From a virus: DNA of 64,000 nucleotides. The stretch is taken from positions 28,596 to 92,595 of the IMG/VR virus record IMGVR_UViG_3300027822_000001. One strand, 5' to 3'. This document shows, one piece after another, positions 1-64,000 of this stretch. The translations under genes were made by a program, and so were the position numbers. The notes beneath the pieces are model-generated. The model was not told the origin of the DNA. It was given only the letters and a program-made list of their open reading frames with translations, and searched no databases. Positions within the stretch are counted from its first letter, which is position 1; each line of letters starts with the position of its first letter.

Positions 1-3000
1 ATACAAGTTAGTTTTTTAATTAGAACAACTGATTTTCTTGAAAAGTATGGAGATTGGACAGTTGATAAGAATGACTTCGTTGGTAAGTTGAATGAACAGA
101 AAGAACCAACATTAGATGCAGTAAATAAGATATTTAGAAATGAGAGTGCTAGCAAAGAAATGGAAGAGCCTACTAAACATGATGTGCTTAGAAAGAAACT
201 AGAATCTGATTCTAATTATAAATTGGGTGAGGCTTCTGTAGAAGAAGTAAGTGATATGTTAGAGTCTGGTGTTGCTCTTGCTACAAATCTTGTTATTAGA
301 GATAATGTTAAAAAGAGTACTATATTCAATGCCTTATTAAATACTTTTAGTATTCAAAGAAATAAAGCATCTAAGTTTATAGATTACCAAGAGTCCTTAG
401 CTGAGCATAATAAACTTCCAAAGTCTGAGCTAGATAAAATAAAGAGAGGAAAAGAGTTATTAGATACTATATTAGATAATGAAGAATATAAAACTAATTA
501 TCTAACCTTAATAGATTCTGAATTAGATAGTATGGGATTTAATACTATCAATAAAGAAGCCACTACAGACATAAATGATAAAAATGCTGAAAATCCTATA
601 CTTAAAGAAATGTGGGATGAGCAATCTAAGTTTGAAGTTCCTATTAAGAACACTTTGCAATTTAATATAAGGATGCTATTAGGCTCTATTCCTATTCCTG
701 AGTTAGATAATGGAAATTTAACGGGTAATTATAAAACCAACTCTATAGGACTAGCACATACATATACTTCAAATAATATAACTTTAAAATTATTAGACTA
801 CTTTAATCATAGGGTTGTAGATAGAAATTCATTTATGAGTGATTTGAAGTCCTCTGGAATACCTGAGTTTGTTGAGCTTGCAAGTAAAGTAGATAAACTA
901 TCATATAATAAAGATAGATTACTTAATGCTTTAACTGCTACTGTTGGTAGACTAAAAAACAATAAAGTTGTTGCTATATCTGAAGGAAATAATTTTATTG
1001 TTTATAATACTAATAACAGGTCTGATAGAAAATATATAACAGATACATGGTATGGAAATCAAAATATTCTATTTAAAGAATCCGATATTGTAGAGCTTAA
1101 TAAAAACAATGAATTAGTTTACTCTGAAACAGGCAAAAAAAGATTACAGCATGAGTATAATAATATACATCAAATATTAAATTCATCAAATACTAGACAT
1201 ATAGCTGCATCTCATTTTGTAGGTAAACTTAGTAGTTTAGTACACTCTGATAAGTTTGGAGAAGCTAAATCAGAAGAAAAGACTAAGATGCTTAATGATA
1301 TGATAAGTATGAAAGAAGGCAAGACTATAAAAAGTAATAGTTTATTGATGCCTGTGGAAGATGTATATTCATTATTACCTACCATACTAAAGAAAGGAAA
1401 AGACGGAAGAATTTCTTTTAAAACTTCTGACTATGATGAGCTGTCTAAAAAACTCTTAGACTTAGATATAAAAGAAGATACCGAAAATGTAGACGATGCA
1501 ATTAACATAAATAAAATAAATGTTGTATCTCCTTTAATACGACATTATTTAGCTCTTACTGGAATGGATTTTGAACTTGATACTATTAAGAAGTTCTTAC
1601 AAAATCCAGGAAGATACATGACTGATTTAACAGATGGAGTAACAGAACCAACTGTTAAACTTTCTGACTTAACTACTCCAAGAAAAGTAGCGAATGGTGT
1701 AAATGTTTTACATTTATTAATACAGGATATAAATAAAGGGGGCTCTGGACAAAAAGATGAAAATGCTAACAGTCTTAGAAATAACAACCCATTAAATACT
1801 AATGCTTCTAAAAAGGTATTTACTAAGTTGAAAGAAATTGAAGAGGTTGCTGATTTATCTTCTACTTTTATCAATTCTTTCGGTAAACAAGAGTCTTCTT
1901 ATGGCTTTAATACATTCTTATCAAAAGAGATTAACAACTTAAAAGGAAATACATTAGATGGAATGAATACAGACCCCCTATCAAGAAGAAGTCTCTGGTA
2001 TAAAGCCTTTAAAGGAGACGATTCTGTTGCTGGTTTGATTGAAAGACCTGAAAGATTATCTCTTTTGTTTGGTGATGGAGTTAAAGAAGCAAAGACTGGA
2101 AAAATAATTAACAGAGCTTCAGCATCACCTCTTGATAAAGAAGTTATGAGAATAAACTTATTTGCTTATAATAATGCTGGTTTTACTGATAGACTATCTG
2201 TTATAGATGCTTTAGTGTTTTCTGATAAATCTAGAACTAGAAAGATATTAGCTCCAAGAATTAGTTTAAAAGGAGAAGATTATAACTTTAATCTTGACTT
2301 TAAAAATAAGGAGAGTTTAAAAGACTATTCTATAAGTGATGTTCAATATGGAGATGACGTAAAACATGTACTTACTGATATGGCGTTAACTGAAATAGAC
2401 AGAATTAATGATACTGTATTAAGACACAAAGAAGCAAAAGATGTAATGACTTCTGAAAGAAGTATAGGTGGCTCTAAATTTTTAATATTTCCCTCATTAG
2501 ATAATAAAGTTATAAATTCTTTTAAAAGGTCTGATGGAAGTTTTGATACCTCTAATAAGGAGTTTATATCAAAGGTTCAAAAACATATGAATTTACTTTT
2601 AACAGCAAATGCTAATGAGAACTTAAAAGAATGGAAAGATGTTGATTTGATAAGAGCTTCTGGTGGTATTAAATATTTAGATAGTAGGCATAAAAAACAT
2701 GTTGGAGAGAAGATATCTGTAAAGGATAGTAATGATAGAAACATATTTAATTATGATAAAAGAACAAAAGATTCTTATGTAACAGCTGATACCGCTTTAG
2801 AATTAGCTCTTAATGAAATGGTAACTAATCTCAATATGATTCAGTTAGTTGGAGATGTTGCTGACTACTATAAAGCAGGAAATACTCCTGAAGAAACATC
2901 AGACAACACTTTCTCAAACTACTATAAAAGACTTGGAAGTGTAGGGGGTGCTAAAATGAATATAGCACAAGAATTTAGAGCAAAGTTTGGTAAAGTTACT

Positions 3001-6000
3001 AAGAATGTTAAACATAATAGAATAAATTATGTATATGCTAAAGATATTAAAACTAATAAATATGCTAAAGAATATTTAAATGCTCTTAATGTCTCTGGTT
3101 GGGAAAATGTAAATATGTCTGATGCTGCAGAATATACAACACTTAGAGACCACATAGTAACATTACATGGAGAAGGAAGACTTAATGATAATGTCTTTAA
3201 TAAGATACATTCCAAAATAATAGAAAGTTATAGAAATGACACTCTTGTTAAATTAACTGAAGATGAGGCTATTGCTATAATACCACAAAAACCTTTATAT
3301 GCGGGTACTAATAATGTTGATGGACTTAGAGTTGCTACTATTGTTAAGTCAAGTGCATTTCCTTTATTAGAAAGTATAACTGGAGGAACTCCTTTTGATG
3401 CTGTTAGAAAAGCAATGGAAGCTAAAGAGAAAGAAGAAATATTTGATAGAGACAATAAGTTAGCTTTTGATGATTCTAATGAAATTTTAGAGTTATCTAC
3501 TACTAGACTTGCTTTTGAATCTGGAGTAAAAGTAGGTAATGCTAAACTAAATGATATTTTTAATGAGGATTTTACAATTAAAGATGGAGCTTTAAAAGAC
3601 ATAAAATATACTAACGTAGACAGAGAACATTTAGGCATTCAACAAGAAGAAAGTGAGAATGATAGTAGAAAGATAAATATTGTAAGTCAAATGAATAAAC
3701 TCGTTACTTCTGAAATATTAGATACAAAAGGCTTTAAACTTCCTGATAAAGAAAAAGAAATGAGTGGTATTGAGTTAAGAGACTTAAAAGAGAAACTTAA
3801 AAAAGCTATAATGGATAAGAAAGCCATTAAGTTATTTAAAGATGTAGGATATGATGAAGCTACTAATTCATTTACAGATGAAAAGAAATTCATGAAGTAT
3901 CTTGAATCTAAATTATCTGCTAATGAGATATCAGCAGAAGATGTAAAGATGCTTATTGATAAGGATGGAAATCAAGTAGCTCCTCTATATCTTAATAAAT
4001 CTTATGGAAAGATAATGAGTTCTTTATTAGCATCTATTAGTAAAGATGTGATAAAACCTAAAATAAGTGGTAAAGGAGCAGTTCAATTAAGTAGTGTCGG
4101 ATTGCTATTTAATGGAGATATGAATAACTCTAACATCATATTTACTAGAAGAACTGATGCAGATGGCAACATAATTAAACTTGATAGATTAGAACATACT
4201 AAATATAAAAATGGAGAACTTAAAAGAGCTCAACTTTTAGTATCTAGAGAGTTCTTTGAAAAGTTTGGAATAGATTTAGATAATGCTACTGAAATCATTG
4301 ATGGTAGGAAAGTTATGAAAGAGGGAGTAATTGATGATAGACTATTAAAAGCAATATCAGCTCGTATTCCTAATCAAAAACACTCTAGTATGTTGCAAGC
4401 TGAAATAGTAGGCTTTCTACCAAAAGATGTTAAAGAAACAGTAATTGTATCAGATGGAATAACAAAACAGATGGGTTCTGACTTTGATATTGACCATTTA
4501 TATAACTATTTATATAACTATAAAGTACAGAAAATTACTCATAAAGAAGATTTAACAAAAGATTTAACTAAGTTTAACAAACTTGTGGAAAGAGCTAAAG
4601 AAGGATATGCTCCTAGAAAAAGTAATCTTCATAAAGTTTTAAAAAGTATGGATAGAGAAGACTATAATGAGGAACTAATAAAAATAGGAATAGCTAAACA
4701 TTTAGATAAATTTTATGATACTAAATCTAAACAACTTTACGATATAGTTAGAGATTTTAAGCTAAGTAAAATAACTATGGTTGATGCTAATAGAGATAAA
4801 ATTAATAAAATAACAGACTTATCTACAGAAGCATTAGAAAATAGATATATAGATATTCATCACTCTATACTGGAACATAAAGAAGTATTACCTAAAATGT
4901 TAGAAGTACTTGATTTACCTGATGCTAAATTAATTACTAAAGATATAGATAGCTCAGTTCCTAAAATAGAAAATACAATGTTCTCTCCTTTATCTGGAGT
5001 ATATAATAAAAGACAATATGAGAGTAATCAAGGAGGTAAAGATGGTATATCTATACAAAGTTCTTTGAGTATGCTTCATATTGCTTTAGAAAAAGATAAC
5101 TTTGAGTTACAGTTTAAAAAGTTTAGTGAAACTAAGAGAGAAAATGAAAATGTATTTAAATTTATAGTAGATGGTAAAGAAGTAGTATTTAAAGCTATAG
5201 GTAGAGGAAGTTATAATTTTAAAGGAAACAAGAGAACAAATCTTACTACTAATACTATACTACAAAATGAAGCTGTTGATAATGCTAAAAATAAATTACT
5301 ATTTAGATTAGGCTATTCAGCAGTAACTTCTCCAGCTTATAATTTATTAAACTTTCTTGCAAAAGATGGAAAGTCTATGCCTTTAAGTATGATAGCTAAG
5401 ATGTTTAGACAGAAAGGAGTATTAGAAGCTTATAGATATGCTGAGAATAAGACATCTATGTTTAATGATTCTTCTAAATCTTTCTCTGAGTATATGAAAG
5501 AATATGCATTAAATAAGTATGATGGAGATAAAAACTTTTCAATATCAGAGGAAATTTTAGATAAGGGGTTAAAAGGTAAAAATACTAGTGATTCTAGTTT
5601 AAATAATTCTGATTATGAAAGCTTGCAATCTACTCTTATTGATAAGTTATCTAAAGCTCAGGAATTTGGTTCTAATCTACTTAGAATATATTCATCAGCT
5701 AATTTAGAAACTAAAGGAATAGGAAGTTCTACTGGAGAGCTATTATTAAAAGAATACAACATAAATAAATTTGTAGTAAATAACTCTAGATTTAGAGGAA
5801 CTTATAGATTACTTGGAGATGCTATAAATATGGATAATGGAGTAAGAAATGTTGGTGGCAATCTTACAGAGCTTGGTAGAATTTATGATTATGGAATAAG
5901 AAAAGCTCTTAATTTTTATGAGTTAAGAGATATTAAGAATAATCCTAGAACAATGTTGGGAAGCTCTAGATATAAAAATACAATCAGACAGTTTATACGT

Positions 6001-8985
6001 TCTGGAGCAAATAGTGAGAAAGCTATAAAGAGAGTAGATGGAGCTTATGCTACATATGCTAATCTTAATATAGATAATCCATTCTTTAAATCATCTGGAG
6101 AAGCTGTAACTATTAATTCAGTAAGAAAAGTTTTATTAACTGGAGATAATGATGTTTATACCAGACTTATCAAGCATTTAAAAGAACCTAGTAACTTAGA
6201 GGGTAGAACATTCTTAAATAACATTAATGTTCTTCCAAAGAAAAATGTAGCAGACCCTGTTATACTTAAGTTAGTATCAGGAGACCTTTCGGATATAAAG
6301 ATAGATGAGTATATACGAAGTTTTAATGAGCTACTAACTAGTAATAATAGTAAGTCTCGAAACTTAGGTAAAGATATATTAAGAGTTATGCTTTCTCAAG
6401 GAAATGCATATTCTCCTAATGGAATAAATAAATTATTACCTAGAGCTTATTTAATGGAACATCCAGATTTTGTTAATGCTATTAAGAATAGTAGCTTGAA
6501 AGATATAAATTCTACTATACTGCATGAACAGATAGTTCAACATAATCCAACATTATCTGAGAAAGATTCTAACTATAAAAGAACTAAACAATTAGCCGAA
6601 ACTGATGGCTCTTATGTTCAGATAAATATTGAAGCAGATAAGGCGGATACTTTACCTGAATACTTATCTGGTAAAGACCCTGAAAGAGGATATGTTCCAC
6701 TTAAGAAAGTAGGTGTTGTAGAGTCGTTATCTAATGAAGAAACTATAGAAGTTATTTATAAAGCAATTTCTAAATTAGGAAGTGGTAACTCTAATATGAC
6801 TGAATATGACCCTTATAGTGTTGAAACTACTAGCCTTTTTAAGAACAACAACCCTTTAATGTCTTTTGAAGAATATGCTGAAAATAATAATTTAGAGCAT
6901 TTAAAAGATTTAGCAAATAACAGCTTACGATTACAAGATGATTATGGTTCTTATACAGTAGAAAGAAATGATAAAGATTTAATATTTGATGAATATAATA
7001 TAAAAGGAGATACACCAGAAGATTTAAGTTCTGTATTAAATAATGTAAGTGGTACAAATAAAGTAATAGCTGATGTTACTTCTGAGCTTTTAGATAAGTC
7101 TGCTAAATTTAAATTTAAAGTAACAGATGAAGCTAAGGATGGAGAATCTAGTCCATCAGCCAGAGGAGTTGTTACTGAAGATGGTTTAAGTATAAGACTA
7201 CATAACTTTGATACTGCTAATTCTGATAATCCAGAAGCATTTAGAAAAGAATTTGAAGAAGTAGTATCACATGAATCTAGCCATCAAGTGTTATTTAACG
7301 AAGCTGTTGCTTATGATAAAGGACTTTCTAAAAATAAGGGTAATAGGTTAGAAAAACAATTTGCTTTATTAGATACCTATTTAGGTAAACTAAAAAAAGC
7401 TATTATAGATGGAGATAATACAGAACGAGGTGAAGAGTTTAAAACTTTTGAAGATAAATACAATAATAAAATAGAAGGAGACATCTCTGTAAGTGAAAGA
7501 GATAGAAATCAAGGACTTATGTCTGTTCACGAATTAATAGCTGATATAGCTAATGATGGTTTCTTAGATTCTCTTAATGGCTATGAAGTTGATGGCTTAG
7601 ATGTTGCCAATACTCTATCTACTAAGATGAAAAGATTATATGTAGCACTCATTGAAAGTAAAGGGTTGCAGAATAACAAAGGAGCTCAAGAATTAATAGC
7701 TAATGTGCTTAAATTTTATGATGATGTTGCTAAGGCAAAAAAAGTTGATACTAGTGTTGAAAAGAAGGGAGAAGAAGCTCTTCCTGATGCACTTTTAAAA
7801 CAAAAAGAACATGAAGTTGTTAAGCCAGAAGAAGCTAAAGATATAAAATTTGATGATATTTTAGTTAAAAAAGAAAAAGGTGTTAAACCTAAACAATTAG
7901 AAAAAGATGAAAAAGGTTTCTATAATGTTAATATTAGTAGAGGAATAAAAATACCTAAAGACACTTCTACTATAGACTATTTAAGAGAGAAAGGAACATT
8001 TTCTAAGATAGCTGAGTATGGTACTAAGAATAGTAATGAAGCTCTGTATGAAATTGATAGATTAAATAAAATAGGAGCTGAAGACAATAAAAGATTTGCA
8101 CTTGATTCTTATATAAAACCGGATGGTTCTAGAATATACAAGCCAATAGAAGTGAGCTCTAGAAAGGATAGGATGTATAATTTTAGAGATAAAGAAACTA
8201 CTTCTGGAGTTCTTAAGGATATTGCATCCAACAAAGAATTTAGTAAAGATGTTAGAAATGCTGCAAATGACTTATTGAAATTTGAAAACACTGATAAAAT
8301 AGGAACATTCATTAGAAGTGATAAATACTTTATGGCTGAAAATGTGTTAAAAGATGAGAGCTTTGACTTTTTAGAGGAAGCCAATGGAACTGCTTCTGGA
8401 AATCTTGTAAGAGTTAGAGATGGAGCTACTGTAAGTGAATATTTACATGAAGTATATCATACATATTTAACAGACTTGATAGCTAATAATCCTAAGTTTA
8501 GAAATAAACTTAAAGATTATCAAAAAAGAGTGCTAGAAAATTTTAAAGATAATAGAATAATTGATGACATATATAAAGATTTAGACGAATTTGCTGTTAT
8601 GGCAGTAACTAAACCTGAGTTAATTTCCTTATTAAAATCTATGCACAGTGTAGATAAAGAAGGAAGTGTGTTATACGATGAACTTGTAGATAAGTATAAA
8701 GAAGCTGGTAAAGACACTGGAATATATGAAGAAATAAAGACCTTATTGAACGACAATATAAATATGAATAAAGGTGAGTTGTCGATTTCACAAGAGGCTG
8801 CGAATTGGAGCGATTACTATAATAGAGGTGGTACTGTTGATGGATTATCTGTTGAACAAAAATATCTAATAGGTATTGGAAAAGAACCAACAGAAGTCAA
8901 TAGTCATCTCAAAGAAATACAAGAAAGAGTTCCTAATTTTACAATGGCTGACCTAACAGAGTTGGCAAGAAGTATTTACTGTTAA
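1..8985 (+). CDS. Giant virion RNA polymerase polyprotein (5' end missing)
   Basis: The frame is open to the first base of the window, so the start lies outside; a TTG at 88 is only the first possible internal start. At least 2994 residues are present. The DFDID motif (bases 4480-4494, within MGSDFDIDHLYNY) matches the catalytic Asp loop of the single-chain two-barrel RNA polymerase of crAss-like phages (phi14:2 gp66 family), which is carried in the virion and injected to transcribe early genes. Downstream are two HExxH motifs: HESSH at 7270-7284 and HEVYH at 8446-8460 followed by an acidic stretch. Both look like zincin-type metallopeptidase domains. The gene is followed after 9 bases by another giant gene on the same strand. 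Polymerase identity is well supported by the motif and context; peptidase activity is inferred from the motifs alone. Confidence 0.9.
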   Translation: MQVSFLIRTTDFLEKYGDWTVDKNDFVGKLNEQKEPTLDAVNKIFRNESASKEMEEPTKHDVLRKKLESDSNYKLGEASVEEVSDMLESGVALATNLVIRDNVKKSTIFNALLNTFSIQRNKASKFIDYQESLAEHNKLPKSELDKIKRGKELLDTILDNEEYKTNYLTLIDSELDSMGFNTINKEATTDINDKNAENPILKEMWDEQSKFEVPIKNTLQFNIRMLLGSIPIPELDNGNLTGNYKTNSIGLAHTYTSNNITLKLLDYFNHRVVDRNSFMSDLKSSGIPEFVELASKVDKLSYNKDRLLNALTATVGRLKNNKVVAISEGNNFIVYNTNNRSDRKYITDTWYGNQNILFKESDIVELNKNNELVYSETGKKRLQHEYNNIHQILNSSNTRHIAASHFVGKLSSLVHSDKFGEAKSEEKTKMLNDMISMKEGKTIKSNSLLMPVEDVYSLLPTILKKGKDGRISFKTSDYDELSKKLLDLDIKEDTENVDDAININKINVVSPLIRHYLALTGMDFELDTIKKFLQNPGRYMTDLTDGVTEPTVKLSDLTTPRKVANGVNVLHLLIQDINKGGSGQKDENANSLRNNNPLNTNASKKVFTKLKEIEEVADLSSTFINSFGKQESSYGFNTFLSKEINNLKGNTLDGMNTDPLSRRSLWYKAFKGDDSVAGLIERPERLSLLFGDGVKEAKTGKIINRASASPLDKEVMRINLFAYNNAGFTDRLSVIDALVFSDKSRTRKILAPRISLKGEDYNFNLDFKNKESLKDYSISDVQYGDDVKHVLTDMALTEIDRINDTVLRHKEAKDVMTSERSIGGSKFLIFPSLDNKVINSFKRSDGSFDTSNKEFISKVQKHMNLLLTANANENLKEWKDVDLIRASGGIKYLDSRHKKHVGEKISVKDSNDRNIFNYDKRTKDSYVTADTALELALNEMVTNLNMIQLVGDVADYYKAGNTPEETSDNTFSNYYKRLGSVGGAKMNIAQEFRAKFGKVTKNVKHNRINYVYAKDIKTNKYAKEYLNALNVSGWENVNMSDAAEYTTLRDHIVTLHGEGRLNDNVFNKIHSKIIESYRNDTLVKLTEDEAIAIIPQKPLYAGTNNVDGLRVATIVKSSAFPLLESITGGTPFDAVRKAMEAKEKEEIFDRDNKLAFDDSNEILELSTTRLAFESGVKVGNAKLNDIFNEDFTIKDGALKDIKYTNVDREHLGIQQEESENDSRKINIVSQMNKLVTSEILDTKGFKLPDKEKEMSGIELRDLKEKLKKAIMDKKAIKLFKDVGYDEATNSFTDEKKFMKYLESKLSANEISAEDVKMLIDKDGNQVAPLYLNKSYGKIMSSLLASISKDVIKPKISGKGAVQLSSVGLLFNGDMNNSNIIFTRRTDADGNIIKLDRLEHTKYKNGELKRAQLLVSREFFEKFGIDLDNATEIIDGRKVMKEGVIDDRLLKAISARIPNQKHSSMLQAEIVGFLPKDVKETVIVSDGITKQMGSDFDIDHLYNYLYNYKVQKITHKEDLTKDLTKFNKLVERAKEGYAPRKSNLHKVLKSMDREDYNEELIKIGIAKHLDKFYDTKSKQLYDIVRDFKLSKITMVDANRDKINKITDLSTEALENRYIDIHHSILEHKEVLPKMLEVLDLPDAKLITKDIDSSVPKIENTMFSPLSGVYNKRQYESNQGGKDGISIQSSLSMLHIALEKDNFELQFKKFSETKRENENVFKFIVDGKEVVFKAIGRGSYNFKGNKRTNLTTNTILQNEAVDNAKNKLLFRLGYSAVTSPAYNLLNFLAKDGKSMPLSMIAKMFRQKGVLEAYRYAENKTSMFNDSSKSFSEYMKEYALNKYDGDKNFSISEEILDKGLKGKNTSDSSLNNSDYESLQSTLIDKLSKAQEFGSNLLRIYSSANLETKGIGSSTGELLLKEYNINKFVVNNSRFRGTYRLLGDAINMDNGVRNVGGNLTELGRIYDYGIRKALNFYELRDIKNNPRTMLGSSRYKNTIRQFIRSGANSEKAIKRVDGAYATYANLNIDNPFFKSSGEAVTINSVRKVLLTGDNDVYTRLIKHLKEPSNLEGRTFLNNINVLPKKNVADPVILKLVSGDLSDIKIDEYIRSFNELLTSNNSKSRNLGKDILRVMLSQGNAYSPNGINKLLPRAYLMEHPDFVNAIKNSSLKDINSTILHEQIVQHNPTLSEKDSNYKRTKQLAETDGSYVQINIEADKADTLPEYLSGKDPERGYVPLKKVGVVESLSNEETIEVIYKAISKLGSGNSNMTEYDPYSVETTSLFKNNNPLMSFEEYAENNNLEHLKDLANNSLRLQDDYGSYTVERNDKDLIFDEYNIKGDTPEDLSSVLNNVSGTNKVIADVTSELLDKSAKFKFKVTDEAKDGESSPSARGVVTEDGLSIRLHNFDTANSDNPEAFRKEFEEVVSHESSHQVLFNEAVAYDKGLSKNKGNRLEKQFALLDTYLGKLKKAIIDGDNTERGEEFKTFEDKYNNKIEGDISVSERDRNQGLMSVHELIADIANDGFLDSLNGYEVDGLDVANTLSTKMKRLYVALIESKGLQNNKGAQELIANVLKFYDDVAKAKKVDTSVEKKGEEALPDALLKQKEHEVVKPEEAKDIKFDDILVKKEKGVKPKQLEKDEKGFYNVNISRGIKIPKDTSTIDYLREKGTFSKIAEYGTKNSNEALYEIDRLNKIGAEDNKRFALDSYIKPDGSRIYKPIEVSSRKDRMYNFRDKETTSGVLKDIASNKEFSKDVRNAANDLLKFENTDKIGTFIRSDKYFMAENVLKDESFDFLEEANGTASGNLVRVRDGATVSEYLHEVYHTYLTDLIANNPKFRNKLKDYQKRVLENFKDNRIIDDIYKDLDEFAVMAVTKPELISLLKSMHSVDKEGSVLYDELVDKYKEAGKDTGIYEEIKTLLNDNINMNKGELSISQEAANWSDYYNRGGTVDGLSVEQKYLIGIGKEPTEVNSHLKEIQERVPNFTMADLTELARSIYC

Positions 8986-8994
8986 TTTGTATAA

Positions 8995-11900
8995 ATGGCT
9001 AAATGTATAACATTTGATGCAACTCAAAGAAAAGAATTAGTTAATTTAATAGGGTATGACAAAGCTGAAGAACTAATAAATAAATATAAATCAAAAATAC
9101 CTGAAGCTGAAGTAATAAAAGGTATTAGAATTTGGGATGAATTAAGTAATAATCCAACCTATGCAGAAAGTAATGCTGACTTGCTAGAGAAATCAACTAT
9201 AGAATTTACAGCTTCTGCTAGCTCAGCTATCGGAAAGACTTTATTTAAGTTAAACAATGAACTTAAAAAACAAAGATTAAATCTACGAAATGATGTTGAT
9301 GCTGAAAAATCCAACGCTAAGATTGTAGAATTGGAAGATAATATAAGACAGCTTAAAAATAATAAAAGCTTAATGTCTATTGTAGATATAACTAAGACGA
9401 GCTTAGATAGCTGGATAAAAAAAGATGTGTTTGAAAGTAAAGATTATTCTATATCTACAGTTAAAAAAGCATATGATGAATTAGAAGTGCTTGATGGCAT
9501 TATAAAAGAATTACTTGTTAGAGAAGTAGATTTAAAAACTGGTAAAAATAAATATAAATTTACTAATAAAAAAGTATTTGATGAAGCTGAAAAAGTCGTA
9601 GGAGAGATAGCAATTACTAAGAATAAACTTAATGGTATCTTAGATAAAGTTGTATTAACAGAACATAATAAAGTAATGAATCGTAATGCTACAATAGATG
9701 ACTTAACTAACTATATAGATACAGATATGGGTACAGCTGTATTTCTAGACCCATCAAGGACTAAAAATCCAATAGCTAAATTTGTTCACAAAATAATGGC
9801 ATTTAGAAGTAAGAATGCTAAGGTGGAATTAAATGAAACATTAGTTAAAACTATTGATAAGTTAGCTAAAGATTCAGGTTTAGATATGACAAAACAAGCC
9901 AATAATGATATCTTCTTACAGAAAGACAAGAATGGAAAAACATTACCAAATATACTATCTGAATATAGCTATGAATACTCTGAATTTTATACTGATTTAA
10001 GAGACTCTTTAGCATCATACTCTAGAGTAGCTGAACATGTAAGTAGAAAGAATTCAAAGTTGGCTAAGAGAGGAAACGAATTAGTTGATAAAATAAATAA
10101 AAATTATATAGTAGCAGATACTAGAAAGCTACTAAGTAGTGATGAGAAAGTGGTAGAAGAAGAAAAAAGTAGGATGATTTCTGAAGTTGGTGAAGAAAAA
10201 GCAACCGAGTTAATTGAACAAGCCATAGATAGATATGATAAGTATCAAAATCAATATGAAGCTTATAAAGAGAGATTAGATATGAGTAAAGATAACGACT
10301 CAGATAGTATAGAAAGTGCTTCTAAGTTAGCCGCAAAACTAAAAAGCTTTGAAAATAGATATAGCCCTCTAAAAGTACTGGAGGCTTTAAGTGGTGAAGG
10401 CGGAGATATTCTTCTTAATGGTTTTTATAAGTTAGCAATAGCTCCAAAAAGAATGATAGACAATAAAGACACTGGCTTTTATGATAAACGATATAATGCT
10501 TTAAAAAACAATAAAGAAAACAGTAAAAAATATGAGCTACTTAGCTTTATTAAGAACAAATTAAAAGAATATTATAGCTATTTTCCGCCAGAAGTTACAG
10601 ATAAATTACAAGATAATTATTTAGCGGAAGTCTTTGGAGATAACTTATTTGATGTATTTAAAAAAGGCAATGTAAATATTCTAAAAGATAAAATATATGA
10701 ATCCGTAGCTACTAAAGAAGTTAATAATATACAGAGAGGTATTGTTAATGCTAAAAATCAACAAATAAAGAAAGTTCCTATAGAATACATGTCAGATAAA
10801 ATAGGAAATCTTAATTATAGAATAAAGCGGATAAATAGTAAAATTGAAGAAAATAATGATATTATAGAATCTTATTTGCAAGACATAGAAAAGTATCAGA
10901 CATCGCAACTAAAGTTTACAAATGTTAAGTCTATATTTGACAGCTATAACGAACGTATTAAAAGTAAATATGACAAAATAGCTGAATTAGAACAACAAAA
11001 TAGTGAACTTTCTTCTAAACCTAAAGAGTTAGAAGATGCTAAAAATCTAATGCTAGAAAAGAAATCTACTAATATTGTAGAAGTTATGAAGAACTTAGGT
11101 TTGATGTCTTTAAATTATAAGAATAAGATACAAATTCAAGATATAGTGGAACTAGCACGAAGAAAATTAGTCGATGGTGCTAATCAATTAGTAGAAACTA
11201 AGAAGGGAAGACCCTTACGTGCGGCAGTTACAGAGTATGTCAACAAGAACGGTCAATCTGCAGTAGAAAAAATGGTTAATGATTCTATGGATGCCATGCT
11301 ATATGGAGAATTTAAAAACAATAAAGGATTTACTGATAAGTATATTGGAATTGATGCTAAATCTAGAGAAAAGGTTTCTGACTACAAAAAAGAAAAAACT
11401 AAGCTAAAAGATAAGTTATTTAAAGGCGAGATTAAAGATGATGAATTCATAGAGTCTCTTGATACTATGAAAGAAATGTTAAATAAGGAAGCAGGAGTTA
11501 GAACAATGACTTTATCTGATGTTGCTGATACTTTTAATGCTTATGTATACAGACTTAATATGGGATGGAATCCTCTTAGTGCTGCCTCTAATGTTGTTTA
11601 TGGTAAGATGGCTAATCAGATAGAAGCAGGTGCTAATGTATTTTATAACAGTAAAGATTTAAAGAAAGCCTATAGACTACTAGGGGCTTCTGCAATGAAA
11701 TCATTAACTGGGAGTGCTAATACTACAGCTACAAAGATATATAACTTAATACTTAACTATGGTACTATGTTTGATTTGCTTGAAGATAGCTTTGGGGCTA
11801 CTAAAGGTCTATCAGACAAACAAAAGAAGCTAGGATTTCTTAATATGATGGAAGGTCAAAGAAGAGGTGAATATAGAAATCAAGGTGCTGTACTTTTAGC

Positions 11901-12750
11901 CATGATGGAACATGTTAAAGTTAAGCTTAAAGACGGTACTGAAATGTCTTTATTAGATGCACATGATAATTCTGGAAAGATAAGAGATGACGTAGAAAAC
12001 GTATCAGAATGGAAAGCTTTCACTGAAGATGGTACTATAAATAAAGCAGCTAAGTTTAGAGCTTCAGTTCAACAACTTGTTAAAAGATTGCACGGTAACT
12101 ATGACCCTGACTCAATGATGGCGATTAAGAAAAGTGTATTAGGTAGATTTCTAATGACCTTTCATACTTACTTACCAGAAGCTATAGCTACTAGATTTGA
12201 AACTGAAAAGTTTGATGAGGAACTTAACTATATAGTAAAAGGAAGGTATAGAACTTATGGTACTTTAGGATTTAAAAGGTCTTTAACGGCACTGTCAGAT
12301 ATAATTATGAATAAATATTTTAATAAAGATATAAGTAAGTATGAGAGTATACCTAAGATAGATTTAGAAAACATGAAAAGAAATGCAGTTGAGGTTCAGT
12401 GGGGCTTATCTATGATGGCTCTTACATTACTGTCTACTATGTTCTTTGATGATGATGATAGAAAAACATTTGCTATGAGGCATACCTTAGATTTACTAGG
12501 AAGAGCACAAAATGATATAAGTCAATTTGTTAGTCCACCTGCTATTTTAAATATGGTAAAGAATCCTTTTCCGCAGTATAGAGTATTACAAAGTATGTTC
12601 AAGTATCCAGAAGTTATATATAAATATAGCACTATGGATGACATACATCATGATAATGAATATTTATTTAGAAATACAGCTAAACAATTTCCAGGAGCTA
12701 AACAATTTCACAAGATGTTTTTAGCAGAGCCTTATAAAGGTAATCAATAA
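8995..12750 (+). CDS. Large companion protein of the virion RNA polymerase operon
   Basis: 1251 residues, beginning MAKCITFDATQRK. No catalytic motif is recognised. Long Lys/Glu-rich, probably coiled-coil segments fill the first two thirds. Near residue 1136 there is a hydrophobic stretch (LSMMALTLLSTMFF) followed directly by five acidic residues, which could be membrane-active or part of a core. It follows the RNA polymerase gene by 9 bases and ends just before a terminator, so the two are probably one operon. Crassvirales carry two or three giant proteins at this place, known or suspected to be capsid cargo ejected with DNA. A role as ejected cargo is inferred from position and size only. 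Confidence 0.75.
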   Translation: MAKCITFDATQRKELVNLIGYDKAEELINKYKSKIPEAEVIKGIRIWDELSNNPTYAESNADLLEKSTIEFTASASSAIGKTLFKLNNELKKQRLNLRNDVDAEKSNAKIVELEDNIRQLKNNKSLMSIVDITKTSLDSWIKKDVFESKDYSISTVKKAYDELEVLDGIIKELLVREVDLKTGKNKYKFTNKKVFDEAEKVVGEIAITKNKLNGILDKVVLTEHNKVMNRNATIDDLTNYIDTDMGTAVFLDPSRTKNPIAKFVHKIMAFRSKNAKVELNETLVKTIDKLAKDSGLDMTKQANNDIFLQKDKNGKTLPNILSEYSYEYSEFYTDLRDSLASYSRVAEHVSRKNSKLAKRGNELVDKINKNYIVADTRKLLSSDEKVVEEEKSRMISEVGEEKATELIEQAIDRYDKYQNQYEAYKERLDMSKDNDSDSIESASKLAAKLKSFENRYSPLKVLEALSGEGGDILLNGFYKLAIAPKRMIDNKDTGFYDKRYNALKNNKENSKKYELLSFIKNKLKEYYSYFPPEVTDKLQDNYLAEVFGDNLFDVFKKGNVNILKDKIYESVATKEVNNIQRGIVNAKNQQIKKVPIEYMSDKIGNLNYRIKRINSKIEENNDIIESYLQDIEKYQTSQLKFTNVKSIFDSYNERIKSKYDKIAELEQQNSELSSKPKELEDAKNLMLEKKSTNIVEVMKNLGLMSLNYKNKIQIQDIVELARRKLVDGANQLVETKKGRPLRAAVTEYVNKNGQSAVEKMVNDSMDAMLYGEFKNNKGFTDKYIGIDAKSREKVSDYKKEKTKLKDKLFKGEIKDDEFIESLDTMKEMLNKEAGVRTMTLSDVADTFNAYVYRLNMGWNPLSAASNVVYGKMANQIEAGANVFYNSKDLKKAYRLLGASAMKSLTGSANTTATKIYNLILNYGTMFDLLEDSFGATKGLSDKQKKLGFLNMMEGQRRGEYRNQGAVLLAMMEHVKVKLKDGTEMSLLDAHDNSGKIRDDVENVSEWKAFTEDGTINKAAKFRASVQQLVKRLHGNYDPDSMMAIKKSVLGRFLMTFHTYLPEAIATRFETEKFDEELNYIVKGRYRTYGTLGFKRSLTALSDIIMNKYFNKDISKYESIPKIDLENMKRNAVEVQWGLSMMALTLLSTMFFDDDDRKTFAMRHTLDLLGRAQNDISQFVSPPAILNMVKNPFPQYRVLQSMFKYPEVIYKYSTMDDIHHDNEYLFRNTAKQFPGAKQFHKMFLAEPYKGNQ

Positions 12751-12761
12751 ATAATAATTAG

Positions 12762-12787
12762 GGGATGCCGTTAGGTGTCCCTTTTTT
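12762..12787 (+). terminator. Intrinsic terminator of the RNA polymerase operon
   Basis: An 8-base stem GGGATGCC / GGTGTCCC (two G-U pairs) with loop GTTA is followed directly by six T. It lies 11 bases after the TAA of the giant companion gene, on the plus strand. Confidence 0.85.
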
Positions 12788-12817
12788 GTTTTTACTCCAA
12801 ACTTCGACAGATTGAAC

Positions 12818-12869
12818 AAAAAAAAGTCCAAAAATCACACTTTTTAGTATGAAATTTGGACTTTTTTTT
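12818..12869. terminator. Bidirectional terminator between converging operons
   Basis: Perfect inverted repeat: eight A plus GTCCAAA at 12818-12832 and TTTGGAC plus eight T at 12855-12869, with a 22-base loop. The flanking A and T runs make it a terminator in both directions. It separates the plus-strand RNA polymerase operon from the end of the minus-strand operon. Confidence 0.7.
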
Positions 12870-12897
12870 ATAAATTGAACTTTGCGTCATCGCCTAA

Positions 12898-13170
12898 TTA
12901 TTTTGAATCTTCGAGACTTTCTAGACTGTCTTTGTACTCTTTGAATATAGCTTCATAATCAACAGCTACCACATCAGATGCTTCTCCTGTGCTTATTGTA
13001 TCATTAAGCTTCTCATTTCCTCTTATTATTAGCTTCTTTTTAGTACCAACAGCCTCTAGTAAATTAGTAACTAGTAAGTTTGCGGCAGTTACATTCTTTG
13101 CTACAGTATATATTGAATACCATTCAGATTCCTTTGTTCCTATTGCTACTTTGTATAAGCTTAGTCTCAT
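12898..13170 (-). CDS. Small hypothetical protein, last gene of the minus operon
   Basis: 90 residues, not recognised. The N-terminal half is mixed strand/helix (MRLSLYKVAIG...), the C-terminus acidic (Glu, Asp, Ser rich). The start overlaps the stop of the upstream gene by 4 bases (ATGA), so it is translationally coupled. It is the promoter-distal end of the long minus-strand operon, directly before the shared terminator. Confidence 0.7.
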   Translation of the reverse strand: MRLSLYKVAIGTKESEWYSIYTVAKNVTAANLLVTNLLEAVGTKKKLIIRGNEKLNDTISTGEASDVVAVDYEAIFKEYKDSLESLEDSK

Positions 13171-13961
13171 ATGTTTCTTTTAAATGATTCTTTATTAATA
13201 TTAGTTTGTTGCGGTGGAAGCTCTTTATATTTAGCTATTTCTTTTCTTATATAGTCTAAGCTTTCTTCCGGAGTTTCATTAGCTTTAGTGTAGTTAACAT
13301 AGGTATTATTAGGCTCTCCTAAAATAACTGTTGCTACTTCATATACTGGTTTTTTTATGTCATCTTCTAAAAAATATACTTCTTTAAGTTGTTTTACTCT
13401 TCTTGTTGCTCCTCCAACAGTCATTGCAACATTAGTATATCTTCTAATTAAACTTTTATCTCTATATTTTGCAAGCAGCTTCTTATACTTATATTCATTA
13501 CCATTAGCTTCATTAAAAGCTCTAATTGATATACTTTCTGGAGTTTTTGTATATTGGTTTATTTGCATATTAAAGTACTCTCCAGTAACTTCACTCTTAG
13601 GATTAGGTAGTATGGCTTTTAAGAAGTTTCTAGCTCCATCTCCTTTTGTAACCCACTTATCAGATAGGCTATCAAATTGTAGATTTATGAAGTCATCTTC
13701 TGTTATTCCAATATTTTCTAGGCTATGTCTTAAATGTTTAAGGACTGATTCTATGCTCCACACTGATTTTGCATATATTCTCCCTACCGCCTGAGATTTG
13801 TATGTCGTAGCAGGTTCAAATGTTCTTGAATGAGGGGTCTTATTAGTAGACCCCTTCATCCAAATAAACACATTCTTACTATTACTTAACACTTGTTGAA
13901 ATCCTATTATAGATAAGGTATCTACTGCAAAGACTGATTGTTTAGAGTTATAGTAATTCAT
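13167..13961 (-). CDS. Hypothetical protein, 264 aa
   Basis: Not recognised. Soluble mixed alpha/beta composition with no signal peptide or membrane segment. It has a central basic stretch (RRYTNVAMTVGGATRRVKQLK) and a Pro/Gln-containing C-terminus. It sits between dUTPase (12 bases upstream) and a 90-residue gene (4-base overlap), so it belongs to the replication operon. A nucleic-acid-related role is only suggested by position. Confidence 0.7.
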   Translation of the reverse strand: MNYYNSKQSVFAVDTLSIIGFQQVLSNSKNVFIWMKGSTNKTPHSRTFEPATTYKSQAVGRIYAKSVWSIESVLKHLRHSLENIGITEDDFINLQFDSLSDKWVTKGDGARNFLKAILPNPKSEVTGEYFNMQINQYTKTPESISIRAFNEANGNEYKYKKLLAKYRDKSLIRRYTNVAMTVGGATRRVKQLKEVYFLEDDIKKPVYEVATVILGEPNNTYVNYTKANETPEESLDYIRKEIAKYKELPPQQTNINKESFKRNI

Positions 13962-13972
13962 ATTTTATACTT

Positions 13973-14395
13973 TTATTGTATTCCAGTACTACCAAATCCA
14001 TCTTTTCCTCGGTCAGTTTCATTAAGAGACTTAACCTCTTCTAATGTTACTTTTGTTATTGGATTTATAACCATTTGAGCAATTCTATCTCCTTTATGTA
14101 TTATTTGTACTCCTTCTCCATGATTGATTAAAATAATACCTATTTCGCCTCTATAATCATAGTCTATAGTGCCTGGAGAGTTAAGAACTGTTATTCCTTT
14201 CTTAGCAGCCAGACCACTTCTAGGTCTTATCTGAGCTTCTAATCCTACTGGAAGTTCAATATACAATCCTGTAGATATAACTTCCCACTCACCCGAACGT
14301 ATTACTTGTTCTACGTTACTTCTTAAATCCATTCCTATACTACCTGTAGTTTCATATTTAGGTAATGGATTGTCAGATTTGTTTACTATTTTCAT
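13973..14395 (-). CDS. dut: dUTP diphosphatase (dUTPase)
   Basis: 140 residues, the normal length for a trimeric dUTPase. It hydrolyses dUTP to dUMP and pyrophosphate, limiting uracil in DNA and supplying dUMP. All five family motifs are visible in order: GSIGMDLRS, RPRSGLAAKKG, GTIDYDYRGEI, GDRIAQMVI and the C-terminal P-loop-like RGKDGFGSTG. The initiating ATG overlaps the TGA of the upstream gene (ATGA). Together with the uracil-DNA glycosylase gene near 34.5 kb this forms a two-layer uracil defence. Confidence 0.97.
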   Translation of the reverse strand: MKIVNKSDNPLPKYETTGSIGMDLRSNVEQVIRSGEWEVISTGLYIELPVGLEAQIRPRSGLAAKKGITVLNSPGTIDYDYRGEIGIILINHGEGVQIIHKGDRIAQMVINPITKVTLEEVKSLNETDRGKDGFGSTGIQ

Positions 14396-14922
14396 ATTGT
14401 ATTTAGTTTTATTTTTTCAAGTAGCTCTAATCTACTTCTTATTGCAGTTGGTTCGGAATCAAATAAGTCTTTGGCTCTTTCCAGCCTATGTTTTTCATCT
14501 CTTCCAGATATCTTTGTTGCTAACTTTGTTATATAAGCGTCATCACTATCTGATATGGTTTCTTGTAAAAATTTATATTCTTCTGAACTAATCATCTTAT
14601 AAAAATCTGATAGACTTGATAAAGGTAATCTTTTATAGTTTCCTTGTATCAAAATATTCCATATTTCTTTCTTTTTTGGTAAGCATTCAAATTCTAGAAT
14701 ATAATAGTTTTCTTCTTTATAGATAGCCTTAGCTTTATTTTTAGTTTCCATTTTAGTTGCCAACGCTAAATCAGAAACTCTTATAAATAATCTATATCTT
14801 CTATATCTATCTTTATATTTAAATCCAATAACTATCATTGTAAGTATATTGTCTCTAAATATTGTCTTATTTATTCCAACGAGGGGCAGAAATAGCCTTC
14901 TAAGCTTCGTTTGTTGTAACAT
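14392..14922 (-). CDS. Hypothetical protein, 176 aa
   Basis: Not recognised. Basic, with an Arg/Tyr-rich stretch near residues 35-45 (KYKDRYRRYRLF) and a helical C-terminal half with many charged residues. It overlaps its neighbours by 4 bases downstream (dUTPase) and 23 bases upstream, so it is coupled within the replication operon. The charge pattern would suit nucleic-acid binding, but there is no recognisable domain. Confidence 0.65.
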   Translation of the reverse strand: MLQQTKLRRLFLPLVGINKTIFRDNILTMIVIGFKYKDRYRRYRLFIRVSDLALATKMETKNKAKAIYKEENYYILEFECLPKKKEIWNILIQGNYKRLPLSSLSDFYKMISSEEYKFLQETISDSDDAYITKLATKISGRDEKHRLERAKDLFDSEPTAIRSRLELLEKIKLNTI

Positions 14923-15301
14923 CCCTTAATTCATCCTTTTTATCTAAAAAATCAATAACGTAGCTATGTGCTTCTTCAATTAATTCGTTATACCTGTTTT
15001 TTAATAGAGCTATTGCATCTTTTTTATCTGATAGAAAAGCGTCGATATAGCAAACAAGACCATCAGTCATCTTTACTATATCACAAAAATTGGCTATTTC
15101 TACTACTCTATTAACAGCATTTTTATAAATTCTCCTACTAAAAGTTTCTCCATTTTTCATTTGTACTCCTTTAAACATTGCTACTGTCTCGTAGGCATAA
15201 TTTATGTGTGGTATTATGTCATAAGTTGTAATATTAGCTACTTCGTCTTTAAGTTCTAATTCAACTCTAATAATTTTCTTCTCTTCCATTAAATCTTCCA
15301 T
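14900..15301 (-). CDS. Hypothetical protein, 133 aa
   Basis: Not recognised. Begins MEDLMEEKKIIRVELELKDE; a second possible start is Met5. Predicted beta-rich N-terminus then helical, acidic C-terminus. It ends in TAG, with a TAA 12 codons later in the same frame. It overlaps the primase gene upstream by 13 bases. A small primase-associated factor is possible from position only. Confidence 0.65.
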   Translation of the reverse strand: MEDLMEEKKIIRVELELKDEVANITTYDIIPHINYAYETVAMFKGVQMKNGETFSRRIYKNAVNRVVEIANFCDIVKMTDGLVCYIDAFLSDKKDAIALLKNRYNELIEEAHSYVIDFLDKKDELRDVTTNEA

Positions 15302-16284
15302 TTATTTATTAACATTTTCACTGTCTCTCTATTTAATTTGGATATAAGTTCAGCTGTATCCGTTGCTTCATAATGTTCTGATATTTTTATTTCATTTATA
15401 CCATACATATTTGCATATTTGTTGCTTAAAATATATCCTTTATTTTCTTCTTTATTATAATCACAATCATATAATAAAAATAAATTAAAGTTGTCCTTTA
15501 ATACTTCTATTATATCTCTTGGGATTTCCATGTCTTCCCCTTGTGTGTTGCATACATTAAATCCTAAAGAGTCTAAGATAATACAATCTTTATTTGATTT
15601 AGTTATGATAACTTCATCTTTACTAAAATCTAAATTTTCTAGATTATGTATCATTCTCTTTGCATTAGGATAATCAGACCTCCATTTATCTCCAAGTCTA
15701 TCCAGTGGTTTATAGGCTTTTGAATGTACCTTACTTAGATATTTCTCTCTGTAGATATATATAGGGTCACCATAATATGCAGACCACACTCTTGCATTGT
15801 TTATAAGAAGTTCTTTTGCACTATATACATGATGCTTAATCAAATAGTTTAAACTTCCTATTTTCAACCTATCAAGCCAATATATTTTATCAAATTCAGT
15901 ATATACTGGTTTATTATTATATTTAAAATATATAGGTTGTAATATTTTTTCTCTTTTTATGCTACTTTGTATTTTATCTCTTTTAACAACAGCTTCTCTA
16001 TATTTTATTCCTAAGCTAGTATCTATTTTTAAGTCTATTATTATCCTATTAATAGCTTCAGTAAAAGTCATTCTATATAATTCCATTACAAAATCTATAG
16101 CATTTCCTTTAGTGTTTCCAAAGTCCTTAAAAAAGAGCAGACCTACGTTATTAACAAATATGTTAAACGAAGGTCTCTTCTCTTTTCTAAAAGGAGACTT
16201 ATAATAAGTTCCTATCTTATAGCTACCAAAGTAGTATTTAAAGATGGAGCTGCTGTACTGTAGAACTCTATCTTTAACAGTCAT
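15289..16284 (-). CDS. DnaG-type DNA primase
   Basis: 331 residues. The N-terminal part has the DnaG-like segment YKSPFRKEKRPSFNIFVNN and FFKDFGNTKGNAIDFVM, which resembles the primase zinc-binding fold region but lacks the cysteines. The C-terminal part has a TOPRIM-like core: EVIITKSNKDCIILDSLGF, then LFLLYDCDYNKEENKG, giving the Glu/Lys and DxD-type metal site. It would make RNA primers for the phage polymerase. It lies next to ATPase, helicase and polymerase genes. Shorter than cellular DnaG and without a helicase-binding domain. Family assignment is firm; the loss of zinc ligands is read directly from sequence. Confidence 0.85.
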   Translation of the reverse strand: MTVKDRVLQYSSSIFKYYFGSYKIGTYYKSPFRKEKRPSFNIFVNNVGLLFFKDFGNTKGNAIDFVMELYRMTFTEAINRIIIDLKIDTSLGIKYREAVVKRDKIQSSIKREKILQPIYFKYNNKPVYTEFDKIYWLDRLKIGSLNYLIKHHVYSAKELLINNARVWSAYYGDPIYIYREKYLSKVHSKAYKPLDRLGDKWRSDYPNAKRMIHNLENLDFSKDEVIITKSNKDCIILDSLGFNVCNTQGEDMEIPRDIIEVLKDNFNLFLLYDCDYNKEENKGYILSNKYANMYGINEIKISEHYEATDTAELISKLNRETVKMLINKWKI

Positions 16285-16291
16285 TTATTGG

Positions 16292-17386
16292 TTAGAAGAA
16301 ATTAACATCTTCTGTACCTCCATCTCCAAACGGATTGTCTGTTTCTGTTGGTTTAGAGGTTGCTGCAGCTTGTTGTCTGTTTATTACACCACTCATTAAT
16401 TTTTCAGTATAGCTACTTTTAAACTCTTTTAATCCTAAATGTGGCATTCCATTATGTCCTACAAAAATACCTTTTGATTCTGCACTATAAACCTTACCAT
16501 TAGATGCAGGCTTTCGTTCTTCTGCTAACGATTTCAAGATTCTACTAAACTCTTTATTTACTGTTAAGTTGTTATCTAAATACCAACGTTCAAATACAGG
16601 ATAATAAGACTGTCTGAACTCGTTTCTGGTACTGTTATTATTTTCAACAGTCATTAGAAGAGTAGAACCATAAGCAGATTTACCATCAGCTGTTCTTATA
16701 TCTTCATGAATAATAGATATAAGCTCTTCAAGAGATGACATATCACCTTCTAACATAGCATCGACATCTAAGTCTTCTACCAATGCAACTTTTCTATTTA
16801 AGGTAGAGTAAGCATACAAGAAGTTAATTAAATCTTCAAAGTCTAAATGACCAGTAGAGAAAGGCATACCATGTACACCATCATCATCACCATGTTCAAA
16901 CTTCTCACTTCCGAAAGCTCCGTCAACAGCAACATATGTGGTTTTACCAAATTTATTGAAGACTTTTACTTTGTCTCCTTTTTTAGTAATACTTTTTGCT
17001 TTCATAAATCTAAAAGTCAATAACTTTTTCATTTTTAAAGCATCCAAAGTTTCAACTACTAAAGTTACTTTAGCATAAGTTACTTCGTCTTCGACGACAA
17101 CAGATTCTCTGTCTGAAGGAGCTAATTCATCATATTCTTTTTGAGATACTCTTTTTTTACCACCTCGTTCTTTAAAGTCAGTCCAACCCCAACCTAGTTT
17201 AGTTGTTCCCGTATAAACTCGTTCATCTTTGTCTGTATTATAGCCATCAAATAATTTAGCCATAGTTGCATTATCAGGATTTATGATAGGCATTCCTTTT
17301 TCATCTTCTACAATTTTAACTCCAGTAACTCCAAAATATTTAGTAAATTCCTGTCGTTCCGTAAACGTATTTGCTAATTTTCCCAT
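16292..17386 (-). CDS. Conserved replication-block protein, candidate ssDNA-binding protein
   Basis: 364 residues without a recognised fold. The C-terminus is Pro/Gly/Asp-rich and ends in EDVNFF, resembling the acidic, Phe-ended tail that SSB proteins use to recruit partners. Several long acidic stretches occur (HGDDDGVHG). It uses CGT and other less AT-biased codons more than its neighbours, as expected for an abundant protein. It lies between primase and a second abundant-looking protein. Single-stranded-DNA binding is an inference from tail, codon use and position; a scaffold for the replisome is an alternative. Confidence 0.6.
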   Translation of the reverse strand: MGKLANTFTERQEFTKYFGVTGVKIVEDEKGMPIINPDNATMAKLFDGYNTDKDERVYTGTTKLGWGWTDFKERGGKKRVSQKEYDELAPSDRESVVVEDEVTYAKVTLVVETLDALKMKKLLTFRFMKAKSITKKGDKVKVFNKFGKTTYVAVDGAFGSEKFEHGDDDGVHGMPFSTGHLDFEDLINFLYAYSTLNRKVALVEDLDVDAMLEGDMSSLEELISIIHEDIRTADGKSAYGSTLLMTVENNNSTRNEFRQSYYPVFERWYLDNNLTVNKEFSRILKSLAEERKPASNGKVYSAESKGIFVGHNGMPHLGLKEFKSSYTEKLMSGVINRQQAAATSKPTETDNPFGDGGTEDVNFF

Positions 17387-17420
17387 TTATTATATATAAA
17401 TCTTAAATTATTATTACTTG

Positions 17421-18452
17421 TTAAATAGAGTCAATAATTGAAGCTGCATCTGCTTCATTCAATGTTTGCACTTCTTCTTCAATAGGTGCCGATGCAACAG
17501 CAACATCTTCTAATGTATTAGTATTACCTCTACGTTTTTTTACTCTAAAGTCTGAAAGTTTATAAGCTGCTCTATCTGTTAATTTAGCTGCTACATTACC
17601 ATCTCCATCAAAAATAGCTACTGTTACTGCTTTATTATTGTAGCTAAATTTACCTACTTTTAATTTGCCAGATTTACTCATATCATCAGGGGCAACAACT
17701 CCATACATAGGATGTCTGAATACTTTACCTAATCTACTTCCAATAGATAATTTACCACCAGAACGAAGTGGGTATAATTTAATGAAGTTTTGTTCTCCAA
17801 TGCCACCTTCTACCATATAAGTACCTTCAGTACCTTTAATGATATTTCCAGCTCCGTCAATTTCTACTCCTGAGAAGAAACCTAAATCACACATAGATAC
17901 ATAGCAATAAGCACTAGTAGTCAAAATAAAGTTTCCGTTTTCATCAGAGCCATCAGCTTTATCTTCACTGATATCTTCATATGTACTTGTATAATATTGT
18001 TTATACAAAGGAACATTATGGTCTATTTTTATCCATTTTCCATCTCTTTTTTCTGCTTCTGAGATAACTACTCCATTATCATCTTTTTTAGAATATGTCC
18101 AATCAGATACTTCTCCATTTTTAGGAGTAATACCTTCAGGCAATTCATCAGTGATTTTACTCATTGATACAAGGGGTAATGGCATAACTCTTTCAGTAGT
18201 TTCATCAGTAACAATATTATCTAAGTAGCCACAAAACGGACTATCTTGATGATATGCTCCTCTTACTTTAAGAATATTCTTTCCACTTGAATCTAAGATA
18301 AAAGATTGAGTAGATACAGCATTTTTATCCAGTTGTTTGCCATCCCATCCAATTTGAGGTACTTTAACTTTAACTTCTCCACCAGCACGTGATAAAATTT
18401 TTAAATCTACATTTTCAAAACTGCTGCTAAATGTTCTTCTTTTTAATCCCAT
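17421..18452 (-). CDS. Conserved replication-block protein, 343 aa
   Basis: Not recognised. Starts MGLKRRTFSSSFENVDLKIL. Mostly beta-strand-like with many Gly and Asp; a basic RVKKRRGN patch lies about 40 residues before an acidic Ala/Glu tail. The basic patch plus acidic tail recalls DNA-binding proteins. Like its downstream neighbour it uses less biased codons, suggesting high expression. Placed between a P-loop ATPase and the SSB-like candidate. Role unknown. Confidence 0.6.
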   Translation of the reverse strand: MGLKRRTFSSSFENVDLKILSRAGGEVKVKVPQIGWDGKQLDKNAVSTQSFILDSSGKNILKVRGAYHQDSPFCGYLDNIVTDETTERVMPLPLVSMSKITDELPEGITPKNGEVSDWTYSKKDDNGVVISEAEKRDGKWIKIDHNVPLYKQYYTSTYEDISEDKADGSDENGNFILTTSAYCYVSMCDLGFFSGVEIDGAGNIIKGTEGTYMVEGGIGEQNFIKLYPLRSGGKLSIGSRLGKVFRHPMYGVVAPDDMSKSGKLKVGKFSYNNKAVTVAIFDGDGNVAAKLTDRAAYKLSDFRVKKRRGNTNTLEDVAVASAPIEEEVQTLNEADAASIIDSI

Positions 18453-18458
18453 TGTTTA

Positions 18459-19217
18459 TTAATTTATTTTAAATTTATAGTAGAGATTGAAAGCATTTCT
18501 TACAATCCCTAAGTCATTAGGTATTTCTTTAACTAGTCTACCTTGTTCATTAACAAATACGCCTAATACTGATTTCGCAATATCATTCTCATGTTGTGGT
18601 AATGTTCTGAATGAATATACCATATTTCTTCCTTTAAGTCTCCTTTGTGCTACTAATACTGTCGAGAATAATCCTTCTATAGTAAACTTCTCATCTAACA
18701 TCTTTCCAATAGTCTTTAATTTTATAAATATTTCTTTATCTTCTTTGTATTCATCTGTGTGCATAATAATAAACACTATTATGTCTTCTCTTAACTCTCT
18801 TAAATCATGCATTATTAAGTTAACAAATGAAAAACCCATTTGAGCATATTTCTCAAACCCAGTTTGTACTCTGCGGTCAAAGAAATCCATACTGAGAAGA
18901 TATTGAGCATCTTCTACAATTATGTTTTTAATCTTGGGGTTCTTATTAATTAACTGTAATGAGCTTGATATTTTATTATAGTTCCATCCTGTTATTTTAT
19001 TTCCAACTACTCCTTTCTTTCCGTCTTTTTCTATCATTCTAAATTCTGTGAATGTTCCTGGTGGAACAGGTAGTTCTTTGTTTACAGTATTTATTAAAAA
19101 GGTTTCTTCTGGCTTTAATCCTTCTATCTTTATATTGTCGTCTGGATAATCTAACTTACAGTAAGCAGTTGACTTTCCTGAAGCTGATTTTCCAGCAATA
19201 ACTACAATTTTTGACAT
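18459..19217 (-). CDS. P-loop ATPase of the replication/recombination block
   Basis: 252 residues. Walker A GKSASGKST at residues 9-17 and a Walker B-like strand ending in Asp (IKNIIVEDAQYLL). The layout matches the small ATP-binding proteins (Sak4/AAA_24 type) common in crAss-like phages, which act with single-strand binding and annealing. Its stop codon overlaps the helicase gene's region by one base, so the two are coupled. Exact subfamily cannot be fixed by eye. Confidence 0.8.
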   Translation of the reverse strand: MSKIVVIAGKSASGKSTAYCKLDYPDDNIKIEGLKPEETFLINTVNKELPVPPGTFTEFRMIEKDGKKGVVGNKITGWNYNKISSSLQLINKNPKIKNIIVEDAQYLLSMDFFDRRVQTGFEKYAQMGFSFVNLIMHDLRELREDIIVFIIMHTDEYKEDKEIFIKLKTIGKMLDEKFTIEGLFSTVLVAQRRLKGRNMVYSFRTLPQHENDIAKSVLGVFVNEQGRLVKEIPNDLGIVRNAFNLYYKFKIN

Positions 19218-20323
19218 TATACTATATTGTATTTTTTAAATTCATACTTTTCATAGTTTAAGTCCTCTGGATTTTCAATATCTCTAAATATTCCATTTTC
19301 TCCTACGTATGCAGCAGCAACTCTTATAGCAGAGCCTCCATATCTATCTTTCTCAATACCAAATAGCCTGAATCTATCTAATAAGCCTAAGTTGTTGTTT
19401 TCTTCTGTTGGCTTTATATAATACATACTATTTTTAAATCTTACACTAGATATCTCCTCATGATAAGGACTTCCTATTGCTATACAAACATCACAATCTT
19501 GAAAGGTATTTTTTGTATCCCTTGCATCTGCATGCCCATATATTAATTTCTTCGGTCCTTCTCCTTTCTTCTCTGGGTTAACTTGTTGAATGACAACTGG
19601 AGTTAGCCCAAACTGTCTTTTCAGGTCTACAAATATCATCTTACTTACCATATCCATTGTCTTTTTTAAAGTTGAACTTGGTAATTCTGGTATTAATGCC
19701 ATATGGTCTACAGCAGCTATTACCATCTTTTTTCTATTTTTAAAATGATATAATGGTTTACCTAAAGCATCTACTCCAAATTGAACAGACTGTTGCACAC
19801 ATCTCTTATGTATATAATCATACATATCCATTGGTTTTGCAGAAGTAAAGATAGTAGTTATTTTATCAATTACTTCTAAGTATCTAATAAAACCCTCATC
19901 TTTCATGATGTTTGAAATATCCTTTGGTGGTTTTCCATACACTCCAAGTAACTTTTTTATTCCTGTTAGAGTATTCTTATGAATAAAGAGGTATCTTACA
20001 GCTGCTTTAGCTGAAATCATTACTCTATCTATCTCTAAAGAATATAAAATTACTTCAATATCATCAGCATCTAACTCTCCACTTACCACTCTATCTGCTA
20101 AATTAAATATAAACTGGTCATAAAAGAAACTACTTTTACCAGCTTTTGATGCTCCTAGTATTAAATAATACATTCCTCTCATAATTCCTCCCACTGGAGC
20201 ATTTAATTTATTTATTGTGAATGGTAATCCTTGATTAAAACCATCAATTCCATCTTGTACTGCTTTTCCTAAGGCTTTAGTTAAACTATAAGTCCTGCCC
20301 AAATCCTCCATATGAGTCATCAT
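19217..20323 (-). CDS. Replicative DNA helicase, DnaB C-terminal type
   Basis: 368 residues. RecA-like motor with Walker A GASKAGKSS at residues 57-65, an ILYSLEIDR segment (H1a-like Glu), an IAAVDHMALIPE Walker B and the VVIQQVNPE / GHADARDTKNTFQDCD region typical of DnaB motifs 3 and 4. It lacks the usual DnaB N-terminal domain. It should unwind DNA at the fork ahead of PolA. Start MMTHMEDLG overlaps the upstream gene by 38 bases; Met5 is an alternative start. Confidence 0.88.
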   Translation of the reverse strand: MMTHMEDLGRTYSLTKALGKAVQDGIDGFNQGLPFTINKLNAPVGGIMRGMYYLILGASKAGKSSFFYDQFIFNLADRVVSGELDADDIEVILYSLEIDRVMISAKAAVRYLFIHKNTLTGIKKLLGVYGKPPKDISNIMKDEGFIRYLEVIDKITTIFTSAKPMDMYDYIHKRCVQQSVQFGVDALGKPLYHFKNRKKMVIAAVDHMALIPELPSSTLKKTMDMVSKMIFVDLKRQFGLTPVVIQQVNPEKKGEGPKKLIYGHADARDTKNTFQDCDVCIAIGSPYHEEISSVRFKNSMYYIKPTEENNNLGLLDRFRLFGIEKDRYGGSAIRVAAAYVGENGIFRDIENPEDLNYEKYEFKKYNIV

Positions 20324-20933
20324 TTCCTCTAAATATAGTTTTCTGATGTGCTCTTCTTTCCATTATATTATGGCAATATTCTATTAAATACCCATTTTTA
20401 GCGTTTCCTGTAATAAACGTAGAACACTTTGGGGCATACTTTAAATAACCCATAGAATCTTTATCTATATTTTCTAAAAACTCCTCATTAGCTTTTAATA
20501 TCACATCTACCTCGATGTCTTCGTTATCTCTTATAAAATCATATAGATATTTTTCTGCTGCTTTTTTATCTAATAATGGATATTTTTTCATCTCTTTAGT
20601 TATTCCCATCTTGCCTCTCCAATTAGATAAAAATCTTTTAGTTACTGTATTTATAGATAGAGTACTGGAACAGGCATCTAATATCTTACAATATTTACTT
20701 CCATCATACATAGTATAGTTAAGCTCATAATTACTACCTCTCTTTAATATTATATTAGCATCTACTAATCTATTCACTATCTTCATAAGTTCTGGAACTG
20801 TAACTATTAAGTTAGGTAATAATTTATATTTTGCAGCTTCTATTACAAGTAAAGATAAAAGTTCTTCTATTCCTACATTATTAGATATTACTTTTTCATA
20901 TATTCTTTTTAAATCCATTATTAATGTATCCAA
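20286..20933 (-). CDS. Hypothetical protein between polymerase and helicase, possible winged-helix
   Basis: 215 residues, no named domain. The first 70 residues are helical and end in a short strand pair (ANIILKRGSNYEL), a pattern compatible with a winged-helix DNA-binding fold; the C-terminus is Gly/Asp-rich (DDSYGGFGQDL). It ends in TAG inside the helicase gene and overlaps PolA by 13 bases. Position suggests a helicase loader or initiator, but this is inference. Confidence 0.6.
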   Translation of the reverse strand: MDTLIMDLKRIYEKVISNNVGIEELLSLLVIEAAKYKLLPNLIVTVPELMKIVNRLVDANIILKRGSNYELNYTMYDGSKYCKILDACSSTLSINTVTKRFLSNWRGKMGITKEMKKYPLLDKKAAEKYLYDFIRDNEDIEVDVILKANEEFLENIDKDSMGYLKYAPKCSTFITGNAKNGYLIEYCHNIMERRAHQKTIFRGNDDSYGGFGQDL

Positions 20934-23209
20934 TAATCATTTATATATGGTTTGGCTTCTATTGTTAATACTTCAGTGTATATAACAGAAGCTTCTTCCA
21001 TTGAAAGTCTTAAAAGAGAAGCTGCCATTTTACTCTTATTTTTGTCTGTTTCTAACATTATCTCATCATGTATATGATTAACTGGTTTTATTGTAGATAC
21101 CAAATCTATTCCTTTATCTTCTAATTTTTCCATCAATAAACATTCTGCTGTTTTAGTCATGTCAGCTGCAGTTCCTTGTATTCCTGTATTCATAGCTGCT
21201 CTTTCCATATCTCCTTTCAACGAACTTGTTCTTCTATTTAGTTGATATAAATCTGAGCCTTTTTCTTTTATTCTCTTATAAAACATACTGACTCCTTCTC
21301 TGCTAAATTGTTTTGTAAATTCTTTCTTTCTTCTGTCAAGTTCATTCATTCCTTGTCTATACTCTTTCCAATCTGGAAGCCATCTTCTTCGATTTGTTAT
21401 GTTATTTACTATAATAAATCCATGTTTGATAACTTTCTTTTTTTCTTCATCAAAGTAAATTTTTAATTCTGGAAAACCTTTCCAAAAACCATTCAATAAA
21501 TCATTAGCATCTTCTAAGCTTATTCCTTGGGAATCTTTTAAATTATAAGCACTTCCTCCAAATGAAATAAAAAAGTTTAAAACTTTTCCCTTTTGACGAA
21601 GAGAACAACTTATTCTATCATCTTCTACTTCATTAGTATCTTCATAAAAAGCATATAGCTTTTTATTAATCTCTTTTAAAGATGCTTTTGATATATCTAT
21701 AGGATATAAGTTACTCAGCATTTGCTTTGCAGTTTCTTCATCATTTTGAACTTCAACAGCTAAGCTATACTTTTTTACTATTATATCTCTATGTTCTTTG
21801 ATTGAGTATACTCTACTAGCAACCATACTATGACTGTCTCCATCTCCATTTTTAAAGAATTCTACAAAAGCTTTATCTTCAGATTTATCAGCCATCACTT
21901 GACTTTCCTGACCGGAGTAATCAGCCCCTACTATATCAGTATCTTCTTGAGACCTAAATAGCATCCTCCACTCAAGTCCTCCAGGTATCTGTGCTAAGTT
22001 CGGTTTCTTTAAAGCAACTCTACCTGTCTCTAATACTTGATTTACAGAACAGTGTATTCTATTAGTTCTTAAATTAATATGCTCCTTGTATTTTATACCA
22101 TAAGAGCTAATAAGTTTTGATATTTTCTTATATTTTATAAATTTAGATACTAAAGAGTATTGTTTATAGGCAGGTTTATCTAATTCTTTTATACCGATAG
22201 TTTCTTTACCATACTTATCTTTTATTGTTTTACCTACAGTTTTAAATATAATAGGTTTTATTTGTTTTTGAGAGTTCCAATTAAGTCTTTTACTGTCTTT
22301 TCCTTTATTTAACACTCTCACATCTTCTTCAAATAATGATTTTTGTATTACTTTTTTGACATTAAAAGGAATCTCTCTATATCCTTTTAACTCTTCAAAT
22401 TCGGCAATAGCTTGCTTATTTAAACTTAGTTCAATATCGTATCTTCTTTCTATATTTTTATCGTAAAGTTTTAACATTTCTGGAAGGTCAATAAATATAC
22501 CATTATACATCATATCGGCAAAATATAAAGATACTTTATTTTCTAACACAGTTACACTTAATTCATGCCTATTTGCTAAATCTTTTATTCTATCAGTTAA
22601 ACTATAATTTTTGTGAATTAAATTAAAAGTTAAAAGCTTTTCAATAAGTTTTTCATATATATCAAATAGTTCAACATCTCTTGCAGCATATTTTATCTGA
22701 CTTAGAGAGTAATTATTTCCATATAGAAAACTAGATTGTTCTGATTTTGGTATACTTATATCTAAATATTCTTTATATAGACCAGCTAAACTTGTTATAA
22801 AAGCTCTTCCATAATCGGTATATACAAATCTGTCTTTTCTTCCTTGTCTTAAAACTTTAGCACTAATAAGTAAATCAAATGTGTTATTTATTACAAGTCC
22901 AATACTTCTAAGCATATTTCTTTCAAAATATACATTAGCTACTATCTTTTCTATTTTTTTACTACTTAAGATATCTCCTAATTTATCAATATCACAAGTT
23001 GTAGCATCAAATACATATTGATTTTCTTTAGTGCCTAATTGTATTAATCTTACTTGATTAGGCTTAGTAAAGTCTAATCCAAAAGTTTCAGTATCTTCGC
23101 ATATGATAGCTTCTCTATTAATATCTTCTATTGCTTTATCTATAGAAAGTGGAGATATGCTACCATCGTTGTCTATAATTCTTCTTATATCTCCTACAAA
23201 ATAAATCAT
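20921..23209 (-). CDS. DNA polymerase, family A with 3'-5' exonuclease
   Basis: 762 residues. The N-terminus carries the DEDD exonuclease motif DTETFGLDF (Asp39, Glu41). Polymerase motif A is DYSGQES (Asp430), motif B is RxxxKxxxFxxxF (Arg538, Lys542, Phe546, Phe550) and motif C is HDE (714-716). Phe550 stands where cellular Pol I has the conserved Tyr of the O helix. No 5'-3' nuclease domain is present. It is the main replicative polymerase candidate, in an operon with helicase and primase. Confidence 0.96.
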   Translation of the reverse strand: MIYFVGDIRRIIDNDGSISPLSIDKAIEDINREAIICEDTETFGLDFTKPNQVRLIQLGTKENQYVFDATTCDIDKLGDILSSKKIEKIVANVYFERNMLRSIGLVINNTFDLLISAKVLRQGRKDRFVYTDYGRAFITSLAGLYKEYLDISIPKSEQSSFLYGNNYSLSQIKYAARDVELFDIYEKLIEKLLTFNLIHKNYSLTDRIKDLANRHELSVTVLENKVSLYFADMMYNGIFIDLPEMLKLYDKNIERRYDIELSLNKQAIAEFEELKGYREIPFNVKKVIQKSLFEEDVRVLNKGKDSKRLNWNSQKQIKPIIFKTVGKTIKDKYGKETIGIKELDKPAYKQYSLVSKFIKYKKISKLISSYGIKYKEHINLRTNRIHCSVNQVLETGRVALKKPNLAQIPGGLEWRMLFRSQEDTDIVGADYSGQESQVMADKSEDKAFVEFFKNGDGDSHSMVASRVYSIKEHRDIIVKKYSLAVEVQNDEETAKQMLSNLYPIDISKASLKEINKKLYAFYEDTNEVEDDRISCSLRQKGKVLNFFISFGGSAYNLKDSQGISLEDANDLLNGFWKGFPELKIYFDEEKKKVIKHGFIIVNNITNRRRWLPDWKEYRQGMNELDRRKKEFTKQFSREGVSMFYKRIKEKGSDLYQLNRRTSSLKGDMERAAMNTGIQGTAADMTKTAECLLMEKLEDKGIDLVSTIKPVNHIHDEIMLETDKNKSKMAASLLRLSMEEASVIYTEVLTIEAKPYINDYWIH

Positions 23210-23649
23210 TTTACTTTGTCATACTTTACTACCATCATTACTTCACTAAGACTAGCTAAAGTTAATAAGCTACTCATACTTTTTCCTCTTACTAGAACTT
23301 TTGTAGCTCCATTAAAGTTTTCACTTAAAACATGAGTTACAATAACTAAATCTCCTATTTCCACTTCAATATTATAATTATCAGTTCTTTCTCCAGCAAG
23401 TATTACTTCATACACTGCTTCTTCTTTACTATTATAGTTAGGACTTCCAGGAACTATAATTTTATTTGTTTTTGGATATAATCTTACTTTCTCTAAAAGA
23501 AGCATATTACTTTTAAGCTTAACTATATTTAAAATTACTTCTTTCTCAACTAGTCTGTTCTTTTCGGCAATTTCTTCAATTTCATCTATTGATGTAGACT
23601 TTAAAGCATTTTCATACTTTGTAGCCATATTCTTAGGTTTACTAGACAT
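23206..23649 (-). CDS. Hypothetical protein, weak GroES-like resemblance
   Basis: 147 residues. The first 55 are helical; the rest is beta-rich with YNIEVEIGDLVIVTHV, a pattern slightly like the 'vGD.Vl' strand of GroES-type beta barrels. Conserved co-chaperonin hallmarks are not clear, so this is only a possible fold. It overlaps PolA by 4 bases (ATGA) and follows the ribonucleotide reductase gene. Confidence 0.55.
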   Translation of the reverse strand: MSSKPKNMATKYENALKSTSIDEIEEIAEKNRLVEKEVILNIVKLKSNMLLLEKVRLYPKTNKIIVPGSPNYNSKEEAVYEVILAGERTDNYNIEVEIGDLVIVTHVLSENFNGATKVLVRGKSMSSLLTLASLSEVMMVVKYDKVK

Positions 23650-23673
23650 ATAATACTAGTTTTATTGTTAATA

Positions 23674-25938
23674 TTATCCACATTTGTCATAGCCGCATGA
23701 TTTACATACTGTACAGCCATTTTCTATAACTAAGGGAGCTCCACACTTTGGGCACTCTTCATTAGTTTCTCTTACTCCAGTATACTGTCCTAAAACTCTT
23801 TTTATAACATTTTCAAAAGTTCCTACAATCATTGTTACTTTATCAAAACTTTTTAATATATCTTTAACTTCTACTCCATTACTTAAAAGCGTAGAAATAA
23901 GTCTTGTAAATACTTCTTCAGTTCCAGAACTATAATGACTTATAATATCATTTATGATGAGTTCTGTGCTTATTAAGTTATATATAGATTGTTTATTACC
24001 CTTTATTTTTTCTAATTTGGCATTTGTTATTTTCTTTAAAACTATTCCTTTAACTTTAAGTGCAAATAGTTCATAAGGTTTGTCATCAATCAAACCTACC
24101 AATACTACCCAGTCTTTACCGTCGATTTTTACATTATGTACCTCACACATGAGAAGCGTAGGTCTATTCTTTGCGGTCGCCAAATCTGTACTGCCAAATT
24201 TCTTTAATATACCTTCCCTCGAGCCGTCACGATACAAGGTGAATCCCTTTAGTTTCTTATCATAAGCATACCTAACTAGCTTATGTACTTCTTCTAGAGG
24301 AAAGTTTCTCTTTACATTATGAGTAACACTTATTGATTGGTCTGTATGTTTTTGAAGAGTAGCTTGTAAATCTATTTTATCATAAACATCAATCTCTTCT
24401 GCTGTATTTTTATAATATGGACTTTTATCTACATGTTCCATAGGATTATCATTATAGCCAGCAATCTTAGCCCACTCTAAGAAAGGTGGATGATAAGTCT
24501 CAAACTCTACCCAACCTTCTCCATTTTTATCAGTCTTAAATATAGTATCTTCTGTTGTTGCTCTTCTTCTTCTCTTAAAATGAAGTGCAAAAGCAGGTTC
24601 CATACCACTAGTTACTCCAGCTATCATACTTCCAGTACCAACAGGTGCTACTGTTAAAAATCCAATGTTAGCGGGAACTTTATTCTTATACTCAGAGCCT
24701 AATACTTTTAAAGTATCTTTCATAAATTTATGATTCATGAAAGCTTTTCTATTTCTGGCTATCTTTAATATTGGAGCTTCAATATCTAAATCAAGTGATG
24801 TTTTAATAACTTCTACTTTTATAATTCTTGAAATCTTATCTACTATATCTCTATTTCCATAAGATAAGTTTAAAGCAGCTAAGAAGTCTCCAATGCCTGT
24901 CTTTCCTATTCCTATTCTTCTTCCTTCTCTTAAGATAGCCTTTATTTTAGTCCATAATTCAGTCTCTACTCCAGGTTCGCTTACTTTCAATATTTTATCT
25001 AAATGTTTTAATTCTTCCTCTACCACTGTATTCATAAATTTAGTAAGAACTTCGGTATCTCTTTTTATTAAACCAACATCTATTCTAGCATTAGAAGTAA
25101 ATTTATTCTCTACATAAGAATACCAATTGAGATGAGCTAATAAACAACTTCCATAAGGATTAAGAGGTATTTCGCCACAAGGATTAGTTCCTGTTGTACT
25201 AAACTTGTGTACTTTCATAGCATCTATAGGGTTGTCAAGAACAGTATCCCAAAATAGCAATCCTGGTTCTGCATTCTTCCACATATTCATAATAGCTTTC
25301 TTTCTTAATGTGCTGTGTTCAGACAGAAAAAAATCTTCATCTACTTTTAATGATATGTTTGCTCCAGTTATACTAATAGTATCTGTCTTAGCATCTACAA
25401 AATGTGTTGCATCTTTATGTTTGTAGGAAAGAGCTAACATTAAAGCTCCTCTTCTACCCTCTTGTGACACTTCTAATGTTGTATTAGAGTATCTTTTCAT
25501 AAAAGGAACTAGTCCAGTTGAGGTAGAAGCAGCATTATTTATAACGCTTCCTCTAGGCCTTATGTTATCTAAAGAAGTTCCTACTCCTCCTCGTCTCTTC
25601 ATGATATCTACTAGCATATTATCAATTTTGCAAATGCTATCGTAGTTATCTTCTGGAGATGGAATTACATAGCAATTAGATAATGATGTTAGTAGGGCAG
25701 TCCCATAAGAAGCTGTTATACTTCCACCAAGAACAACTCTTTTGTTTACAAGCATTGAATGTAAATGAGCTATATCATCCTCAGACATTATAGTATTCTT
25801 GTATCTTTTAACTTTTGCTGTTATTCTGTTAATTATATCTAAATAACTATTTTCTATATATTTACCATCCTTTTTCAAAGCATACTTTCCTCTTAATGTC
25901 TTTCCAAAGGCTTCTCCAAATTCTTGTTCAAATGTCAT
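23674..25938 (-). CDS. nrdJ: Adenosylcobalamin-dependent (class II) ribonucleotide reductase
   Basis: 754 residues. It reduces ribonucleotides to deoxyribonucleotides using a B12-derived radical and needs no partner subunit or oxygen, fitting an anaerobic gut host. Visible features: SNCYV redox Cys, RRGGVGTSLDNIRPRG, NPCGEIPL radical-site segment, PVGTGSMIAGVTSGMEPAF and a C-terminal Cys cluster CPKCGAPLVIENGC...CKSCGYDKCG typical of NrdJ. No NrdB or NrdD/NrdG genes are seen nearby. It sits between an exonuclease gene (4-base overlap) and the PolA-side genes. Confidence 0.95.
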   Translation of the reverse strand: MTFEQEFGEAFGKTLRGKYALKKDGKYIENSYLDIINRITAKVKRYKNTIMSEDDIAHLHSMLVNKRVVLGGSITASYGTALLTSLSNCYVIPSPEDNYDSICKIDNMLVDIMKRRGGVGTSLDNIRPRGSVINNAASTSTGLVPFMKRYSNTTLEVSQEGRRGALMLALSYKHKDATHFVDAKTDTISITGANISLKVDEDFFLSEHSTLRKKAIMNMWKNAEPGLLFWDTVLDNPIDAMKVHKFSTTGTNPCGEIPLNPYGSCLLAHLNWYSYVENKFTSNARIDVGLIKRDTEVLTKFMNTVVEEELKHLDKILKVSEPGVETELWTKIKAILREGRRIGIGKTGIGDFLAALNLSYGNRDIVDKISRIIKVEVIKTSLDLDIEAPILKIARNRKAFMNHKFMKDTLKVLGSEYKNKVPANIGFLTVAPVGTGSMIAGVTSGMEPAFALHFKRRRRATTEDTIFKTDKNGEGWVEFETYHPPFLEWAKIAGYNDNPMEHVDKSPYYKNTAEEIDVYDKIDLQATLQKHTDQSISVTHNVKRNFPLEEVHKLVRYAYDKKLKGFTLYRDGSREGILKKFGSTDLATAKNRPTLLMCEVHNVKIDGKDWVVLVGLIDDKPYELFALKVKGIVLKKITNAKLEKIKGNKQSIYNLISTELIINDIISHYSSGTEEVFTRLISTLLSNGVEVKDILKSFDKVTMIVGTFENVIKRVLGQYTGVRETNEECPKCGAPLVIENGCTVCKSCGYDKCG

Positions 25939-26630
25939 TTTTTATTAAATAATAAATAAGGTTTCTTATTAAGCTGAGTCATTTCAACAGCTTCTTCTAC
26001 TTTAGACATGTTCTTAGCCAGTATAAAATAATACTGTAAAAGCATAGCCTCATCATAAGAATCATCTAATCCATTATGCTTTTCAGAATAATCTAAAGTA
26101 TTAAAAGCATATTTATAGAAAGCTTCAACTGTAGTCTTAACTTTTCCTGTTTTAGTTGTAAATCCATTCTTTCTACAAAAGCAGTCATAGCAAGGCTTTT
26201 GACTTTCTACTAAAGCTGCTAATATAGCAATATCTAAAACAGGCATTATTTTTCTTATAATGTGATTACTAAGAGGTTTTTTGGCATGAGTATACTTTGA
26301 AAAAGTATAGCTTAATGCTCTAACGTCAAAGTTTACATTAAAAGCAGAAAACATATCATAGTTATTAAAGAGTTCTTCTTTAAATATCTCTTTAAACTCA
26401 GAGACAGTAACTACACGTGCTTTACCTTGTATAATTCTTTCTTCTAGTATATCTTTATTTTGATTATAAAAATAGGCTTTCTTGAACATTGGACTATTAT
26501 ATACATCTGATATTATATAATCCTTACTTTTTATGTCTCCTGTTTCAGTATCTAAAATTGACAGTCCTGCTTCATATATGTCAGCATTCTTTAAATCTAT
26601 TGTTTCAGTATCTATAACTAATATTCTCAT
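25935..26630 (-). CDS. DEDDh 3'-5' exonuclease (DnaQ-like)
   Basis: 231 residues. Exo I motif VIDTET (Asp7, Glu9), Exo II NVNFDVRAL (Asp102) and Exo III EKHNGLDDSYDE (His185, Asp189/190) define a DEDDh nuclease, as in the proofreading epsilon subunit. A small Cys group (CYDCFC, 147-152) is unusual and may bind metal. Since PolA already has its own exonuclease, this may serve degradation, repair or RNA turnover. Coupled to the reductase gene by a 4-base overlap. Confidence 0.88.
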   Translation of the reverse strand: MRILVIDTETIDLKNADIYEAGLSILDTETGDIKSKDYIISDVYNSPMFKKAYFYNQNKDILEERIIQGKARVVTVSEFKEIFKEELFNNYDMFSAFNVNFDVRALSYTFSKYTHAKKPLSNHIIRKIMPVLDIAILAALVESQKPCYDCFCRKNGFTTKTGKVKTTVEAFYKYAFNTLDYSEKHNGLDDSYDEAMLLQYYFILAKNMSKVEEAVEMTQLNKKPYLLFNKK

Positions 26631-26833
26631 ACTATTAAATTATAACTATCTCCAATACCTCTTAAAACTTTAGCAAGATGTAGTGCAAGATTAGCTTTAC
26701 CCTCATCACACATGCCTTCTAATATCTCCATTTGTTTATCTTTAGGGCAGTCTTCAAAAACAGTAAGTTGTCTTTTCTCTTCATCTTCAAATTTATAGAA
26801 GTAAAATACTCCCGATAAGTTTCTCCTATGCAT
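26627..26833 (-). CDS. Small hypothetical protein, 68 aa
   Basis: Not recognised; helical, acidic. It starts MHRRNLSG inside the end of the M15 peptidase gene (8-base overlap) and ends in the exonuclease start (ATGA), so it is tightly coupled on both sides. Confidence 0.6.
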   Translation of the reverse strand: MHRRNLSGVFYFYKFEDEEKRQLTVFEDCPKDKQMEILEGMCDEGKANLALHLAKVLRGIGDSYNLIV

Positions 26834-27434
26834 ATAATTTATATTTGAAGTTATTAAAACTTTCTATACTTTTAAAACTCTTATATTTCTTTTCATCGTT
26901 TTCTATATAAGATATTAAAAGCATGTGTCTATTATCTTTCGTATTATCTACTTTTGAGGATATATGAATCCAACTTGGATTATCAATATCTCCAAATTCC
27001 CATATAAGTTGGTCAAAATCTAAGTTTTCAACAACAAAATAGAACATTTCAGAATTAGTTACTCTTCCATAAGTATCATCTATATCCATTGCCTCACACT
27101 TTACATGTTGAGACCTATAAGAACCGCCAACTTTGATATTTAAAAATAGACATCTATACATGGAGTTTATCTTAATCATGACTCCAAAGTTATCTCTTAT
27201 AGGCTCAAATAGGAGTAGTCCTAATTTTTTTAATTTAGTAAATTGAGCTTTTGAAGGGCGATTATCTATTCCTAACCTTTTAGCCTTATATGAGTAATAA
27301 CATTCTTTTATAGATATGTGTGGTGTTAACATACCTTTTCTTAGCATTTTCTTTTCATTTAAATTGTTATATTGTTTATTATTAATTAGCATTATTAGTG
27401 CTTCCTCTAACGTTTTAGGCAACTTATCTTTCAT
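26826..27434 (-). CDS. M15-type peptidase, probable endolysin
   Basis: 202 residues. The zinc-site pattern of M15 D,D-carboxypeptidases is visible: SQHVKCEAMDID (His110, Asp117) and DQLIWEFG...WIHIS (Glu146, His157). Such enzymes cut peptide cross-links of peptidoglycan at lysis. No signal peptide is seen, so a holin or export partner would be needed. It ends in TAG. It lies at the promoter side of the replication genes, apart from the glucosaminidase lysin near 36.5 kb. Confidence 0.85.
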   Translation of the reverse strand: MKDKLPKTLEEALIMLINNKQYNNLNEKKMLRKGMLTPHISIKECYYSYKAKRLGIDNRPSKAQFTKLKKLGLLLFEPIRDNFGVMIKINSMYRCLFLNIKVGGSYRSQHVKCEAMDIDDTYGRVTNSEMFYFVVENLDFDQLIWEFGDIDNPSWIHISSKVDNTKDNRHMLLISYIENDEKKYKSFKSIESFNNFKYKLYA

Positions 27435-27571
27435 TTTTCTGTATTTTTTAAAAAGTTAAAAATTCGTACTTTTTGTAAATTAAAAAAGCATCCTGATTTA
27501 TAGTAGCGGGATAGCATCAAAAACCGGTAAAAGTCCAAAAAATCAACTTTAAATAGAAAATTCGACAATTT
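27435..27571. other. Intergenic region with a repeated AAAAGTCCAAAAA element
   Basis: Noncoding, 137 bases between two minus-strand blocks, the longest gap in this part of the operon, so a secondary promoter is possible. It contains AAAAGTCCAAAAAATCA followed by ACTTTAAATAG, which closely resembles AAAAGTCCAAAAATCACAC...TAG in the terminator at 12.82 kb. No convincing promoter boxes or strong hairpin are seen. Confidence 0.4.
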
Positions 27572-27805
27572 TTAGTGCTTAAAAATAATTTCTGTATCAA
27601 ATTTCCACCCTGTTTCTTGTTCTACTTCAACTAGCCATCTAGAAAGACGTAACTCTAAATTAATTAAATGTGTAGAAGTTTTATCTTTTATTGGAATATC
27701 TTTTGTAGCTTTTAACTTTATAGCAACAGTATAGTTCTTATTTTCTATCGGTTCTATATCTATTAACTTAGGTTGTTCCATCTGCAATTTTTTTAAAGTC
27801 TTCAA
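27572..27805 (-). CDS. Small hypothetical protein, 77 aa
   Basis: Not recognised. Alternating polar/hydrophobic residues suggest strands (YTVAIKLKATKDIPI), then a helix. A 38-base overlap with the upstream gene; a Met at residue 9 would reduce it to 14 bases. Confidence 0.55.
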   Translation of the reverse strand: MKTLKKLQMEQPKLIDIEPIENKNYTVAIKLKATKDIPIKDKTSTHLINLELRLSRWLVEVEQETGWKFDTEIIFKH

Positions 27806-28478
27806 AAGCTTTTAATATTAAGTTCTCTTCTTCAACTGCTAAAATAGTAGCTCTTTTGAAAAACTTTAAAGCTAAATTGTAATTGCCATCACATATGTCT
27901 AAATATTCTGTTTTAAATACTTTTTTATACCTTTCTATTCTCGCATACTTCTCTTTAACGAAATTAATTTTATCTTGAACTTCTGTAACTATTAAAGCTC
28001 TTTTTTTAGTATATTCATCATATACTTTTTTATTCTCTTTATATACGCTTAAATTTTTACTATAACTAGTAATTAAATGTTTTACTTTTTTATAAGCTTC
28101 TTTTTTTAAAACTTTAGTTTCTGTTATACTACTTAATTTTTCTTCATAATAGCTATCAGATTCAGTTACTATTTTAAGCTCTTCATTTTGACTAACGCCT
28201 GCCTTATCTGCATTTTTTGTAAGAGTTAATATTTTCTCTAATTCTTCTTTATTTCTAAAATACATATAAGATAAAGAATAATTAGAATATAAAGTAGTTG
28301 TTTCTAAGTTGTTTAAAGCTGCTGGTTTAATTGGTTCAATTGGCTCATCTATTTTCTCTATTCCAGCTTTTAATTCTTTTATTTTTATAACTTTTTTTAT
28401 TTCTTCTTCTGATAGTTTAAGTATAACTTCTTCTTTAAAAGAGTCGAAGTTAAATAAATCTAACTTCTTTTTAGTCAT
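27768..28478 (-). CDS. Hypothetical coiled-coil protein, 236 aa
   Basis: Not recognised. Lys/Glu-rich throughout, with long predicted helices that would form coiled coils. It overlaps the upstream membrane-protein gene by 4 bases. Its neighbour being a spanin-like membrane protein allows a link to the envelope, but nothing in the sequence proves it. Confidence 0.6.
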   Translation of the reverse strand: MTKKKLDLFNFDSFKEEVILKLSEEEIKKVIKIKELKAGIEKIDEPIEPIKPAALNNLETTTLYSNYSLSYMYFRNKEELEKILTLTKNADKAGVSQNEELKIVTESDSYYEEKLSSITETKVLKKEAYKKVKHLITSYSKNLSVYKENKKVYDEYTKKRALIVTEVQDKINFVKEKYARIERYKKVFKTEYLDICDGNYNLALKFFKRATILAVEEENLILKAFEDFKKIADGTT

Positions 28479-29047
28479 CGTTTCAATATTGTTATTTCTT
28501 CGGTAGTAGTTTCTCCACTACATTTATTAATTGTATTAACATGAGTTTCTTTATGTCCAAAAGGAAAGAAAGTTCTATTTCCTTTATTTCCAACCCTTTT
28601 CCACCAGTAAACACTAGCAGAACGGTAATCTACCATTAGTGTATCAAATGTTATGCTATCAGCAAGTACTAATCCACTTACATGTACACAACTATCTGGC
28701 TTATAATTAAATCTTCTGATAGAATCTCCTGCCATTACTATAGTTGTGTCATAATCATATTTATAATGATTATTTATAACTCTAGTAACATTTTTTACTT
28801 TTATATTATTTGCTTTAATTACCTCTTTGAGTAAGCTATCATTCTTTAAAACATACTGTCTAAATTCATCTTTAGATACTGTATAACTTTTATCATTAGT
28901 ACTTTTTATAAGCTCAGTTATTGTATGCTCCATCTCCTTATTACTACTAAGTAATGTTGCAAATTTAGATAAAAACCCTACTATCATAAGTATTACAGCA
29001 ATTATAACTAATATAGTTACTAAATACTTTTCTATTTTATTAAACAT
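28475..29047 (-). CDS. Inner-membrane anchored protein, spanin-like layout
   Basis: 190 residues. One N-terminal membrane segment (about residues 9-30, LVTILVIIAVILMIVGFLS) followed by a soluble part with a helical region and then strands (HYKYDYDTTIVMAGDS). An N-in, C-out topology is likely. This is the layout of inner-membrane spanins and of other Bacteroidota phage envelope proteins. It lies within a few genes of the M15 lysin. Function not proven. Confidence 0.6.
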   Translation of the reverse strand: MFNKIEKYLVTILVIIAVILMIVGFLSKFATLLSSNKEMEHTITELIKSTNDKSYTVSKDEFRQYVLKNDSLLKEVIKANNIKVKNVTRVINNHYKYDYDTTIVMAGDSIRRFNYKPDSCVHVSGLVLADSITFDTLMVDYRSASVYWWKRVGNKGNRTFFPFGHKETHVNTINKCSGETTTEEITILKR

Positions 29048-29049
29048 AA

Positions 29050-29364
29050 TTAGAACTTAGGAGTGTATTTCTTTTTAATCTCTGCTTTTTTAGCTTCTAC
29101 AAGTACTTTAGTTTCAATTTCTTTTACTTCTTTTACTTGTATGTCATTACTACTTTCTTTAGCATAATTTAGCCACCATTCTTCTTTTTTGAAGTCTTGT
29201 TCAGCAGTAGTTCCATCTTTTAATCCTGCCCTCATTCTATAGAAAAAAGCTGTTATCTCTGCTGCAATTTTCAATGCTTCTTTTCCCCATATTCTCTTAG
29301 CCATCTCTGCAGATTCTACAGAATATTTATTATAGTGTGTTGGATGATTTACAAATGTACCCAT
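29050..29364 (-). CDS. DUF3310-like protein (T7 gp1.7-type family)
   Basis: 104 residues. It has the family's start VNHPTHYN, a central helix FFYRMRAGLKDGTTAEQDFKK and the EEWWLNYAK segment. DUF3310 includes T7 gp1.7, reported as a nucleotide kinase. A role in dNMP handling would fit the reductase and dUTPase. Assignment by motif layout; activity not shown. Confidence 0.7.
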   Translation of the reverse strand: MGTFVNHPTHYNKYSVESAEMAKRIWGKEALKIAAEITAFFYRMRAGLKDGTTAEQDFKKEEWWLNYAKESSNDIQVKEVKEIETKVLVEAKKAEIKKKYTPKF

Positions 29365-29367
29365 ATT

Positions 29368-29763
29368 TTATATTGTTATTGTTTTTACTACTCTTGATTT
29401 TAATTTTTCATTTAAAGCTAGAATCATAGCTGGCTTTTCATATCCCCTTATAGACTTATTGTGTTCAAATATATTTATATCATCTTCTTTAAAATATACA
29501 TAGCCGTTTTCTAAGTTTATTTTAGCTCTCAATATCGAAGATTTCATTTTTCTTCTTGTTTTTAGACTCTTTATATAAGATATGGCTTTAATATCAGTAG
29601 AGAACGTTAATATTTCAAATTTTACCATGTAATAAGAACCACCATGCTCTTTTGTTGCTGTAAATCCTTTTAGAGGAGACCAAATTATTCTTTTTCTTTC
29701 TATATAGTAATAAGGACTTTTTACAGTATCTTCTTGTTTTAATATTCTATATTTTGTTTTCAT
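29368..29763 (-). CDS. Hypothetical protein, 131 aa
   Basis: Not recognised. Basic, mostly strand-like, with SYYMVKFEILTF and a later EDDINIFEHN segment. Overlaps the upstream gene by 17 bases. Confidence 0.55.
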   Translation of the reverse strand: MKTKYRILKQEDTVKSPYYYIERKRIIWSPLKGFTATKEHGGSYYMVKFEILTFSTDIKAISYIKSLKTRRKMKSSILRAKINLENGYVYFKEDDINIFEHNKSIRGYEKPAMILALNEKLKSRVVKTITI

Positions 29764-30178
29764 CTTTTAATTTTAATATTTTCTTCTTAATATATTTAAG
29801 AGAATCTATTGAAGAATTTATTTTCTTAGCTTTTTTCTTATTTATTAACTTTAAAATCTTATAAATAATAGTATTCATATCTAATATTTGCATTTTTTGA
29901 GCAATTATAGTTGCTTTGAAAAAATCAATATATCCATTTAAGATTAAAATATGCTTTGTTAATTTAACTAAGTTCTCATTTGTTCTTTCTATTTCCTGAT
30001 TTAATTCTTCTGTTTTATCACAATATTTTCGATTCTTTAATATTATATCTTTTACTATATCACCGTTAAATCTACTATTTGTAACTCTTCTAATATCTCT
30101 TAAATAGCTTTCATACAATCTAATTTTAGCAATTGCATCACTCAGTTCATTTCTTAAATACTTTTTAGTTGCCATCAT
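29747..30178 (-). CDS. Hypothetical coiled-coil protein, 143 aa
   Basis: Not recognised. Basic, nearly all helical (LRNELSDAIAKIRLYESYL...), likely a coiled coil. It starts MMATKKYLR, overlapping the upstream gene by 14 bases. Confidence 0.55.
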   Translation of the reverse strand: MMATKKYLRNELSDAIAKIRLYESYLRDIRRVTNSRFNGDIVKDIILKNRKYCDKTEELNQEIERTNENLVKLTKHILILNGYIDFFKATIIAQKMQILDMNTIIYKILKLINKKKAKKINSSIDSLKYIKKKILKLKDENKI

Positions 30179-30428
30179 TGTTTTCTTTTAAATATATTGA
30201 TATTGCTGTTAACCATTGTCCTTCATTTCCAGTAATATGTGTTGCAATTAAATGGTACTTTCTTCCTGCTATTTCTTTCAATATCTTATGGATTTCTGAA
30301 TGAAATTCTGTAAAACCATAATCTTTCTCTAAGCTATTTATTAACCTTTCTGTATATTGCGTAAGACTTTCAATATCTTTGTCTCTTTCTCTAAAATAAT
30401 CAAATATTAGTTTTTTATTAATCTTCAT
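30165..30428 (-). CDS. Hypothetical protein, 87 aa
   Basis: Not recognised. Helical N-terminus, then a HLIATHITGNEGQWLTAISIYL segment. Overlaps both neighbours by 11-14 bases, so translation is coupled. Confidence 0.55.
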   Translation of the reverse strand: MKINKKLIFDYFRERDKDIESLTQYTERLINSLEKDYGFTEFHSEIHKILKEIAGRKYHLIATHITGNEGQWLTAISIYLKENNDGN

Positions 30429-30714
30429 TTTGTTGTTCTTCTAGAAATCTAGCATATAATTCAAGCATTTTTATGTGCTTTGTACTATCTTCTATAAATT
30501 CAAATAAGTTTCTAAGTTCCATAGTTACATAATTAGCAGGCTCTTCTGCAAATTCGTTTGGAATTTTTTGCATGAGAAGTAATACTGTAATTTGAAGTTT
30601 AGTATGTTCTATTGTTTGTAATTCACTTTCAATTTCGTCTTCCACTTCCCCTACTGTCTTATAAGTTTCTTTATTTAGAAATAAATCCATAGTGAAGTCT
30701 GTTCCCCATCCCAT
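30418..30714 (-). CDS. Hypothetical acidic protein, 98 aa
   Basis: Not recognised. Begins MGWGTDFTMDLFLNK, acidic and helical. The sequence around residues 20-40 (EDEIESELQTIEHTK) suggests a helical hairpin. Part of the small-gene cluster. Confidence 0.6.
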   Translation of the reverse strand: MGWGTDFTMDLFLNKETYKTVGEVEDEIESELQTIEHTKLQITVLLLMQKIPNEFAEEPANYVTMELRNLFEFIEDSTKHIKMLELYARFLEEQQNED

Positions 30715-30720
30715 AATATG

Positions 30721-31101
30721 TTATTTAATATTGTTATTAATTTTTATTCCAGCCATTTCCTGTAAAGCTTCTATTCTTTCATCGTTATTGCTAAACCAAT
30801 AAGCACTTATTTCTGATTTATAATCTTTAAGCTCTGGAAATAATAACGTGGCATTATTATAACATATATTTAAATTGTATATAGATGAAGCTATAGAAGT
30901 TAAAGCTACACATAAACCCTCTTTAAGTTCAAAAGGAACACTATAATGTTTATACTGTAAAGTAAAATTAGCCTCTAACTCTTCAATTAGAGTTCTCTCA
31001 AATGCTCTTAGTATTGCTTTATAAATTTGAACTCTTACTCTTTTCTTTAAAAGCTTAACAGTCTGCCCAGAATTTATTAAAATAGACTTAGTTGTATACA
31101 T
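30721..31101 (-). CDS. Hypothetical protein, member of a local paralogous family
   Basis: 126 residues, unknown function. The C-terminal AYWFSNNDERIEALQEM matches SFWFDSFEERIECLENI in the gene at 33186-33566, and the middle GLCV segment matches GMCA there. The two have the same length and appear to be diverged duplicates. Confidence 0.6.
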   Translation of the reverse strand: MYTTKSILINSGQTVKLLKKRVRVQIYKAILRAFERTLIEELEANFTLQYKHYSVPFELKEGLCVALTSIASSIYNLNICYNNATLLFPELKDYKSEISAYWFSNNDERIEALQEMAGIKINNNIK

Positions 31102-31541
31102 GTCTCTTTATTTTTATTGTTTTTATTATTATATATTTTTAATTTATCTTCTATTGATTTTTTAGCTTCTTTCTTATTAGCTAGATATTTTTCTAACTCT
31201 TTATTTAAATTATTAGCAATATAAAAGTCTTCTTTATAAAAGTTAGCTAAAAAAGTATCCCAGTAACCATAGCCACAATCTTTACACCCCCAAAATAAAG
31301 ATTTATCTAAAGGATGTCGTCTAGTATTACTTGAATCGCATATTGGACAAATTCCATTTCTATATTGATGAATTAGTTTCTCACAATCCATTCCAAGCAC
31401 CCATAACTTATCTTCTACAATAGTAGTTCCAGCATTTAATACCCAAAATAGTTGAAGGTCTTCTTTATCAGTTCTAGAAACAAAGTGCATACTATGAATA
31501 TTATTTTTAGGTTTTTTTAGCTTAAGAGCTTTCTGTACCAT
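31077..31541 (-). CDS. Zinc-ribbon protein, 154 aa
   Basis: A four-cysteine ribbon ICPICDSSNTR...WGCKDCGYGYWD lies at about residues 65-93. The N-terminal part is mixed, the C-terminal part a Lys/Asn-rich helix. Zinc ribbons of this kind occur in primase-like and transcription proteins, but no catalytic domain is visible. Overlaps the next gene by 25 bases. Confidence 0.65.
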   Translation of the reverse strand: MVQKALKLKKPKNNIHSMHFVSRTDKEDLQLFWVLNAGTTIVEDKLWVLGMDCEKLIHQYRNGICPICDSSNTRRHPLDKSLFWGCKDCGYGYWDTFLANFYKEDFYIANNLNKELEKYLANKKEAKKSIEDKLKIYNNKNNKNKETCIQLSLF

Positions 31542-31545
31542 TATA

Positions 31546-31815
31546 TTAGTTGTTAACTTTAGATGGATATTGTAAGAATTTAGTACTAAAAGCAGCTTTT
31601 ATTTTAGTTCTTCCTAATAGTTTATAAGCAAGTACTCTATGTCTACCGTCTTTTATTTTATATCCTCCTTTAGATAATCTAGAAACCTTTATAGCTGGAG
31701 CTTCTTTACCTTGTCTTAAATAATCAATTAAACTAAGAGTAGTTGGATTTATTGGATACCTATCCATTTTTATTAATGAAATATCTATGTCAGCTTCTTG
31801 TCTTTTAGTACTCAT
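31546..31815 (-). CDS. ParB/sulfiredoxin-like domain protein
   Basis: 89 residues. It shows the ParB N-terminal pattern: KGGYKIKDGRHRVLAYKLLG (GRHR box) after an IKVSRL strand, with an N-terminal proline-containing lead. Such domains bind nucleotides (CTP in ParB) or cut DNA. It has no helix-turn-helix part, so partitioning is unlikely; small phage versions have varied, mostly unknown roles. Confidence 0.75.
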   Translation of the reverse strand: MSTKRQEADIDISLIKMDRYPINPTTLSLIDYLRQGKEAPAIKVSRLSKGGYKIKDGRHRVLAYKLLGRTKIKAAFSTKFLQYPSKVNN

Positions 31816-31826
31816 AACTTTATTAT

Positions 31827-32045
31827 TTAAATTAATTCTCTTCTTTTAATTTTAATGCCTTTAAAACTTAAGCCTTTATGCATTTCTTTAAGCATCCTAA
31901 GAGAAGCTCTAGTAGTCATCAAAACTGGTATTTCACCTCCAGCCCATGTATAACTAGTTTCATCCAGTTTAACAATATGAGCATACTTACCAAGAGTTTC
32001 TCTTCTGATATCTGTAAATTCTAAGACTTTAAAGATTTCTTTCAT
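31827..32045 (-). CDS. Small hypothetical protein, 72 aa
   Basis: Not recognised. Basic C-terminus (FKGIKIKRREL). Spaced 4 bases from the downstream end of its upstream neighbour. Confidence 0.55.
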   Translation of the reverse strand: MKEIFKVLEFTDIRRETLGKYAHIVKLDETSYTWAGGEIPVLMTTRASLRMLKEMHKGLSFKGIKIKRRELI

Positions 32046-32049
32046 ACTT

Positions 32050-32460
32050 TTAAATCAAGACTAAAGTTAATGCTTCTTGTAATCCTTTCTCTAAAGCTTT
32101 TTCATATGTTTTATAATATGAGGGAGCTTCATCTTTTGGATTTCTGCTTTCTTCTTCTTTAGTATATAATATCCAACAGGCAAAACTTATCTTAGTTTTT
32201 TCTATATTCCCCCAAAGTGCCTCTATTTCAATAATTAAATTATGTTTCTTTCTTAGCCACTTTTGTAACAACGCTTGAGTTGGAGCAGAATACTTAGAAG
32301 GGCAACGATTAAAATAGTCATCAATTTCTCCTGCATCTAAATCTTCAGCATTGTCATGTAGAGTCTTACTCGGTAATGTATAATAGAATCTACATTCTTC
32401 ATCAAATTCCTTCCTTTTAGCTAATTCAGCTGTTTTATATGATATAATTTGCTCTTTCAT
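32050..32460 (-). CDS. Phage accessory protein, paralog of the gene at 43.1 kb
   Basis: 136 residues. Shares MKEQ[IL]I.[YF]KTA.LAK at the start, PTQ.LLQKWLR.KHN in the middle and YEKALEKGL.EAL at the end with 43120-43527. This small family is common in Bacteroidota phages to my knowledge; function unknown. Two copies 11 kb apart indicate duplication within the genome or two acquisitions. Confidence 0.7.
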   Translation of the reverse strand: MKEQIISYKTAELAKRKEFDEECRFYYTLPSKTLHDNAEDLDAGEIDDYFNRCPSKYSAPTQALLQKWLRKKHNLIIEIEALWGNIEKTKISFACWILYTKEEESRNPKDEAPSYYKTYEKALEKGLQEALTLVLI

Positions 32461-32469
32461 TTTATTGAC

Positions 32470-32754
32470 TTATATGTTAATATTAAATTCTCCTTGTGTT
32501 AAAGAATAGTTATCTGAATTCGGCATAATAGTACCACTTTCACAAGTAATCCAGAGATAGTTAGGATAGCTAGGAGGACTATATGGTTCTATAGTAATAG
32601 GATTTATCCAATTTGTAATATATCCTACTTTAAGTGTAAATTCTTTCCATTTTGCACTAGGTAAAAGCGCTTCTAATTGTAATATGAGTGTATTAATATT
32701 TATCTATTCTTCAAGTTCAATTGTTTTATTTACTGTATCTATTTTTATTTTCAT
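32470..32754 (-). pseudogene. Small gene with an in-frame TAG (nonsense or readthrough)
   Basis: An ATG at 32754 opens 16 codons (MKIKIDTVNKTIELEE), then TAG at 32704-32706, and the same frame continues for 77 sense codons to TAA at 32470. The second part is protein-like (LEALLPSAKWKEFTLKVGYI). No good start follows the TAG until a Met far down. It is therefore either a gene broken by one base change (a Glu or Gln codon to TAG) or read through. It lies between intact minus-strand genes with normal spacing. Confidence 0.6.
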
Positions 32755-32774
32755 AACTTATTTAGATTATGTTA

Positions 32775-33176
32775 TCATTTATTTATAAGTTTAATTCTTG
32801 TTGATATTGTAGACATGCTATTAGCTTTATTAGCTATATTATATTTTATAATATACTCTTCATTATCTTTTAAAATCTTTTTTAATATTTTACATCTTAA
32901 AAGTTCTCCATAAGTAAAAGATTTTGCGTCATCTCCTGCTAAAATATAAGCTTCTTTGTATGCTCTTTTTCTCTCGTAATAAGACAGAACTCCAAAAATT
33001 TGAGCAATATGATTAAAACAAAAACAAAAACCCATAGAATAAAGTATCTTTTGCTCTATTTCTATATCATTAATAGTAGTCTTTATAATATAATTCTTTT
33101 GTTCTTTTCTAGCCTTATCCATTAAGTAGTATATTATAAACCTATACTTCTTTGGAACTATTTTAAATTTTTTCAT
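32775..33176 (-). CDS. Hypothetical basic protein, 133 aa
   Basis: Not recognised. Lys/Tyr-rich, helical, with a GFCFCF core near residue 52. Its arrangement is loosely like the 126-residue family members at 30.7 and 33.2 kb (helical start, Gly-x-Cys core), so it may be a distant third member. Confidence 0.5.
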   Translation of the reverse strand: MKKFKIVPKKYRFIIYYLMDKARKEQKNYIIKTTINDIEIEQKILYSMGFCFCFNHIAQIFGVLSYYERKRAYKEAYILAGDDAKSFTYGELLRCKILKKILKDNEEYIIKYNIANKANSMSTISTRIKLINK

Positions 33177-33185
33177 TTTAGTTGT

Positions 33186-33566
33186 TTACTTAATTCTTTT
33201 TTTACTTCTTTTTTCTTCTTCTAATATATTCTCTAAACATTCAATTCTTTCTTCAAAAGAGTCAAACCAAAAAGATTCATTATGTTTGCTCCTATCTCCT
33301 ACATATTGTGCTACTTCTATTAACATTTGTTTATTTGCTTTTTTTAGATGTAAAGCGTCCATAATTTCATCAGCATTTGCACACATACCAACAAAAGAAT
33401 CAAAATATAAATCTACTTCAATAACTGTGCGATTTTTAAATGTTATCAGTATAGTTTCTATAATAGTTTTTTGAAGCTTATAAGACTCTAACATTTTTTT
33501 ATATGCATACATTCTTAATTCTTTGGGAGCAACTACATAATTTTTTCTAATTTTAAACTCTTTCAT
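33186..33566 (-). CDS. Hypothetical protein, member of a local paralogous family
   Basis: 126 residues; matches the gene at 30721-31101 in the C-terminal FWF...ERIE.LE block and the central GMCA segment. Very basic last residues (EEEKRSKKRIK). Function unknown. Confidence 0.6.
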   Translation of the reverse strand: MKEFKIRKNYVVAPKELRMYAYKKMLESYKLQKTIIETILITFKNRTVIEVDLYFDSFVGMCANADEIMDALHLKKANKQMLIEVAQYVGDRSKHNESFWFDSFEERIECLENILEEEKRSKKRIK

Positions 33567-33570
33567 ATCG

Positions 33571-33831
33571 TTATTTTTTACTTGAATTTATAAGTTCATC
33601 TAAAGTTGGACAATAACATTCGTCTTTTCTTCCCTCTATATATAATTTAACATTGGCAAGAGTTCCTAATAGTGTATGACAAACATGCTCTTTATTTACT
33701 AGTTCCTTTATTGCTTTATTTAAAGTCTTTAATTCTTCTGATAGTGTTTTTTCCATCAATTTATAGTATAAGAAACTTCTATAGCTAAATATGTATAGAA
33801 TATAATTTTTTATTTCTTTTATGTATTTCAT
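33571..33831 (-). CDS. Small hypothetical protein, 86 aa
   Basis: Not recognised. A hydrophobic/aromatic N-terminus (IKNYILYIFSYRSFLYYKL) could touch the membrane; the C-terminus has three Cys (VCHTLL, ECYCPTL). Coupled to the upstream gene by a 4-base overlap. Confidence 0.5.
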   Translation of the reverse strand: MKYIKEIKNYILYIFSYRSFLYYKLMEKTLSEELKTLNKAIKELVNKEHVCHTLLGTLANVKLYIEGRKDECYCPTLDELINSSKK

Positions 33832-34334
33832 ATCTTGTATTTATCGGTTAATTTATTTCTCTGTGGTAATTTAAACATTCTAACTAATGACATAAGAACT
33901 TCTTCTCTATTATCATCGCTTTTAGTTCTTACCCCATTAATACTTACGTTCCTAATATAGTTGTTAAACATAAATTCCCAGCTTTTAAGTAAATCTTCAG
34001 CTGTAAAATCTTTATCGTTTAACACTTTCCTTACTTTTATTATGCCATATCGTTCCGTCTCCGGAAATTCATGTTTATTTATAGCATCATCATCTATCTC
34101 TGGAAATCCATACTTTTCAGAAACATATCTTACGGCATCAGCTGAGCTGGAAGCAGTAAAATTCTTAATTATTCCTCTAACTTCTCCCCCATCTTCATCA
34201 TAAGGAACTACAAAATGTACTTCATACTCTTGTCTTTTCAAAAAATCTGTATCTATTTGACCCAATGCTTTAAAAACTAACTCTTCAGTACTTATTTCAG
34301 GAGTCTTATTGGTTTTCTTATTTTCTTTAGGCAT
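33828..34334 (-). CDS. Hypothetical protein, 168 aa
   Basis: Not recognised. It begins MPKENKKTNKTPE, followed by an acidic region and a strand EVHFVVPYDEDGGEVRGII. Overlaps the uracil-DNA glycosylase gene by 43 bases, which is longer than usual here. Confidence 0.6.
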   Translation of the reverse strand: MPKENKKTNKTPEISTEELVFKALGQIDTDFLKRQEYEVHFVVPYDEDGGEVRGIIKNFTASSSADAVRYVSEKYGFPEIDDDAINKHEFPETERYGIIKVRKVLNDKDFTAEDLLKSWEFMFNNYIRNVSINGVRTKSDDNREEVLMSLVRMFKLPQRNKLTDKYKI

Positions 34335-34951
34335 TGTAATAATATATCAGAGTTATATAAGTTTTTATTCTTATTATATTTACTTGCAGCTGGATGTATA
34401 TCTTTAAATACATTATGATTCTTTTTATCCACTGCATATTCAAGTCGTTTAGCAACACTACCTAATAGTAAAAAGCAGACATTGCTATTGTATTTCTGTA
34501 TTATCTTCATTATATTAGCTGTAAAAGTGTACCAATAAGGGTGGTCAAAAGCTAAAGATTTTCCATATCTTACAGTCCATATTGTGTTTATTAGAAGAAC
34601 TCCTCTACCTAATAAATAATATAAATTGTTATTCTCCTCTCCTTCTTGCCCTAATTCTTTAGAAGTATTAATAAATAACTTATTTAATACTTGTAGAGAA
34701 TATGGAGTTTTCAAAGTGTTCTTAGAAGAGAAAGCTAATCCATCATAATGATATTTAAATTCTCCAAACTCAATAAGTCCAGTAGCATAAGGGTCTTGTC
34801 CTATTATTACTAGATTTATGTCTCTTAAGTCTATCTTTTTAAGAATTTCAAAAGGTAGCTTGTTTGGAATAACATCATTGTACTTATAGACCTCTTTTAA
34901 CAGTTTCTGCATATAAGGAAGTTCTATTTGCTTTTTTATTAAATCTAACAT
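34292..34951 (-). CDS. ung: Uracil-DNA glycosylase, family 1
   Basis: 219 residues. It removes uracil from DNA. Visible: the water-activating loop GQDPYA (Asp53; usual GQDPYH), GLAFS, LLINTIWTV (usual LLNTVLTV) and FKDIHPAAS (usual HPSPLS). Deviations in the loops are notable but the core Asp and His remain. With dUTPase it guards against uracil; in phages it can also mark or repair early DNA. A strong terminator lies just upstream, so it may have its own promoter between that hairpin and the gene or rely on read-through. Confidence 0.85.
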   Translation of the reverse strand: MLDLIKKQIELPYMQKLLKEVYKYNDVIPNKLPFEILKKIDLRDINLVIIGQDPYATGLIEFGEFKYHYDGLAFSSKNTLKTPYSLQVLNKLFINTSKELGQEGEENNNLYYLLGRGVLLINTIWTVRYGKSLAFDHPYWYTFTANIMKIIQKYNSNVCFLLLGSVAKRLEYAVDKKNHNVFKDIHPAASKYNKNKNLYNSDILLQCLKKIRKPIRLLK

Positions 34952-34954
34952 AAC

Positions 34955-34996
34955 AAAAAAAAGCTACAACAGATATATGAAATACCTGCTGTAGCT
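34955..34996 (-). terminator. Intrinsic terminator within the minus operon
   Basis: On the minus strand AGCTACAGCAG and CTGTTGTAGCT form an 11-base stem (one G-U) with a 13-base loop, followed directly by seven T. It lies after the 198-residue gene and just before ung, splitting the long minus operon. Confidence 0.85.
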
Positions 34997-35007
34997 AATT
35001 AGTAAAT

Positions 35008-35604
35008 TTAATAGCGATTACAAGCAAGTCTTAAACTAATAGATAGTTTGGTTTCTTCATCAGACAACATCATACTCAAATGATTTTCATCAAAATAACC
35101 TGTATCTTTTATTTCATTCACTATACTTAGTGCTCTTAATGAAATATCTGTTTTAAACTTGTTCTGCATCTCTTTAAATCCATCTTTAGTAGTAAGAACT
35201 ATAAAAGCAGACATAAAATCTGTTTTTTGCCTAATATTATTGTCTCTTATTACATTTATCTTTCTAAATCCCAAAATTCGGAAGTTATTAAAGTTTCCAT
35301 TAGCAATTTCAATGAATCCAATAGCTTCGTCTATTCGTTGAATAAGATGTTTTCTCGTTTTATTAGCTTGTACCCAAGCCAAAGAACGTTCTAATTCTTC
35401 ATCTTTGAACTTAATTCTTAATTTTCTGATGTTTTTCTTCACTACTTCAATGAAGTATTTATCTTCTGTAAAGTAAGGTTGAATTATTTTAATATCTTCT
35501 TCTAGTCCAGGAACTTCTCCACCTTCATTTTTTCGTACTACGTTTAAAGCTTTTTCTAAAAACTCTACTTTGTTGTCAACATCTTTTAAAATTTCACTTA
35601 ACAT
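35008..35604 (-). CDS. Hypothetical protein, 198 aa
   Basis: Not recognised. Helical, charged, with a Lys/Arg-rich centre (KKNIRKLRIKFKDEELERSL). Uses slightly less biased codons than its neighbours. It is the last gene before a strong terminator. Confidence 0.65.
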   Translation of the reverse strand: MLSEILKDVDNKVEFLEKALNVVRKNEGGEVPGLEEDIKIIQPYFTEDKYFIEVVKKNIRKLRIKFKDEELERSLAWVQANKTRKHLIQRIDEAIGFIEIANGNFNNFRILGFRKINVIRDNNIRQKTDFMSAFIVLTTKDGFKEMQNKFKTDISLRALSIVNEIKDTGYFDENHLSMMLSDEETKLSISLRLACNRY

Positions 35605-35610
35605 CTTATT

Positions 35611-36258
35611 TTAATTTACCGTTAATAATGATTCTCTAAACATTCTTAATATGCCTAGATTTTCGTCACTCAGAGGAAAAGTAGTTCCATAATAAAACTC
35701 CATATCTCTTTGCACATTATACTTTATCTTATAAACTTCATCAACGTAGGATTTACTAGGTTTATCCTCAATGTCCTGAATCCTTCTTGATTGCCTCTCC
35801 TTTTTCTTTTGTTTCTGTACCAACTCTACTGGAACTTTAACTGATGCATCTAAAATTGAAATAGAAGTATTTATTTGTTTTGGCTTAGTATTGCCACTTT
35901 TTAATTCTTCTATAAGATTAGTTAAATCAGTACTTAAGTTATCTTTTCGTAAAAAGAAACCAGTATAATCAAATACTACAAATATAAGGCTATCTAATTC
36001 TTTACTTACCTTAAAGATAAACTTACCCGTTAAATCTAATAATGTTTTTTTACTAGTTTCTTCGTAGGTAGCTTTTAAGGCTCTATTTCTTTTACGTTTA
36101 TATTTTTCAAAAGTATACTGAAGAATAGACCTTTCCTTGTTTTCAAGTTTAATAGCCTGCTCTCTCAGCCAGTACAATATACCTATATTTAATATCATTT
36201 CTGCTTCTTTTACTGAAGCTGTTTTGTACTTTTTATTTATTGAATTATATATTATCAT
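35611..36258 (-). CDS. Hypothetical protein, 215 aa
   Basis: Not recognised. Basic helical first half (FEKYKRKRNRALKATYEETSKK), then a strand-rich segment and a KKKERQSRR cluster. Could bind nucleic acid. Overlaps the glucosaminidase gene by 14 bases. Confidence 0.6.
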   Translation of the reverse strand: MIIYNSINKKYKTASVKEAEMILNIGILYWLREQAIKLENKERSILQYTFEKYKRKRNRALKATYEETSKKTLLDLTGKFIFKVSKELDSLIFVVFDYTGFFLRKDNLSTDLTNLIEELKSGNTKPKQINTSISILDASVKVPVELVQKQKKKERQSRRIQDIEDKPSKSYVDEVYKIKYNVQRDMEFYYGTTFPLSDENLGILRMFRESLLTVN

Positions 36259-36883
36259 CTTTAAAATTTTTATATTTGTTTAACCTTTTATTTGTTCTAA
36301 TTAATGAATACATATATGTTATTGGTGCTGTAAAGTATCCTTTTCTCTTCATAGTATGAAATACTTCTTTTGAAGTCTTAGCTTCTTTTAAGTGATATCT
36401 TCTAACTAATAAAGATAATAAATCATTTATACTCTCATCAAAAGAGTCATACTTTTTAAATGAACTTACAATTACCATTCTTTCTCCATTAACATATTCA
36501 GCTGTTTTGGTTACATGCCCTTTTCCTTTTATACCAAAAGCATTATTACTTTTAATAAATAAGGAAGATTTAAAAGGCATAGTTCCTTTTCGTGTACTTG
36601 AAGAGCTTTCAAACATTGCAATAGTTTCAACAACTTTAGCTACCTCTCTTTTAGTTAAAATGCTACCATTTATTATGGAATCATTTATACTAAAATAAAT
36701 AGCAGGAAAAGCTATTTTATCAATTTCTTCTAAATCTCTAAAATAAAGCTTTTCCGTCTTTAATCTTGCAACATCAGCATCTAAATCATATGGTCTTTCT
36801 ATAGGCATTTTAAATTCTATTGTTGCTTCTTGTGCTCTAACAGAACTAAGCAGCAGAAATAGAATGATTAGTAAAATCCTCAT
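36245..36883 (-). CDS. Glucosaminidase-type peptidoglycan hydrolase with signal peptide
   Basis: 212 residues. A signal peptide is clear (MRILLIILFLLLSSVRA, cleavage likely after Ala17). The catalytic domain has FESSSSTRKG (Glu92), LFIKSNNAFGIKGKGH and YDSFDESINDLL, the layout of FlgJ/glucosaminidase lysins that cut the glycan backbone. Export through Sec makes it a holin-independent lysin or an entry/exit remodeller. Complements the M15 peptidase at 27 kb, which cuts peptides. Confidence 0.85.
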   Translation of the reverse strand: MRILLIILFLLLSSVRAQEATIEFKMPIERPYDLDADVARLKTEKLYFRDLEEIDKIAFPAIYFSINDSIINGSILTKREVAKVVETIAMFESSSSTRKGTMPFKSSLFIKSNNAFGIKGKGHVTKTAEYVNGERMVIVSSFKKYDSFDESINDLLSLLVRRYHLKEAKTSKEVFHTMKRKGYFTAPITYMYSLIRTNKRLNKYKNFKDDNI

Positions 36884-37112
36884 GCAGTTTTTTGAAGTTC
36901 TTAATGTTCTCTCTAGTTGGAGCTAGTCTTATTATATTATACTTATTGTGATTAACTAAATAATCTAACTTTCCCAACGTAGAATTACCAATAGACTGTT
37001 GACCCATATTTCTAAAATTAAGAATGTAAATCAATTTACCTTTGGTAACTTTAATGTTTTTTTTCTTTCTTAAACTTTTCAATACTTTGATGACACTATA
37101 TTCTTTTTTCAT
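36846..37112 (-). CDS. Small basic hypothetical protein, 88 aa
   Basis: Not recognised. Starts MKKEYSVIKVLKSLRKKKN; very basic N-terminus, then strands. A 38-base overlap with the lysin gene downstream. Confidence 0.55.
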   Translation of the reverse strand: MKKEYSVIKVLKSLRKKKNIKVTKGKLIYILNFRNMGQQSIGNSTLGKLDYLVNHNKYNIIRLAPTRENIKNFKKLHEDFTNHSISAA

Positions 37113-37324
37113 AACTCTTTTATTTTATTGATTAAAACTTGTTTTTGATGTACTAATACTACTTCGCGTAAATGTCCTTTAGATTGCTCTAAATACAAGC
37201 CAACAAGTTTATGTAATGCTGGCTTATGAATAGTTCTATTATTCTCATTAAATACTGCACGAAATACATACATATATTTCATAAGAAGTATTAAATACAT
37301 TGAATCATTCTTCTTCATAATCAT
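37109..37324 (-). CDS. Small hypothetical protein, 71 aa
   Basis: Not recognised; helical. Coupled by overlap to both neighbours (4 bases and 20 bases). Confidence 0.5.
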   Translation of the reverse strand: MIMKKNDSMYLILLMKYMYVFRAVFNENNRTIHKPALHKLVGLYLEQSKGHLREVVLVHQKQVLINKIKEL

Positions 37325-37502
37325 CTAATCTTTTTAATACCTCATTTTTATGAATAGAAGAATAATAAGGACACACATATTTATGTTTTGGTGTAGGTAA
37401 TTCTTTTCTAATTGCTTCTTTATCAGATGCTAAAAATGTCATACAACTTGAACAAAAGGGGCATTCCTTATTTGTACATATTATTACTTTTAAATCTTCC
37501 AT
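37305..37502 (-). CDS. Small Cys-rich protein, probable zinc binder
   Basis: 65 residues. CTNKECPFCSSC near the start and a later CPY give five cysteines, a likely metal site. Function unknown. Confidence 0.55.
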   Translation of the reverse strand: MEDLKVIICTNKECPFCSSCMTFLASDKEAIRKELPTPKHKYVCPYYSSIHKNEVLKRLDDYEEE

Positions 37503-37505
37503 AGC

Positions 37506-37721
37506 TTATTTTTTAAGAGCTCCATTAACTTTAATATTATGATGTTTTATTAATCTTGTATCTCCATCATTATAAGTAATAACCTGTAATAACTTTTTCT
37601 TTACTCTCTTTCCAACTTTTCTATTATTTGTTTTTCTGTTTTTTGGAAAAAGACTTCTAGCTTTCCTTACTGATAGCCCATAAAATCTTGCAATCTCTTG
37701 ATACTTTCCTAATTTTTTCAT
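37506..37721 (-). CDS. Small helix-turn-helix-like protein
   Basis: 71 residues. LGKYQEIARFYGLSVRKARSLF reads as a helix-turn-helix with a following basic arm (KRVKKKLL). A DNA-binding regulator is possible. Confidence 0.5.
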   Translation of the reverse strand: MKKLGKYQEIARFYGLSVRKARSLFPKNRKTNNRKVGKRVKKKLLQVITYNDGDTRLIKHHNIKVNGALKK

Positions 37722-37725
37722 TCTC

Positions 37726-38142
37726 TTATTTTTTAAAGGTTAAACTTTTAATTGTTCTGTCAATAGCTCTCAAAGAGTATGCCCATCTCGTTTTACTTTT
37801 ATAACTAAAAGCATCTCCTGTAGGATGCACTCCTGTTTGTATGAGATTCAATACTTCTTTATAGAATGTTATAGCTGTCTTTTTTGCTAATTCAGCATCT
37901 AAATCTTCTTGCTGATTTAAAGCACTTGCAACAACATCATGAGTTCTTCTTGCTAAACAACCAAAATCTTGACTAGCTTCTGTTGCTGTTACATTAAAAG
38001 GACAACGATAACAGTTTTGTGTTGTTACTACTTTTGTTAATTTACATAAAGGATTAGCACTTTTATTAACAAAGTGTCCTTTAGTTTCATAATAACCAAT
38101 AGTTTTAACTATGGCATCTGATAATTCTTTTATATTTTCCAT
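37726..38142 (-). CDS. Hypothetical Cys-containing protein, 138 aa
   Basis: Not recognised. A group NCYRCPFNVT...FGCLARRTHD and an earlier PLCKL give four Cys that could bind metal or an Fe-S cluster. Helical elsewhere. Confidence 0.6.
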   Translation of the reverse strand: MENIKELSDAIVKTIGYYETKGHFVNKSANPLCKLTKVVTTQNCYRCPFNVTATEASQDFGCLARRTHDVVASALNQQEDLDAELAKKTAITFYKEVLNLIQTGVHPTGDAFSYKSKTRWAYSLRAIDRTIKSLTFKK

Positions 38143-38156
38143 ATTATTTAATTTAA

Positions 38157-38501
38157 TTAATATTTATCAACAATTCGATATCTATTACTTTCTATAGTTA
38201 CTATAGCTCCAATTAACTGAGATTTAGAAAAAGTTGCTGTCTTCCACTTATAATTATATTGTGCACTACAATATCTAAAATGTCTCTTTGAGAACTTCTT
38301 TAAAGATACAATTTTATAGGTGAAACCAACAGAGCAACTCTTGTTTCCTTTAGCACAACTACTTCCATTAGGTTCAACTATAGAATTAATAATGGGTATA
38401 ACAACTTTTAAAGGTATCTTTAATTTAGTACTTTGTTTATTATGAAAAACACTAATTTTTGCATTCTTAATGTTTTTCTTAGTTCTAGCAAATGTATTCA
38501 T
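38157..38501 (-). CDS. Hypothetical basic protein, 114 aa
   Basis: Not recognised. Strongly basic; a possible Cys pair (SSCAKGNKSCSVG) in the middle and IGAIVTIESNRYRIVDKY at the end. Confidence 0.55.
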   Translation of the reverse strand: MNTFARTKKNIKNAKISVFHNKQSTKLKIPLKVVIPIINSIVEPNGSSCAKGNKSCSVGFTYKIVSLKKFSKRHFRYCSAQYNYKWKTATFSKSQLIGAIVTIESNRYRIVDKY

Positions 38502-38523
38502 AACTACTTTGTTTTAAATTAGT

Positions 38524-38617
38524 GAGAGATAAGAGAATCGAACTCTAGTATTTTTATCTGTAATTAAATTGTAATTATAAATTGTTAAAAGATAAAAATA
38601 GCAATACCTGCTCCCTC
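38524..38617 (-). tRNA. Atypical or degenerate tRNA-like RNA
   Basis: Minus strand, 94 bases. T arm AGAG-TTCGATT-CTCT; closing stem GAGGGA/TCTCTC (one G-U); a short D-like arm AGC-AGGTATT-GCT with GG in the loop. Where the anticodon arm should be there is an 11-base stem TATTTTTATCT/AGATAAAAATA enclosing 30 bases with an inner hairpin TAATT-ACAATTT-AATTA. The T-loop sequence is the usual tRNA one. No anticodon can be assigned with confidence, so it may be decayed, carry an insertion, or be a tRNA mimic. Confidence 0.4.
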
Positions 38618-38624
38618 GATGTAT

Positions 38625-38756
38625 TTATGTGGTTTTAAGTCGTCCTGGTTTTGTATATTCTTTTCCACCATTTCTGCTTCCACCCACTAACACTTCTGTG
38701 TAATGTTTTAATCTTGCTGCTAATAACTTATTAGCTTTTCTTTGATATTTTCCCAT
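38625..38756 (-). CDS. Small basic protein, 43 aa
   Basis: ATG at 38756, TAA at 38625. Starts MGKYQRKANKLLAARLKHYT and ends PGRLKTT, very basic with a Gly-rich turn (VGGSRNGGKE). Amino-acid make-up and spacing (6 bases after the RNA ligase start region) support a real gene, and the tRNA-like element follows directly. Function unknown. Confidence 0.6.
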   Translation of the reverse strand: MGKYQRKANKLLAARLKHYTEVLVGGSRNGGKEYTKPGRLKTT

Positions 38757-38762
38757 AATTTA

Positions 38763-39398
38763 CTATTTAAAATCTTTATGCTTAATTTTTGTAACAACAC
38801 GTTCTCCAGACCTATTATAAAGTTCTATTTGAGGTTTCATTACCAATCCTTCTGCCATATAATCTTCATTGTCAGCTATAGTTGACTTAAAACCTTGCTT
38901 TACGAACTCTATAGCAGTTTTTAACTTCCAAATACCTATTATTGGTACAATAGAAATTTCTAATTTCTTTGCTATAACTTCTATAGCTTTACGTGTAAGC
39001 CACCATTTTCCTATTCTTATATCAAATAAGATAAAATTATTAGAATCAGGTAAATAATTTCCTCCTTTTTGTATTTTTTGTCCATATCCTTCTCCATAAA
39101 GACAAATATCAGCTTCTGTTTCAAATATATCTTCTAATTGTTTTTTACAAAAGAGTTTATTTAATTTATCTAATAAAAATGGTGGTATTTGAGTATTGTC
39201 TGACTTACCTCTTATAGAAAAGATTCCATTACTCAATATTATTCTTATATTTGTACCATCTATCTTTTCTGTACAAATCCAATTTATATCTTGCAATACT
39301 TCAAATTCTTTCTTTGACCATACTCCTTCTAAAAGAGTTCTAAAATTAGTCTTTGGGTCTCTCAAATAAACTGTTTGTATTTTATGATATTTATCCAT
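38763..39398 (-). CDS. RNA ligase, T4 Rnl2-like nucleotidyltransferase
   Basis: 211 residues. Nucleotidyltransferase motifs in order: I EKIDGTNI (Lys45 to be adenylated), Ia-like SIRGKSDN, III LYGEGYG, IV AEGLVMKP and V VVTKIKHKDF. It joins RNA ends; in T4-like systems this repairs tRNAs cut by host defence. It lacks the C-terminal domain of T4 Rnl2. The nearby tRNA-like element makes a tRNA-repair role attractive but unproven. Confidence 0.85.
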   Translation of the reverse strand: MDKYHKIQTVYLRDPKTNFRTLLEGVWSKKEFEVLQDINWICTEKIDGTNIRIILSNGIFSIRGKSDNTQIPPFLLDKLNKLFCKKQLEDIFETEADICLYGEGYGQKIQKGGNYLPDSNNFILFDIRIGKWWLTRKAIEVIAKKLEISIVPIIGIWKLKTAIEFVKQGFKSTIADNEDYMAEGLVMKPQIELYNRSGERVVTKIKHKDFK

Positions 39399-39400
39399 AG

Positions 39401-39781
39401 CTATTTATAATAAAATATATAAGTTAATAAATATTCTTCTTTTAAAGTCCTTATTAATATTATTTTAGACTTTCCTGATACCATAATACTATAAGTAGCT
39501 CCTTCAAAATCCATAAGAGAGCCTGTAAATATATCAGCCTCTTCATCGTAGTGTGGTCTGTCTATCATAAATTTAGCTCTTTCCCCAGAAGGAATAACTA
39601 AAGTTAGAACAGTTGCTTGTTTGTTTATTCTTATTAAGCCCTCATAATAATAGATGCTGTCTTTTATAATTGAGCCATCAACTTCAACTACATCTTCTTT
39701 TGCTTCCATTAAATAGATGACTTGACTGTTTGCTTGGAATGTCATCAATCCCAAAATTAGTAATACTAAAATCTTTTTCAT
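39401..39781 (-). CDS. Secreted hypothetical protein
   Basis: 126 residues with a clear signal peptide (MKKILVLLILGLMTFQANS, cleavage before QVIY). The mature part is strand-rich with acidic patches. Exported to the periplasm; function unknown, perhaps envelope modification or superinfection exclusion. Confidence 0.6.
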   Translation of the reverse strand: MKKILVLLILGLMTFQANSQVIYLMEAKEDVVEVDGSIIKDSIYYYEGLIRINKQATVLTLVIPSGERAKFMIDRPHYDEEADIFTGSLMDFEGATYSIMVSGKSKIILIRTLKEEYLLTYIFYYK

Positions 39782-39786
39782 TTTCT

Positions 39787-40071
39787 TTAAATTTTTGTTT
39801 TTAATTCTTTTACTATGCCAGTACTGAAATAGAATATTATGACATATTTAAGTAAGCTCTCTATGCTTGTTAGATAACAACTCTCGGTTCCCGCAACTAT
39901 AACTAGAATGTAAAGAGCTGTTAAAGTTATTAATAAAATTACTCTGAAGAACCCTCTTGGAAGATTCATTGTTTCTTTTGTGTTTAATATTGCTTTCTTG
40001 TTGTATCTTTTGTAAAAGATGAGTATAACAATAGTAACAACTATAAACCATACTAATGGTATTAGTGTCAT
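39787..40071 (-). CDS. Small membrane protein, possible holin
   Basis: 94 residues with an N-terminal membrane segment (LIPLVWFIVVTIVILIFY), a basic loop, then a second (VILLITLTALYILVIVAG) and a third (SLLKYVIIFYFSTGIV). Size and topology are compatible with a holin, but no family is recognised. Confidence 0.6.
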   Translation of the reverse strand: MTLIPLVWFIVVTIVILIFYKRYNKKAILNTKETMNLPRGFFRVILLITLTALYILVIVAGTESCYLTSIESLLKYVIIFYFSTGIVKELKTKI

Positions 40072-40114
40072 TCTTTTATAATTTATTTAAATATTGTTCA
40101 ATTTAATATATATT

Positions 40115-40417
40115 TTATAAGTTATACTCTTTACGTTTCCTATAAAGTGTCCTTTCAGAGGCACTCAATAAACTAGCAGCTTCTTTTAGTGTTCTTGTTA
40201 TAGACATTGCGTACTCTATTCTATATTTCTCAGAAGATAATAATTTACTCTCATGCTCTTCTAACGACTTTGAAAGATTCATAGTTTTTACATCAAACTG
40301 TACTTCAAATCTTAACTTTTCAAGTTCCTTTTTTACTTCTTGTAGTTTTTTAGTTGCTTCATGAATGACTTCTTCATTGAAATCAAGCCTTTGTAAGCAA
40401 TATTCTTTAACTTCCAT
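40115..40417 (-). CDS. Coiled-coil protein with Fis-type C-terminal HTH
   Basis: 100 residues. A long charged helix (residues 10-70), then TLKEAASLLSASERTLYRKRKEYNL at the very end, which fits the Fis/NtrC-type helix-turn-helix. A small DNA-binding regulator is likely. It is the first gene after the paired hairpins at 40.5 kb, so it may start a transcription unit. Confidence 0.65.
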   Translation of the reverse strand: MEVKEYCLQRLDFNEEVIHEATKKLQEVKKELEKLRFEVQFDVKTMNLSKSLEEHESKLLSSEKYRIEYAMSITRTLKEAASLLSASERTLYRKRKEYNL

Positions 40418-40493
40418 ATTCTTAGTTTAAATTAGAATTAATTGTTTTTTATAGTAGTATTGCTCTACATAAGGACTACTCCTTTATAAAAAT

Positions 40494-40522
40494 AGCTGTA
40501 ACCTTTATTAGAGGTTACAGCT
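40494..40522 (-). terminator. Perfect 11-base hairpin, probable terminator
   Basis: AGCTGTAACCT and AGGTTACAGCT with a 7-base loop; on the minus strand it is followed by A and five T. It lies downstream of a second hairpin and upstream of the HTH gene. Confidence 0.65.
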
Positions 40523-40528
40523 CAAAAG

Positions 40529-40563
40529 ACCGAACAACAGTTCTTGTGGTATGTAAGTTCGGT
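40529..40563 (-). terminator. Second hairpin, 7-base stem
   Basis: ACCGAAC / GTTCGGT with a 21-base loop, followed on the minus strand by CTTTT. Tandem with the hairpin at 40494-40522 after the 89-residue gene. The pair could be a double terminator or a small structured RNA. Confidence 0.5.
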
Positions 40564-40595
40564 ACATGCTAAAAATGTGCATATTATATATTTTT

Positions 40596-40865
40596 TTAAA
40601 AGAGTTCTTTCTCAAGCTCTTTGATAGCTTTTATACCATTTTTATAGCCTTCAATAAGTTCTATGACAGAAATTATCTTAGAAACTGATAGCACTTCCGC
40701 TGATTTTAACGCTTTTAAGCTGTGTTCTTCTTGACTTAAGGATAATTCTGTTTCCAATAAGTCTTTTTGTAACTGTAGTTGGTCTTGTTTTACTTGAAAT
40801 TTTACAGCCTCTTCTTGGTTGTTGCCCTGATTCATTAATAATTCTAATCTTTTCATTTTGTTCAT
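40596..40865 (-). CDS. Small coiled-coil protein, 89 aa
   Basis: Not recognised. Gln/Glu/Leu-rich heptad-like helix throughout (QEEAVKFQVKQDQLQLQKDLL). It shares 188 bases with the gene upstream in another frame. Its helix-rich coding looks genuine, so the overlapped tail of the neighbour is the doubtful part. Confidence 0.6.
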   Translation of the reverse strand: MNKMKRLELLMNQGNNQEEAVKFQVKQDQLQLQKDLLETELSLSQEEHSLKALKSAEVLSVSKIISVIELIEGYKNGIKAIKELEKELF

Positions 40866-41595
40866 TTTTATATGTTAATAATTGTTTAAACTTTTCGAAA
40901 GTATAGTGCTTAGTAGTAACACTTTGTCTAGAAGTACATATTTCGAGACCATCAATCACTCCATAAACACTATTGCCAAGAATATAACCTTCCCAGCTGA
41001 TAAGATACTTAATATTGTTGTCTTTACATAATTGTTTATATTCTCGTATATTTTTACCATCAATTTCTGATACTAGAAAGTTTTCTTTATCAAAACTTAA
41101 AAAATCTTTAGTAACTTCAAGATGCTCAAGTCTATCATCAATTTTATATCCTAATTTTATTTCTTCCTCTGTGGCGTATTGTAAACTACATATACCATAT
41201 TTTGCTGCTCTATAAGCACCATAAGAGCTAAGATTCCAATCTACATATACCCAATTTCTTTCTAAAGCTTCATCTGTAATGGTACCTACTAATTTTTTAC
41301 CCTTATAGGTATCTTGATTTCCAAAATTCCAACTTCCTTCATTTCTTACTACTTTTGCTCCAACATCTTTAAACATTACTGGTTTGCCTGCTCTGTGTTT
41401 TCTAAGCCACTCATAAAATGGTTTGAAATTTCCTTGGTTTACTTCTAACCAAATATTATTTCCTTGCAGAGTTTCACTCCAACTAAGTGCCATTCCTAGT
41501 GAGCCATCCGGCTTTTTATAGGGCACTGATATACTTTTACCTAATTCATCAGTAATGTAATCTTGTATGTCTTGTGGTAAATCTTCTATTTTCAT
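40678..41595 (-). CDS. Hypothetical protein with an abnormal tail
   Basis: 305 residues, function unknown. Residues 1-243 look ordinary (acidic start MKIEDLPQDIQDYITDELGK, Trp-rich middle). The last 62 residues (from NESGQQPRRG on) are Arg/Ser/Thr-rich and are simply the shadow of the 89-residue gene in another frame. The original stop was probably lost near 40865. Coupled to the upstream gene by 4 bases. Confidence 0.6.
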   Translation of the reverse strand: MKIEDLPQDIQDYITDELGKSISVPYKKPDGSLGMALSWSETLQGNNIWLEVNQGNFKPFYEWLRKHRAGKPVMFKDVGAKVVRNEGSWNFGNQDTYKGKKLVGTITDEALERNWVYVDWNLSSYGAYRAAKYGICSLQYATEEEIKLGYKIDDRLEHLEVTKDFLSFDKENFLVSEIDGKNIREYKQLCKDNNIKYLISWEGYILGNSVYGVIDGLEICTSRQSVTTKHYTFEKFKQLLTYKNEQNEKIRIINESGQQPRRGCKISSKTRPTTVTKRLIGNRIILKSRRTQLKSVKISGSAISF

Positions 41596-42035
41596 AACTT
41601 ATTTTGTATTACTTTAATAATTTTAATATCTTTTATTATGTTACCAGCAAATATTTCTGCAGCTCCATAATATCCGGTGTAAATTTCTCCAGTTAATGTA
41701 ACTTTTACAATTGCTATATTATAAGTATCATTTGGAGTGAAGCCACTTAGTCTTAGCACCCAATGCATTTCTCTTTTAGTCCTAAATATTCCTGTTAATC
41801 CATTAAAATATTTATTATATATTTTATAGATTTTCCAAGTTGGTGCTGCCCTTACATTAGCCCAAGGGTCTTTTACTATAGTTGTACAAATAGTAGGGGC
41901 TTCTTTTATCTTTTCGTTTAAAATATATTTTTGTCCTGTAAAAGTAGAATAAAACTCTCCTGTTTTAATATCAACAGCTATTATTTTGTACCCTTTTACT
42001 TCTTTTCTTCTTGTTTGTCCTGTTATTTCACACAT
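41592..42035 (-). CDS. Hypothetical protein, 147 aa
   Basis: Not recognised. Strand-rich with two similar turns, DIKTGEFYSTFTGQKYI near the start and VTLTGEIYTGYYGAAEIF near the end, suggesting an internal repeat of a small beta unit. Confidence 0.6.
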   Translation of the reverse strand: MCEITGQTRRKEVKGYKIIAVDIKTGEFYSTFTGQKYILNEKIKEAPTICTTIVKDPWANVRAAPTWKIYKIYNKYFNGLTGIFRTKREMHWVLRLSGFTPNDTYNIAIVKVTLTGEIYTGYYGAAEIFAGNIIKDIKIIKVIQNKL

Positions 42036-42055
42036 AACTTTAATTTTTTGTTTTA

Positions 42056-42295
42056 TTAGTTAATTAAATATTTTATAGGAATAAAATAAGAAGAAGAGGC
42101 ATCAGTGCTAAGGTTTAAAACAGCTTCTTTTTCAAACCAATCTTCTTCCATCAACTCTTGTACTTCAGGCCATTCTACTAATGTATAACTATCTTTAATC
42201 ATCAATAAAGCATTATTAATGCTAGTCATTGTGTTTGTTTCACTTTTAAAGCACTCAAATGTTGCTTGTCCTATTGTTTCTAAGAAATCTTTCAT
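42056..42295 (-). CDS. Small hypothetical protein, 79 aa
   Basis: Not recognised; acidic. It is the first coding gene after the noncoding stretch at 42.3-42.8 kb. Confidence 0.55.
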   Translation of the reverse strand: MKDFLETIGQATFECFKSETNTMTSINNALLMIKDSYTLVEWPEVQELMEEDWFEKEAVLNLSTDASSSYFIPIKYLIN

Positions 42296-42328
42296 TGTTT
42301 ACTTTATTTTGATTAATATTTTTATATT

Positions 42329-42779
42329 AAACTCCGTATCAATAGGAGTTTCCGCACAATTAGTCTATATAGTGGTTTGTCATAATAAATTATGAACTAC
42401 CATATAAACTATACGATACAAGTTTTATATTACTTGTAAAGGCTAAATAAATGAAATCATATCTCCGCTTTTAAAGGTTATATTACTAATCACCTGTTAT
42501 ATGTTAACCGGTTCAGGAGCTGTGCATTGTTTCTGTGCCACAAAATGGTAGCTATCTCCATTTGCTTCAGATGTAACCTTCCTCTAATGCAACATTAGAC
42601 TTATGCATGTTTTGATTTATTAGCTGCCTACAATTACAGATAGAGGACTGGTCTTAACCACATTTCAATACTTGTAATTGTAGTATCATTACCTTAATTA
42701 AAGGTATGAGTATAAATGTATTTTATAAAATGCCCGTCTTTCCGAGCTGTCACCTTACAAAGCATATCCACCAATGGAT
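42329..42779 (-). ncRNA. Candidate large structured RNA A
   Basis: About 500 bases without a plausible gene but dense in exact inverted repeats: AAACTCC/GGAGTTT (42329/42345), ACAAGT/ACTTGT (42418/42432), TCTAATG/CATTAGA with a 3-base loop (42583/42593), CTACAATTACA/TGTAATTGTAG, 11 bases enclosing 34 (42628/42673), TACCTT/AAGGTA (42690/42701) and TATCCA/TGGATA (42765/42775). An imperfect long hairpin spans about 42366-42405. This density resembles the ornate phage RNAs GOLLD and ROOL, but no family is assigned. Strand is assumed from the flanking minus genes. Confidence 0.5.
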
Positions 42780-42838
42780 ACCTAACTACCTGTTTTGGCT
42801 ATTATGAAGCTATCGACACTTCAATACTATAAGGATTT

Positions 42839-42896
42839 GAGGAATCGAACCTCTCTTATTTTCATAATTAAATTTTTCATAGATTTTTTAATTATG
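42839..42896 (-). other. tRNA T-arm-like sequence next to a 10-base hairpin
   Basis: On the minus strand GAGG-TTCGATT-CCTC (42839-42853) is the standard tRNA T arm. It follows a hairpin CATAATTAAA/TTTAATTATG (42863-42896) with a 14-base loop. The downstream AATCCTT could be an acceptor strand, but no good 5' partner or D arm is seen. Probably a tRNA remnant. Confidence 0.35.
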
Positions 42897-43030
42897 TTTT
42901 TAATATGTTTATTCTTAAATTTTTCATACGTCGGATGTTGTTTAGGCTTATATCCGAAACATTTTATTCGTTTTATTTTTTTAAATAGTTTATGTTGTAC
43001 ATAATAGTAGTCACTAAATGCTAAACCTTC

Positions 43031-43111
43031 CTAAACAGACCATTTTGCATCTGTATGGTCAAGTACTTTCCACATTATGAGTGAATCTTTATGTTCATAT
43101 CTTGGTTTCAT
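43031..43111 (-). CDS. Very small reading frame, 26 aa, ending in TAG
   Basis: MKPRYEHKDSLIMWKVLDHT followed by DAKWSV and TAG. The same frame stays open for 67 more codons beyond the TAG, beginning EGLAFSDYYYVQHKLF, down to 42830. The first residues after TAG look protein-like, the later ones Lys-rich and overlapping the T-arm motif. It may be a shortened gene. Spacing of 8 bases from the upstream gene supports expression. Confidence 0.4.
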   Translation of the reverse strand: MKPRYEHKDSLIMWKVLDHTDAKWSV

Positions 43112-43119
43112 AAATAGTT

Positions 43120-43527
43120 TTATACTTTAATTAATTCTAATGCTTCATATAATCCTTTTTCAAGAGCTTCTTCATATTTATTAAATTCAGGTTCATTATG
43201 AGATAAAGTAAAGTATTCTCCTATATGTAATATTCTATAATAGAATATTTTATAAGGAGTAGCAGATGATATAGAAATGTCAATATGAATATTATGTTTT
43301 TCTCTTAACCATTTTTGAAGTAATGATTGTGTTGGTATTGTGCATGAAAATGGTATTCTTTTATAAAAAGGGTGGCTATCAATATGCCTGTTAGACATAG
43401 AAGAATCCATTCTATATCCGGCATATTGATTCGCTTGTTCTCCATCATTCCACATTGCGCATTCCCAATCAAAACCTTTCTCTTTAGCTAATTTAGCTGT
43501 TTTGAATGTTATTAGTTGTTCTTTCAT
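43120..43527 (-). CDS. Phage accessory protein, paralog of the gene at 32 kb
   Basis: 135 residues; shares the start, the PTQSLLQKWLREKHN core and the YEEALEKGLYEALEL end with 32050-32460. This copy has an insert rich in Asp, Ser and Arg after residue 30. Function unknown. Confidence 0.7.
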   Translation of the reverse strand: MKEQLITFKTAKLAKEKGFDWECAMWNDGEQANQYAGYRMDSSMSNRHIDSHPFYKRIPFSCTIPTQSLLQKWLREKHNIHIDISISSATPYKIFYYRILHIGEYFTLSHNEPEFNKYEEALEKGLYEALELIKV

Positions 43528-43539
43528 TATATTAAAAGT

Positions 43540-43725
43540 TTATAATTGATAATCATGTTTTGAGGCAATTGTTCTTAGTTCTTCTGCTTTTTCTTGAAAA
43601 TCATCATCAGAATACGCATGAGATTTATTATATTGTTCTCTCTGTAAATTTTCAAATTTCATACCTTCAATTTCAGCTTGTATTGCTAAAACTCCTGCTA
43701 ATCTTTTTACATCATATTCATTCAT
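43540..43725 (-). CDS. Small hypothetical protein, 61 aa
   Basis: Not recognised. MNEYDVKRLAGVLAIQAEIE and an acidic helical rest. Twelve bases before the start of the next gene. Confidence 0.55.
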   Translation of the reverse strand: MNEYDVKRLAGVLAIQAEIEGMKFENLQREQYNKSHAYSDDDFQEKAEELRTIASKHDYQL

Positions 43726-43742
43726 AATATTAAAATTTTAAT

Positions 43743-44021
43743 TTAATTAGCTTCAATTAAATCTTCAGGTCTAATTCTAAAAACATCATAGTTACCTAAA
43801 AATGGCATATCTTCGTTTGTTTTTCTACAAGTAATCGTAACAGTTCCATCCTCTTCTTCTTCATATGAAATAGGACTATATCTGTTATTTATATCATCTT
43901 CAATTTGTCCCATTCTATAACTTTTCCATGGTACTATCTCTTGAGCTACTCTTCTAACATTTTCTGGTCTTTCTGCTAACCAATCTTCCCATCCTTGTTT
44001 TTGCTCTGTTGTTAATCTCAT
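43743..44021 (-). CDS. Hypothetical acidic protein, 92 aa
   Basis: Not recognised. Begins MRLTTEQKQGWEDWLAERPE, helical, then an acidic strand pair (EEEEDGTVTITCRKT). Follows the interrupted small frame at 44.1 kb. Confidence 0.6.
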   Translation of the reverse strand: MRLTTEQKQGWEDWLAERPENVRRVAQEIVPWKSYRMGQIEDDINNRYSPISYEEEEDGTVTITCRKTNEDMPFLGNYDVFRIRPEDLIEAN

Positions 44022-44052
44022 TTTATTTAATTTAACATCTTTTATTTGAATA

Positions 44053-44181
44053 TTAATAATTATTGTAATCTAATCTCATTATGTCGTCTAACATTTCAGA
44101 TAGATTGTTTTTTAGTTTCTCCGCTTATGTATATTTTTGTGATTTGTATAAATGCATCATTCTATCAACTTCAAAAATCAT
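44053..44181 (-). pseudogene. Small reading frame interrupted by TAA
   Basis: ATG at 44181 gives 18 codons (MIFEVDRMMHLYKSQKYT), TAA at 44125-44127, then 23 codons in the same frame (AEKLKNNLSEMLDDIMRL...) to a second TAA. Upstream of the ATG the frame is open over a hydrophobic stretch (LKLINILITISLLTNLN) that could be a membrane segment beginning at a TTG. The charged helix on both sides of the stop suggests one former protein broken by a nonsense change. Confidence 0.4.
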
Positions 44182-44366
44182 AATATTTAAATTAGTTAGT
44201 AATGATATAGTTATTAAAATATTAATCAATTTAAGCAAGAAGATATGTTCTCAAAATATCCTTTACTTATTTTTATACTGTTAAGTTATTTTACCATTAT
44301 TAATAATTGTTTTTGAGAAGCAACTTTCATAATGTTAGGTAAAATACACGCAACTACCTTAACTCT

Positions 44367-44888
44367 GACCCTTATTCGACATCTCATCGAATTAGCAGAT
44401 TGATTAATATATATGCATATAAACATATTTGTTTATTAGCACCCTCTTGTCTTCCAACACATAGTGAGTAAGATAAGTAGGGTCACGCAATTAAATTAAT
44501 TGCTTGCTGAGAACTCATTTGTGTTGTAATAGATTCATGTACTATTCTTTTTGACACTTCTTTCTCAAGGAAGCAACACATCCAACATTACTGCTGGCAT
44601 CTTTATGTAAAATATAATTAAAGCTGTAACATATTTCATTTACAATTTAAATGCGAAGGATAACCTGTAGTCACTTTCCTTACATACTTTAATAGACCTA
44701 CAGACCTAATCTGTTTCTTTTTACAAAGGTATTCAATGTTTAACCTTATATTTATGTAATTATCTTATTTCTTTAAAATAGTAGCAACGAACTACAACTG
44801 ACCGCAGTTCGCTCTACTATTAGTTATTTCCATCCTCAACAACTCTTCTGAGTTTAAAACACCAAGATGGTTTTGCCTACTTAAAGGC
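44367..44888 (-). ncRNA. Candidate large structured RNA B
   Basis: About 600 bases with no gene. Exact inverted repeats: GACCCT/AGGGTC (44367/44479, long range), GCAATTA-AAT-TAATTGC (44487-44503), CTGTAG/CTACAG (44665/44698), AATAGTAG/CTACTATT (44777/44814) enclosing CGAACT/AGTTCG (44788/44806), CCATC/GATGG (44830/44866) enclosing AACTC-TTCT-GAGTT, and GCCT/AGGC (44875/44885). TGTGTTG at 44520 can pair with CAACACA at either 44455 or 44574, so two folds compete. Strand is assumed from flanking genes; family unknown. Confidence 0.55.
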
Positions 44889-44902
44889 GGCTGATAAAAT
44901 AC

Positions 44903-45094
44903 TTATAAGTTTGATTTTTTATCTTCTAAGTATTTTACTATTTCTTCTGCTTTCATTAAAGCATATGTTCTCTGTTGTGTAAATGTTCCTGCAGTTTGAG
45001 GTAATGGTAATTCTATTATTGAATCATCTGTTTCAAAATCATCCTCTTTTCTTTGGATTGCATCAGCAATCTTGTATACTAGTTTTATATTCAT
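44903..45094 (-). CDS. Small hypothetical protein, 63 aa
   Basis: Not recognised. MNIKLVYKIADAIQRKEDDFE and a helical end (ALMKAEEIVKYLEDKK). Overlaps the upstream gene by 32 bases and directly precedes structured RNA B. Confidence 0.55.
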   Translation of the reverse strand: MNIKLVYKIADAIQRKEDDFETDDSIIELPLPQTAGTFTQQRTYALMKAEEIVKYLEDKKSNL

Positions 45095-45233
45095 GTGCTA
45101 TTACATTAAACTCCAATGAGCTTATAGTGTACATAAAACAGAACTTCTTTATTGCTCTGCTTTCTGATGTTGCATAAACAACATCTGATATTTCTGTACC
45201 AAATACTTTCGCTTTAACTTCGTATATTTTCAT
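45063..45233 (-). CDS. Small hypothetical protein, 56 aa
   Basis: Start chosen at the internal ATG at 45233 (MKIYEVKAKVFGTEISDVVY), because a longer start at 45266 would run into the hairpin block. The pattern YEVKAKV...ATSESRAIKKF is like small beta-beta-alpha proteins found in Bacteroidota phages. Function unknown. Confidence 0.55.
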   Translation of the reverse strand: MKIYEVKAKVFGTEISDVVYATSESRAIKKFCFMYTISSLEFNVIAHEYKTSIQDC

Positions 45234-45254
45234 GACTGTATAGTTTAAATTAAT

Positions 45255-45466
45255 AAAAACTCTCACTCTATTTGTTTATTTATGAACTTCTTCAAATACT
45301 GATGAGTGGGAGTAGGAATTACCACTAAACTATTAGAATAGCTTAGATGATAATATTGTTAAAAACCCTCACTTAAGAATAGATTGATAAATCATCTACT
45401 ACCAGGGAAAGTGAGGGTATATATTATTACTTGAAAGGTCACTACTCTTTCACCAGTGTAATAATA
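45255..45466 (-). repeat. Three tandem hairpins between genes
   Basis: Stem 1 ACTCTCACTC/GAGTGGGAGT (45259/45304), stem 2 ACCCTCACTT/AAGTGAGGGT (45365/45409), stem 3 TATTATTAC/GTAATAATA (45422/45458). Stems 1 and 2 share a sequence (AC-CTCACT core) and each is followed on the minus strand by four or five T, as in tandem terminators or repeated RNA units with 35-51-base loops. Stem 3 starts directly after the TAG of the upstream 62-residue gene. Confidence 0.65.
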
Positions 45467-45655
45467 CTATTTTTCTTGCATACTTTGTTCTAGTTTTGTA
45501 ATCCAATCTATGTTACCTTCGTACCATCTTTGAAAGGTCATATCTATATCTTTAGGTAATACTGCCAAAGCGTTTCCATTATAAAAAGCTCTATAAAGAG
45601 CATTTTTTAATTTGTTTTTTGCTCCTCTCACTTTTATTTCTTTTGTTGTGCTCAT
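45467..45655 (-). CDS. Small basic hypothetical protein, 62 aa
   Basis: Not recognised. MSTTKEIKVRGAKNKLKNAL then an aromatic middle (FQRWYEGNIDW). Ends in TAG directly at the foot of a hairpin. Confidence 0.55.
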   Translation of the reverse strand: MSTTKEIKVRGAKNKLKNALYRAFYNGNALAVLPKDIDMTFQRWYEGNIDWITKLEQSMQEK

Positions 45656-45704
45656 TTCTTTAATATTTAGTTAGTATTGCTTCGATTAGTTAAATCATTT
45701 CCTC

Positions 45705-46241
45705 CTAGCTTTTAATAGGTAAAACTAATCCTTCTGGTTTTACATAATACTTGAATACTTTATCAAGCTGTTTTACATCTTTTAAAATATAATAATAACA
45801 CTCATCATTTCCTTCAGTATAATGTAATTCTCTTTTTTCAGCTTCTTTCTTTTCTATGCCTATACGAATAACATCTATGTAAAATCGTTTGGGCTTAAGT
45901 GGTAATTTTATAATTTGTGAACTATTAATTAATTGAAAACCTTTATTGTCAATATATACACTTCCAGCAAAAGCATCCCATTCTTTTTCTCCCTGCCAAG
46001 TAATAGCATCTAAGAAGTATGGTTTTCCATCTTCATCCTCTTTAAACACAGAACTTAATCTATTATTTTGAAAACATTGTTCTCCAATGTGCATTTCTGA
46101 GACATCATTCCATTCTTCATCAATTCCTGTTATATCACAGAGTGGTTCTTGTAAGCAAAGCTTTTTAACTGCTTCTGAGATTGCTCTTGCTGTGTATGGA
46201 GCAGAGCCACCACTTTGTCCACTTTCATTAAATTTAGTCAC
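45705..46241 (-). CDS. Conserved phage protein with a disturbed N-terminus
   Basis: Contains GESGQSG-type block KFNESGQSGGSAPYTARAIS, LEPL-type LCLQEPLCDITGIDEEWNDVS and QNNRLSSVFKEDEDG, a widely spread phage family of unknown function. The start given is a GTG at 46241, but the frame stays open for 27 more codons (AVREFEILNKTVKEAIIAPF...) up to 46322, with no ATG in frame. An ATG at 46326 is one base out of frame. The true start is therefore probably that ATG, separated by a one-base shift. Confidence 0.65.
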   Translation of the reverse strand: MTKFNESGQSGGSAPYTARAISEAVKKLCLQEPLCDITGIDEEWNDVSEMHIGEQCFQNNRLSSVFKEDEDGKPYFLDAITWQGEKEWDAFAGSVYIDNKGFQLINSSQIIKLPLKPKRFYIDVIRIGIEKKEAEKRELHYTEGNDECYYYILKDVKQLDKVFKYYVKPEGLVLPIKS

Positions 46242-46461
46242 TAATGCAAGTATTTCTTTTTCAAAGGGAGCTATTATTGCTTCTTTAACTGTTTTGTTAA
46301 GTATTTCAAACTCTCTTACTGCTCATTTATTTAAATATTTCATTGTTTTATATTTGTATTATTATTAGAATATATTTTTAGTTTGTTGTTTTTATTACTT
46401 TCATTACTTTATTTATATCTCTTTTATACGTTTATTCCTAATATGTTATAAAAATGTAGAT

Positions 46462-46492
46462 ACAAACTTTAAGATTTACTGTAAGAGTTTGT
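46462..46492 (-). terminator. Weak hairpin terminator candidate
   Basis: ACAAACT/AGTTTGT, 7 bases, 17-base loop; on the minus strand it is followed by ATCTACATTTTTAT. Lies in a 330-base noncoding stretch between 46.33 and 46.66 kb. Confidence 0.4.
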
Positions 46493-46525
46493 GTTGGAGT
46501 ATCAACTATCTCTTAGGAGAGGATT

Positions 46526-46621
46526 GGTTGGTGTGGTGGGGTTGGGTGATGATGATTCATTAGAGGTGGAGCTCTGCCACTCCACCACCCACAATCCCAA
46601 CAACTATTTTTTCAACCCCAC
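46526..46621. other. G-rich island with nested inverted repeats
   Basis: In an otherwise AT-rich region, GGTTGGTGTGGTGGGG (46526-46541) can form a two-layer G-quadruplex. GTGGGGTTG (46536) pairs exactly with CAACCCCAC (46613), enclosing GGTGGAG/CTCCACC (46565/46580). The stem and the quadruplex use the same G tract, so they exclude each other. May be a regulatory or replication structure. Confidence 0.5.
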
Positions 46622-46657
46622 TTCCTACTATTCCTTCTTTTCTTTTCTCTCTACTAC

Positions 46658-46756
46658 TTAGCTTGTACTTATATTAGTTAAAGCTAGAGTAATAGCAAAT
46701 AATCTTTTTATAACTCCACCACCAACCTCAATCACATTCATTCTTTCAATCCTCAT
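46658..46756 (-). CDS. Tiny reading frame, 32 aa
   Basis: ATG at 46756 preceded by GAGGGG (Shine-Dalgarno-like, 1-2 bases away). MRIERMNVIEVGGGVIKRLF then a hydrophobic helix. It follows two small membrane-protein genes in the same direction. May be a small membrane peptide; low certainty. Confidence 0.35.
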   Translation of the reverse strand: MRIERMNVIEVGGGVIKRLFAITLALTNISTS

Positions 46757-46767
46757 CCCCTCAACAA

Positions 46768-46938
46768 CTATGTTCCTTGTATTGAGTTTGAGTTGTTGTC
46801 ATCATCGTAATAAAAAGACCAGACTATAAGAGCTGCTCCAACAATAATATCAATAGTTGCCATAGCTATTGAATACTTATATGTAAAGGCTGCCACTATG
46901 AACTCAGCAACCCCCCAAACTAATAGAACTTTCCGCAT
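46768..46938 (-). CDS. Small two-span membrane protein, 56 aa
   Basis: MRKVLLVWGVAEFIVAAFTY, a short basic loop, then a second segment (TIDIIVGAALIVWSFYY) and an Asp/Asn/Ser tail. Its ATG is 2 bases from the TAG of the upstream gene, whose last codons AAGGAGGAT supply a Shine-Dalgarno. Ends in TAG. Could be a holin/antiholin or a membrane toxin-type peptide; no family recognised. Confidence 0.6.
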   Translation of the reverse strand: MRKVLLVWGVAEFIVAAFTYKYSIAMATIDIIVGAALIVWSFYYDDDNNSNSIQGT

Positions 46939-46940
46939 AG

Positions 46941-47093
46941 CTAATCCTCCTTATTTATAATAACTGGAACAAGAACTCCCGTTGCTATTAGCATTGCTAC
47001 TCCTAAATAGAAGTAGTGCCCATTAAAACATACTATAGCAGCAATTAAGAAAAAGATTGCTACCAATAACACTGCAATTTGTGTACTATTCAT
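46941..47093 (-). CDS. Small two-span membrane protein, 50 aa
   Basis: MNSTQIAVLLVAIFFLIAAI, an aromatic turn CFNGHYFYLG, then VAMLIATGVLVPVII and KED. Two membrane helices are clear. Forms a pair with the 56-residue gene. Ends in TAG. Confidence 0.6.
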   Translation of the reverse strand: MNSTQIAVLLVAIFFLIAAIVCFNGHYFYLGVAMLIATGVLVPVIINKED

Positions 47094-47285
47094 AATTTAT
47101 TTATTTAAGAAAGCCAAGCTATCCAACCCCTTTTGATTATCGGGTAGGACTTTGTACTTAAGTTGCCTCACAAGCTATTGTGTGGATACTTGACTTTGTG
47201 GTTACTGTTTATAAAACTGCTATTGTTGAAGAGCAGCAGCTATTACTCTACATAAAAAATATACATGACATGCTGGTATAAAATA

Positions 47286-47307
47286 GAACCCTAAATTAAT
47301 AGGGTTC
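47286..47307 (-). terminator. Hairpin after the first early gene
   Basis: GAACCCTA/TAGGGTTC, 8 bases with a 6-base loop; followed on the minus strand by TATTTTAT. Eight bases after the 140-residue gene. The stretch from 47094 to 47285 holds only short hairpins (CACAA-GCTA-TTGTG, CTGCT/AGCAG) and no gene. Confidence 0.6.
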
Positions 47308-47315
47308 CAATAAGA

Positions 47316-47738
47316 TTAAGCAAGAGCTTTTTCAGCTTCAAGCTCGACCATTTTCATTAAGATAGCATCATTGATTTTGTCAAACTGTTCCGTTGAAATC
47401 GGTTTACGATTCTCAAACATTTCAATACGATGTGATGAACCTTTATGAGGAACTTTGTTATTATCTGCATCAAGATAATAAGTCTTTCCCTCAATTAATT
47501 CATGAACATCAAATGAGAAACAATTGCCAATATCTTCGCCTAACGCATCAGCTTGGTCAGATGAAAGAGTTACTTCTTCCATTTCAAGCTTGCCGATAGG
47601 TGCAATCTGTGCAACAAACTCTTTGTTGAAGTCGTCGTAATTACTGCGAGCAACTTCAAGAGCCTTTTCAGACATAGGAACGATAGTTACTAATTTGCCT
47701 TTAACTGTGCTGATTACTTTTGGTTCTTGTAATTCCAT
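47316..47738 (-). CDS. First early protein, 140 aa, codon-usage outlier
   Basis: Not recognised. Begins MELQEPKVISTVKGKLVTIV; acidic, ends EAEKALA. It uses CGT/CGC for Arg and GC-ending codons, unlike neighbours that use AGA and AT-ending ones, and is followed by its own hairpin. This fits high early expression or recent arrival. It is nearly the first gene of the minus operon, the place for host-takeover proteins. Function unknown. Confidence 0.7.
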   Translation of the reverse strand: MELQEPKVISTVKGKLVTIVPMSEKALEVARSNYDDFNKEFVAQIAPIGKLEMEEVTLSSDQADALGEDIGNCFSFDVHELIEGKTYYLDADNNKVPHKGSSHRIEMFENRKPISTEQFDKINDAILMKMVELEAEKALA

Positions 47739-47763
47739 GATATCATATATTTTACAATATTGC

Positions 47764-47871
47764 CTACTCTTTTTCCGATTTTCGGCATATTCGGTCGAAT
47801 CTGTCCATACCCCCGTATGGTTTCACATCCACAATATAGACACGGTCTATCAAGAGGTGGTTCTCGTTCAT
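47764..47871 (-). CDS. Tiny leader reading frame, 35 aa
   Basis: ATG at 47871 after an A-rich leader. MNENHLLIDRVYIVDVKPYG then GMDRFDRICRKSEKE and TAG. Uses the same less biased codons as the next gene. It contains two exact hairpins (ATAGAC-ACG-GTCTAT, CCATAC-CCCC-GTATGG), so it could instead be a structured leader. Would be the promoter-proximal gene of the minus operon. Confidence 0.45.
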   Translation of the reverse strand: MNENHLLIDRVYIVDVKPYGGMDRFDRICRKSEKE

Positions 47872-47970
47872 AACGATTTTTTTAAAATTTTTTAAAATAG
47901 TTTAAGACTCCACCCTACTCCCAACAAAACCTAACTAAAATACAACGCCTACTTACATTTTCAGGCTCTA

Positions 47971-48315
47971 GGAAAGATAAGATAAGAAACTCACGCCCGA
48001 AAACCATATCGGACTTAGTGAAGTATTTCTTCCATTCTCCCAACTCTTGATTTTTCTTATACTACTTGACTAGGTGGCTTCTTCCAAAGACCAGTGAATT
48101 GCCGACGACATAAGTAAAATATCTTATCCTTCCTACCGCATGAATGTGCTATTCCGATAAGTTAATAACTTATTCGGCTGTTTTCTGACTATAGAGTCTA
48201 GTCTCACTTGAGTGCTTTTTTACGTTAAGAAAACGTTATAGAGTAGGATTAACTGCAAAATTGCGTACCATCTAATTTTACCTACTGGCTGTATTATAGG
48301 TAATAATTTGATGGT
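47971..48315. ncRNA. Candidate structured RNA C in the divergent control region
   Basis: The 690-base gap between divergent operons has no good gene. GGAA-A-GATAAGATA (47971-47984) pairs with TATCTTATC-C-TTCC (48120-48133) over 140 bases, 13 pairs with one mismatch. Further in: CCGATAAGTT-AAT-AACTTATTCGG (48154-48177), and ACCATC...TACC with GGTA...GATGGT (48267-48282 / 48299-48315). On the plus strand a run of six T follows at 48330. Could be an RNA, or a replication origin with cruciforms. Confidence 0.5.
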
Positions 48316-48465
48316 TGATTAACTGTACTTTTTTAAACCTTTCTGATTTAGAAATAAAAAAATTCTTAGTCTATACTTATATGTACTCATTCTCAACTAT
48401 TTTTCCAAAACTCATTTTTTAAATCCAAAAAAAAATCCTAACTTAGCAGAAGTAATTTTTTTATT

Positions 48466-48494
48466 TTTGTTACGGTTTAGAATGTTTATATTTA
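48466..48494 (+). promoter_or_regulatory. Possible Bacteroidota-type promoter of the late operon
   Basis: TTTG at 48466-48469 and TATATTTA at 48487-48494, seven of eight matches to the -7 box TAnnTTTG, with a 17-base spacer (slightly short). It would start RNA near 48500, 60 bases before the first plus-strand gene. Pattern match only. Confidence 0.25.
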
Positions 48495-48562
48495 TAGAAA
48501 CAAACCCTGACGGTAATGTATTAATAGGAAACATAAATATAAATGATTAAAACGATTTTTTT

Positions 48563-48760
48563 ATGAAAGGAGAAATTTTAATAAAGAATGAGAGTAGTGG
48601 AGAAGAAGTAATAACAGAGTTTCTTTTTAAGAAAGATGACGTCAGAAGTTGTTATAGAACAAAACATGGTATAGCAATTTACCTATTCGGGCAAGGTGAA
48701 TATACATTAGAACAGGATGCAGAATTATACGAACAACTTAAAGTGGCATTAAATGGCTGA
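48563..48760 (+). CDS. Small hypothetical protein, 65 aa, first plus-strand gene
   Basis: Not recognised. MKGEILIKNESSGEEVITEF, strand-rich. Overlaps the next gene by 8 bases. Its leader ends in AACGATTTTTTT, which also occurs at 47872-47883 on the same strand. Confidence 0.6.
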   Translation: MKGEILIKNESSGEEVITEFLFKKDDVRSCYRTKHGIAIYLFGQGEYTLEQDAELYEQLKVALNG

Positions 48761-48941
48761 CGTAAAGACTTCATTTAATAGAAGAGAAATAAGAATCTTA
48801 TCTGAGTTGATGAAAGTAACTAGAGAAGACATCAATGGGATAAAGGTTTATTTGGAGAGAGATGGAGTAGAATTAGAAGCTTTAGATGCATTGTATTTCA
48901 AAATTATTGGATTAGATGCTAAAGCACATAAAAAGTATTAA
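48753..48941 (+). CDS. Small hypothetical protein, 62 aa
   Basis: Not recognised. MADVKTSFNRREIRILSELM, a helical charged protein; the N-terminal half could be a small HTH. Coupled to the preceding gene. Confidence 0.6.
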   Translation: MADVKTSFNRREIRILSELMKVTREDINGIKVYLERDGVELEALDALYFKIIGLDAKAHKKY

Positions 48942-48958
48942 TTTAATTTTTATATATA

Positions 48959-49831
48959 ATGGGGTTAAGTTTAAAAGGTGCTTTCTTAGAAGAAGGTACT
49001 GAACAGATGTTTACAGTAGAAAAAAGAAAGAAAGTGATTGGTGGCACTAGAGGTCTTAATTTTGATAATAAGATACATCAGTATACAATGAATGGAGTTG
49101 TTCTGTTAAGTGCTACATCTATAATAAGTAGATTTACTAAACCATTTGAAGCAGTTTCAATATCTCGATTTGTAGCAGCCAAGAATAAAAAGGCTGATAA
49201 AAAGTATATGAATAATGATGTTAAGGTTAGAAGATATTGGAAGGTTAAAGGAGAAAGAGCAAGTGCTTTAGGAACTAGTGGTCATGCTTTCTGTGAAATG
49301 CAGTGGCTTAATCCTGAGGATGCTGTTCCTATTCATGAGGTTGAAAGGAATGCAAAGAAGCTGATGGATAAATTAAAGGCTAATTTTTATATAATGAATA
49401 TGGAAGTTAATAGAGGTAATGATAAATACAAAATTGGCTATACTATTGATATTGAGTTACAGTCTAAGAAGACTGGGGATTATATACTTGGAGACTTTAA
49501 GTTTTCAGGTAATTTTACTGCTGGTCAGTATAAGAAGTCAAAAGGGAGACAAGCTAACTATATGAGTGCTCCTTTTAGAGATTTAGGATATAGAGTTGTT
49601 CCGGAAGATAAGGGTTATATACAGTTGAATATGTATAAAAGATTCTTTGAAATTGATACTGGAATAAAGGTTGCTAAGTCATTATTATTTCACATTGATG
49701 GTCTCGGAAGTGAGAACTATTATGGAGATGCTGGCTATAAGGTTTATGTAGTACCTGATTTGACTGAACAAGTAGATGTCATATTAAAACCACATGAGAA
49801 TATTAAGTATGATATATTAAAAAAGCTGTGA
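48959..49831 (+). CDS. RecB-like PD-(D/E)XK nuclease
   Basis: 290 residues. Motifs in order: GTSGHAFCE (His109, Glu113), GYTIDIEL (Asp164), GDFKFSG (Asp179, Lys181) and QLNMY (Gln222, Tyr226). This is the Cas4/RecB exonuclease pattern. It may process concatemers, degrade host DNA or aid recombination. Placed at the head of the packaging operon, so a role in DNA maturation is plausible. Overlaps the next gene by 4 bases. Confidence 0.88.
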   Translation: MGLSLKGAFLEEGTEQMFTVEKRKKVIGGTRGLNFDNKIHQYTMNGVVLLSATSIISRFTKPFEAVSISRFVAAKNKKADKKYMNNDVKVRRYWKVKGERASALGTSGHAFCEMQWLNPEDAVPIHEVERNAKKLMDKLKANFYIMNMEVNRGNDKYKIGYTIDIELQSKKTGDYILGDFKFSGNFTAGQYKKSKGRQANYMSAPFRDLGYRVVPEDKGYIQLNMYKRFFEIDTGIKVAKSLLFHIDGLGSENYYGDAGYKVYVVPDLTEQVDVILKPHENIKYDILKKL

Positions 49832-50778
49832 TAAAATCACCTATATTTAGACAGATAATAACAGACGTTGCAATAGAGATGCAGAACGTGTTTGGATTTT
49901 TGCTGTCTGAAAAGGAGATGTTAGAAGAATATACTAACTATCACAAAGTAGCTAAAAAGCTAATGAGTCTAGGAAAGGGAAATTTCTTAGAAACATATAT
50001 TAAGAGAATAGAATACCCCGTAATGGGGTATTTTTATTTTAAGAGAGGTAGTGCAAGACGCTATGTTGAGAAGAAAGTTGATAGAGGGTTTAATAGAAAC
50101 GAAGCTATTAAAGCAGCAAGGGAGTTAAAGAAGAAAGGATGGTACCATATAAGATGGACACTAGAAGAGGGACATATATTCTATAATCAAAATACTGGAA
50201 AGTTCTATCCATTGAAGAGAGATGTAATAGTTGGTACTATGTCAGCATACTTATACTTTGCTAAGATATGCAGGACTGATTATGTTGATTATAATATACC
50301 TGTATTTCTGGGGGAAAACATAGTTGATGTTACAGTTAGATGTGGCAGTGTCTATGTTTATAATAAGAGAGGAGTGTTAGTAAATGAGTTTGAAACGATT
50401 GCAGATGCTTATGATAGTATCTATCTTAATAATAGATATTTATTACAAGTTCTACTATATAATAGTGATAACCCACATGACCCAAGATTTATAAGGGGTA
50501 ATTATTGGTTCTTAGATAATGAGAGACATAAGTTTAGAGATTTTAAACACACAACTGCAATAATACGTTATAGCGAAGTATTTGATTTATTGGATGCTAA
50601 GACTGGTGAAGTTGTTATAGAAAGAATTGGTACAGCTTCTGACCTTGTAGAGTTTTTTAGGTCAGAGGGTAAATGTACGCCTTGTAAGACAGGGTATATA
50701 TTTAGACAATATAGGAATGGAGACCCAATGTATGGATACAAAATCAGAAAGAGTTTTATTCAGCTTAGTAAATGGTAA
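49828..50778 (+). CDS. Protein with NUMOD-like DNA-binding segment
   Basis: 316 residues. The first 150 are not recognised. YVYNKRGVLVNEFETIADAYD followed by RYLLQVLLYN... and GNYWFLD resembles the NUMOD1/NUMOD4 modules that give homing endonucleases their DNA contacts, and a second similar turn occurs near the end. No nuclease motif is seen in this protein, but the next gene encodes a GIY-YIG nuclease. Start is close to the upstream stop (ATGA-type GTGATAA overlap). Confidence 0.55.
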   Translation: MIKSPIFRQIITDVAIEMQNVFGFLLSEKEMLEEYTNYHKVAKKLMSLGKGNFLETYIKRIEYPVMGYFYFKRGSARRYVEKKVDRGFNRNEAIKAARELKKKGWYHIRWTLEEGHIFYNQNTGKFYPLKRDVIVGTMSAYLYFAKICRTDYVDYNIPVFLGENIVDVTVRCGSVYVYNKRGVLVNEFETIADAYDSIYLNNRYLLQVLLYNSDNPHDPRFIRGNYWFLDNERHKFRDFKHTTAIIRYSEVFDLLDAKTGEVVIERIGTASDLVEFFRSEGKCTPCKTGYIFRQYRNGDPMYGYKIRKSFIQLSKW

Positions 50779-51187
50779 GCGAAACTCTATTAATAGAAGA
50801 ATTGCTGAATATATAAGTCATAGCAAGATTAAGTATAAGAGAGATACTAATTTATACTTAATATTTGCTGAGTCAGAAGAAAGAGAATTGCCTTATACTG
50901 TATATATAGGAAAAACTGTTAATACAATAATGACTAGATATAAGCAACATTTATACTCTGTCAGAAAATGCATAGATGGAAGTCATAAATGGAGCAGTAA
51001 ATATAGATGGATGGCTAATGTTATAAGTAATGAGGTAGACTTAAGAGTTATTAGTCTAGGTAAAGTACCTAAGAATAGAGCATACGAATTTGAAAAAGAG
51101 TGGATTACATTTTTTAAAGATAATGATTTTAATGTAATAAATAGAGATAATAATAAGTATTATGAATATAATGTATTTGATATATGA
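50717..51187 (+). CDS. GIY-YIG endonuclease
   Basis: 156 residues. NLYLIF (47-50, the GIY strand), TVYIGK (YIG), Arg74 with His78, FEKEWI Glu (about 126-128) and FNVIN Asn complete the GIY-YIG core. It starts 62 bases inside the NUMOD-like gene; Met6 (50732) is an alternative start. A homing nuclease or a host-DNA-cutting enzyme is possible. Ends by ATGA overlap with the next gene. Confidence 0.82.
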   Translation: METQCMDTKSERVLFSLVNGKRNSINRRIAEYISHSKIKYKRDTNLYLIFAESEERELPYTVYIGKTVNTIMTRYKQHLYSVRKCIDGSHKWSSKYRWMANVISNEVDLRVISLGKVPKNRAYEFEKEWITFFKDNDFNVINRDNNKYYEYNVFDI

Positions 51188-51744
51188 TTGAATTATTTGA
51201 ACTTGGTGAGAATGGATTAGTTAAGTTCTCTCCAGAAGCTATAGCTATAAAAGAGTTTAAAGCTATCTATGACGCAGACACTAGTATTAGTAAATCTAAA
51301 TCATGGCTTAAATTGACGGCTGCTTTTTTCATTGCAAGTGTTACATTTAAGAATCCGTATAAAGGATATGATAGGGATGAGAGGATAGAGTTGGTAGCTA
51401 AGGATATTCTGAACAAAGATTATGAAGATGTTGTTAATGACAACTTATTGATGGAAGCTGCTGCTAAAGTGTATGAAATAGAAGAAACATCATTGGCTAA
51501 GTCCTCACTAAGGTCGGCATTAAAAGGGTTGTCCAAACTGAGGGTTTATATAGATGATGCAGACTTAACAGAAACTGATACAGCAGGTAAACTTATACAT
51601 GACGCTAAGAAGTATCAAAGTATTATAAAGGATATGGTAGAAACTACTAAAGCTATTGATGCTGCTTTGAAAGAAGTCAGAAAAGAAGAAGAAGGAGACG
51701 AGAATAGACTTAGAGGAGGAGGAGTTGATGAATACGACCTTTAA
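51184..51744 (+). CDS. Hypothetical protein before terminase, small-terminase candidate
   Basis: 186 residues, helical, with a very acidic/Gly end (EEEGDENRLRGGGVDEYDL). Direct position before terminase large subunit (17-base overlap) is where a small terminase or packaging helper would lie. No HTH is clear. Its last codons form the Shine-Dalgarno of the terminase gene. Confidence 0.6.
   Translation: MIELFELGENGLVKFSPEAIAIKEFKAIYDADTSISKSKSWLKLTAAFFIASVTFKNPYKGYDRDERIELVAKDILNKDYEDVVNDNLLMEAAAKVYEIEETSLAKSSLRSALKGLSKLRVYIDDADLTETDTAGKLIHDAKKYQSIIKDMVETTKAIDAALKEVRKEEEGDENRLRGGGVDEYDL
51714..51724 (+). promoter_or_regulatory. Shine-Dalgarno that fixes the terminase start
   Basis: AGGAGGAGGAG lies 3 bases before the ATG at 51728. 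A TTG one codon earlier is possible but too close to the motif. Most genes here have A-rich leaders instead, so this strong motif is unusual. Confidence 0.6.
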
Positions 51745-53818
51745 TGAGCTCATCAACAATAGTAGTGTTTTAGATTTTCCTTATAATAGTAACTTTGATA
51801 TTAAAGATGATTCTGTTGGTTTAAACTTTAATCATAAGCTAAGAGATTTTGAAGAGTTTACAACATCAGCTCAGCATTTCAATGAGTTTAATAGATATAC
51901 CATGTATCCACCTAATAGGCATCCTCGTTCTAGATTTATGATGTTTTGGAAAGAAGAAAAGAGAAGATGCATTGAAGGATATAATATAGGAAGAGATTGG
52001 ATACCGGGATACTTTTACTACTATTTGAATTATCAACGAGTAGAAAAAACTATATATAAAGAGAAAGATTTACCTAAGTTATTGATGGGAGAGAAGGTTC
52101 GAGGAGAACGTATTGAGTCTTTTCCAGTAGCTTGGGATTATGACTACTACTATTTTCATTATTTAGAAGAAGCTGAGAAGCAAGGAAAACATGGTAGTGT
52201 TTTAAAGAGTAGGGGTAAAGGATATTCTTATAAAGGAGCTAGTATGGTTAATAGAAATTTCTTCTTGATACCATTAAGTAAGTCTTATGTAATAGCTGAC
52301 GAAGCTAGTTTCTTAACTGGAACAGATGGTATTTTAAGTAGGGCTTATGACTCTAAGGAGTTTGTAAACCAGAATACTGCTTTTGCTAAGTATAGTCATA
52401 AAAAGAATAAACCAGTTAATTATAGAGCTTCCAAGATAATGTATGATTCTTTTGGTAAGCAACTAGAACTTGGATATAAGAGTGAAGTTATTGGAATTTC
52501 ACTTAAAGGAAATATTGATAGAGCTCGTGGTAAGAGGGGCAAGCTAATCTTGTGGGAAGAGTCTGGTAAATTTCCAGACTTATTACAAGCATGGCAAGTA
52601 GCTAGAGAAAGTGTTGAACAAGATGGAGTTGTGTTTGGTTTAATGGTTGCTTTTGGTACATCTGGTTCAGACCAGAAATCTTTTAGAAACCTAAGAGAGA
52701 TGTTCACTAAACCAAAACCTTACGGAATACTTGGAGTGCCTAATATATGGAGTAAGAAGGCAAGGCTTAAAGAAGTATCATTTTTTGTTCCTAGCTATGT
52801 TAATCTTAATGGATTAATGGATACTAGTGGAAATTCAGATATAAGTAAAGGAAAGAAGATAGAAGAACACGGTATAGAAGTTATGAGAGAGGCTAGAGCA
52901 GAACCTGCTTCTATAACACAAAGAAAGATGGAAAGACCTATATATCCAGAAGATGCCTTGTTGAGGAAAGGAACTAATCCATTTCCTACTAATTTACTAA
53001 GAACTGTTTTAGCTTCTTTGGAGTTGGAACAAGAATCTTTAGATAGTAGGTATGTTGGAAGAATGGGAGTTGATGGGGATGGAAACGTTGTCTTTTTGGA
53101 AACAGATACTGCTATACCAGTAGAGGAATTTCCGCATGATAGCACAATAGATAATTCTGGAGCTATTGTTATAGTAGCTAAGCCAGCAAAAAAGAATGGC
53201 AAGCCTATTCCTGGAATATATATAGCAGGAGCTGACCCCTACGACCAAGATAAAAGTACTACTGAAAGTTTAGGTTCAGCATTTATAATGAATAGTGTTA
53301 CTGGAGAAGTTGTAGCTGAGTACACAGGAAGACCTGATAGAGCTGATGACTACTGGGAACAGCTTAGGTTGCTTTTACTGTATTATGATGCTAAACTCAA
53401 TTATGAAAATGATTTAATTGGATTTAGGAATCATGTTGTTAGTAAAGGTAGCGGTTATTTACTAGTAGAAACACCATCAGTTATCTTAAGTGTGTTGAAT
53501 GTAACTAAGGTTGAAAGACCTACAGGTACACATGCAACAGAAAAGACTAATAGGTATGCTAGAACACTTTCAGATTTGTACTTAAAGGAGAAACTAGATG
53601 AAGATAGTGAGCTTACATATGCTCATACAATAAAATTTAAGGCACTGATTCAAGAGTTCTTAGATTGGGATATAGATGGGAACTATGATAGAGTTAGTGC
53701 ATTTGGAATGTTAATGATTTTATATGAAGAATATAAAGATAAAGGTATAAAAGGCTATAGTGAAGATAAAGATAATGATGCTTTCAACGATAAAGTGTGG
53801 GATGAGTTAATGACTTGA
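51728..53818 (+). CDS. terL: Terminase large subunit
   Basis: 696 residues. Packaging motor: Walker A-like KSRGKGYSYKG (about 160-169) as in crAss TerL, Walker B LILWEESG (Glu277/278), then the RNase H-like nuclease with AGADPYDQD (Asp503) and an acidic C-terminal region. It cuts concatemers and pumps DNA through the portal. Followed after 46 bases by the portal gene. Confidence 0.95.
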   Translation: MNTTFNELINNSSVLDFPYNSNFDIKDDSVGLNFNHKLRDFEEFTTSAQHFNEFNRYTMYPPNRHPRSRFMMFWKEEKRRCIEGYNIGRDWIPGYFYYYLNYQRVEKTIYKEKDLPKLLMGEKVRGERIESFPVAWDYDYYYFHYLEEAEKQGKHGSVLKSRGKGYSYKGASMVNRNFFLIPLSKSYVIADEASFLTGTDGILSRAYDSKEFVNQNTAFAKYSHKKNKPVNYRASKIMYDSFGKQLELGYKSEVIGISLKGNIDRARGKRGKLILWEESGKFPDLLQAWQVARESVEQDGVVFGLMVAFGTSGSDQKSFRNLREMFTKPKPYGILGVPNIWSKKARLKEVSFFVPSYVNLNGLMDTSGNSDISKGKKIEEHGIEVMREARAEPASITQRKMERPIYPEDALLRKGTNPFPTNLLRTVLASLELEQESLDSRYVGRMGVDGDGNVVFLETDTAIPVEEFPHDSTIDNSGAIVIVAKPAKKNGKPIPGIYIAGADPYDQDKSTTESLGSAFIMNSVTGEVVAEYTGRPDRADDYWEQLRLLLLYYDAKLNYENDLIGFRNHVVSKGSGYLLVETPSVILSVLNVTKVERPTGTHATEKTNRYARTLSDLYLKEKLDEDSELTYAHTIKFKALIQEFLDWDIDGNYDRVSAFGMLMILYEEYKDKGIKGYSEDKDNDAFNDKVWDELMT

Positions 53819-53864
53819 TAATGTATTACAATTTTTATTAGTAAAAAATTATTTAATTTACTGT

Positions 53865-56159
53865 ATGAATAATAAATTTCCCGTACAGAAAGTATCTTCA
53901 TCCTTAAAGACAAAGAGGTGGTTTCAAGATAGCGTTATATATGGAGTAGATATAGCATTGAATGAAGAAAATAGTATAAAGCCTAGTGTAGAGACTATTA
54001 TTGCTAATTACAAGATATATAATGGGGAGAGAGATACTGAGGATATGAAAGATAATTTTGACCCAATTAGTAATCTTACAGAGACTTATAAACCAGTTTT
54101 TAAAACCTTTTCGACTATTACTGATAGGATTAATGAATTGGTTGGTGAGTATAATGCTAGAGGGTTTGATTATGTGTTAGCAGCATTAGATAGAGATGCT
54201 GTAAATGACAAGATAAGAGAAAATAAAGAGAGAATAACTAAGGAGATAAATGAATTAGTTATGAATGAAGATATACAAGATGAAGATGCTGTAAAGCAGA
54301 AGTTAGAGGATATTGTTAATTTTAGATTTATGAGTAAAGCTGAGGTTACTGGTAATAAAGTTTTGAACTATTATAAAACCGCAAATAGAGTTAGATATAA
54401 AGAAATAGAAGGATTTAGAAATGCTTTGATAACGGCTGTTGTTGCTTTTGATGTTTATATTGAAGGCAATAAGCTTAAGGTAGATTTGTTTAGTTCTGAT
54501 GAAATCTTTGCTGTCCGGAATGGTAACAGTAATGATTTAAGAGATTCTGAGATTATTGCTGTAGTTAAATATTATCCTAAGGGAAAAATAATTGACAGGT
54601 GGGGTGAAAGCTTCACTAAAAAAGATTTGAAGAAGCTTTTAGCTGATGACTTTAATTTATTTAATGCTAAAGTAGATGCACAGAGAAACTTAGTGTTTAA
54701 AAATATGGAGGAGCTTAATGCATATACTGACAATCTTAATAATGCTGGAGGAATTAATAATGTTGTTGATTCTAATGGTAATGTTAGAGTTATTATGCTT
54801 AAGTGGCTTGGATATAGAAAAATGTTTAAGCGTAAATATTATGACAGTAATGGAGATACTCAATATGATTATGTTAGTGAAAACTATAAAGCGGATACTG
54901 ACAAAGGAGAAGTATTGACAGCAAGATGGTTTCCTGAGTGGCACAAAGGAGTGTTAGTTGGAGGAGACATAGTAATTGATGTTGGAGTAGCACCTTATCA
55001 ATATAGAGACGTTAAGAATCCAATAATTAATAAACCTGGATTAGTTGGTGGTTATTTTAATGTAGGTAATCAGAAAGCTAAGTCTGTTGTTGATTTAGTT
55101 AGCCCTTATTTGTATTTTAGAGATATGCTATTTGCAAGAATAGAAGATATATTGTCTAAGAATATGGGTAAAATTGTTGAGTTGGATTTGGCTAGAAAGC
55201 CTTCTACTTGGTCTGTTAAAAAAGTTTTATACTATGTAAAAAGATATAGTATAATGGTTGTAAACTCTTTTAATGAATCTGATAAAGGTAGAAGTAAAGG
55301 TAAAATAGCAGGACAGTATCCACAAAGAAGTGGAACTTTAGATTTAGAATTAGGTGCTAGTATTGGTTATTTAACAAATCTATTAACTTTAGTAGATGAT
55401 ATGATTGCTAAAGTTACTGGAGTAACTCCACAAAGACTTGGGGCAATACAGAGTAGAGAATTAGTTGGAAATGTAGAAAGAAGTAGAGTTCAAAGTTCAT
55501 TAATAACTGAAATATGGTTTTTAAGGTATGAACAAATAATATTAGACTTGTATGAAACAATAATTGAAGTCTCTAAAAGAGCAGTTGACGTTGATGATAG
55601 ATTACAGTTTGTATTAGATGATTTTTCATATTCAATATTATCTGATGGTATTAGTGCTTTTAAAAATTCTTCTTATGGACTATTTCCAGTGAACTCTCAT
55701 AAATATGATAAGTTAAAGGGTATTTTAGAAGAGATGGCAGTAAATGCCGTTCCTAATGGACAAATGTCTATGGAACAATTTATTGCGTTGTATGATAGTA
55801 ATTCAATGCCCGAAATGGTTGATAAACAGTATAGCATAGCCAAAGAAAATGATAGAAAAAGAGAAGCCTTAGAGAAAGCTAAAAGAGAAGCTAGACTACA
55901 AGAAATACAGTTGCAACATCAATATGATGATTATGTTAGAGATATGGAAGCTAAGTTTGATAAAGAACTTGAAGGAATAAAAGGAGATTATAAAGTACTT
56001 GTAGAAAGTATGAAATTGCAAGATGGTGCATTGAAAGATAGCATGCAACATGAGTTAGAGATTAATAGAACTAAAATGGAAAATGAATTTAATCAGAAGA
56101 AACTAGACTTAGAGAGGGAGCTTAATTCTCAATCTAATTCGGATAGCGGTCAGAAATGA
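53865..56159 (+). CDS. Portal protein
   Basis: 764 residues, the size of crAss-like portals. Helical N-terminus (SVETIIANYKIYNGE...), a central wing/clip region (KWLGYRKMFKRKYYD) and a long C-terminal coiled coil (from about residue 660) that would form the barrel. Position after TerL and before scaffold and capsid genes supports the call. Twelve copies would form the DNA gate. Confidence 0.9.
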   Translation: MNNKFPVQKVSSSLKTKRWFQDSVIYGVDIALNEENSIKPSVETIIANYKIYNGERDTEDMKDNFDPISNLTETYKPVFKTFSTITDRINELVGEYNARGFDYVLAALDRDAVNDKIRENKERITKEINELVMNEDIQDEDAVKQKLEDIVNFRFMSKAEVTGNKVLNYYKTANRVRYKEIEGFRNALITAVVAFDVYIEGNKLKVDLFSSDEIFAVRNGNSNDLRDSEIIAVVKYYPKGKIIDRWGESFTKKDLKKLLADDFNLFNAKVDAQRNLVFKNMEELNAYTDNLNNAGGINNVVDSNGNVRVIMLKWLGYRKMFKRKYYDSNGDTQYDYVSENYKADTDKGEVLTARWFPEWHKGVLVGGDIVIDVGVAPYQYRDVKNPIINKPGLVGGYFNVGNQKAKSVVDLVSPYLYFRDMLFARIEDILSKNMGKIVELDLARKPSTWSVKKVLYYVKRYSIMVVNSFNESDKGRSKGKIAGQYPQRSGTLDLELGASIGYLTNLLTLVDDMIAKVTGVTPQRLGAIQSRELVGNVERSRVQSSLITEIWFLRYEQIILDLYETIIEVSKRAVDVDDRLQFVLDDFSYSILSDGISAFKNSSYGLFPVNSHKYDKLKGILEEMAVNAVPNGQMSMEQFIALYDSNSMPEMVDKQYSIAKENDRKREALEKAKREARLQEIQLQHQYDDYVRDMEAKFDKELEGIKGDYKVLVESMKLQDGALKDSMQHELEINRTKMENEFNQKKLDLERELNSQSNSDSGQK

Positions 56160-56228
56160 CCAAAAATGCTCTGATTTTACTTAAAAAGTCCATTTTTTGC
56201 ACTTTTTCATAGATTCTGTAATATTTTT

Positions 56229-56260
56229 TTGCTCGCTTTACTAAACATAGAGCAAGTTTT
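56229..56260 (+). terminator. Hairpin between portal and scaffold genes
   Basis: TTGCTC/GAGCAA, 15-base loop, followed by GTTTTT. Lies in a 148-base noncoding gap that also holds AAAAAGTCCATTTTTTGCAC, related to the elements at 12.82 and 27.53 kb. Could partly separate portal and capsid expression. Confidence 0.55.
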
Positions 56261-56307
56261 TACGTTTCTAAAAAGTGTATTTTAATAACTTTTTTTAATA
56301 TAACTAT

Positions 56308-57366
56308 ATGCCACTAACGAAAGAAGATATTGAAGCATTAAAACTTGAGAGTAGAGATGATATCAATGTTGAAGAAGAAGCTAAAAAAAGAGAAGAAGAA
56401 GCTAAGAAAAAAGAGGAAGATAAGAAAGCTGTAAAAGGAGAGAAAGATAAAAAAGAACCCAAAGAAGATAAAGAGAAATTAGCCACACAAAAAAGATTGG
56501 CTGATTACTATTACAATGTTTTAAAAGAAGATAATGTACTAGAGGATGGTCTAGAAGTAAACAACATGAAAGAATTAAATGAAGCTATAGAAAAATCCAA
56601 AGACCAGTCCATTTCTGAGTATCTTAATCAGATGCCAGAAGATATACGAAAAGCTGTAGAGTCTTACAATAAAGGTATTGATTACACTAAGATTCAAAAA
56701 CATGATGCTGCTTTGACTGAATACTCTAAAATAAGTGAGGATTCTTTAAAAGAAGATAAAGAGCTAGCTTTAGAATTAATTAGAAAGTCTTTAAAGAATA
56801 GTGAAGATGATGAAGAATATATAAAAAACAGATTAAGTGTTATTGAAGATAGCGATACTTATTTTATAGAAGGTAAAAGAGCACTACGATTATTAGTTAA
56901 TCGTGAAAAAACTATTAAGAACTCTAAAGAGCAAGAAGAGTTATTAAAAGCTAGAGCTTTAGAAGAACAAGCAGAAGGATATAGAACTAGTATTAGAGAA
57001 ACAATAGAAGATAAAGATAAGCTGTGGGGTATGGCTCCTACTAAAGAGGAAAAAGCAAAAGTATTGATGGCAATGTTACAGCCTGATGTTTTTAGAAAAA
57101 AATATAAAAACTTAACACCCTTTGAAGAATTGACAGCTAAGCCAGAAGTGTTGACACAGATATATTATATGTATGTTAAAGGTGCATTTGGAAAAGATGG
57201 TAAATTAGATTTTATAACATCCGAAGCTAAGACTAAGGCTGTTAATGAAATAGATGCTCTTATAAATAAAGCAAGTAAAGCATCATTCAATAATGCTACT
57301 GATAATGATTCAGTAGATGGTTTAAGTATCATGGAAAATTTAGCCATGAACTTAAAACCAAGATAA
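56308..57366 (+). CDS. Probable capsid scaffolding protein
   Basis: 352 residues. A Lys/Glu-rich start (from residue 20, EEEAKKREEEAKKKEEDKK), then helices, a typical extended scaffold. Directly before the major capsid gene. No protease motif seen. The identity is inferred from composition and position. Confidence 0.75.
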   Translation: MPLTKEDIEALKLESRDDINVEEEAKKREEEAKKKEEDKKAVKGEKDKKEPKEDKEKLATQKRLADYYYNVLKEDNVLEDGLEVNNMKELNEAIEKSKDQSISEYLNQMPEDIRKAVESYNKGIDYTKIQKHDAALTEYSKISEDSLKEDKELALELIRKSLKNSEDDEEYIKNRLSVIEDSDTYFIEGKRALRLLVNREKTIKNSKEQEELLKARALEEQAEGYRTSIRETIEDKDKLWGMAPTKEEKAKVLMAMLQPDVFRKKYKNLTPFEELTAKPEVLTQIYYMYVKGAFGKDGKLDFITSEAKTKAVNEIDALINKASKASFNNATDNDSVDGLSIMENLAMNLKPR

Positions 57367-57380
57367 TAAACTATAATTAA

Positions 57381-58841
57381 ATGAGTAACGTAAATTTTAG
57401 AACAGACGGAAAATTATTTTCTCCTGCACCTGATTGGACTGGGTATACAGACAAACGCCATTTAGCAACTATTAGACAAATTGCACCTAAATATGGTTCA
57501 GATATTTTAACTTATATTGGTTCTGTTAATAGTTCTGGTATGGCATACGAAGAATATTTGAGAATGGTTACTAAAGTTAACTATAAAGACACAGATGACC
57601 CTATCAATTATATGGTTTATGGAGAAGGTAGACAATTTGCACGATTAATCAAAGTAATTTCAGATGATGCAAATAGAATAGGATACAACAAAGCTCACTT
57701 TACGATGGTATTTGATGCTCCATTATTTAGTGAAGTACATATTATCGTAGGAAACTCTGATAGATATCGAGTTCGTATTGAGGATGATGGAAGATTAGCT
57801 TATGGTGGTCACGCTTATGATTGTACAGTATTTGGTCCAAATAATGCATTTGTTCCAGCAACAGAAATGTTAGCAGGTTCAACATGGACTAAAGAAGGAG
57901 CTCCAACTCCCATGTATAACTCAGATAAAGGTGCTAAAACTAGTTATACTAGTCCGTACGCAATTACTTATACTTGGTCTAGTGTCTCTGTAGAAGATGA
58001 AGTTCCTGGAAACTTAAAACATCGTCCAGTAGCATTTGCTTGGTTAGATGAAAATGGAAACAAATTAACTACTTGGGAGTTATACCGAACATGGTCTAAT
58101 GATGTTGAATTTAGATTACTTAAAAATAAAACATTAGTCTGGGGTCGTTCTAATATGAATGAAGCTGGAGGATATGATGATGTTGATAATCGTTCAGGTA
58201 TTGAAATCGTTGAAGGAGCAGGTTCTATGGAACAAATAGAACGAGGTAATGTTGTATATTATAATACTTTTGATATTGATGAGTTTGGAGAACATCTTTT
58301 AAAATTAAGAGTAGGTAAAAACCAATCAGATAAGATGCATTATGTTGTATCTACTGGTACTTATGGTTTGATTCAAGCACATAATTCTATTGCAGAAAAA
58401 GCTGCTGCTTGGGAAAAAATTGACAATAAATCAATCTTTGGCTCTGCTATGGATATGGGGTTTGGTAATCGTTTTACACGCTATCTACATCCGGGTGGTT
58501 TCTACATCGACTTTAGATTAGAACCCTTATTTGATGACCAATATAGAACTCCAATTGACCATCCTGATGGAGGAAAAGCAAGAAGTTATGAATATCATGT
58601 AACAGACTTAGGAGATACGCAAGGTGAAGCTTCTGTTGAACTTAACTATGTTAATACAATGGCTGATAATTTAGTTGTTGTTGAAGGTATGCGTAGTCCT
58701 TACTCTCCTACTGGAGCTAAAGTAACATATAAAGCTACATCAACAAAAGATAGTTGGGCAGAAAGACGTATGAGTCACTTTATGTTAGTGTTAAAAAATC
58801 CTAGAAATAGCTTAATTTACAGACCTAATATTTTATATTAA
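57381..58841 (+). CDS. Major capsid protein (HK97-fold, crAss type)
   Basis: 486 residues, the usual length for crAss-like capsid proteins. MSNVNFRTDGKLFSPAPDWT, HLATIRQIAPKYGSDILTYI and INYMVYGEGRQFARLI fit the family. Codons are much less AT-biased (CGT, CGC, GGT) than neighbours, as expected of the most abundant protein. Confidence 0.92.
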   Translation: MSNVNFRTDGKLFSPAPDWTGYTDKRHLATIRQIAPKYGSDILTYIGSVNSSGMAYEEYLRMVTKVNYKDTDDPINYMVYGEGRQFARLIKVISDDANRIGYNKAHFTMVFDAPLFSEVHIIVGNSDRYRVRIEDDGRLAYGGHAYDCTVFGPNNAFVPATEMLAGSTWTKEGAPTPMYNSDKGAKTSYTSPYAITYTWSSVSVEDEVPGNLKHRPVAFAWLDENGNKLTTWELYRTWSNDVEFRLLKNKTLVWGRSNMNEAGGYDDVDNRSGIEIVEGAGSMEQIERGNVVYYNTFDIDEFGEHLLKLRVGKNQSDKMHYVVSTGTYGLIQAHNSIAEKAAAWEKIDNKSIFGSAMDMGFGNRFTRYLHPGGFYIDFRLEPLFDDQYRTPIDHPDGGKARSYEYHVTDLGDTQGEASVELNYVNTMADNLVVVEGMRSPYSPTGAKVTYKATSTKDSWAERRMSHFMLVLKNPRNSLIYRPNILY

Positions 58842-58864
58842 TACAAATTAAATAATTAACTATA

Positions 58865-59719
58865 ATGAGTATATTGAGAGCAGAGAAGATTATCATTAAA
58901 CCAGTGGAAGAAAATGTAGCCTCTTGGATACCGGAAGGTAAAGATGGAAGAGTTAGGTGGGAGAATACTTCTCAATCTTATGATGCCCCAAGAACTTCAT
59001 ATGGGGTAGCAGAAATTTTAACAAAGGAAGAACAAGCTGAACTAGAAAAAGAGATTGACAGTACTAGACCTAAGGGTTGGTTAAGTGTCTATGCTAAAAC
59101 ACCTGGAATATGGATAGGTAAAGGAAGATACAAGTTAGATATTCCAGCTGATGGGGTTACATTAAATTTAATGAATCCTATTGACTATATCAAGTATAAA
59201 ATAGCTTTAATACTTACTAAAGACATTGCACCAAGTTATGAGCAAAGAGAAGAAAAGAAATATCTTTATTATATGGAATCTGAGTCTAATATAGAAAAGA
59301 CTGAGGAAGCTAAGGTAGATAAATTGATGCTGGCTACAGAATACTTTACTAAAATAAAAGATAGTAAGGACAAGATGAGAAATCTATGGCTTATTATTAA
59401 TAAAGGAGATACTAGTAAAGTTCCATTAGATGTTACTACTTCTATTTTAAAGACTAAAATATTTGAATATTTAAACACAAGAACCAGTATGTTCTTGAAT
59501 ATAGTAGAAGACCCTGATTATAAGTATAAGGTTCTTTATTTTAGAGCCTTAGAAACAGGTACTTTTGAAAAGAATGGTTTTGAAATTAGAGCTTCTTATA
59601 AAAATGGAAAAGTCATTGGTAATTCTATGACTGATTCTATTATCTTTATTAAAGATTTAGAAGCCGATAAAGAAAATCAACAAGAATTTGCTGTCTTTTT
59701 GGATAGAATAAAACAATAA
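58865..59719 (+). CDS. Virion structural protein, head-side, 284 aa
   Basis: No fold recognised. Begins MSILRAEKIIIKPVEENVAS, contains a Trp/Gly motif (PGIWIGKGRYKLDIPADGVT) and a long helical middle. Conserved position after the capsid gene in crAss-like phages. Head completion or connector roles are likely. Confidence 0.75.
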   Translation: MSILRAEKIIIKPVEENVASWIPEGKDGRVRWENTSQSYDAPRTSYGVAEILTKEEQAELEKEIDSTRPKGWLSVYAKTPGIWIGKGRYKLDIPADGVTLNLMNPIDYIKYKIALILTKDIAPSYEQREEKKYLYYMESESNIEKTEEAKVDKLMLATEYFTKIKDSKDKMRNLWLIINKGDTSKVPLDVTTSILKTKIFEYLNTRTSMFLNIVEDPDYKYKVLYFRALETGTFEKNGFEIRASYKNGKVIGNSMTDSIIFIKDLEADKENQQEFAVFLDRIKQ

Positions 59720-60619
59720 ATGGACGCAAATACGATGAAAGACCAATTGATTGCACGTCTACGAGGAACTAATTATGCAGTTCTCAACATAGATGATAGG
59801 GAAGCTTCAGACGTGCTATCTCGTGCAGAATTAGAGTTTGTAATGAGAAGATTTACAGCGGATTCTAATGTTAAGAAGAAAGGATTCGAAATAGACAGTA
59901 AAAGAAGATTAGATTTGAGTAATCTTTTAACTAGCCATATAACTTTTAAGAGAATCAAAACAAGTGGGGATGGAGATTTTATGATAGGTACTGAAGATAA
60001 TGGAGCATTAAGAACACCAGATAAAGATTATCAACTGTTGTATAGTGGAGGAGCTACTCCTTATTCAGCTACTGATAACTTTGGTGTATTCGTAAGAATT
60101 CCGAATGAATGTTTATTCATTACTTCTGAATCTTGTAGTACCACTAGAGATAGTAGTATTAAAAATAATGTTCCAGTAAAGGTTGTTTCTTATGAAGATT
60201 ATATAACTAAAATATATCACCCATATGAGAGTCCAGGCTACAATTTAGTTTGGAGAATGGATTCTGGTAATTGGACTCCTGCAGCTGAGTTGTCTCCAAG
60301 TACTGAAGAATCTGTAAAGAATCTGACTGGAGATAATGCAGATGCTTCTGGTAATCCTATTACAATAGCAACAGAGAGAAGTGTTCACTTAATTCCAGGA
60401 AAAGATTGGGTTGTTTCTAAGTATACAATACATTATGTTAAGAAACCTAGAAGAATATTAGTAGATACTATATCTCCTAATTTACAACAAAGTTCTGAAC
60501 TTAATTCATCTGTACACGATGAGATTGTTGATGTTGCTGTTAGGCTATTTACAGCCGATAGAATACCAGAACAAGCTAAATATCAAGTAGCTGAAAAAGA
60601 GCAGAGAGAAGATGAATAA
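59720..60619 (+). CDS. Head-tail connector/ring protein candidate
   Basis: 299 residues. An N-terminal helical domain (MKDQLIARLRGTNYAVLNID), a central strand-rich region and a C-terminal helix VHDEIVDVAVRLFTADRIPE, like the adaptor or ring proteins beneath the portal. Starts one base after the previous gene. Confidence 0.75.
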   Translation: MDANTMKDQLIARLRGTNYAVLNIDDREASDVLSRAELEFVMRRFTADSNVKKKGFEIDSKRRLDLSNLLTSHITFKRIKTSGDGDFMIGTEDNGALRTPDKDYQLLYSGGATPYSATDNFGVFVRIPNECLFITSESCSTTRDSSIKNNVPVKVVSYEDYITKIYHPYESPGYNLVWRMDSGNWTPAAELSPSTEESVKNLTGDNADASGNPITIATERSVHLIPGKDWVVSKYTIHYVKKPRRILVDTISPNLQQSSELNSSVHDEIVDVAVRLFTADRIPEQAKYQVAEKEQREDE

Positions 60620-60628
60620 ACAAATTCT

Positions 60629-60880
60629 ATGAAATTTGATAATTTAATAATGAAAAAGCTAGATTTAATAGAGGATAAGTTGGATAAACAACTTCTTCTA
60701 TTAGAAAAGCTTACTGTCAGACAGGAAACCTTAGAAGAAACAATTAAAGAGATTTCTGCTAATGCAAATGATAAATCAAAGATAGTAAAAGTAGTAGAAA
60801 GTATAAGCAGTATCACTAAGAATGGTAAAATAAAGAATACAAAAACAAAGAAAAATAAAGTAGAAGAAGATGTTAAGTAA
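60629..60880 (+). CDS. Small coiled-coil protein, 83 aa
   Basis: MKFDNLIMKKLDLIEDKLDK, helical with heptads, and a very basic Lys/Thr-rich end. Between connector and abundant virion genes; may be a virion or assembly helper. Confidence 0.65.
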   Translation: MKFDNLIMKKLDLIEDKLDKQLLLLEKLTVRQETLEETIKEISANANDKSKIVKVVESISSITKNGKIKNTKTKKNKVEEDVK

Positions 60881-60912
60881 CGTCTATCTTCAACATATAT
60901 TTAATTACAATT

Positions 60913-62289
60913 ATGCATACTTCAAAAAATTATAAAAGAGTATTTGTAGCTAGAAATTGTGCTAGAACAGTTGGATTAACTTCCAGTAATGTAGCAGATA
61001 AATTAGCCTACGGTGAAATTGTTGCAGTAAATAAAGGTGGACAGTTAATTGATACTGCTGCTAAAGCAATAGCTGCTAAAGCTATTCGCTTTATGATAGG
61101 AACTAAAGATGGAAGTCCTATTGTTACAGACCTTATCTTTAAAAAAGATTTGTTGTCTGTAGAATCTAGTAAATATGTAGCTCGACAAGAAAAGAAAGTT
61201 ATTATTGGTTATGATGGTGCTGCTAATAGCATTGATGTTATTTCTGGAAATGTGTATGCTGTAGAAGTAGACCATATTTATAGAGGAGCTTATAGTAAAG
61301 AACCATTTTCTACACGAGCTTCATACGAGTCTCCTTTAACTGGAGCTACTCAGTTCAATATTGCTCAAAATTTAGCACAGTTATTAGCTTATGATTACAG
61401 CATCTTTGATGAAACTGTACGAGTTAATATTATAAGTGACCAAGCAGGTGTTGCTGGTATGACTGGAGCTGAAGTTATTAATGGTAGCCCTTCAGTATCT
61501 TATACTGGTGGTACTGCTCCGGCAGTTGGAAATGCAGTAGTAGTTCCTGGTTTAACTGGTGGAATTCATAGAGATGAAGATAACTCTTTATATAAAGTAA
61601 TCTATGTAGATGCTACTAACAGTGTTATTGAATTAGATAGACCTTATCAAAACAGAGACCAATCTGGATTAGCTGTTACTACAATAGCAGCTCCTGGAAC
61701 TGGTGCTTATGGACTTACTTTAGAAGGAATGCCTATGGTAGTCAATTTTAAAGAAGCTTATTCTGTTATGGATTTTGATACTAGAATATTTGGTTTTGGT
61801 ACAACTTTATTGCAAGCTAAAGGAGCAACTTTAGCACAAAATGAAGGCTTTGGTAGACATGAACCTGTAGCTAATGCAGAGTATTTGAATGGGGATGGAG
61901 AAGGTAGAAATATCTATCAAACTCAAGAGTTTCAAGCTCCTAATATTAATACTGATTCAGGAACTGGTTATAGTATGGTTAACATTAGATTTGACCATAT
62001 GTCTAGTCCTAATATGATTAACAATCATAGTGTTCCAAAAGAAGTAGATGTTTATTTACAACGTGGTACTTATGCTGATATTGCAGCTGATGCTGCTGGT
62101 ACTGCATTTGGTACTAACATTGAAACAGGTACTGGTTTAAGTGGTGTAGATGGCACTAGCTTTTTGAACGTTATAAATGCATTTGCTGTAAATGCTGGAG
62201 TATTAACAGCTACTGCTAATACTGTTGCTAATGGTGGCAAGGAAATAACTGCCGGAATTACTTTATTTAGTAATGGCATTGATGTTTAA
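60913..62289 (+). CDS. Abundant virion protein, auxiliary capsid candidate
   Basis: 458 residues, Ala/Gly/Thr-rich, beta structure throughout. Less biased codons suggest high expression. A terminator follows directly. In phiCrAss001-type genomes an auxiliary capsid protein lies in this place; identity inferred. Head fibre or decoration is another option. Confidence 0.7.
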   Translation: MHTSKNYKRVFVARNCARTVGLTSSNVADKLAYGEIVAVNKGGQLIDTAAKAIAAKAIRFMIGTKDGSPIVTDLIFKKDLLSVESSKYVARQEKKVIIGYDGAANSIDVISGNVYAVEVDHIYRGAYSKEPFSTRASYESPLTGATQFNIAQNLAQLLAYDYSIFDETVRVNIISDQAGVAGMTGAEVINGSPSVSYTGGTAPAVGNAVVVPGLTGGIHRDEDNSLYKVIYVDATNSVIELDRPYQNRDQSGLAVTTIAAPGTGAYGLTLEGMPMVVNFKEAYSVMDFDTRIFGFGTTLLQAKGATLAQNEGFGRHEPVANAEYLNGDGEGRNIYQTQEFQAPNINTDSGTGYSMVNIRFDHMSSPNMINNHSVPKEVDVYLQRGTYADIAADAAGTAFGTNIETGTGLSGVDGTSFLNVINAFAVNAGVLTATANTVANGGKEITAGITLFSNGIDV

Positions 62290-62299
62290 TATTAATATA

Positions 62300-62326
62300 G
62301 GGGGGTTTTAACAATCCCCCTTTTTT
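62300..62326 (+). terminator. Intrinsic terminator after the capsid block
   Basis: GGGGGGTT/AATCCCCC (8 bases, one G-U) with loop TTAAC and then six T. Strongest terminator in the late operon. Confidence 0.9.
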
Positions 62327-62334
62327 GTTTATAT

Positions 62335-62883
62335 ATGTTTAAATTCAATTTTGTAATAAATAAAGATAAAAATGTAGTCATAAAAGATGTGTCTATGATG
62401 TCAGACAAATTTCCACCAAAGATAGAAAGTATGGTGATGTCTATTTCAAGTGCTGGAATACCAGAGGGAGTTGTAGAAAATTTAGATATAGTAGAATATA
62501 TGAGACTGCACAGAGTTAATAATGAGTTGTATATTATAAAGCCAGAAACCTTAGGATTGAATGCAGGAAGTAATATACTTGACGGTACATACAGAGTTAC
62601 AATAAAAATTAATAACACTTTAGAATACAAAGATACTTTCGTATACTTAGATGAGTTGGCTGGAAAAATAACAGTTCTGATGGATAGTATTGATACAGAT
62701 ATAGATATAGAAGATAATACGATATTTACAGATAATATACCATATGATGTTAAACATTCTAAGATTTATTATATTATAGCTGTCTACTTTAAACTTTTAA
62801 CATTATTAAGGGATAATTCAAAGGTTGCTGAAGTTAATGACTTAATAGACAAGCTACAAAGATTATTACTGATAGTTACATGA
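62335..62883 (+). CDS. Hypothetical virion/tail protein, 182 aa
   Basis: Not recognised. A beta-rich domain (DGTYRVTIKINNTLEYKDTF) followed by an acidic hinge (DTDIDIEDN) and a C-terminal helix. N-terminal part resembles baseplate-upper-type domains only loosely. Overlaps the next gene by ATGA. Confidence 0.65.
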   Translation: MFKFNFVINKDKNVVIKDVSMMSDKFPPKIESMVMSISSAGIPEGVVENLDIVEYMRLHRVNNELYIIKPETLGLNAGSNILDGTYRVTIKINNTLEYKDTFVYLDELAGKITVLMDSIDTDIDIEDNTIFTDNIPYDVKHSKIYYIIAVYFKLLTLLRDNSKVAEVNDLIDKLQRLLLIVT

Positions 62884-64000
62884 GTTTAATTAATATTAGT
62901 AAAGAAATGTTTGATAATGGAGTATTTGTATTTGATAATGGAAACTATATCTTTATAGAGGAAATTCAATACTCTGGAGATGGTATCTATTGGGAAGATA
63001 CATTTAATCCAAACAGTCATACAGACCCAAGAGACCCGACTAATACATTAGACGGGCATAAATGGAGACGAGTTCGTCATGCTGGAGATGGAAACTATCA
63101 AGTAGCTGAATATATAGTGGCTGAAGACGGAAAGACTCCTGTATTTAGAATAAATAGTAATAATTTGGAGTATAAATATAGTGGAGCAGATGATTCCACA
63201 TATGTTGTTATTTCTCCAATGAGTGCTTTAAAAGGAATTAAAGGAGATAAAGGAGACACAGGAGAAGGATGGAATATTGATGTTGTTAGTTACTGGTTAG
63301 AGAAGCCAGATTGTGCTAGCTCGGCAGTTTCTAGTTCTATTACTAGCTGTCCCACATGCACCCCATCAACAACTACTGCTACTTGTGATAACAACTTAAC
63401 TTTAATGTTGAGTTTAGGAGATGGTTTGAAAGCAATAGTTATTGGAGATGTTGGTGATTTTAGGAGTAACGATGGAATTACTTGGATAGAAATAGTTTCT
63501 ACTGATATTGGTAACTATACTAGATTTACAGCAACTGATGCTATAGGCACTGGCTCTGTAGATTATCACACACAAGATACTTTAAGTACAAAAGGAAAGG
63601 TATATTACTGTAATGAAGGAGTATGGACATTGTTTTTGAATGTTGCTATTAGCGACCATAAGGTTGCACCCACAGAGGCTTTTGAAACCGCTTTTAATAG
63701 TGGCTTTTTTATAGATGACTATACAGTAGCTACTTTAAATAGTAACTTTATTTATGGCACGATTGCTTTAACTCCTGATTTTAAATTAGTTGTTAAACAA
63801 GATAGTCTAGAGCCAATACACTTCAAAGATGGCTCTTTTGGAGATGGTCTTGATGAGGGGGTTGTTAATTCAGACGGAATTAAAACAAGCCCAATAAAAG
63901 TTAAAACTACTGATTTTAGTGGTTATGGTTTGAATACTTATACTAGAAGCGATGGAAATGATGATTTAGAAGTTGATGTTCCAAATCTTGTAGGAGATGG
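62880..64000 (+). CDS. Tail-appendage protein with collagen-like segment (3' end missing)
   Basis: ATG at 62880 (ATGA overlap), open to the window edge for 373 codons. Contains a carbohydrate-binding-like YWEDTF.. / KWRRV pattern and a short Gly-X-Y stretch GIKGDKGDTGEG (near residue 125), typical of tail fibres and appendages, then a Thr/Cys-rich part. Likely a receptor-binding or tail-hub attached protein. Confidence 0.75.
   Translation, partial: MSLINISKEMFDNGVFVFDNGNYIFIEEIQYSGDGIYWEDTFNPNSHTDPRDPTNTLDGHKWRRVRHAGDGNYQVAEYIVAEDGKTPVFRINSNNLEYKYSGADDSTYVVISPMSALKGIKGDKGDTGEGWNIDVVSYWLEKPDCASSAVSSSITSCPTCTPSTTTATCDNNLTLMLSLGDGLKAIVIGDVGDFRSNDGITWIEIVSTDIGNYTRFTATDAIGTGSVDYHTQDTLSTKGKVYYCNEGVWTLFLNVAISDHKVAPTEAFETAFNSGFFIDDYTVATLNSNFIYGTIALTPDFKLVVKQDSLEPIHFKDGSFGDGLDEGVVNSDGIKTSPIKVKTTDFSGYGLNTYTRSDGNDDLEVDVPNLVGD

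Follow-up and report, generated by a model that had tools for sequence, protein, structure and literature searches.

The minus strand of a crAss-like phage genome encodes, with a probability of about 0.97 as judged from sequence comparison, a member of a conserved, non-coding and pseudoknotted family of phage RNAs. The window, i.e. the whole stretch of 64,000 nucleotides that was analysed, corresponds to positions 28596–92595 of the 92.6-kb virus record IMGVR_UViG_3300027822_000001. The RNA core is 311 nt long in this window (5' end at 44746, 3' end at 44436) and was delimited from its homology with Cellulophaga phage phi14:2, two exact family anchors and the covariance model R1. According to covariance model searches, the family is absent from Rfam 15 and is not a member of GOLLD or ROOL. 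No earlier description of this RNA was found in the open-access literature; subscription journals or preprints may hold one.

The source phage encodes a terminase of the crAss-like type (PHROG 6681, E = 1e-102), which is 43–49% identical to those of the nearest IMG/VR contigs and whose GenBank matches are crAss-like phages. GC skew, AT skew and the neighbouring genes favour minus-strand transcription in the region, and a model search found one copy of the RNA in this phage.

Architecture of the conserved core

The core includes helices H1–H8, a GNRA-type hairpin, a pseudoknot and four hypervariable arms (v1 to v4); its length in relatives ranges from 236 to 508 nt, with a median of 334 nt. All the elements described below lie on the minus strand. 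The 5' hairpin H1 (44727–44746), AGGU-UAAACAUUGAAU-ACCU, has a conserved loop and arms that covary in relatives (e.g. AGUCG/CGACU, UGGGU/ACCCA). According to a by-eye reading, helix H2 (44602–44727) pairs UUUGUAAAA (44727–44719) with UUUUACAUAAA (44612–44602) and encloses arm v1; changes in H2 such as UUUGUGAAA/UUUCACAUAAA in L072 were likewise read by eye and carry no score. It is followed by the hairpin H3 (44582–44597), CCAGCA-GUAA-UGUUGG, which bears the GNRA-type tetraloop. Helix H4 (44520–44580) pairs UGUGUUG (44580–44574) with CAACACA (44526–44520), and includes both the hairpin H5 (44557–44573), CUUC-CUUGAGAAA-GAAG, and arm v2 (44528–44546), a small AAUAG/CUAUU hairpin that is hypervariable in relatives. 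The pseudoknot (44508–44567) would form between UGAGAA in the loop of H5 and UUCUCA (44513–44508). Towards the 3' end, H7 (44488–44502, CAAUUA/UAAUUG) displays two-sided changes in relatives and carries an arm v3 that has shrunk to a short loop, and H8 (44436–44484) pairs GACCCU with AGGGU(GCUAA) and encloses arm v4; the base of H8 is almost invariant and its upper part covaries.

The 5' half of the family consensus reads AGGYUAAACAUUGA(AU)ACCUUUGUAAA, arm v1, UUUACAUAAAGAUA, the hairpin CUAUCA-GUAA-UGGUAG, UGUGUUG, the hairpin UUCC-CUUGAGAAA-GGAA and arm v2; it continues with CAACACAAAUGAGUUCUCAGCAAG, UAGUUA, arm v3, UAACUA, CGUGACCCUACUCUUAU, arm v4 and AUAAGAAAGAGGGUGCUAA.

The initial annotation had placed a large structured RNA with competing pairings at 44367–44888. 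This interval contains the core, together with about 140 bases upstream and 70 downstream that are not conserved, since the conserved RNA is limited to 44746–44436 on the minus strand. The words quoted in support are all present where they were placed (AATAGTAG at 44777 and CTACTATT at 44814, CGAACT at 44788 and AGTTCG at 44806, GACCCT at 44367 and AGGGTC at 44479, TGTGTTG at 44520 and CAACACA at 44455 and 44574), and the interval is devoid of any ORF of at least 60 aa. However, the number of helices, which had been taken as a sign of structure, is at chance level: exact helices numbered 48 (6 bp or longer), 16 (7 bp or longer) and 4 (8 bp or longer), and dinucleotide-shuffled sequences gave about 41, 12 and 3. 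Relatives do not retain most of the quoted helices. Indeed, the conserved partner of GACCCU is AGGGU at 44441 (H8) and not AGGGUC at 44367, and the nested AATAGTAG/CGAACT helices correspond to a strong, terminator-like hairpin (44777–44821, minus strand; a 12-pair stem followed by a T-rich tail) that lies upstream of the core and outside the conserved family. Among the quoted pairings, TGTGTTG (44520)/CAACACA (44574) corresponds to H4, which is conserved, whereas the alternative copy at 44455 lies within a hypervariable arm; relatives pair the 44574 partner, and the competing pairings on which the idea of a switch relied are not conserved.

Thermodynamic folding of single sequences is less telling. 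The core does not fold better than its shuffles (z = -0.39 on the minus strand), a comparison that is uninformative. On the minus strand, the 881-base gap in which it lies has a modest folding advantage over shuffles (z = -2.5), which is less clear on the plus strand (z = -1.8); the best minus-strand 120-nt windows (z about -3.6 to -4.2) mainly cover the region of the 44777–44821 hairpin and sequence located upstream of this hairpin.

Covariation in relatives

The covariance analysis that the initial annotation had proposed as a check argues for the RNA as a whole, and for one of the quoted helices. In alignment A3 (40 sequences), 91.5% of the cells pair and 28 of the 41 pairs display two-sided changes; none of 500 shuffles reached any of these measures, and pairing fell to only 38–47% when the partners were shifted by 1–3 columns. 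Alignment A4 gathers 35 distinct sequences from loci that were not selected on the central word, the exceptions being the window and the first of the L132 copies. Two-sided changes affect 26 of its 41 pairs, again more than in any of 500 shuffles and far above the shifted controls; as regards the modelled helices, this count is biased in favour of the structure because A4 was fitted to the model. H4 is 98.8% paired in A4 and all seven of its pairs change on both sides (e.g. ACGUGAG/CUCACGU, AUGUGAG/CUUACAU, CAUGCAG/CUGCAUG); two-sided changes also affect 6 of the 6 pairs of H3 and 4 of the 4 pairs of H5. The pseudoknot, which was left out of the model to which A4 was fitted, is 97.7% paired, with changes only of the U-A to U-G type; being almost invariant, it is compatible with the data rather than proven and is weakly tested by them.

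The window carries both exact anchors, helices H1, H3, H4, H5, H7 and H8 and the pseudoknot, which together define the R1 family. Its R1 score (155.8 bits over 44436–44602) is not independent evidence, as the window belongs to the 40 rows on which the model was trained; independent support comes from the phi14:2 match and from the exact anchors.

Distribution among phages

When the minus strand was compared by blastn with 50,697 phage records, a single match was significant, in Cellulophaga phage phi14:2 (Crassvirales, Steigviridae), at 2901–3214 (E about 2e-5 to 4e-5), with shared blocks that include the 24-base word CAACACAAATGAGTTCTCAGCAAG. In phi14:2 (NC_021806.1), the RNA, predicted at about 2.91–3.36 kb on the plus strand, lies in a non-coding stretch of 1.7 kb, from which RefSeq removed spurious gene calls, and is followed by a tmRNA. 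The exact 24-base word was found in 77 viral contigs. As a scan with this word fixes the word itself, other parts of the RNA were also used: an independent 23-base word from the 5' part was found in 38 contigs (18 of them new) and an independent gapped 3' pattern in 46 contigs (25 new, of which 23 harbour the full RNA). The window carries both the 24-base and the 23-base words exactly. From these three independent DNA anchors, the carriers amount to phi14:2 and about 120 IMG/VR phage contigs, several of them near-duplicates, and by our own count 117 loci, some of them identical, match the covariance model at full or near-full length, with model E-values that are rough. As relatives were found by exact words, diverged members would be missed and the range of sequences is conservative. 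Carrier contigs usually harbour one copy, and tandem pairs are found in L132/L087/L097 and in L163.

A crAss-type terminase match was found in 17 of the 30 carrier contigs tested (16 of them strong), and carriers devoid of such a match include several contigs of 170–373 kb. The carriers are crAss-like phages and non-crAss jumbo phages. A host-chromosome origin was rejected: among 395 Bacteroidota genomes, the RNA was found in a single one, a Sphingobacteriales MAG, on a 20-kb contig that is also the lone contig of the bacterial collection with the 24-base word. The Cellulophaga phages phi4:1 and phi17:2 retain the H8 part alone (29.8 bits). The RNA was not found in the examined loci of the closest terminase relatives of the source phage (L002–L006), nor in the whole L005 contig, and the flanking proteins used as bait gave either no matches or two contigs, both without the RNA. 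On the left of a strand switch, these relatives harbour several kilobases of ORF-poor sequence (L003 1–5300, L005 2639–6975), which in L003 contains a tRNA-Met and tRNA-like fragments.

Exchange of the hypervariable arms

Comparison of the arms parsed in 52 distinct family members indicates that the four hypervariable hairpin arms change hands independently between phages. An arm at least 90% alike was found in 24 pairs of loci, 21 of which share exactly one such arm and have at least two other arms below 70%. Recombination between the conserved flanks explains simply such exchanges at the same position, and the exchanges could be neutral rather than selected for specificity. Some cassettes are found at different positions: one occupies the v1 position in L122 and serves as arm v3 in both L124 and L153, and another, the v4 cassette ACAAGCCCCGTAACTGATAACTCGGTAGGCT, recurs unchanged across 33 bases within a second RNA-like element carried by L102, L112 and L151. 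Arm v3 and its stem are absent in L142, L150, L162, L164, L169 and others.

This second recurrent element, ACCAAUGCUCGCUGUUA...AAAAAGGGUU...AACCC[arm]GAAAGACACAGGUUGGU, occurs in the same phage clusters (L136, L150, L151, L102, L112, L084, L089, L090, L137, L144, L153, L164 and L179), has interchangeable arms and has one cassette in common with the RNA described here; it matches no family of Rfam 15. A third recurrent stretch, GAUUCGAGGCUCA(G/A)UCAUUUGA..UUGAGCACGCUACCUCGGAC..., lies just 5' of tRNA/tmRNA genes in L151, L124 and L130.

Genomic surroundings

ARAGORN detected a tRNA or tmRNA gene within 1.5 kb of the RNA in 25 of 79 loci, on the strand of the RNA in all 25. A tmRNA was seen near the RNA in eight loci and is downstream every time. 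Above the Rfam cut-off, 12 of the 28 contigs tested harbour a tmRNA, which follows the RNA at a short distance in some (G004, G007) and is remote in others; in several jumbo contigs, tens of kilobases separate the two. Neither tRNA nor tmRNA was detected in the 92.6-kb record of the source phage; therefore, the tRNA/tmRNA cluster context is not universal. Among ORFs of at least 120 aa near the RNA loci, 312 are on the same strand versus 42 on the opposite one. There is no constant protein neighbour, the most widely shared one being present in at most 13 of 74 loci, and a conserved protein partner was rejected on these grounds. Genes encoding SPFH/Band 7-like membrane proteins, annotated in phi4:1 (L057) and recognized by eye in the others, lie within a few kilobases of the RNA in L070, L130, L132 and phi4:1.

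Several other features were observed on the minus strand of the window. About 1 kb from the RNA, 45705–46241 encodes a predicted Tad3-like Thoeris inhibitor (Pfam PF25185, E = 2.8e-18). More unusually stable hairpins are found in 45250–45470, such as CCCTCACTT/AAGTGAGGG near 45366–45417, and the folding of 45320–45439 reaches z = -4.8. Another gap without genes, at 42296–43119, includes a T-loop-like GAGGTTCGATTCCTC and a word, GCTCGGAAAGACGGGC, that recurs in L151; it is possibly the other candidate RNA of the initial annotation.

Comparison with known RNAs

No Rfam 15 family matches the RNA at gathering score in the window or in about two dozen carrier loci, and a relaxed search (E up to 5) of 42300–48600 and of L106 gave no match to the GOLLD, ROOL and OLE models, in agreement with the proposal of an unlisted RNA class. 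GOLLD and ROOL are phage RNAs found near tRNA islands; both are pseudoknotted, have variable linkers and assemble into multimers (PMC12286853). Like ROOL, which is found in phages and prophages (PMC12286853), the RNA described here is a phage RNA with a complex, pseudoknotted structure, a variable part and, in many relatives, tRNA-island proximity, but it is shorter, and where ROOL has one linker it has several hairpin arms that are interchangeable. GOLLD, a phage or prophage RNA often located beside tRNAs, also associates a conserved and a variable part (PMC12286853); however, many GOLLD RNAs exceed 800 nt, whereas the present RNA alternates conserved blocks with variable arms. The tRNA-island location typical of both, found in many relatives, is absent in the source record.

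In crAss-like carriers, the RNA gene that comes next downstream, on the same strand, is often tmRNA (RF00023), from which the RNA described here differs by its sequence and structure and by the lack of both a tRNA-like domain and a tag frame. Neither ARAGORN nor Rfam detected tmRNA features in the core. A tag-like frame starting from a core ATG (MSSQQVV...) was rejected: frames are near random, stops are variable and none is conserved. A group I intron was rejected, as there is no Rfam match and the RNA is located between genes, as was a riboswitch, given that no downstream gene is common to the carriers and that the competing pairings fall within variable arms or beyond the limits of the core. 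The DUF805b RNA (RF02914), detected in the same window (47761–47795, minus strand, 44 bits, upstream of gene 47316–47738) and in L130, is a 35-nt cis element unrelated in sequence to the RNA; upstream elements that look similar to it were seen by eye in L003 and L005.

Putative function and alternative explanations

Because it has no frame, no conserved downstream gene and clusters on the same strand with tRNA and tmRNA genes, the RNA likely acts in trans after processing from a longer transcript. The gene would be cut out of a phage transcript that is often the one bearing tRNAs and tmRNA; the invariant core would serve as a scaffold and bind a conserved target in the Bacteroidota host, and the exchangeable arms would provide a changing specificity against a changing partner. 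Such an RNA may help the phage to take over its host or to counter host defences around the translation machinery, for instance through the sequestration of ribosomes, of nucleases that act on tRNAs or of further host factors that bind RNA. Taken as a whole, this mechanism is tentative, with odds somewhat against it, and its target is a guess.

Some of the same features would also suit a structural RNA of the GOLLD/ROOL type, i.e. a self-assembling container or scaffold whose arms would be disordered or peripheral linkers. These multimeric, pseudoknotted phage RNAs are found near tRNA islands and have variable linkers (PMC12286853), the present core is also constant with variable inserts, and a GNRA-type hairpin suits tertiary contacts; the much smaller core (median 334 nt), the lack of any Rfam match and the swapping of arms as units nevertheless make this possibility rather unlikely. 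The invariance of the core and the combination of a pseudoknot with a GNRA-type loop also recall ribozymes, and the RNA is often directly 3' of a tRNA and 5' of a tmRNA on the same strand, so that it might help the maturation of this transcript; this is improbable, as the source record harbours the RNA without any tRNA or tmRNA and no Rfam family matches. Even less probable is a cis-acting riboswitch or leader controlling the minus-strand gene located downstream in the window (43743–44021), which the competing pairings of the initial annotation might have suggested: about 400 nt separate the RNA from 44021, the competing pairings are not conserved, and what follows the RNA is often a tRNA or tmRNA instead of an ORF, with no downstream gene common to carriers.

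Another explanation, compatible with any of the above, concerns the arms alone, which might be selfish mobile elements, i.e. hairpins able to enter permissive loops of phage RNAs, for which they would have no function. The cassettes found in both v1 and v3, or in both v4 and the second RNA element, would fit with such mobility, as would the homing-endonuclease-like ORFs (HNH-like; GIY-YIG-like, by eye) located inside or beside the RNA in L151 and L103, the RNA being interrupted in L151. Most exchanges, however, occur at the same arm position, as expected from recombination at conserved flanks, and selfish hairpins appear improbable. Beyond the trans-acting scaffold favoured here, it is conceivable, although doubtful, that the genomes of large Bacteroidota phages contain several unlisted RNA genes that combine constant scaffolds with hairpin cassettes drawn from a common pool; the arms would decide the specificity for host factors and the cassettes would move between phages, arm positions and RNA families, like the modular swapping of tail fibres.

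Implications for phage biology

The family adds a widespread structured class to the few unexplained phage RNAs found near tRNA islands, such as GOLLD and ROOL. The Cellulophaga baltica phage phi14:2 is a cultured carrier and is therefore tractable for expression, structure and deletion studies. Hairpin arms that are exchanged on a constant scaffold would represent an uncommon way for RNAs to evolve and would give a clue to the role of such phage RNAs. Furthermore, a functional role of the cassette exchange would strengthen the argument for something categorically new, relative to RNAs of the GOLLD and ROOL kind.
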